Translations under genes and position numbers: made by a program
Notes under the pieces: generated by a model
Databases searched by the model: none
What the model was told of the DNA's origin: nothing
What the model saw: the letters and a program-made list of their open reading frames with translations, nothing else
Source of the DNA: Bryobacterales bacterium
GTDB lineage: Bacteria; Acidobacteriota; Terriglobia; Bryobacterales; Bryobacteraceae
Direction: 5' to 3'
Assembly (NCBI GenBank): GCA_027450225.1
Contig: DAIDJK010000001.1
Coordinates: 1 to 32,841 of the forward strand
Length of the DNA stretch: 32,841 nt
Shown: positions 1 to 32,841 of the stretch, piece by piece
Position numbering within the stretch: the first letter of the stretch is position 1
Layout: every line of letters begins with the position of its first letter

Positions 1-1341
1 TACATAGTGCCCATGTCGAGCCCGGGCAAACAGCTTCACGACAACACGGGCGCGGAGGCGGCGCCGCAGCTTGTGCCGCGCCTGCTGGCGTGGGTGGCGG
101 AGAATTATCCCGGCACGAAGACGGCGATTACGGAATACAACTGGGGCGCGCTGAATTCGATAACAGGAGCGATCGCGGAGGCCGATATTCTCGGCATCTT
201 CGGACGCGAAGGTCTGGATTACGGGATGCTCTGGGGACCGCCCGCTCCAGCCGATCCGGGCGCGTTCGCATTTCGCATGTTCCTGAATTACGACGGCGCG
301 GGAAACCAGTTCGGATCGACCAGCATTTCGGCCAGTTCCAGCGATCCCGATACGCTCGCGATCTTCGCTGCCCAGAGAAGCGATTCGGCGTTGACGATTC
401 TGGCGCTCAACAAATCACAGAACGACCTTCAGGATTCGATATCGATCGCCAGTTTCGCTGCGGCGGGGACGGCGCAGGTATGGCAGTACAGCCCGGCGAA
501 CCTGAACGCGATCGTGCGGCAATCGAGTGACGCCAGTGTGGCGAACGGATCGGTGGCCGTTTCCTTGCCGGCGCAATCGATGACGCTGCTGGTGATACCG
601 CAGGCGCAGACCGCGATGAGCGGACCGCAGCCGGTGATCAGTTCGGTCGGCAGCGCGGCGTCCTATGACAAGTCCGCGATTGCGCCCGGCGAGATCATAA
701 CCATCTTCGGGAGATCGCTCGGCCCCGCAACGCTGGCGGGACTGCAGGTGACGCCCGACAACGCGCTGAGCACGATTGCGGGCGGAGTGCAGGTTTTCAT
801 CAACGGGTACGCCGCGCCGATGATCTACTCCTCGGCGGCGCAGATCGGCGCGGTTGTGCCGTATGAGATTGCGGGACAGCAGAACGTGAACGTCGTGGTG
901 GTGAACCAAGGCAATCCATCGGCGCCGGCGCTGGTTCCTGTGGCGAAGGTGAGGCCGGGGATCTTTTCGGACGATGCGTCGGGTTCGGGCCAGGGCGCGA
1001 TTCTGAATCAGGATTACAGCCGGAACAGCGCCGTGAATCCGGCGGCGCGCGGTGGAACCGTGATGGTGTATGCGACGGGTGAAGGGGTAACCACACCGCC
1101 GGGGCTCGATGGCCGGATCACGGGGTCCGTGTTGCCGCGGGCCGTGGCAGCGTGCTCAGCCAACATTGGCGGGATAGCGGCCGGCGTTGCGTATTGCGGT
1201 GAAACGCCGACCGTGGTGAACGGACTGGTTCAGTTGAACGTGGTGGTTCCCGAGGGCGTGACGCCCGGCGCGGCTGTGCCCGTGACGGTTACGATCGGCG
1301 GGGCGACGAGCCAGAGCGGGATCACCATGGCGGTAAAGTAG
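1..1341 (+). CDS. GH44-like glycoside hydrolase C-terminal part fused to a TIGR03437-type (Solibacter) C-terminal domain; 5' truncated by window edge
   Basis: Frame is open from base 1 (tac ata gtg...), so it probably continues upstream. 'AITEYNWGALNSITGAIAEADILGIFGREGLDYGMLWGP' resembles the GH44 catalytic domain. 'GEIITIFGRSLGP...YAAPMIYSSAAQIGAVVPYEIAG...NPAARGGTVMVYATGEGVTTPPG...GLVQLNVVVPEGVTPG' resembles TIGR03437. Confidence 0.8.
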   Translation, partial: YIVPMSSPGKQLHDNTGAEAAPQLVPRLLAWVAENYPGTKTAITEYNWGALNSITGAIAEADILGIFGREGLDYGMLWGPPAPADPGAFAFRMFLNYDGAGNQFGSTSISASSSDPDTLAIFAAQRSDSALTILALNKSQNDLQDSISIASFAAAGTAQVWQYSPANLNAIVRQSSDASVANGSVAVSLPAQSMTLLVIPQAQTAMSGPQPVISSVGSAASYDKSAIAPGEIITIFGRSLGPATLAGLQVTPDNALSTIAGGVQVFINGYAAPMIYSSAAQIGAVVPYEIAGQQNVNVVVVNQGNPSAPALVPVAKVRPGIFSDDASGSGQGAILNQDYSRNSAVNPAARGGTVMVYATGEGVTTPPGLDGRITGSVLPRAVAACSANIGGIAAGVAYCGETPTVVNGLVQLNVVVPEGVTPGAAVPVTVTIGGATSQSGITMAVK

Positions 1342-1364
1342 CCGCGGGCATAAACTGATGCGAG

Positions 1365-2813
1365 ATGAGCAGGCGCATTCTTCCTCTGCTGGCCGCTGCG
1401 TGCTCGATGGCCGCTCCGGCCTTCCCGCAAACGCACTACGAGCCGAACTGGCAATCGCTTGATGCGCGGCCCACGCCCGCGTGGTATCAGGATGCGCGGT
1501 TCGGCATCTTCATTCACTGGGGCCTTTACTCCGTCCCGTCGTTCGCGCCTCCGCATCTGCCGGGACAGACGCCTTACGCCGAGTGGTACTGGAATTCGCT
1601 GACCACCCGTAAGCCCGCCACGGTCGATTTTCACAACCGCACTTATGGGCCGGACTTTTCGTATGCGCAATTCGCGCCGATGTTCAAGGCGGAACTCTTC
1701 GATCCCGATCGCTGGGCGGACGTGTTTCAGAAATCGGGCGCGAAGTATGTGGTGCTGACGTCGAAACATCACGACGGTTTCGCGCTTTGGCCGAGCGCGG
1801 AAGCGGACCGCGACTGGGGGCGTCCATGGAACGCGGTATCGGCGGGTCCGCATCGCGATCTGCTGGGCGACCTGACGGCGGCAGTGCGGCGCAAGGGTTT
1901 GAAGATGGGCTTCTATTATTCGCTCTATGAGTGGTACAACCCGCTCTGGCTGACCGACAAGGCCGCTTACGTCAGCCAGCACATGCATCCACAGTTCAAG
2001 GATGCGGTGACGCGATACAAGCCATCGATCATCTTCAGCGACGGCGAATGGGAACTGACGAGCGAAGAGTGGCGCGCGCCGGAACTGCTGGCGTGGCTGT
2101 TCAACGATTCGCCGGCCAGGGATGAAGTGGTGATCGACGACCGCTGGGGCAAGGACACGCGGCACAAGCACGGCGGCTACTTCACCACCGAATACACAGC
2201 GGGGATGGACTCCGGCAATCACCCCTGGGAAGAGAGCCGCGGCATGGGAATGTCCTACGGGTACAACCGCAACGAGCATCTGGAGGACTATCACACTTCC
2301 CGTGAACTGATTCTGATGCTGGTGGACCTGGTGAGCCGGGGCGGTAATCTGCTGCTCGACATCGGGCCGGCGGCGGACGGCACGATTCCGGTGGTGATGG
2401 AAGAACGGCTGATCCAGATGGGCGACTGGCTGCGCGCCAACGGCGACGCGATCTACGGAACGCGGCCATGGCGCAGGACGCGGCAGTTCGGCGCGGGCGA
2501 GCAGCCGAAGCTGGACGCGAACAAGGAGTTCATGACGCATTACGACATCACGGACTACGTGGATCGCAAGAAGCCGGGGCAGGCCGTGATCGAAGCGTTC
2601 TTCACGCGCAAGGGCAATGACGTTTATGCGATCTTTCCGAATGCGCTGCGCGGCGACTGGACGCTGCACGATATCCATGTCGCCGCGGGGACGAACGTGA
2701 CCGCGCTAGGGTCAAACGAGCGGGTGCGCTGGGAGCGCGCCGGCGACGGGATCGTGATGCATTTCGGCGCGGCGGGCGGCCCGGCGGCGGTGAAGATCAG
2801 CGAGGCGCAGTAA
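1365..2813 (+). CDS. Alpha-L-fucosidase (GH29), secreted
   Basis: 482 aa with signal peptide; 'PAWYQDARFGIFIHWGLYSVPSFAP', 'SGAKYVVLTSKHHDGFALWPS', 'YKPSIIFSDGEWE', 'GGNLLLDIGPAADGTIP' are GH29 hallmarks. Confidence 0.93.
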   Translation: MSRRILPLLAAACSMAAPAFPQTHYEPNWQSLDARPTPAWYQDARFGIFIHWGLYSVPSFAPPHLPGQTPYAEWYWNSLTTRKPATVDFHNRTYGPDFSYAQFAPMFKAELFDPDRWADVFQKSGAKYVVLTSKHHDGFALWPSAEADRDWGRPWNAVSAGPHRDLLGDLTAAVRRKGLKMGFYYSLYEWYNPLWLTDKAAYVSQHMHPQFKDAVTRYKPSIIFSDGEWELTSEEWRAPELLAWLFNDSPARDEVVIDDRWGKDTRHKHGGYFTTEYTAGMDSGNHPWEESRGMGMSYGYNRNEHLEDYHTSRELILMLVDLVSRGGNLLLDIGPAADGTIPVVMEERLIQMGDWLRANGDAIYGTRPWRRTRQFGAGEQPKLDANKEFMTHYDITDYVDRKKPGQAVIEAFFTRKGNDVYAIFPNALRGDWTLHDIHVAAGTNVTALGSNERVRWERAGDGIVMHFGAAGGPAAVKISEAQ

Positions 2814-2834
2814 GCCGATTTCTCACGTGAGCCG

Positions 2835-4052
2835 TTAGCGCGCGCCGGCTTTCTTCACGGCGGAAGAAACGGCGATGGAGCCGGAAACCACGCCTGAGTA
2901 CCAGGCGCTGCCCTCGCGGTAAAGTTCGTGCAGGTTGTCGTCCGTATCGATATAGAGAATGTGCTGGGTACCGACGCCGGAATACAGATAGGCGTAGCCG
3001 GCGAGCGGAGTTTCGGCCCGGGGAGGAGTGGGGTTGCCGGCTGACTGCAGCAGAAGCGTCTCCCGCCATCCGCTTCCCGAGTGATAAAGCTCGTGCAGGA
3101 TGTTGTAAGAGTCCACGTAAACTACATGCTCGGTACTTTCATACTCCGCGGTATAACCCGCGACGGCGCTGTTTGCGGCGGGTTTCGCGGCGCCGGCGGT
3201 GATGTCGAGCGGAGTGCCGGTTTGCCATCTGCCGCCTGAGTAATACAGTTCCTGGACGTTGCCGGCGGTATTGAAATAGATAACGTGCTGCGTGTTCTCA
3301 TATTCAGCCGCATAAGCCGCGAGAGGACTATTTGAGGAGGGCGGCAAGGCCGCGGGAACGGACGACGACAGGTTATTGCCGAACCATTGACCGCTGTAAT
3401 AGAGCTCGCGGATCGTGCCATCCTGGGCGATGTACATGACATGCTCGGTTCCCTGGTTCTCGAACGCATAGGCGGCGAGCGGGCTGCCCGCCCTGGGAGC
3501 GTAGATGCCAGTGAAACCGGTGCGCGCCGTCAGGTCGTTTGAATACCACTGGCCGGAGCCGACCCGGTAGAGTTCGATCACGTGACTCTGGCTATCGATG
3601 TAGACAAGGTGCACGGACTGCTGATTCTTCCATGTGTACCCGACCACAGGACTATCGGGCCGGGGCGGCGCGCCGGAGGTATTGGTGATGTGGGTCAGGT
3701 TAAAGGCGTTCGGCACCTGCAGGCCTGGCATGCTGAGAGTGACGGCCTCGATGACCGGCTGCCCATCGACGCTGCCGATGTAGGCAAAGGCGTTATTCAC
3801 GCCAGCCGGCTCCCACGGGAAAACCGCGATGGGAGCGCCACCGCGAGGAGAGTCGGCGCCGGGGACCGGATAGGGTATGGGCTGGTTATAGCGTTCCTGG
3901 AACGCGATGAGATCCCATTGACTCCAGGGATTCCCGCCGCCCGTTTGATTGAAATCGAGGACATAGATGCGGTTGTTTGCGCCGATATAGGCAAGATTCT
4001 GACGGTTTCCGGCGACGTTGCCGGCGACGTTGCTGTTGTAAGCTGCGCCCAT
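2835..4052 (-). CDS. Repeat protein, predicted fucose-lectin-like (PLL/AAL-type) beta-propeller
   Basis: 405 aa; five clear ~53-aa repeats (starting at residues ~134, 190, 242, 295, 348) of type 'SPLAAYAFENQGTEHVMYIAQDGTIRELYYSGQWFGNNL' plus two divergent N-terminal units. Good Shine-Dalgarno GGAGG 7 nt upstream of ATG. No signal peptide. Confidence 0.75.
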   Translation of the reverse strand: MGAAYNSNVAGNVAGNRQNLAYIGANNRIYVLDFNQTGGGNPWSQWDLIAFQERYNQPIPYPVPGADSPRGGAPIAVFPWEPAGVNNAFAYIGSVDGQPVIEAVTLSMPGLQVPNAFNLTHITNTSGAPPRPDSPVVGYTWKNQQSVHLVYIDSQSHVIELYRVGSGQWYSNDLTARTGFTGIYAPRAGSPLAAYAFENQGTEHVMYIAQDGTIRELYYSGQWFGNNLSSSVPAALPPSSNSPLAAYAAEYENTQHVIYFNTAGNVQELYYSGGRWQTGTPLDITAGAAKPAANSAVAGYTAEYESTEHVVYVDSYNILHELYHSGSGWRETLLLQSAGNPTPPRAETPLAGYAYLYSGVGTQHILYIDTDDNLHELYREGSAWYSGVVSGSIAVSSAVKKAGAR

Positions 4053-4077
4053 GGTTCAACCTCCATATTTCGAGATT

Positions 4078-4094
4078 GCGGATCGGCGATCCGC
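4078..4094. promoter_or_regulatory. Candidate operator dyad GCGGATCGGCGATCCGC
   Basis: 8-bp arms around a single central base, 26 nt upstream of the propeller gene start on the minus strand. Confidence 0.45.
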
Positions 4095-4238
4095 CGGGTG
4101 TATTTTATGGCGAACTCGCCCGGGAGTAACCCCTTGGATGGAGCCGGCGCCGGGTGTTCCGGACGAATCAGACCGTTTGTAACCGCGGCTTGCGAGGGGA
4201 ACTGAGACCCGGACCGGGGATTCGGCGATAGGATGGTC

Positions 4239-4250
4239 GCGGATATCCGC
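4239..4250. promoter_or_regulatory. Candidate operator dyad GCGGATATCCGC
   Basis: Perfect 12-bp palindrome 2 nt upstream of ATG 4253; shares half-sites GCGGAT/ATCCGC with the dyad at 4078-4094. Confidence 0.45.
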
Positions 4251-4252
4251 CT

Positions 4253-6289
4253 ATGCTGCGTTTGACCGTTTCCTTGCTCTTTGTGTCTTTACTCTGCGGG
4301 TCTTCGTCATTTGCCGCGATACCGGTGGACCTTACGGGAGTGGCACAGGGGCCGGTTGCGGTGCGGCGGAGCGCCGATGGGCTGGTGGTTTCGTGGCCGG
4401 ATGAAAAGAACCGGACATGGTCCATCGAATTCCGCGCGGACGGCAAGCCGCAGGTGATTCGCAGCATTTCTGTGGCTGGCCGCGCGATGATCGAGAACGC
4501 CCAGCCGGTGTACTTCGCGGATACCGGGATCCGGCGCGGCGGATGGGATCAGTTCTTCGATTTTCCGCCGTCGCATCCGAACGGAATTCGAAGGTTCCAA
4601 CAGGAGTTTGCGCCCGCGTCCGTTCGCGCGCAGACGATTGCGGACCGAGTGTCAGTGACGTTCGAGGGACTGCGGCTGGGGATCTTTTCGGGGTCGGTGG
4701 TTTACACGGTGTTTCCCGGATCGCGGCTGATCAAACAGGAGGCGGTGCTCTCGACAAAGGAAGACAACGTCGCGTATTTCTACGATGCCGGGATCGATTA
4801 TCAGCCGCAGGAGGACCGCCGTCCCGGCAACAACATGCAGACGGACGTGAGCTGCTTCGACAACGATACCGGCGCGATGCGCACGTTTCGCGTGCCGCTG
4901 GTTTCCGAGCGGAATCCGGAGACGGTGAAGTACCGGATGCTGGCGGCAAAGACGGCGAACGGCAGCGTGGCGGTGTTCCCGCCACCGCACCAGTATTTCT
5001 TCGCGCGCGATTTCACGACGAATATGGGCTATACGTGGGCGCGGTCGTGGCGCGGACACGTGGGGCTTGGGATCCGGCAGCTTCCGGATGACAACAGCCC
5101 GTATTACCCGTGGATGAATGCGCCGCCCGGAACCGCGCAGCGCATGAGCCTGTTTCTGCTGGTTTCCGACAGCGCGCCCGCGGAGACGTTGAACGAGGTT
5201 CTCGCGTACACGCATCACGATCGGTTCGTGCCGCTCGCAGGGTACAAGACCGTGGCGCCGCACTGGCATTTCGCATTTACCGAACAGGCCGTTGCGGGCG
5301 GCCCGCGCTGGACTCCGCCATGGGAGCCGGTGCTGCGCGATATGGGCGTGAATGCCGCGCTGATCATGGATTTTCATGGCGATCTGCATGAGCAGGACCC
5401 GGGTCCGCTGCGGTTTCGCGAAATGCGCGAGTATTACGACGAGACGCGTGCGCATTCGACTCCGGATTTTCTGATTATTCCCGCCGAAGAGGCGGACGCG
5501 TACTTCGGCGGGCACTGGGCGCTGGCGTTTCCGAAGCCCGTGATCTGGGCGATGAAGCGGGATTCGGGGGAGTGGACCGAAGTCGATCCGAAGTATGGGC
5601 GCGTTTACCGGATCAATAATCCGCAGGATTTGCTGAAGATGGTGCGGCAGGAGAATGCGTTTGTTTATGAGACGCATCCGCGCACGAAGGGATCGACGGG
5701 ATTTCCCGATCAGATTCTCGACACGCCGTGGTTTGAAGATTCTCATTATCTTGGTACAGGGTGGAAGCAGATGCCGAGCGATCTTTCGTCACCGCGCCTG
5801 GGGGAGCGCGCGTTCAAAGTAGCGGACGATCTGGCGAACAAGGGATTCCACAAGAAGATGTTCGGCGAGGTGGATGTGTTCCAGCTCGACCATACGCATG
5901 AGCTGTATGCGCACATGAACGTGAACTATGTGCATATGGACAAGCTGCCCGCGTGGACCGATTATTCCGAAGTGCTGAATGCGCTGGCGAAGGGCGACGG
6001 GTTTGTGACGACCGGCGAGATTCTGCTGCCGTCAGTCGAGTGGAAGCCGGAGCGTGGGAAGTTAAAGGTCGCGGCCGATGTGCGGTGGACGTATCCGCTG
6101 GCGATGGCGGAGATCGTGTGGGGCGACGGGAAGGAAACGCATCACGACACGATTGATCTTGCGCGCTCGCGGCAGTTCGGGTCGGAGAAGTTTACGTGGG
6201 CGATGGACAATCCTGCGTGGAAATGGGCGCGGCTGGCCGTCTGGGATGTGGCGGGGGATGGAGCGTTTACGAATGCGGTGTGGCGGTAG
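4253..6289 (+). CDS. Secreted hypothetical protein with possible PHP/CehA-like metallohydrolase C-terminal region
   Basis: 678 aa; signal peptide 'MLRLTVSLLFVSLLCGSSSFA'; 'DFHGDLHEQD', 'IPAEEADAYFGGHW', 'YETHPRTKGSTGFPDQ', 'VDVFQLDHTHE' and 'LNALAKGDGFVTTGEILLP' recall PHP-type proteins. ORF strong, function tentative. Confidence 0.6.
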   Translation: MLRLTVSLLFVSLLCGSSSFAAIPVDLTGVAQGPVAVRRSADGLVVSWPDEKNRTWSIEFRADGKPQVIRSISVAGRAMIENAQPVYFADTGIRRGGWDQFFDFPPSHPNGIRRFQQEFAPASVRAQTIADRVSVTFEGLRLGIFSGSVVYTVFPGSRLIKQEAVLSTKEDNVAYFYDAGIDYQPQEDRRPGNNMQTDVSCFDNDTGAMRTFRVPLVSERNPETVKYRMLAAKTANGSVAVFPPPHQYFFARDFTTNMGYTWARSWRGHVGLGIRQLPDDNSPYYPWMNAPPGTAQRMSLFLLVSDSAPAETLNEVLAYTHHDRFVPLAGYKTVAPHWHFAFTEQAVAGGPRWTPPWEPVLRDMGVNAALIMDFHGDLHEQDPGPLRFREMREYYDETRAHSTPDFLIIPAEEADAYFGGHWALAFPKPVIWAMKRDSGEWTEVDPKYGRVYRINNPQDLLKMVRQENAFVYETHPRTKGSTGFPDQILDTPWFEDSHYLGTGWKQMPSDLSSPRLGERAFKVADDLANKGFHKKMFGEVDVFQLDHTHELYAHMNVNYVHMDKLPAWTDYSEVLNALAKGDGFVTTGEILLPSVEWKPERGKLKVAADVRWTYPLAMAEIVWGDGKETHHDTIDLARSRQFGSEKFTWAMDNPAWKWARLAVWDVAGDGAFTNAVWR

Positions 6290-6448
6290 GTACGCAGGAG
6301 TTAGCGAAGGCGCCTCCCATGGCTATCATCCGTACAAAACGTCCGCGACGTTTAGTACGCCTATCAATTTTGCTTGTTTATAAACCCAGGCCCCACTCGC
6401 TTGCAGTTGAGCCTGTCGCGTCGTACACTAACGCCGATCGGAGGAACG

Positions 6449-7129
6449 ATGCTGATCGAACGTTTGCTGACGTATTTCTTTCTTCTGGCGATGGCGGCGA
6501 ACGCCAGCACACTTACCTACAGTGATAGTGGTGTATTCTCGGCATCGACGCCTACCACCACGTTCTCAGGACCGAACGAGTCCTGGTCGTTCTCATTTAC
6601 GGCGGACAGCAATCCTGTTGTCCTCGAATATGGCAACGGCGGTTTTAACTTCGCGTATTCGAATTTCACATATTCTCTGAACGGGTCTTCGCTGTCGATT
6701 ATGCCCACCGCGATCCGTTTTTTTACCGGCGCGAACGGAGGAGGATATTTCATCTGCTTTGTCGAGGCATGTGGGAATGGCTCATTCCCGGACGGACTGG
6801 GAACGGGCGGCCCTCAGCTCTATAAAGGACCGAATTCAGCCCCGGAGTTGCTGCCAGGCGCCTATGTCCTTCTGTTTGGCGTCTCGCTGGATTCAGTTGG
6901 TTACGCGGAGCCCGACACTACTCTCAGCGCCGTGGTCGCCACACCGGAACCGGCAACTTTCTTTGCGATCGCCGGCGTGCTGGCTACGCTGGGGGCGCGG
7001 CGACTGTTGCTCAGACCGATAGCCTGGCTCGGGATCGGACAAAAGATTGGCGGCGGTCACTGGCCCGGCGGCAGTGAAGCGACCAATTTTCGTGCGACGG
7101 CAAGAAAAGCCGCTGCCGGCATTCCCTGA
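6449..7129 (+). CDS. PEP-CTERM domain protein (exported, exosortase substrate-like)
   Basis: ATG at 6449 preceded by GGAGG; N-terminal 'MLIERLLTYFFLLAMAANAS' signal; C-terminal 'TPEPATFFAIAGVLATLGARRLLLRP' is PEP motif + TM + Arg cluster. The listed ORF start at 6374 is upstream of the plausible start. Confidence 0.75.
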   Translation: MLIERLLTYFFLLAMAANASTLTYSDSGVFSASTPTTTFSGPNESWSFSFTADSNPVVLEYGNGGFNFAYSNFTYSLNGSSLSIMPTAIRFFTGANGGGYFICFVEACGNGSFPDGLGTGGPQLYKGPNSAPELLPGAYVLLFGVSLDSVGYAEPDTTLSAVVATPEPATFFAIAGVLATLGARRLLLRPIAWLGIGQKIGGGHWPGGSEATNFRATARKAAAGIP

Positions 7130-7809
7130 TACCTCGAAACATGGTTCGCGACGCGTGCGAGGTCGTCGGCGGAGACGGCAACGGCGGCGCCGTTCACAAG
7201 GGCCCACGCTTTCGTGCAGCCGTAAGCCTGAAGGGAACTGATATAGCGCAGAAAGAACAGGTACTCGCCAGTGTTTCGCAACTCATTACCTGAGCCCTGG
7301 ACGGGTTGCTCCAGGACGGCGCCACTCGCGAGTTGGATGGAGCCGCCGTCCTGAACAATCAGCAGACTGGAAGCAGGCGCGAGGCTCCGCTGGGAGCTGA
7401 TCACTTCCTCGATGGCGATAGTGGATTCGGTGTAGATCGCGCCTCTGTTATTGGAAAGATACGCCTGAATGCCTGATATTTTACCGACAATGATCGTATC
7501 GGCCGGGTTCTGCGGCAACTCGCTCTTTGGCGGGGGCGAGTGGAAGATGGTAGCGGCACGCGCTCTGGGGTCCCGGTTCTCAAGGGCAACGCCATCGGGG
7601 CTCGTGAACTTGTCGAAATAGCTGGCCCGGGCGGCCCGTATGGCGGTCGCGGTCGAGTCGAGCGCCGAGGACAATTCCTTCGTTGGAGTCAACGACGGCG
7701 CCTGAGCCAGTGCGTTGCTCGCTGCGAAAACCGGCAATAAAGCGAGAAGCGGGACGCGTTTGCGACCCTGTGAGCGGGGATGGTGTGAAGTTGCGGCGGA
7801 GGGCTGCAT
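7057..7809 (-). CDS. Hypothetical secreted protein
   Basis: ORF 7057..7899; plausible start at 7809 (MQPSAATSHHPRSQGRKRVPLLALLPVFAASNALAQ) gives a signal peptide. 'ADTIIVGKISGIQAYLSNNRGAIYTESTIAIEEVI' looks like a genuine folded domain. Start uncertain. Confidence 0.55.
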   Translation of the reverse strand: MQPSAATSHHPRSQGRKRVPLLALLPVFAASNALAQAPSLTPTKELSSALDSTATAIRAARASYFDKFTSPDGVALENRDPRARAATIFHSPPPKSELPQNPADTIIVGKISGIQAYLSNNRGAIYTESTIAIEEVISSQRSLAPASSLLIVQDGGSIQLASGAVLEQPVQGSGNELRNTGEYLFFLRYISSLQAYGCTKAWALVNGAAVAVSADDLARVANHVSRYQGMPAAAFLAVARKLVASLPPGQ

Positions 7810-7980
7810 TGCGCGGAACTCCGGGAGCATAACCGTGTCGTATTCGAAGCGCGTACTCATTGGATCGCCACTGCCCCATCCGGCGTTCCCAGTGATCAAC
7901 CGACACGCCGTCCGTGGGACCGTCTGGGCGCATCGAAAGAGCCGAGGGCGATGGAAGGCGCGCGGTTCGATCTGCGTTGT

Positions 7981-9388
7981 TTACGCGGGCAATTTCGACG
8001 CGCCCATCAGGTATTCATCGACACCGCGGGCGGCTTTGCGGCCTTCGGCGATCGCCCAGACCACAAGCGACTGGCCGCGGCGCATGTCGCCGGCTGAGAA
8101 AACGCCGGGGACGGATGACATGTAGTGGTCGTTCGTTTCCACGTTGCCGCGCGCGTCGAGCTTGAGTCCGAGATCCTCGACGAGGCCCGTGCGCACGGGG
8201 CCGGTGAAGCCCATCGCGAGCAAAACAAGATCGACGTCGAGCTCGAATTCGGTGCCGGGAATGGCTTCGAACTTCGGAGGAGCTCCGACGCGAACACCGT
8301 GCAGCTTCTTCACGTTGCCGTGCTCGTCCCCGGTGAAACGAACTGTGTTGACGCTCCAGTCCCGCAGGCCGCCTTCTTCGTGCGAGCTTTCGACGCGCAG
8401 CTGCATGGGCCACAGCGGCCAGGGTGTATGCGGAGCGCGTGTGTCGGGCGGCTTGGGAAGAAGCTCGAACTGCGTGACGTGCGCTGCGCCGTGGCGGTGC
8501 GAGGTGCCGAGGCAATCCGCTCCGGTATCACCGCCGCCGATGATGACGACGCGCTTGCCGGTGGCGAGGATCTGGTTCAGAACCTTGTCGCCCTCACAGA
8601 CTTTGTTGGCCTGCGGCAGGAACTCCATGGCGAAATGAATGCCTTTCAGTTCGCGGCCGGGTACTTTGAGATCGCGAGGCTGCTCGGCGCCGCAGGTGAG
8701 AAGCACCGCATCGAACTTGCTGAGTTCGCTCACCGGGACGTTGCCGCCGATGTGCGAGTTCGGGGCAAATTCGACGCCTTCGCCCTTCATCTGGTCGATG
8801 CGGCGATCGATCAGATGCTTTTCCATCTTGAAGTTCGGGATGCCGTAACGAAGCAGGCCACCGATGCGATCGGCCTTTTCGAAAAGAACCACGGAATGAC
8901 CGGCGCGGGCAAGCTGCTGTGCGGCGGCGAGTCCGGCGGGGCCGGAACCAACGACGGCAACGCGTTTACCGGTGCGGAAAGCGGGCGGCTCAGGCGCGAT
9001 CCAGCCCTCGGCCCAGCCGCGATCGACAATCGCTTTCTCGATGTTCTTGATGGTGACCGGCGGCTCATTGATGCCGAGCACGCAGGCGGCTTCGCAGGGC
9101 GCGGGACAGATGCGGCCGGTGAATTCGGGGAAGTTGTTGGTGGAGTGCAAGACGCGCAGGGCTTCGCGCCAGCGGCCGCGCCACACCAGATCGTTCCAGT
9201 CCGGAATGATGTTGGTGACCGGGCAGCCGGTGTGGCAGAAGGGCACGCCGCAATCCATGCAGCGCGCGCCCTGCAGCCGCACTTTGTCTTCCGGCAGAGG
9301 ATGATAGATCTCGAACCAGTCCCGGATGCGCTCGGCGGGCGGCCGGCGCTGGGGGACTTCACGCTCGTATTCGAGAAAGCCTGTGACC

Positions 9389-9405
<17 letters not shown>
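7981..9405 (-). CDS. gltD: Glutamate synthase small subunit
   Basis: 474 aa; '[26 protein letters not shown]', '[48 protein letters not shown]', '[25 protein letters not shown]'. Likely true start GTG at 9396 (MGKVTGF), overlapping the gltB end. Confidence 0.97.
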
Positions 9406-14020
<4,615 letters not shown>

Positions 14021-14086
14021 TAGAGATACTCCGGGCTACTCACGGCGACAGCGTACGCGGCTGTGCGTCTCGGGTGGTAGTTTCAC

Positions 14087-14111
14087 GATATTAGCAGATT
14101 CTCACAATATC
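14087..14111. promoter_or_regulatory. Candidate LysR-type binding site GATATT-N13-AATATC in the gltB/lysR divergent region
   Basis: Perfect 6-bp inverted repeat in the 147-bp divergent intergenic region; size and AT-richness are consistent with LTTR sites. Confidence 0.4.
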
Positions 14112-14167
14112 ACGCAAACCAAATCTGACGTATCGACAAATTCAGTTTTGCTTATGTTAGACTCGCA

Positions 14168-15046
14168 GTGGTGATCTTCGTCGATTGCAAGCTTTTTCGC
14201 GACGTGGCCAGCGCGAAAAGCCTGAGCCGCGCGGCCCAGATGAACGGCATCAGCCAGTCCGCCGCAACGCAGCACATTCAGGAGATGGAAAAGCGGCTGG
14301 GAGTGGAACTGCTGGACCGCTCGACGCGGCCGGTGGGTCTTACGGCGGCCGGCAAGCTGTACGCGGACATGTGCCGCGAGGTGCTGCGGCGGGAGGCGAG
14401 CTTTCTGGCGGAACTGGATGAGATCAAATCCGAAGCCGGGGGACAGGTGCGGGTGGCGTCGATTTATTCGATCGGCCTGACGGAAGTGGGACGCCTGAAG
14501 GATGAATTCGCCCGGCGATGTCCCGCGGCGCATCTGCAGGTGGAATATTGCCGCCCGGATCGTGTTTATGAAGCCGTGCAGGCGGATGAAGCGGATTTCG
14601 GCTTTCTGAGCTATCCCGAGCACCGCCGGGAACTGGCGGTGATTCCCTGGCGCGAGGAAAAGATGACGCTGGTGGTTTATCCGACGCACCGGCTGGCGGC
14701 GCGGGATTCGATCGTCCCGTCCGATCTGGCCGGCGAAGACTTCATCACCTTCGACGAGGATGTGCCGGTACGGCGCGAACTGGACCGGTTCTTCCGCGAG
14801 AACGAAGTGCAGGTGAACGTGGCGGCGCAGTTCGACAATATTCAGTCGATCAAGGAAGCAGTGGCGCTGGGGTCGGGAATCAGTATTCTGCCGGAACGTA
14901 CGTTGACTGCGGAAATTGAACAGAGCAGGCTGGCGTCAATCCCGATCGAGGCGCCGGGGCTGCTGCGGCCGACCGCCATCATCCACCGCCGCCGGAAGAA
15001 GTTCACACGGGCGGCGCGCGAATTTCTGGAACTGGTGACGGTGTAG
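14168..15046 (+). CDS. LysR-family transcriptional regulator, divergent from gltBD
   Basis: 292 aa; wHTH 'LFRDVASAKSLSRAAQMNGISQSAATQHIQEMEKRLGVELLDRSTRPVGLTAAGKLY' followed by a substrate-binding domain. Confidence 0.93.
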   Translation: MVIFVDCKLFRDVASAKSLSRAAQMNGISQSAATQHIQEMEKRLGVELLDRSTRPVGLTAAGKLYADMCREVLRREASFLAELDEIKSEAGGQVRVASIYSIGLTEVGRLKDEFARRCPAAHLQVEYCRPDRVYEAVQADEADFGFLSYPEHRRELAVIPWREEKMTLVVYPTHRLAARDSIVPSDLAGEDFITFDEDVPVRRELDRFFRENEVQVNVAAQFDNIQSIKEAVALGSGISILPERTLTAEIEQSRLASIPIEAPGLLRPTAIIHRRRKKFTRAAREFLELVTV

Positions 15047-15073
15047 CCCGCGGGACTTCGGACAGCTGAGATC

Positions 15074-15109
15074 AAAAAAAGGGGCCCAGGCCGTTACCGG
15101 CCCGGACCC
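15074..15109 (-). terminator. Rho-independent terminator of the subtilase gene
   Basis: On the minus strand GGGTCCGGGCCG-GTAA-CGGCCTGGGCCC-C-TTTTTTT: 12-bp stem with two G.U pairs, GTAA loop, 7-T tract. On the plus strand the two G.U pairs become A.C mismatches and no T-tract follows. Confidence 0.9.
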
Positions 15110-15137
15110 GGGAATTGCCAGGAATCAATTCAGGCGA

Positions 15138-18100
15138 TCAACGCTGGATGATCTGAATGGCGTCGATCTTCGGGTTGGAGACGACCGGCACGAGTTGGAT
15201 GACGAGCTGGCCGTTGGTCACATTCACAAGATAGGTGCGGTCCACCGCCGTATGCGGTCCGCCGGCAGCGGCAACGATATCGAAGCCGGACTGCACGGTC
15301 TGGCCGTTGATGACGATATTGAACAGACGCTGGCCCGACGCGTTGAACCAGTTCTCTGAAAACTTCAGCGTAACCGCGTTGGTCCCGTTCGGCGCCGCGA
15401 ACTGGTACTGCAGCGGCTGGAACAGGGTGAAGCGCTCGGTCTGATAGAGAGACTGGTCGCTGGTGTTGCCGATGCCGCCCCAGTAAGCCCAGGGCAGGCC
15501 ATCGGTGAAACCGGTATCGGCCGCCCAGGTCTGACCGAGTGAATCGACATACTGGCTGCCGCCGGCGCGAACACGGATCGCCGATGGAGCCGGAGTGCCG
15601 CCGGCATCGATCTCGATCGCGTTGATCTCGGGGTTCGAGACCACCGGATTGAGCTGGATGACGATCTGGCCATTGCTGACGTTCACGGGATAGGACAGAT
15701 CGATGGCGAGGTTCGGGCCACCGGCGGCCTTTGCAATATCGAAGTTGGTCGCCACCTGCTGGCCATTGATGACGATGTTGAATACGCGTTGTCCGGCGGA
15801 ACTAAACCAGGTTTCGGCGAACTTCAGGTTGACGGAGTAGCTGCCGTTGGGCGCGGCGAAATGATACTGCACGGGCGCCGCGGAGTTCCAGCGCTGGCTT
15901 TGGTAAAGCGCCGGGGTCCACGAGTTGGGGATCGGATTGGAGTCGGCGTAAGTATACCCGCCGGAGAAGCCTGTGTCTCCGGACCAGACATTCCCAAACG
16001 CATCGGTGAGCCCGCCGCCGCCTGCGTGAACGCGAATGGTGGTGAAGTTTCCGCCCGGCGGATTCGCAGGCGGCGCGGGTGAGGCGGGAGGCGCCGGCGC
16101 CACGGGTGGCGCGACAGGAGGTGGAGGTGGAGCCGGCGGGGCTGCCGGGGGCGCCGGCGCGACAAAACCGCCGCCGAACTGAAGATTGACAACGGAGGCG
16201 GCATCCACGCTGACGCCCGCGCTGCCGGATACGTTGGACTGGCCGCCGGTGGAAGCCGTTACGGTGTAGCCGCCGGGAACAAGACCGATCGAGGAATAGT
16301 GGCCATTGCCGTCCGTGGTCGCGGTGGTGTTTCTGGGTCCGTTGATGTTGACCGTGGCGTTGACCGCCGGCGCGCCGCCGGGCAGCGCGATATGGCCGGA
16401 AACCGTGCCCATGGCCGGCAGATTGAGATTGACGGTGGTGTTGCCATACGGACCGACGCCCTGGGTGACGGAATTCGTCACGCGGTAGAGCGCCGCGGCC
16501 TGAACGGTGTAAGTTCCGGGCTGGACATAGAGCGAGTAACCACCGCCCGGAGCGGTGACGGCAGTGGAAACAATGAGACCGTTCGAAATCGCCTCCACCA
16601 CGGCCCCGCCGACGCCCTGACCGTTATCCGTGACGACCCCGCTGAACTGCGCAGGAGTCCCGCCGAGGACCGGAGTGAAATTGGTATCGGCGCCCGCTGC
16701 GACGCCAATCTGGAAAGTTCCGGTGGGATAACCCGGAGCGCTGACGACCGCCGTATAACTGCCGGGCGCGATGCCGTAGAAGCGGAATAGGCCGGTCGCA
16801 TTGACGACGGTTTGCGATTGCCCCGCTACGGTGACGGTCGGATTCGTGCCGACGGGATTGCCGTTGATATCGACTACCTGGCCGGCGATGCCACCGAGCG
16901 AGCTCGGACGGAGATTCCCGCTGACGGCGCGATAGAGATTCACGCGGCCGTAACCAAGCTGCTGGCCTGCCTGCCCGCCGAAATTGCCGTTATCGGCCGA
17001 CTGCTCGACAATCATCCGCGCCATTGCGGCGCTCATGTTGGGACTGGTGGCGAAAATCATGCCGCCTACGGCGGAAACGTGCGGCGTCGCCATGGAGGTG
17101 CCGGAGATCGAGTCGTAACCGGTGACGCCCTCCTGATTGGGGTACGTGGGAACAGTGGAGAGGATACCTACGCCGGGCGCGCCGACGGCGATTCCGGGGC
17201 CGGAATCGGAGAAAGAGGCGAGATTGTCGTTGCCGTCCGTGGCCGCGACGCCGAGAGCATAATTCGCGCCGGCGGGGAAAAACAGTTCATTCTTTGCGTC
17301 GTTGCCACCCGCGGCGACGACGATCGCATTCTTCTGCCAGGCGTAATTGACGGCGTTCTGCAGCGTCTGTGAATAACCCGGCGAACCGAGACTGAGCGAA
17401 ATCACGGATGCGCCGCTGTTGGCTGCATCAATGATGGCCTGGGAGATTTTGCCGTCATCGCCGGAACCGTTCGAATCGAGAACTTTGTAAACGAGGATCT
17501 CGACGGGATAGGCAAGTCCGGCGATTCCCTGCCCATTGTTGGCTGAAGCGGCTATGATGCCGGCCACGTGCGTGCCATGGCCGAAATCGTCACCCCAGTT
17601 GCAGGGGGTGGGCGCAGTGGTGGGATAGAAAGTCTGGCTGAGCGACCAGTTGATCTGGCCGCCCGCGGCGCTGTCGGTTGAGCCGCCGCCTGCGTTGATG
17701 AAATCAGGATGAGTGCAATCGACGCCGGTATCGAGCACGGCGACGCGAATACGGCCGTATTCGGCGACGGCCGAGGTCAGAAAACCGTCCGGCGCGGCTC
17801 CCCAGGCCTGTTCAGCCTGCACGTTTTGCAAAGCCCACTGCGCATTTACCTGCGGATCGTTGGGGATGAGGGCCTGCGCCTTGCGTACCCGGTTGGGCTC
17901 CACGTAAAGTACATCCGAACGCGCGGCCAGAGCGGCGGGGACGCCGAGGGGCGCCGCCAGCGGAAGTTGTACCAGGTGGATGTTGGCGCCGGCGTTTACG
18001 GGCGTTGAAGTTGCCCCGGGGGCAACCTGCTGCAGAACGGACGCCGCGGAGGCGCCTTGAGCGAAGCGAACCAGAAGTTGTCCAGAGACGGTGGTCTCAT

Positions 18101-18209
18101 TGGGTCCGGCCACGAATTGAATTCCCGCGAATGCCGCTGTCCAGCTGAAGAGCGCCATTACCAGCAGCGTGCGCGCACTTTTGGCGCACGATCGATATAG
18201 TGGTGTCAA
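15138..18209 (-). CDS. Subtilisin-like S8 serine protease with carboxypeptidase-regulatory-like repeats, Pro-rich linker and two C-terminal malectin-like domains
   Basis: 1023 aa; triad 'VAVLDTGVDCTH', 'FGHGTHVAGIIA', 'SGTSMATPHVSAVGG'; linker 'APPAAPPAPPPPPVAPPVAPAPPASPAPPANPPGG'; two related modules 'IRVHAGGGG...FAETWFSSAGQRVFNIVINGQ' and 'IRVRAGGSQ...FSENWFNASGQRLFNIVINGQ'. TTG start with AAGGAG about 11 nt upstream. Confidence 0.93.
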   Translation of the reverse strand: MTPLYRSCAKSARTLLVMALFSWTAAFAGIQFVAGPNETTVSGQLLVRFAQGASAASVLQQVAPGATSTPVNAGANIHLVQLPLAAPLGVPAALAARSDVLYVEPNRVRKAQALIPNDPQVNAQWALQNVQAEQAWGAAPDGFLTSAVAEYGRIRVAVLDTGVDCTHPDFINAGGGSTDSAAGGQINWSLSQTFYPTTAPTPCNWGDDFGHGTHVAGIIAASANNGQGIAGLAYPVEILVYKVLDSNGSGDDGKISQAIIDAANSGASVISLSLGSPGYSQTLQNAVNYAWQKNAIVVAAGGNDAKNELFFPAGANYALGVAATDGNDNLASFSDSGPGIAVGAPGVGILSTVPTYPNQEGVTGYDSISGTSMATPHVSAVGGMIFATSPNMSAAMARMIVEQSADNGNFGGQAGQQLGYGRVNLYRAVSGNLRPSSLGGIAGQVVDINGNPVGTNPTVTVAGQSQTVVNATGLFRFYGIAPGSYTAVVSAPGYPTGTFQIGVAAGADTNFTPVLGGTPAQFSGVVTDNGQGVGGAVVEAISNGLIVSTAVTAPGGGYSLYVQPGTYTVQAAALYRVTNSVTQGVGPYGNTTVNLNLPAMGTVSGHIALPGGAPAVNATVNINGPRNTTATTDGNGHYSSIGLVPGGYTVTASTGGQSNVSGSAGVSVDAASVVNLQFGGGFVAPAPPAAPPAPPPPPVAPPVAPAPPASPAPPANPPGGNFTTIRVHAGGGGLTDAFGNVWSGDTGFSGGYTYADSNPIPNSWTPALYQSQRWNSAAPVQYHFAAPNGSYSVNLKFAETWFSSAGQRVFNIVINGQQVATNFDIAKAAGGPNLAIDLSYPVNVSNGQIVIQLNPVVSNPEINAIEIDAGGTPAPSAIRVRAGGSQYVDSLGQTWAADTGFTDGLPWAYWGGIGNTSDQSLYQTERFTLFQPLQYQFAAPNGTNAVTLKFSENWFNASGQRLFNIVINGQTVQSGFDIVAAAGGPHTAVDRTYLVNVTNGQLVIQLVPVVSNPKIDAIQIIQR

Positions 18210-18587
18210 GTCGATCGAGTCTCCTTATGGTTTCCCTGAGTGATGTTCGGAACCGATGGCTCCTGCGTGAAGTCACAGAATCACACTCGGAATCCGAAAA
18301 ATCATTAACCCCACCGGGCTAATTTGAGGAGATATTTACGCTATTTATGAGTCACTAGCGAGTTGTGCTGGGGAAAGACGTTAACGCTGGCGCAATAAAG
18401 AGTACAAAGTACTATGTTCGACCGGAGTAGTTGAGACATCGCCAGGGAAGACTATCGCGTATTCGGGCTACGCAGTGTGCCCCGCATCCTGCCTTCATCC
18501 GACTCCGGAAAGTAGAACTCAAAAATCCGTCTGGCGGAAGGGAGAAAAGAAGAGCTGTGGTTTGAGCAGCGCGGCTGGTGAGAGAGC

Positions 18588-20117
18588 TCAGTTCCCCCGG
18601 GACGGCCGGGCAGGAGCAGTGCTCGCCACTTCGAAATGGCTCAACGAACGCGAATATTGCGAAATGCCGCGATAAAGCGCGTCCGCCACCTTTTGCCGGT
18701 ATTCGGGTTTGCCGAGATTCCGTTCATCCCGCGGATTGCTCAAAAAACCGATCTCAGCGAGAACGGAAGGCATGGATGCGCCGATCAATACCACAAAAGG
18801 CGCGCGCTTGATTCCACGGTCTCTCGCGACGGGGTTGACGGCCGCCTCCTGGGCGAAAAGAGGAGCTTCTATGTCTCGGGCGAGCGTCTGCGATTCCGTG
18901 ATTTTGTCATTCAGGGTGATGGACTGGATCAGGTCCTTCAATTCACCAACGGTTTTATCCGAGCCGGCATTTTCCCGCGCCGCGACGTCAAGCGCTGTCG
19001 GATTATTCGTGAAATTCAAATAAAAAGTTTCGATCCCTCCTACGGAAGCCGCGGGAGAAGAGTTGGCGTGGATCGAAATAAAAAGGTCGGCTTTGTGATC
19101 GTTTGCGATGGCGGTCCGTTCGTGCAGCGGAATAAAGGTGTCGTCGGAACGGGTGAGGATGACCTCGGCGCCCATCCGCGACTGGATCAGAGCGGCCAGC
19201 CGAAGGGCGACGTCAAGTACGACATCCTTTTCAATGACGCCATGCGGCCCGATGGTCCCATCGTCATGGCCGCCATGGCCGGCGTCAATAACCACCCGAT
19301 CGATCTTCAGTCCGAGAGCGCGAGTGAGCGACCGCGTGGCCTCGAGCGATGGAGCGGCTCGCGCGTCCGGGGAAACGGAACGCGCCGCAGGAATAACGCG
19401 GGTGGACATGCCCCTGACGTAGCGCTGGGGCGCAGTCGGTCCGGGCAGATAGACCGAGGCGAATTCAACGGCCGCCGGCAGGGCGGAATCTCCGGCGATC
19501 GACGGGGCGGGCAACAGAATCAGCGTTTTTGGAACAGGCGGCGCCGGCCATACAAACATCCGGGCGGTACGGCGGCCGATGGCGCCGCGCGAGGAGGAAG
19601 AGTAGACGGCCGGCTCCAGATAGGGCCGCGGCGCTTCCGCACCGGCAAGAGAATTGAACGGCTGAGATTCGGAGGCCTCCGCGGGCGGAGCGAGGCGGGC
19701 CGTCTGACGGCCGGGGCGGCGTTCGGGCCGGATCTCGATCAGCATCCGGTCCGGACTGTCAAGTCGCGTCACGTGATACTCGGCAGGCCCGACAAGATCG
19801 AAGACGATCCGCGTGGTACCCGGCACGGTCTCCGCAATGCGGACCCGGCGGACCAGCGCATCATTAATAATACGTGTCGCGGCGCGGCGCCTGTCGATCC
19901 AGGGGCGGGCGTGAAGAATATCGAAGAAAAGCCGATCCGGATTATAGGCGCGGTTGGATCGGTATTCAAACGGACCTGAAGTCTCGAGAACGACGCGGGT
20001 CGAGTCCGGGTGGGACCACGAACGGATCGTGGTAACCCGAATTATGCCGGAATTCGCGGCGGCGATCGCGGGTAGTGCGGTAATGCCCACCAGGATTTGC
20101 CACCAGCGGTGAATCAC
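18588..20117 (-). CDS. N-acetylmuramoyl-L-alanine amidase (AMIN + Amidase_3)
   Basis: 509 aa; N-terminal AMIN-like 'RSWSHPDSTRVVLETSGPFEYRSNRAYNPDRLFFDI'; C-terminal 'VVIDAGHGGHDDGTIGPHGVIEKDVVLDVALRLAALI', 'DLFISIHANSSPA', 'MPSVLAEIGFLSNPRDERNL'. Confidence 0.93.
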   Translation of the reverse strand: MIHRWWQILVGITALPAIAAANSGIIRVTTIRSWSHPDSTRVVLETSGPFEYRSNRAYNPDRLFFDILHARPWIDRRRAATRIINDALVRRVRIAETVPGTTRIVFDLVGPAEYHVTRLDSPDRMLIEIRPERRPGRQTARLAPPAEASESQPFNSLAGAEAPRPYLEPAVYSSSSRGAIGRRTARMFVWPAPPVPKTLILLPAPSIAGDSALPAAVEFASVYLPGPTAPQRYVRGMSTRVIPAARSVSPDARAAPSLEATRSLTRALGLKIDRVVIDAGHGGHDDGTIGPHGVIEKDVVLDVALRLAALIQSRMGAEVILTRSDDTFIPLHERTAIANDHKADLFISIHANSSPAASVGGIETFYLNFTNNPTALDVAARENAGSDKTVGELKDLIQSITLNDKITESQTLARDIEAPLFAQEAAVNPVARDRGIKRAPFVVLIGASMPSVLAEIGFLSNPRDERNLGKPEYRQKVADALYRGISQYSRSLSHFEVASTAPARPSRGN

Positions 20118-20125
20118 TTTGGCCT

Positions 20126-20800
20126 CTAAGGAGTACGGTAATAAATTCTGCCGTCTGAGCCAACCGACGTCTGAATCAGGCGGTATGTTTCGGCTGGGAT
20201 TGGACCCGGCAGAGCGTTAGTAGTCTTCTTCGCGCTTTTTTCTCTCGCACTCGCAAGATTGCGAGATACCCGCACCACGTAATTCCGGGTTTCGAGGTAA
20301 GGAGGCGTGCCTTTGTATTTATCTACGGCTTTTTCGCCTGCGTTATAGGCAGCGACGGCTTTCGTGTAATCGCCCTGATAGTAATCGAGAAGGAATTTCA
20401 GATATTTTACGCCGCCACGGACATTTTCTTCCCGGTCGAAAGGGTTCCGAACCCCGAAACGCCGCGCAGTGGAAGGTTCGAGCTGCATGATGCCCTCCGC
20501 GCCTTTGGGGGAAACGGCGAACTGATAGTAGCGGCTCTCGGCGAGAGCAATGGACTGAGCCAAAGGAGCTTCGACGCCTTGCTCGGCGGCAATCCGGTCG
20601 ATTAACTCTTTGGTCGCGGCTGCGTTCTCCGCGTTGCGCTCGGGAGAAACCGCTGGTCGAACGACGACCATACTCCGCACCAGACGACCCGATCGAGCGT
20701 CCGCCCGGACCACTGACCTGGCCACGGGAACGGCCCCGTCCGGGGATGATGCCAGCGCGGGCATGGCTACCAGCAGTATAAAACAATACCGGCAGAACAT
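20126..20800 (-). CDS. SLT-family lytic transglycosylase
   Basis: 'IALAESRYYQFAVSPKGAEGIMQLEPSTARRFGVRNPFDREENVRGGVKYLKFLLDYYQGDYTKAVAAYNAGEKAV'. Start chosen at ATG 20800 (MFCRYCFILLVAMPALAS signal peptide) rather than the 21349 ORF start, which is antisense to mobA. Confidence 0.88.
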   Translation of the reverse strand: MFCRYCFILLVAMPALASSPDGAVPVARSVVRADARSGRLVRSMVVVRPAVSPERNAENAAATKELIDRIAAEQGVEAPLAQSIALAESRYYQFAVSPKGAEGIMQLEPSTARRFGVRNPFDREENVRGGVKYLKFLLDYYQGDYTKAVAAYNAGEKAVDKYKGTPPYLETRNYVVRVSRNLASAREKSAKKTTNALPGPIPAETYRLIQTSVGSDGRIYYRTP

Positions 20801-20861
20801 GGCGACTGCGTTCCTGTTGCGGACGTGGCAAGCCACAATTGTCGATGGTAACATCCGGCTG

Positions 20862-21434
20862 GTGAGTGAATCGGACTGGACCGGAGTCGCGGGATGGGTG
20901 CTGGTGGGCGGCGCGAGCAGCCGCATGGGACGCGACAAGGCTCTGATGGAAGTAAACGGAACGCCGCTCGCGCTTGCAGTAGCGGGAGCAATGGGCAGGA
21001 TTTGCCGGCGGGTGAGTCTCGTCGGAGACCCGGCGAGATATGCGAACCTGGGATTGCCGGTCATACCGGACGCGATGCGCGGGCTGGGTCCGCTGTCCGG
21101 CATCGAGGCGGCGCTTGGCGCGACCGATTCGGACTGGAACCTTGTTGCCGCCTGCGATATGCCGGCGCTCGACGAACTGACGCTGCGGCGGATTGTTGAC
21201 GGAGCGGCGGAGGATGGCGCGATTCCCCGATATGCGGACGGGACGATCGAACCGCTCTGCGCGGTGTACCACCGGCGCTGCCATGATGCGGCGGTGGCGG
21301 CATTGTCTCGAGGAGTCCGGCGGGTAAGTGAATTCATCGGCGGTCTCAAGGTACGATACGTCCAGATACAGGATGCCGGGCCGTTTCAGAATTTGAACAC
21401 GCCCGGTGACCTCGACAACTTTCGCCGTGGCTGA
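20862..21434 (+). CDS. mobA: Molybdenum cofactor guanylyltransferase
   Basis: 'GWVLVGGASSRMGRDKALMEVNGTPLA', 'VIPDAMRGLGPLSGIEAALGATDSDWNLVAACDMPAL', 'FQNLNTPGDLD'. Start uncertain: GTG 20862 or ATG 20799. Confidence 0.85.
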   Translation: MSESDWTGVAGWVLVGGASSRMGRDKALMEVNGTPLALAVAGAMGRICRRVSLVGDPARYANLGLPVIPDAMRGLGPLSGIEAALGATDSDWNLVAACDMPALDELTLRRIVDGAAEDGAIPRYADGTIEPLCAVYHRRCHDAAVAALSRGVRRVSEFIGGLKVRYVQIQDAGPFQNLNTPGDLDNFRRG

Positions 21435-22236
21435 AGAGTATCCGCATTACATCGAATTCCGGCACGTATATAAGACGTTCGACAAACCGGTTTTAGTCGA
21501 TTCCAATTTTCACGTGGACGGGGGCCAGACGGTGGCGATTATCGGCCGCTCCGGGGTGGGCAAATCCGTTACCCTCAGCCACATTATGGGATTTCTGAAA
21601 CCGGACCAGGGCCGGGTGATCGTGGCGCACGAAGACGTTACGAACTACGACGAAGCCGAAATGAACCGGATTCGCCGCAAAGTGACGATGGTTTTCCAGT
21701 CCGGCGCGCTGTTCGATTCACTGACGGTGGCCGAGAATGTCGCATTCGCGCTGGAACAACGCGCCGATTACGACGAAAAGAACCGCGATGACGTCGTTCG
21801 CGGCCTGATGAGAATGGTGGATATCTGGGATATGCGCGACGAATATCCGGCTGATCTTTCAACCGGATTCAAGCGATCCGTGGCGATCGCGCGCGCGCTG
21901 GCCGCCGAACCGCAATGCCTCCTCTATGACGAGCCAACCACCATGGTGGATCCGATCATGAGCGATCACATGACACAGCTCATGCTGCGGCTGAAACGCG
22001 ACCACCAGCTGACCAGCATTGTTGTGACTCACGATCTGGATCTGATGAACAACGTGGCGGACACGGTGGTGTTCCTGAACAAAGGGCACGTGGCGTTTTT
22101 CGGCCCGACGAAGGAGTTGTATCAGTCCGAGGACCCGGACATTCAGGAATTTCTGGAACTGGACAAGATTATTCGCGGGGCCTCGATTCCCGCGCAGGAT
22201 CCGATGCGCATGGGGCTGGGCGAACTGGAACATTAG
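21406..22236 (+). CDS. ABC transporter ATP-binding protein, MlaF/Ttg2A-like
   Basis: Walker A 'GRSGVGKSVTLSHIMGFLKPDQG', Q-loop 'VFQSGALFDSLTVAENVAF', Walker B 'CLLYDEPTTMVDPIMSDHM', H-loop 'VVTHDLDLM'. Alternative start GTG 21427. Confidence 0.88.
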   Translation: MTSTTFAVAEEYPHYIEFRHVYKTFDKPVLVDSNFHVDGGQTVAIIGRSGVGKSVTLSHIMGFLKPDQGRVIVAHEDVTNYDEAEMNRIRRKVTMVFQSGALFDSLTVAENVAFALEQRADYDEKNRDDVVRGLMRMVDIWDMRDEYPADLSTGFKRSVAIARALAAEPQCLLYDEPTTMVDPIMSDHMTQLMLRLKRDHQLTSIVVTHDLDLMNNVADTVVFLNKGHVAFFGPTKELYQSEDPDIQEFLELDKIIRGASIPAQDPMRMGLGELEH

Positions 22237-22265
22237 CGCGGCTGCCGCCAGCGGGCGAAAAGGGA

Positions 22266-23135
22266 ATGGAGCATCTTTGGAGCCTGGGTGGCCTGAGCTG
22301 GCGCAAACTGATGATCCGCACCGTCCGCGAAAGCTGGGCAGACAATGTCTTCGGCCAGGCTGCCCGTCTCGCGTTTTACCATTTCCTCGCTCTGTTCCCG
22401 TCCCTGCTGCTGATGATGCTGGTGGCGCGGCCGGATTCGGCCCCGGAAACCTCGCTTCGGCACGCGCTGGGACACGCCGTGGGGTACGTACTGCCGGCCG
22501 CGACGGCCGCGCTGATGCAGACCACTGTCACCGAACTTCATCAGAACGCCGCCACATCGGGAGGCATCTGGATTGGCGTGGCTGGAGCGTTGTGGGCCGC
22601 GGTGAACGGAGCCTGGGCCATGGTGGACGGCCTGAATGTCGCTTATGAGGTAGAGGAGAAGCGATCGTGGATACACGTGACGGCGATCGCGCTGGCATTC
22701 ACGGCGATTATCGCGGCTGCGACGCTGCTTGCGCTCGCCGGGGGCGAGATGCTGGCCGCGTGGCTGGACCGGCTGGGCTTCGGGCCTGTTGGAGCCGCCG
22801 CCCGATGGGCGGTAATCGCCGGCGCCTTATTCATCTGCCTTGCGGCATTCTTTCGCATCGGGCCGAATCTGAACGACCGGCAGTGGCAGTGGAGCACGCC
22901 CGGGGCGGTGATTGCCGCCGCGTTGTGGATTGGGGAGACGCTCGTGTTCCGCTTCTGGGTGGACCGCTTCAACAGCTATCCGGCGATTTACGGTCATCTG
23001 GCCTCTGTCGCTTCGCTGCTCGTGTGGCTTTATATAACGGGCGCGACCGTGCTGATCGGCGCCGAGATGAATTCGGAGATCGAGAAAGCGGCGGCCGAAG
23101 GCGGTGTGGGCCGCGAGGTGCGGCGAGCGAGGTGA
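22266..23135 (+). CDS. YihY/BrkB-family membrane protein
   Basis: 289 aa, ~6 TM; 'AARLAFYHFLALFPSLLLMM', 'GIWIGVAGALWAAVNGAWAMVDGLNVAYEVEEKRSW', 'LASVASLLVWLYITGATVLIGAEMNSEIE'. Confidence 0.88.
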   Translation: MEHLWSLGGLSWRKLMIRTVRESWADNVFGQAARLAFYHFLALFPSLLLMMLVARPDSAPETSLRHALGHAVGYVLPAATAALMQTTVTELHQNAATSGGIWIGVAGALWAAVNGAWAMVDGLNVAYEVEEKRSWIHVTAIALAFTAIIAAATLLALAGGEMLAAWLDRLGFGPVGAAARWAVIAGALFICLAAFFRIGPNLNDRQWQWSTPGAVIAAALWIGETLVFRFWVDRFNSYPAIYGHLASVASLLVWLYITGATVLIGAEMNSEIEKAAAEGGVGREVRRAR

Positions 23136-23208
23136 AGGGCAATGACGTAAAGGGCAATGCAGCCTGTTCGCGACAGCTGTGTTATTTTCAGGAATCCGCT
23201 TCCACCCC

Positions 23209-24207
23209 ATGCGCATTTCTTCGAAAGCGCCCTGCCGCGTCGATCTGGCCGGCGCGACCCTCGATATCTGGCCCCTGTACCTCTTTCACCACCGCCCGGT
23301 GACCGTTAATTTCGCGGTGGATCGCTATACGTCCTGCGATCTCGAGACCCGCGAAGACCAGACGATCATTCTGCGGTCGACCGATCTCCGGAAAGAAGAG
23401 CGCTTCGAATCGCTCGCCAAACTTTGCTCGGCGCGCAAGTATAAATTGCCTCTTCTGGCGCTGCTGGTGCGCTTTTTCGAACCGCGAACGGGACTCCTTA
23501 TCGAATCGAATTCGGAAGCGCCGGCCGGAGCCGGCATATCCGGATCGTCCGCGCTGATGATCGCGGTGGCTTCGGCTCTGAACAAACTGACGGAACGGGG
23601 CTATTCTCTCGAAAAGCTGCGGGAAATCGTGCAGAACATCGAGGCGCAGGTGATTCGGGTACCCACGGGTTCGCAGGACTATTATCCGGCCATGTACGGC
23701 GGGATTTCGGCCATCGAGCTTTCGCCGGCGGGAATCCGGCGGAGCGCGCTTCCCGTGGACGCGGCGGAATTGAACAGGCGATTCGTTCTTGCCTACACCG
23801 GCGCGCCTCGCAATTCGGGCATCAACAACTGGGAAGTGATGAAGGCGCATATCGACTCCGATCGCGCCGTGCACCGGAATTTCGACCGGATCGCCTGCAT
23901 AGCGAACTGTATGCGGACGGCGCTGGAGCGCGCCGACTGGGATGAGGCCGGTCGACTGGTGCGGGATGATTGGGAGCACCGGCGGCGGAACTCGCCTGGC
24001 ATTACGACGCCCCTGATCGACAGGCTGGTGAAATCCGCGCGCCGCGCCGGAGCCACAGGGGCGAAGGTTTGCGGAGCCGGGGGCGGCGGATGCGTGGTGT
24101 TTCTGGTGGAACCGGGCGCGAAAACCTGCGTGGAAGCGGCAGTCGAGGCGAGCGGGGGTACGTTGCTGGATGCGGCGGTGGCGGAGCGTGGAGTCCGGGT
24201 GCGCTGA
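23209..24207 (+). CDS. GHMP-family sugar kinase
   Basis: 'SSKAPCRVDLAGATLDIWP', 'PAGAGISGSSALMIAVASAL', 'ATGAKVCGAGGGGCVVFLVEPG'. ATG at 23209 chosen over upstream 23179. Confidence 0.85.
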   Translation: MRISSKAPCRVDLAGATLDIWPLYLFHHRPVTVNFAVDRYTSCDLETREDQTIILRSTDLRKEERFESLAKLCSARKYKLPLLALLVRFFEPRTGLLIESNSEAPAGAGISGSSALMIAVASALNKLTERGYSLEKLREIVQNIEAQVIRVPTGSQDYYPAMYGGISAIELSPAGIRRSALPVDAAELNRRFVLAYTGAPRNSGINNWEVMKAHIDSDRAVHRNFDRIACIANCMRTALERADWDEAGRLVRDDWEHRRRNSPGITTPLIDRLVKSARRAGATGAKVCGAGGGGCVVFLVEPGAKTCVEAAVEASGGTLLDAAVAERGVRVR

Positions 24208-24208
24208 C

Positions 24209-25099
24209 ATGCCTGAGGCGGCGCCCGCGACAACGTCCGGACGCGATCCGGTCCGCCCGCTGCTGGGCGCCGGGGTTTGTTTCCTGCTCTATCGGGTGGG
24301 AACGTTCATCCTGATTCCCATCGGCGCTTACTTCGGAGGCATCATGGTGGCCAGCACGGTTCCGCCGTTGCTGGCAGCCGCGTTTGCGACGTCTATCGCG
24401 ATGGCGATCTTCGAGTCGCGGCGGCTGGGCGACATTGGACTGCACTGGCGCGAAGGCTCGGCCCGCAATTTTGCTATCGGGATGGGGCTGGCGATAATCG
24501 CCGCCTGCATGGTGATTCTGGCGCCGGTGGCTGCGGGAGTGGCGCACTTCCGCGCCGTGGCGGGGGCGGACATCTCCTGGCGGGGCGACATCTTTTTTCC
24601 ACTGCTGCTCTTGTGCGGCGCGCTTGGAGAGGAGATCGCATTCCGGGGGTTTACGCTGCAGTTTCTCATCAGAGGATACGGCGCATGGATTGGGGTAATC
24701 GCGGTGGGTTCCATCTTCGGATTGCTGCACGCCGGCAATCCGGGGGCGACGCCGCTTTCGATTTGTATTACGATCGGCTTCGGCATCCTCTTCGGCTTCG
24801 CCGTGGTGCGATCACATGACCTGTGGTTCCCATTGGGACTGCACTTTGGCTGGAACGCCACGCTGCCATTTCTCGGCGTGGATCTGAGCGGACTTACAAT
24901 CAGAGTAACGAGGTACGAGATTCAATGGAATTCGGACGCGCTGTGGAGCGGCGGGAGCTACGGTCCGGAGGCAAGCCTGCTGACGCTTTTCATTCTTCCC
25001 GTACTGGGAGTGATGATCTGGAAAGCGCCGATACGGCGTGGCTGGACGTGGCTGCTCGATCATGGCCCGGACGAAGCCGAATCCGCGCCATCGGCGTGA
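24209..25099 (+). CDS. CPBP-family intramembrane metalloprotease (CAAX/Abi)
   Basis: 'LGEEIAFRGFTLQFLIRGYG', 'SIFGLLHAGNPG', 'GLHFGWNATLPFLG'; multiple TM segments. Confidence 0.88.
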   Translation: MPEAAPATTSGRDPVRPLLGAGVCFLLYRVGTFILIPIGAYFGGIMVASTVPPLLAAAFATSIAMAIFESRRLGDIGLHWREGSARNFAIGMGLAIIAACMVILAPVAAGVAHFRAVAGADISWRGDIFFPLLLLCGALGEEIAFRGFTLQFLIRGYGAWIGVIAVGSIFGLLHAGNPGATPLSICITIGFGILFGFAVVRSHDLWFPLGLHFGWNATLPFLGVDLSGLTIRVTRYEIQWNSDALWSGGSYGPEASLLTLFILPVLGVMIWKAPIRRGWTWLLDHGPDEAESAPSA

Positions 25100-25875
25100 T
25101 CGCGGCCGCGTACCTGATTACAAACATCCCGATGCTCGCGGGAGTGATTCACGTTTCCGACAAGCTGACCGAGGACGAGAAGGTATCGCTGGTACGGGAT
25201 CTCGATGCCGAATATGCGAAAGCCAGGGCGCTGATACCCCGATCGAAGAAAGCGCTCGTGGTGGATGCGAATGGCACGTGGGACAAGGCGGCGTGGCTGA
25301 ATCAGGTTCGCACCATGGGGCCTGCGGCGCGGGTCGGCGATCAGGTCCAGATTACGAAAGTCTCTCTCGATGGCGACCGCATCATCCTGGAACTGAACGG
25401 GGGGCTGAAGAGCGGGCACAAGTGGTATGACAACATCGAGGTGGGAATGGACGTGACGGCGCCGATCACGAACGGGGGCCGGCCTGCGACCTTCGGCAGC
25501 GTCATCGAGCTGAATTTCCACAAACCGATGGAGAACCTCACGGCCGCCGACGTAAAGAGGATACTCTCGCCGCTCCTCGATTTCGACAAGCACTCCGTTA
25601 CCACCGTTTACTCAGAAACTCTTCCTCCCGCGATGCGGAACGCCATCAACCAGAAGCGCGCGATTGAGGGTATGGACCGGGAACAGGTAATGATGGCGCT
25701 GGGCCACCCGGACCACAAGTATCGCGAGTCAAAAAATGGCCTGGATACAGAAGACTGGATCTACGGTCAACCGCCGGGAAAGATCACGTTTGTCACCTTC
25801 GCCGGGACGAAAGTCGTCAAAGTCAAGGAAGAATACGCCGGATTGGGCATGGTTGAGAACCAGAAACCCAATTAG
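25096..25875 (+). CDS. Envelope protein with BamE/SmpA-like C-terminal motif
   Basis: GTG at 25096 overlaps upstream TGA (GTGA coupling); N-terminal 'VIAAAYLITNIPMLAGVIHV' hydrophobic; C-terminal 'AIEGMDREQVMMALGHPDHKYRESKNGLDTEDWIYGQPPGKITFVTFAGTKVVKV' resembles SmpA/OmlA-type domains. Confidence 0.65.
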   Translation: MIAAAYLITNIPMLAGVIHVSDKLTEDEKVSLVRDLDAEYAKARALIPRSKKALVVDANGTWDKAAWLNQVRTMGPAARVGDQVQITKVSLDGDRIILELNGGLKSGHKWYDNIEVGMDVTAPITNGGRPATFGSVIELNFHKPMENLTAADVKRILSPLLDFDKHSVTTVYSETLPPAMRNAINQKRAIEGMDREQVMMALGHPDHKYRESKNGLDTEDWIYGQPPGKITFVTFAGTKVVKVKEEYAGLGMVENQKPN

Positions 25876-25914
25876 ACGTCTGGCGTCAAAGCCGGCGATC
25901 GCATCCCTGAACGA

Positions 25915-26196
25915 TTACTCGCCTGCTGATTTCGCCTTCAGCTGTTTCCTGTGTTCAGCCCACCGGCGCTTTTGGGCGGCGGCGATACGCTTCCGGGCGG
26001 CTTCGCTCAGAGTACGTTTCTTTCGTGGAGCTGAAGGAGCAGCGGGTTGAGATTTCGTAATCGGTGACGAAACCCGTCCACCGAGCTGGCGTCGAATGGC
26101 GTCGATTCTGCTTTGCAGTTCGTCGCGCTCTTTCTCAAGATGCTGGAGAGCGTATTCAAGAATCTCCCGATTCTGCTCTGATCTTCCTCGTGGCAT
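25915..26196 (-). CDS. Small basic coiled-coil protein, possible nucleic-acid binding
   Basis: 'MPRGRSEQNREILEYALQHLEKERDELQSRIDAIRRQLGG...PRKKRTLSEAARKRIAAAQKRRWAEHRKQLKAKSAGE'; ATG 26196 preceded by AGGGAG. Confidence 0.65.
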   Translation of the reverse strand: MPRGRSEQNREILEYALQHLEKERDELQSRIDAIRRQLGGRVSSPITKSQPAAPSAPRKKRTLSEAARKRIAAAQKRRWAEHRKQLKAKSAGE

Positions 26197-26268
26197 GGAT
26201 TCTCCCTGACCAACTATATCATGCGAGCCGGTCAATGTTACTCATAATATAAGCCCCATCAGAGCATC

Positions 26269-26706
26269 ATGCGAATCCTGGTACAGCGTGTAATACGAGC
26301 TGAAGTACGCGTCGAAGGCAAGTTAGCAGGCTCGATAAACAAAGGCATTCTCGGCTTCGTCGGAGTAGGAGCCGGCGACACATTCGCGGAAGCGGACCAT
26401 CTGGCCACAAAGCTTGTCGAACTAAGACTATTTTCCGACTCAAACGGGAAGATGAACGCAAGTGCGCGCGACATCGGGGCCGACGTGTTGCTGGTTTCAC
26501 AATTCACTCTTTACGGGGACTGCTCGAAAGGCAGGAGGCCCAGCTTCGATGCAGCCGCGCCCCCCGGAGTGGCTCGGGCAATTTACGATTATTTCGTCCA
26601 GAAAGTGCGCGCGCAAGGTTTACGCACCGAGACGGGAGTTTTCCAGGCCCACATGGAAGTGGAACTGATCAACGATGGACCCGTCACTTTCCTGCTCGAA
26701 AGGTGA
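26269..26706 (+). CDS. dtd: D-aminoacyl-tRNA deacylase
   Basis: 145 aa; '[38 protein letters not shown]', '[26 protein letters not shown]', '[25 protein letters not shown]'-type C-terminus. Confidence 0.96.
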   Translation: [145 protein letters not shown]

Positions 26707-26716
26707 CACATCCGGC

Positions 26717-28015
26717 TCACGGCCGGTTTATGTATTTGTCGTACAGGTCCTTCTGCCGATTGTTCAGATCAACGAGCTTGCCGTTTATAAAAAGATCGTG
26801 AATCCTGGTCCGCGTTTCGAGGGGATCGCCATCGGTTACGATGATGTCGGCGAACTTACCCTCCTCGATGGTTCCCGCCTGATTGCCTATTCCCCAGATT
26901 TCGGCGGCATTTCTGGTCAGAGCCTTCAAGGCATCGTCGTGTGGGAGGCCGAAGGCGACGGCCTGAGCAGCCTGATAAGGCAGGTTGCGCGAGGACAAGC
27001 TCGCGCTCCCGGTCAGAGTGGCGAAAGCAAAGCGAATACCTGCTTTATCGAGGTCCGCGGCGGTGGTAAATGCACGGTCGTAAGGATCGTCTTCGTCCAG
27101 AGGAAGCGCGAGAACAGGTCCGAGAATGACCGGAATATCGTGCGCTTTGATCTCTTTGGCGACCTTCCATGCTTCGGGAGCTTCGCAGAGGATGATCTTC
27201 ACTCTCTGTTTATCTGCGAAGGCGATTGCGTCTCGAATCTCGCGTTCCCGAATGGCAGTGACCAGAACAGGCTCCGCGCCTTCGATCACGGGAACCATGG
27301 CCTCCAGTCTGAGATCCGGCTTGAAATCCGGCGCCTTCGTGTCCCTGGCGAGTTTGTAGCGCCGGGCGCTCTCGAAGAAATCGTTCAAATCCGACATTTG
27401 TTTGTCGAAATCGCGCTTTGCGTTCGCGAATCCTGCTCCGGGCTCCGCGCCTCCGCCGGACTCATTGTCGGGCACAAACACTCTCCGTCCCTCGGTCTGG
27501 ATGAACGGCATGCGGATATGCAGAGCCGCGCGAGCTTTGATGCCCATATCGCGTGTAGTCCAGCCGTCAAGATGTATAAGCGAAACCTGGCCTGATATAA
27601 GTTGCCCTTCCGGCATGGTAGCCACTGTGGTGATTCCGTTAACTCGAGTTACCGGGATATGTTCGCTCGAAGGATTCACGGCTGTAAGCGCGACGAGTTG
27701 CGGATTGTATCGCCCGAGTTCATCGGTGTCCTCCGTCTCACGCACCGCATTCACTTCCACGAGGCCAATTTCGGTTCCCGCGTCGATCATGCCCGGATAC
27801 ACCTGAAGCCCTCTGGCATCGATCAACTTCGCGTCCTTCGGCGCGGCCAGGTTATGGCCGACTCCGGCGATCCTGCCATCCCGAATGAGAACCGATCCGT
27901 TCTGAATATCGGGGCCGGCCATGGTGTGAATATTCGCGCCGCGGATCAAGTATGTCTGGCCACTGGCGACCGTCACCCGGATGATGGCGCATACGAGGAG
28001 AACCAAATATCTCAC
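26717..28015 (-). CDS. Secreted amidohydrolase-fold protein, third of tandem triad, lacks HxH metal motif
   Basis: 432 aa; signal peptide; composite domain 'ARGLQVYPGMIDAGTEIGLVEVNA', 'NQAGTIEEGKFADIIVTDGDPLETRTRIHDLFINGK' typical of imidazolonepropionase-like amidohydrolases. Confidence 0.87.
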   Translation of the reverse strand: MRYLVLLVCAIIRVTVASGQTYLIRGANIHTMAGPDIQNGSVLIRDGRIAGVGHNLAAPKDAKLIDARGLQVYPGMIDAGTEIGLVEVNAVRETEDTDELGRYNPQLVALTAVNPSSEHIPVTRVNGITTVATMPEGQLISGQVSLIHLDGWTTRDMGIKARAALHIRMPFIQTEGRRVFVPDNESGGGAEPGAGFANAKRDFDKQMSDLNDFFESARRYKLARDTKAPDFKPDLRLEAMVPVIEGAEPVLVTAIREREIRDAIAFADKQRVKIILCEAPEAWKVAKEIKAHDIPVILGPVLALPLDEDDPYDRAFTTAADLDKAGIRFAFATLTGSASLSSRNLPYQAAQAVAFGLPHDDALKALTRNAAEIWGIGNQAGTIEEGKFADIIVTDGDPLETRTRIHDLFINGKLVDLNNRQKDLYDKYINRP

Positions 28016-29382
28016 AGCGCCGGCCCTCCCTGTACTCGGACGGTCTGGCCGCTGCCGGCGGGCCGGCTCAAGCTTCGTTCCGCTGCCGCCTTCCCGATCA
28101 ACGCCTTCTTTTCGATTTCGAGCCGGGTACGCTGCTGAATGTCCGCATCGCGATCAAAGTATTCGTGGCCATCGATCCAGACTTTCAGAACTTTGCTGAA
28201 GTTGGAAAGCGGATGCCCGTCATAAAGGAGGACATCGGCATCCTTGCCGACTTCGAGTGACCCGACGCGATTGTCGATCATGAGTTGCCTCGCCGGGTTG
28301 ATCGTCACCAGTGAAAGAGCTTCGGTTTCGGAAAGGCCCCCGTACTTCATGGTTTTCGCGGCTTCCTTGTCGAGATGGCGCATGAGTTCGGGATCATCCG
28401 AATTGAGCGAAGTGAGTACGCCTTTACGCACCAGGATAGCGGCGTTGTATGGAATCGCATCCTGAGCCTCCATCTTGTAAGCCCACCAGTCACTGAAAGT
28501 CGAAACTCCCGCCCCGTGCGCCGCAATCTCTTTCGCCACTTTGTAAGCCTCGAGAGCATGCTGCAATGTGCGTATTTTGAAGCCGTAATCATCAGCAACG
28601 CGCAGCAGCATCAGAATTTCATCCTGCCGGTAACAGTGCGCATGGACCAGACGCTTTCCCTCGAGGACTTCCACGAGCGGTTCGAGTTTCAGATCCCGCG
28701 CGGGAGGAATTGCAATCTCGCCCCGGGCTGTCCTCGCCTTGTATTCGTCCCAGCTTGCTCTGTAAACTTTTGCGTCGTTGAAAGCCTCGCGAATCACGTC
28801 TTCCACGCCCATGCGTGTGGCCGGATACCGGGCGGCCTGCCCGGGAGCGGCAAAACCGAATCCGGTGATATTGCCGGCGCGCTTTGGATTCTCTCCGAGC
28901 GCGAATTTGATACCTGGCATCGCGCCCTGGAATTTCATTTCCTCCGCGCTCCTGCCCCAGCGCATTTTCATGACGAGCGTCTTGCCGCCAATCGAGTTGG
29001 CGCTTCCATGGAGTATGTTCGCGGTGGTGACTCCCCCGGCGAGCGCCCTATAGATCGCGATGTCTTCGGGATTCAGTACGTCACCGATGCCGACCATCGA
29101 AGATACCGAAACACTGCCTTCGTTGATGGCTTCGATCATGATGTGAGAATGGCAATCGATGATGCCCGGCATCACATACTTGCCCGATCCGTCGATCACC
29201 ATCGCGCCCGCGGGAGCAAGGACTTTCTCGCCAATCGCCGCGATTTTGCCGTTTTCAAGAAGAATGGAGCCTCTAATGACGCCGTTGGTGACGGTAAGAA
29301 TCGTCGCGTTCTGAATCAGAACCGGCAGGTCGGCGGCCACGGCCAGCGAAGCGCAGCACAAACCCAGTAATCCGAATCTCAT
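28012..29382 (-). CDS. Secreted amidohydrolase, second of tandem triad, HxH motif intact
   Basis: 456 aa; signal peptide; 'KYVMPGIIDCHSHIMIEAINEG', 'RLVHAHCYRQDEIL', 'RVGSLEVGKDADVLLYDGHPLSNFSKVLKVWIDG'. Overlaps the downstream gene by 4 nt (ATGA). Confidence 0.93.
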   Translation of the reverse strand: MRFGLLGLCCASLAVAADLPVLIQNATILTVTNGVIRGSILLENGKIAAIGEKVLAPAGAMVIDGSGKYVMPGIIDCHSHIMIEAINEGSVSVSSMVGIGDVLNPEDIAIYRALAGGVTTANILHGSANSIGGKTLVMKMRWGRSAEEMKFQGAMPGIKFALGENPKRAGNITGFGFAAPGQAARYPATRMGVEDVIREAFNDAKVYRASWDEYKARTARGEIAIPPARDLKLEPLVEVLEGKRLVHAHCYRQDEILMLLRVADDYGFKIRTLQHALEAYKVAKEIAAHGAGVSTFSDWWAYKMEAQDAIPYNAAILVRKGVLTSLNSDDPELMRHLDKEAAKTMKYGGLSETEALSLVTINPARQLMIDNRVGSLEVGKDADVLLYDGHPLSNFSKVLKVWIDGHEYFDRDADIQQRTRLEIEKKALIGKAAAERSLSRPAGSGQTVRVQGGPAL

Positions 29383-30743
29383 CAGTTTTGCTCCTCGGCG
29401 GCCGACGGGATTGCTCCGCGCCCGGCACGGCCCGGCGGGGGCGCTTCGGGCAGCGGTTCGAACTTCGCTCCGTCCACAAAAACGTATTTGATCTTCACGC
29501 GGTCCTGAAACAGGTCACCGTCCGCAACCACAAGATTCGCGATCTTGCCTTTATCGATACTGCCCAGCCGATCCGCAACTCCGAAGATCTCTGCGGGCGA
29601 AAGCGTCATGGCGCGAATTGCATCGTCCGGCGGGAGTCCCGCATCGATAGCCTTTTTCGCGTTCCGCAACAACTCGCGCGGCGCGCCGGCATTGTCCGAG
29701 TAGAACGCAAACTTCACGCCTGCTCTGGCCAGAATGCCAGGCGAAGAGGGCGCTTTGTCCCGGAATTCGAGTACTCGAAGTGGGTCCTGCAGCGCGGGAT
29801 CGTTGTCCGCCATGCGTTGCGGCCATCGGAGACTTACCAGTACCGGAGTGTTCGACGCCTTCAGTTCATTGACGGCCTTCCATGCCTCGTGCCCACCATA
29901 TAAAACAGCGTTCAGCTTGAGTTCCCTGGCGAGAGCCAGCATGCGCAGCACCTCCACCTGTCTTTCTGCGGGGAGCAGCACGCGCGGGCTCATGATTACG
30001 CCTTCGAGCGTGCGGTCATATTGCGGCCGCTGCAATCCCTGTGGATGTTTCTCGTAAACGGACTTCGCGACGGTATAGTGTTCCGCGTCCAGATAAATCT
30101 GCCGGATATAGGCGATCGTTCCCATCAGGGAGCCGGGGAAACTGCGGAAGCCGTTGGTTTTCAGAATGACGCACTGGCCCACCGAATCGGCAACCACCAT
30201 CTGCCCGGCACGCTCTCCCGCAAGATCGATAACGCTTCCCTGCCCCGAGAAGATGTTCTGATTGGGAAAAACAACGGCTGTGGTGAAGCCGGCGTTTCTA
30301 GCCATTTCGATGGCGGGAGCGGTTGGCGATATCTCATCAGCCGCTTTCAGATACGAAGTATTGGATGGCCTGTCTTCCGGCCCCCGTGATGGCGGTCCCG
30401 TGGGGGGACCTGCCGCACCTCTGCCCCGCCCCTGCGCGGGGGGCGCTGCCGCGGCGCCGGAAAGTCCCCAGGTGCTCAGGGCGTCAATCAGCCCCGGGTA
30501 TACCGTCAACCCTTTGCAGTCGATGACCCACGCATCGGCCGGAATCGCCACGCTGGATCCAACCGCCTCGATCAAACCGTCGCGAACCACCACCGTGCCA
30601 TGCTCGATCACCGGACCCGATACGATTACCACCCGGGCGTCGCGCAGAACGTAAGCGCCCGGCCCCTGCGCCGCCATGTCTGCAGCCGTCGATGCCGTAA
30701 TTATCGCGGCCAGTATGAGCGTCGGTCTGAATCGCAATTTCAT
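29382..30743 (-). CDS. Secreted amidohydrolase-fold protein, first of tandem triad, lacks HxH metal motif
   Basis: 453 aa; signal peptide; 'CKGLTVYPGLIDALSTWGLSGAAAAPP', 'DRLGSIDKGKIANLVVADGDLFQDRVKIKYVFVDG'. Stop/start shared with the next gene (TGATG). Confidence 0.87.
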   Translation of the reverse strand: MKLRFRPTLILAAIITASTAADMAAQGPGAYVLRDARVVIVSGPVIEHGTVVVRDGLIEAVGSSVAIPADAWVIDCKGLTVYPGLIDALSTWGLSGAAAAPPAQGRGRGAAGPPTGPPSRGPEDRPSNTSYLKAADEISPTAPAIEMARNAGFTTAVVFPNQNIFSGQGSVIDLAGERAGQMVVADSVGQCVILKTNGFRSFPGSLMGTIAYIRQIYLDAEHYTVAKSVYEKHPQGLQRPQYDRTLEGVIMSPRVLLPAERQVEVLRMLALARELKLNAVLYGGHEAWKAVNELKASNTPVLVSLRWPQRMADNDPALQDPLRVLEFRDKAPSSPGILARAGVKFAFYSDNAGAPRELLRNAKKAIDAGLPPDDAIRAMTLSPAEIFGVADRLGSIDKGKIANLVVADGDLFQDRVKIKYVFVDGAKFEPLPEAPPPGRAGRGAIPSAAEEQN

Positions 30744-30796
30744 TCGAACTGTTCCTGTCTGGACGAACTCGTTATACTGGTTCGTTTCTCCCCAAC

Positions 30797-31849
30797 ATGG
30801 TTACACCTGTTTCGTACCGCGACGCCGGCGTCGACATTGACGAGGCCGACAAAGCGGTAAGCGCCATCCGGCGCATGGCCCGAGCCACGTTCACCAAAGG
30901 CGTGCTTACCGACATCGGTTCCTTCGGTGGCTGCTTTGCGCTGCCGAAGATGCGGCAACCCGTACTGGTGAGTTCGGTCGACGGCGTCGGCACAAAGCTC
31001 AAGATCGCCTTCGCGACGGGGCGGCACGACACGGTCGGCGAGGACCTGGTGAATCACTGCGTGAACGACATCGCGGTCCAGGGCGCGAGGCCACTGTTCT
31101 TTCTCGATTACTTCGCGGTAGGCAAACTGGATGCGGACGTGGCGGCGAAGGTAATCTCCGGCATCGCGCGAGGTTGTTCCGCGAATGGTTGCGCGCTGAT
31201 CGGAGGCGAAACCGCGGAGATGCCCGGCCTTTACTCGGACGGTGAGTACGACCTTGCGGGCTCGATCGTCGGCGTTGTCGAGAAATCCGAGATTATCACG
31301 GGAGCAGGAACGCGCGACGGCGATGCTTTGGTCGCGCTGCCATCCAATGGCCTGCACACCAACGGTTATTCACTGGCCCGCAAGCTGCTGCTGGAGATGA
31401 AACGGATGCCGCTGGACGCGGCGCTGCCCGACTCCGGCATTACGCTGGCCGAGGAGTTACTCAAGATACATCGCAGTTATCTCGCCGCCATTCAGTCGCT
31501 GATCAAAGCCGGCGCGCTCTCGGGCGCGGCGCACATCACAGGCGGCGGAATCACCGACAATCTGCCGCGCATTTTGCCGAAAGGACTGGCCGCAATCATC
31601 GACACTCGTTCGTGGCAAGTCCCTCCACTGTTTGAACTGCTGCGTTCGACCGGTTCGCTGGATGAAAACGACTGGCGGCGAACCTTCAATCTCGGCGCCG
31701 GAATCATCTTCGCCGTCCCGGGCACAAAGACGGACAAAGCGATACGCGCGCTGAAACGATTGGGGGAGAAACCCTGGATCATCGGCGACGTGGTGAAGCA
31801 GCGCCGTGGCAGACCGCGCGTCGAGTACGCAGCCTGGGAGCGCGCCTGA
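30797..31849 (+). CDS. purM: Phosphoribosylformylglycinamidine cyclo-ligase
   Basis: 350 aa; 'SYRDAGVDIDEADKAV', 'VLVSSVDGVGTKLKIAFATGRHDTVGEDLVNHCVNDIAVQGARPLFFLDYFA', 'GGETAEMPGLY'. Confidence 0.97.
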   Translation: MVTPVSYRDAGVDIDEADKAVSAIRRMARATFTKGVLTDIGSFGGCFALPKMRQPVLVSSVDGVGTKLKIAFATGRHDTVGEDLVNHCVNDIAVQGARPLFFLDYFAVGKLDADVAAKVISGIARGCSANGCALIGGETAEMPGLYSDGEYDLAGSIVGVVEKSEIITGAGTRDGDALVALPSNGLHTNGYSLARKLLLEMKRMPLDAALPDSGITLAEELLKIHRSYLAAIQSLIKAGALSGAAHITGGGITDNLPRILPKGLAAIIDTRSWQVPPLFELLRSTGSLDENDWRRTFNLGAGIIFAVPGTKTDKAIRALKRLGEKPWIIGDVVKQRRGRPRVEYAAWERA

Positions 31850-32462
31850 CTTGCGCCTCGGAATCCTGATCTCCGGCCGGGGCTCCAATTTCGAAGCCAT
31901 CGCGAATCAAATTGCCCGGCGCAAGCTCGACGCGGAAGTCGCGATTGTGATCAGCAACCGCGCCGACGCGCCTGGACTAGAGATCGCACGTCAGCGTGGC
32001 ATTCCGCTGCGCGTGATCGCGTCAGCAGGTCTTGAGCGCGAAGCTTACGACCGGCTGGTTGTGGACGAACTGCGCACCCACGAAGTGGAGATCGTCTGTC
32101 TGGCGGGCTTCATGCGGCTGCTGAGCGCGTACTTTATCCGCTCGTTTCCGAGCCGCATTCTGAATATCCACCCGTCGCTGCTGCCGGCATTTCCGGGTCT
32201 GGATGCCCAGCGGCAGGCGCTCGAACACGGCGTCAAGATCACCGGCTGCACGGTGCACTTTGTCGATGAATTTCTGGACTCCGGGCCGATCGTGATCCAG
32301 GCGGCGGTTCCGGTTCTGGACAACGACACCGTCGAATCTCTTTCGGCTCGCATCCTCTCGCAGGAGCACCTGATTTACTCAAGGGCGATTCAGTACATTG
32401 CAGACGGCCGCGTCACGATCGAGGGCCGGCGGGTGAAGATTCGGGAAGAAGCGGCCGAGTAA
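31806..32462 (+). CDS. purN: Phosphoribosylglycinamide formyltransferase
   Basis: '[21 protein letters not shown]', '[66 protein letters not shown]'-like. Start uncertain: GTG 31806 (overlaps purM) or TTG 31851. Confidence 0.95.
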   Translation: [218 protein letters not shown]

Positions 32463-32841
32463 TCATCCGATCGCGACCGCTCTAGCCAGCTTCACCGCCG
32501 GATTTGACATCAGCTCATCGAGCACTTCCTGCGGCACGAGCGTATCGGTCGAAACCACCGCAATGGCCTCCAGCGGCTCGCCTGAATCCCTCCGGCCGAG
32601 CGAGAAATTCGCAATATTGATGCGGTTCGAACCGAGCACTGTACCGACATGGCCGATTACGCCTGGCACGTCGACATTCTTCACGCACACCAGATGGCCC
32701 GACAGCGCCGCTTCGCAATAAATGCCATCCACATGCATCAGCCGCGGTTTGCCAAGCACCACCGCGCCCTCCACCGTCGTCAGGCTCGAATCCGTCTCGA
32801 TCTCCAGCCGGATCGTGTCCGAGTGACTGGTACGTTTGTCG
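32463..32841 (-). CDS. serA: D-3-phosphoglycerate dehydrogenase C-terminal (ACT) region, 5' truncated by window edge
   Basis: Frame open to the window end; 'KPRLMHVDGIYCEAALSGHLVCVKNVDVPGVIGHVGTVLGSNRINIANFSLGRRDSGEPLEAIAVVSTDTLVPQEVLDELMSNPAVKLARAV' is the SerA ACT domain. Confidence 0.9.
   Translation of the reverse strand, partial: DKRTSHSDTIRLEIETDSSLTTVEGAVVLGKPRLMHVDGIYCEAALSGHLVCVKNVDVPGVIGHVGTVLGSNRINIANFSLGRRDSGEPLEAIAVVSTDTLVPQEVLDELMSNPAVKLARAVAIG

Follow-up and report, generated by a model that had tools for sequence, protein, structure and literature searches.

The window analysed here, a stretch of 32,841 nucleotides from the genome of a Bryobacterales bacterium, contains three consecutive genes for exported proteins of the amidohydrolase fold, and raises the question why an organism should encode such proteins side by side if only the middle one has a recognisable metal site. 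An earlier note on this DNA had proposed that one active enzyme is co-produced with two pseudoenzyme paralogs, and ligand loss, the conserved trio and natural gene fusions support this proposal. We consider it probable that the three genes, here termed A, B and C, encode an exported heteromer of obligate partners, with B as the only metallohydrolase and A and C as ancient metal-less subunits that pack against it. The case is built on patterns read from sequences, namely ligand loss and retention, co-conservation, fusions, shared export and purifying selection.

The gene order, coordinates and motifs given earlier stand, as does the TGATG overlap of A and B; the overlap of B and C had been given as ATGA and is corrected to GTGA (Table 1). 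The N termini of A, B and C are each hydrophobic and signal-peptide-like. The operon is isolated, with purM divergent and dtd convergent to it (purM, purN and dtd are names read from the sequence, without a family search). These genes also flank the triad at two other loci labelled as Bryobacteraceae (L168, L169). Apart from this synteny of purM/purN and dtd in close relatives, no recurring functional gene family was found to adjoin the triad, and ABC ATPases occur next to it at what appears to be background level. The genome has 14 PF01979 matches, of which only A, B and C are clustered; this sole cluster, together with the conservation of the layout across phyla, argues that the trio is more than a chance arrangement. 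Elsewhere in the window, the minus strand has an open frame of great length (1543 codons).

Table 1. Features of the A-B-C locus and further open frames of the window.
Feature	Position	Strand	Description	Basis
gene A	29382..30743	-	exported metal-less amidohydrolase paralog (putative pseudoenzyme), 453 aa	ORF; PF01979 57.7 bits; 3ooq E=1.4e-29
gene B	28012..29382	-	exported amidohydrolase, HxH-K-H-H-D site intact, 456 aa	3ooq E=9e-63, full length
gene C	26717..28015	-	exported metal-less amidohydrolase paralog (putative pseudoenzyme), 432 aa, GTG start	ORF; 3ooq E=1.7e-32
A/B overlap	29380..29384	-	TGATG stop/start overlap	sequence
B/C overlap	28012..28015	-	GTGA start/stop overlap (ctgTGAg)	sequence
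B H78-x-H80 codons	29143..29151	-	metal ligands	invariant in two alignments
B K159 codon	28906..28908	-	putative carboxylated Lys ligand (GIKFALGEN)	98% conserved in B
B H249 codon	28636..28638	-	beta-5 His ligand (VHAHCYRQDE)	99% conserved
B H275 codon	28558..28560	-	beta-6 His ligand (LQHALEAYK)	99% conserved
B D329 codon	28396..28398	-	beta-8 Asp ligand (LNSDDPEL)	99% conserved
dtd	26269..26706	+	flanks triad, convergent	name read from sequence
purM/purN	30797..32462		flank triad; purM divergent from 30797	names read from sequence
long open frame	9389..14020	-	1543 codons	

All three proteins score above the curated Pfam gathering thresholds in profile searches with PF01979/PF07969, and their best solved relative in common is 3ooq, an amidohydrolase of Thermotoga maritima MSB8 from structural genomics, which they match over nearly the full length (E 1e-29, 9e-63 and 2e-32 for A, B and C). 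Because this best match is shared and near full length, the assignment to the amidohydrolase fold is sound, and the earlier description of three amidohydrolase-fold genes with signal peptides holds. 3ooq belongs to the same subfamily as A, B and C and has 38% identity with B; it was solved as copies of a single chain, unlike the heteromer proposed here, and a literature search found no paper on the structure. Among solved proteins, neither sequence nor fold searches found any of the A or C type. The best scores against the named enzymes of NCBIfam (such as imidazolonepropionase, Xaa-Pro dipeptidase and NagA) were 58–68 bits, below the curated equivalog cut-offs of 225–650.

The alignment with 3ooq, in which all six ligand positions are common to B and the solved protein, separates B from its neighbours. 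B retains H78, H80, K159, H249, H275 and D329 (HHKHHD), A of the window has lost the first five ligands and kept only the beta-8 Asp, and C is devoid of all six. The claim that only the middle protein keeps the metal motif is thus confirmed against a solved amidohydrolase, as far as aligned sequences can tell. The same holds for relatives, in which the complete set is present in 135 of 138 aligned B domains and in none of 107 A and 131 C domains; the three deviating B domains are one misfiled metal-less domain (L149) and two in which the Lys column is unmatched. The beta-8 Asp occurs in 25 of the 107 A domains, across phyla. Judged by the site expected in the amidohydrolase superfamily (HxH, Lys or Glu, His, His, Asp), only B qualifies, and A and C fail. 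These motif reads, like the E-values, rest on automatic alignments.

In a tree of 100 rows, A, B and C form one clade each (SH-aLRT 99–100), a diverged active/inactive pair, termed B' and C', makes up two further clades, and 3ooq groups with the active domains. The B'-C' pair occurs without A (L134, L136–L143, L260–L262, L071–L080), and most C' copies retain only the first His of the HxH. A third, more distant variety of active/inactive pair, also without A, is found in Pseudomonadota (L279–L292). One genome of 2.1 Mb carries six related domains as three active/inactive pairs in tandem, the last of them fused (L149; G066:C4, 2170–9867).

Active and metal-less genes are closely linked. Among the 196 active domains of type B or B' whose surroundings were read, 191 are directly followed by a metal-less paralog, separate or fused, as expected for an enzyme/pseudoenzyme heteromer; the sampled loci cover about a dozen bacterial phyla, include many MAGs, are not all randomly drawn and represent lineages that are not independent of one another. 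Of the other five loci, three are truncated at the end of a contig, one continues into masked sequence, and one is a real exception, with A-B and no C nearby (L231). No partner at the sampled loci keeps at least four of the six ligands. For B domains, a metal-less paralog is in most cases found directly upstream as well (142 of 175). Among 61 relatives, A, B and C were gained and lost together with near-perfect co-presence; two relatives seemed to have a single gene (A in G014, C in G036), but in each case the locus breaks off at the end of its contig. When 85,000 species genomes were scanned, 80 loci were obtained, many of them from MAGs, which by the names in the records belong to Acidobacteriota, Gemmatimonadota, Planctomycetota, Verrucomicrobiota, Krumholzibacteriota, Eisenbacteria, Zixibacteria, Ignavibacteria, Marinimicrobia, Hydrogenedentota, Rhodothermota, Bacteroidota and Betaproteobacteria. 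Within the phylum of the window, 121 of 247 genomes encoded a B-type enzyme, as did 94 of 148 sampled Bacteroidota and 36 of 299 sampled Pseudomonadota. Five triad-bearing congeners have an extra orphan C-type paralog elsewhere, with no A or B near (L081, L296, L297, L298, L299). The co-occurrence that the earlier proposal had led one to expect in related genomes proved near-universal, and is accompanied by natural A-B, B-C and A-B-C fusions.

The modules are encoded as three genes, as an A-B fusion followed by C, as A followed by a B-C fusion, as a B-C fusion upstream of A (L178, L181, L184, L191) or as a single A-B-C frame. A-B fusions of about 1000–1100 aa with a separate C are common in Bacteroidota and Verrucomicrobiota. 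Triple fusions, single ORFs of ~1340–1540 residues, are found in several phyla (among them L114 with 1419 aa, P0006, and L152, L180, L182, L186, L188, L192, L199, L203 and L205). The module order A-B-C is the rule, and in triple fusions the active module is always central. An N-terminal hydrophobic segment is present in 86–87% of the separate genes but in only 0–3% of the internal fusion modules, which indicates that all modules share one exported compartment. In many lineages A has an extra C-terminal segment of ~110–130 aa before B, with a GTW... motif and beta-rich by eye (L200, L185, L226, L244, L155); the four such proteins that were scanned gave no Pfam match for it.

Two natural fusions were modelled with AlphaFold2, the A-B fusion L156 (856 aa, 21 sequences) and the B-C fusion L184 (864 aa, 17 sequences), with pTM values of 0.83 and 0.84, respectively. 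In each model a single domain aligns to a solved chain, the best being 3ooq with a TM of 0.88–0.90. Two equal, freely moving domains would, by our own estimate, give a pTM of roughly half. Because the values are high despite linkers that are disordered in the models (pLDDT about 30–40), the A-B and B-C fusions are predicted to pack in a defined domain–domain arrangement, with the reservation that pTM is a self-estimate and that AlphaFold2 may pack homologous domains in a homodimer-like way by habit.

The loss of the canonical ligands would be of less consequence if A and C were enzymes active through another chemistry or a metal site of non-canonical type, the operon then encoding three enzymes of one pathway. 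Catalysis with a reduced metal site is known from some members of the superfamily, and both proteins have strongly conserved polar residues of their own (R149, R214, Q215, D219, R239 and R267 in A; E87, D96, E99, R124, D313 and R343 in C). Such residues are also expected if A and C were retained in a non-catalytic role, and a search of the 107 A and 131 C domains for substitute ligands detected no His or Cys conserved to at least 60% at the active site. The sole column at this level is C-terminal in protein C and remote from the active site (64% His; the window has Gln). The former ligand positions vary freely in both proteins. Conservation at the 85% level comprises 116 positions in B against 46 in A and 61 in C, and only in B has it the density of an active site. 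With neither a conserved His/Cys cluster nor a full ligand set in the first and third proteins, the pseudoenzyme reading stands, and we regard catalysis by A or C as improbable.

Proteins without a metal site could also be decaying duplicates dragged along with B, and A and C do evolve faster, with mean tree distances of 2.6 and 1.9 compared to 1.25 for B. Against decay, the reading frames of nearly all copies are intact in about a dozen phyla, A and C have signal peptides and conserved residues of their own, and the three genes are present or absent together. Among congeners, the two closest pairs without saturation of dS give a dN/dS of ~0.10–0.14 for A and 0.09–0.12 for C, compared to 0.07 for B, values that indicate purifying selection maintaining A and C at the sequence level. 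We therefore reject decay, which is refuted by this conservation and has next to no probability left. On a further reading, the inactive paralogs would act purely in trans, as periplasmic receptors, regulators or in substrate delivery, and would not be bound to B in a stable stoichiometric complex. The orphan C paralogs and the many lineages with A and C as separate secreted proteins fit such a role; however, recurrent fusions in all combinations tie the modules together 1:1:1, and the packing predicted for the fusions is a defined one, and we think a purely in-trans role unlikely. Between-species pairwise distances of the A, B and C modules correlate (r=0.84–0.87; none of 5000 permutations was as high, the best reaching 0.41), which is expected from joint inheritance and is by itself no proof of contact. 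Genomic linkage and fusion can likewise reflect co-regulation without stable contact, and L231 and the five congeners with orphan C paralogs are counterweights to an obligate trio.

On the heteromer reading, which we favour, the three genes would give rise to one periplasmic enzyme, with B as its only metallohydrolase, containing a binuclear-type HxH-Lys-His-His-Asp site. A and C, ancient paralogs that lost the metal site and kept the fold, may pack on B as obligate non-catalytic subunits, where they could complete or gate the substrate pocket and stabilise B. We infer both the physical assembly and the dependence of B on its partners, whose part may be that of a scaffold or of substrate recognition. 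C would be the core partner, since it is found with B in lineages without A and since a diverged B'-C' pair exists, and A would be a second partner in most lineages. The substrate hydrolysed is presumably a small polar amide, a peptide or a cyclic amide.

Mitochondrial processing peptidase and the M16A/M16C peptidases combine an active zinc subunit with a homologous metal-less subunit, as separate chains in some M16 members and as one fused chain in others, and the inactive part (the alpha subunit in mitochondrial processing peptidase) helps to form the active chamber and to bind substrate (PMC11266112). The A-B-C trio may be likened to mitochondrial processing peptidase in mode, as an active protein with metal-less homologues, separate or fused, whereas fold and family are unrelated and there is one inactive partner there but usually two here. 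The review of M16 has no mention of amidohydrolases (PMC11266112). Within the amidohydrolase superfamily, the pseudo-dihydroorotase of Pseudomonas ATCase is an inactive protein that an active enzyme requires as a structural partner (PMC7053772). As a dead partner of an active enzyme it resembles, by analogy, the role proposed for A and C, although its partner is a transcarbamoylase and not an active paralog such as B. It is also cytosolic and not exported. The trio is a member of neither system. The COG1228 Zn-dependent carboxypeptidases and prolidases (Cc2672, 3mtw; 3feq/3n2c; the Xaa-Pro dipeptidase 2qs8) belong to the same superfamily, have a similar composite beta-sandwich and barrel and likely share the type of metal centre with B; their identity in the fold search is low (14–19%), and to our knowledge their structures are those of single-chain enzymes for which an inactive partner has not been described. 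Metal-dependent bile salt hydrolases (2026 preprint, PMC13081902) were set aside, being PF07969 YtcJ-like single-chain enzymes. In the open-access literature we found no account of this active/inactive amidohydrolase arrangement.

More generally, and with some hesitation, we lean towards a bacteria-wide class of exported amidohydrolases in which one or two dead paralogs invariably complete the active subunit and contribute to the substrate site in trans. Such a class would be the counterpart, within the superfamily, of mitochondrial processing peptidase; a large proportion of Bacteroidota and Acidobacteriota genomes would encode it, and several phyla would have it with all three domains fused. 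If this is true, a large exported family annotated merely as "amidohydrolase family protein" is being misread as a set of independent enzymes. Two thirds of its domains would be unable to catalyse by the known mechanism, so that activity screens of single genes would fail or mislead. The family would then also represent a natural experiment in pseudoenzyme evolution, in which a partnership that arose by ancient duplication has been kept across phyla as separate genes and as two-way and three-way fusions.
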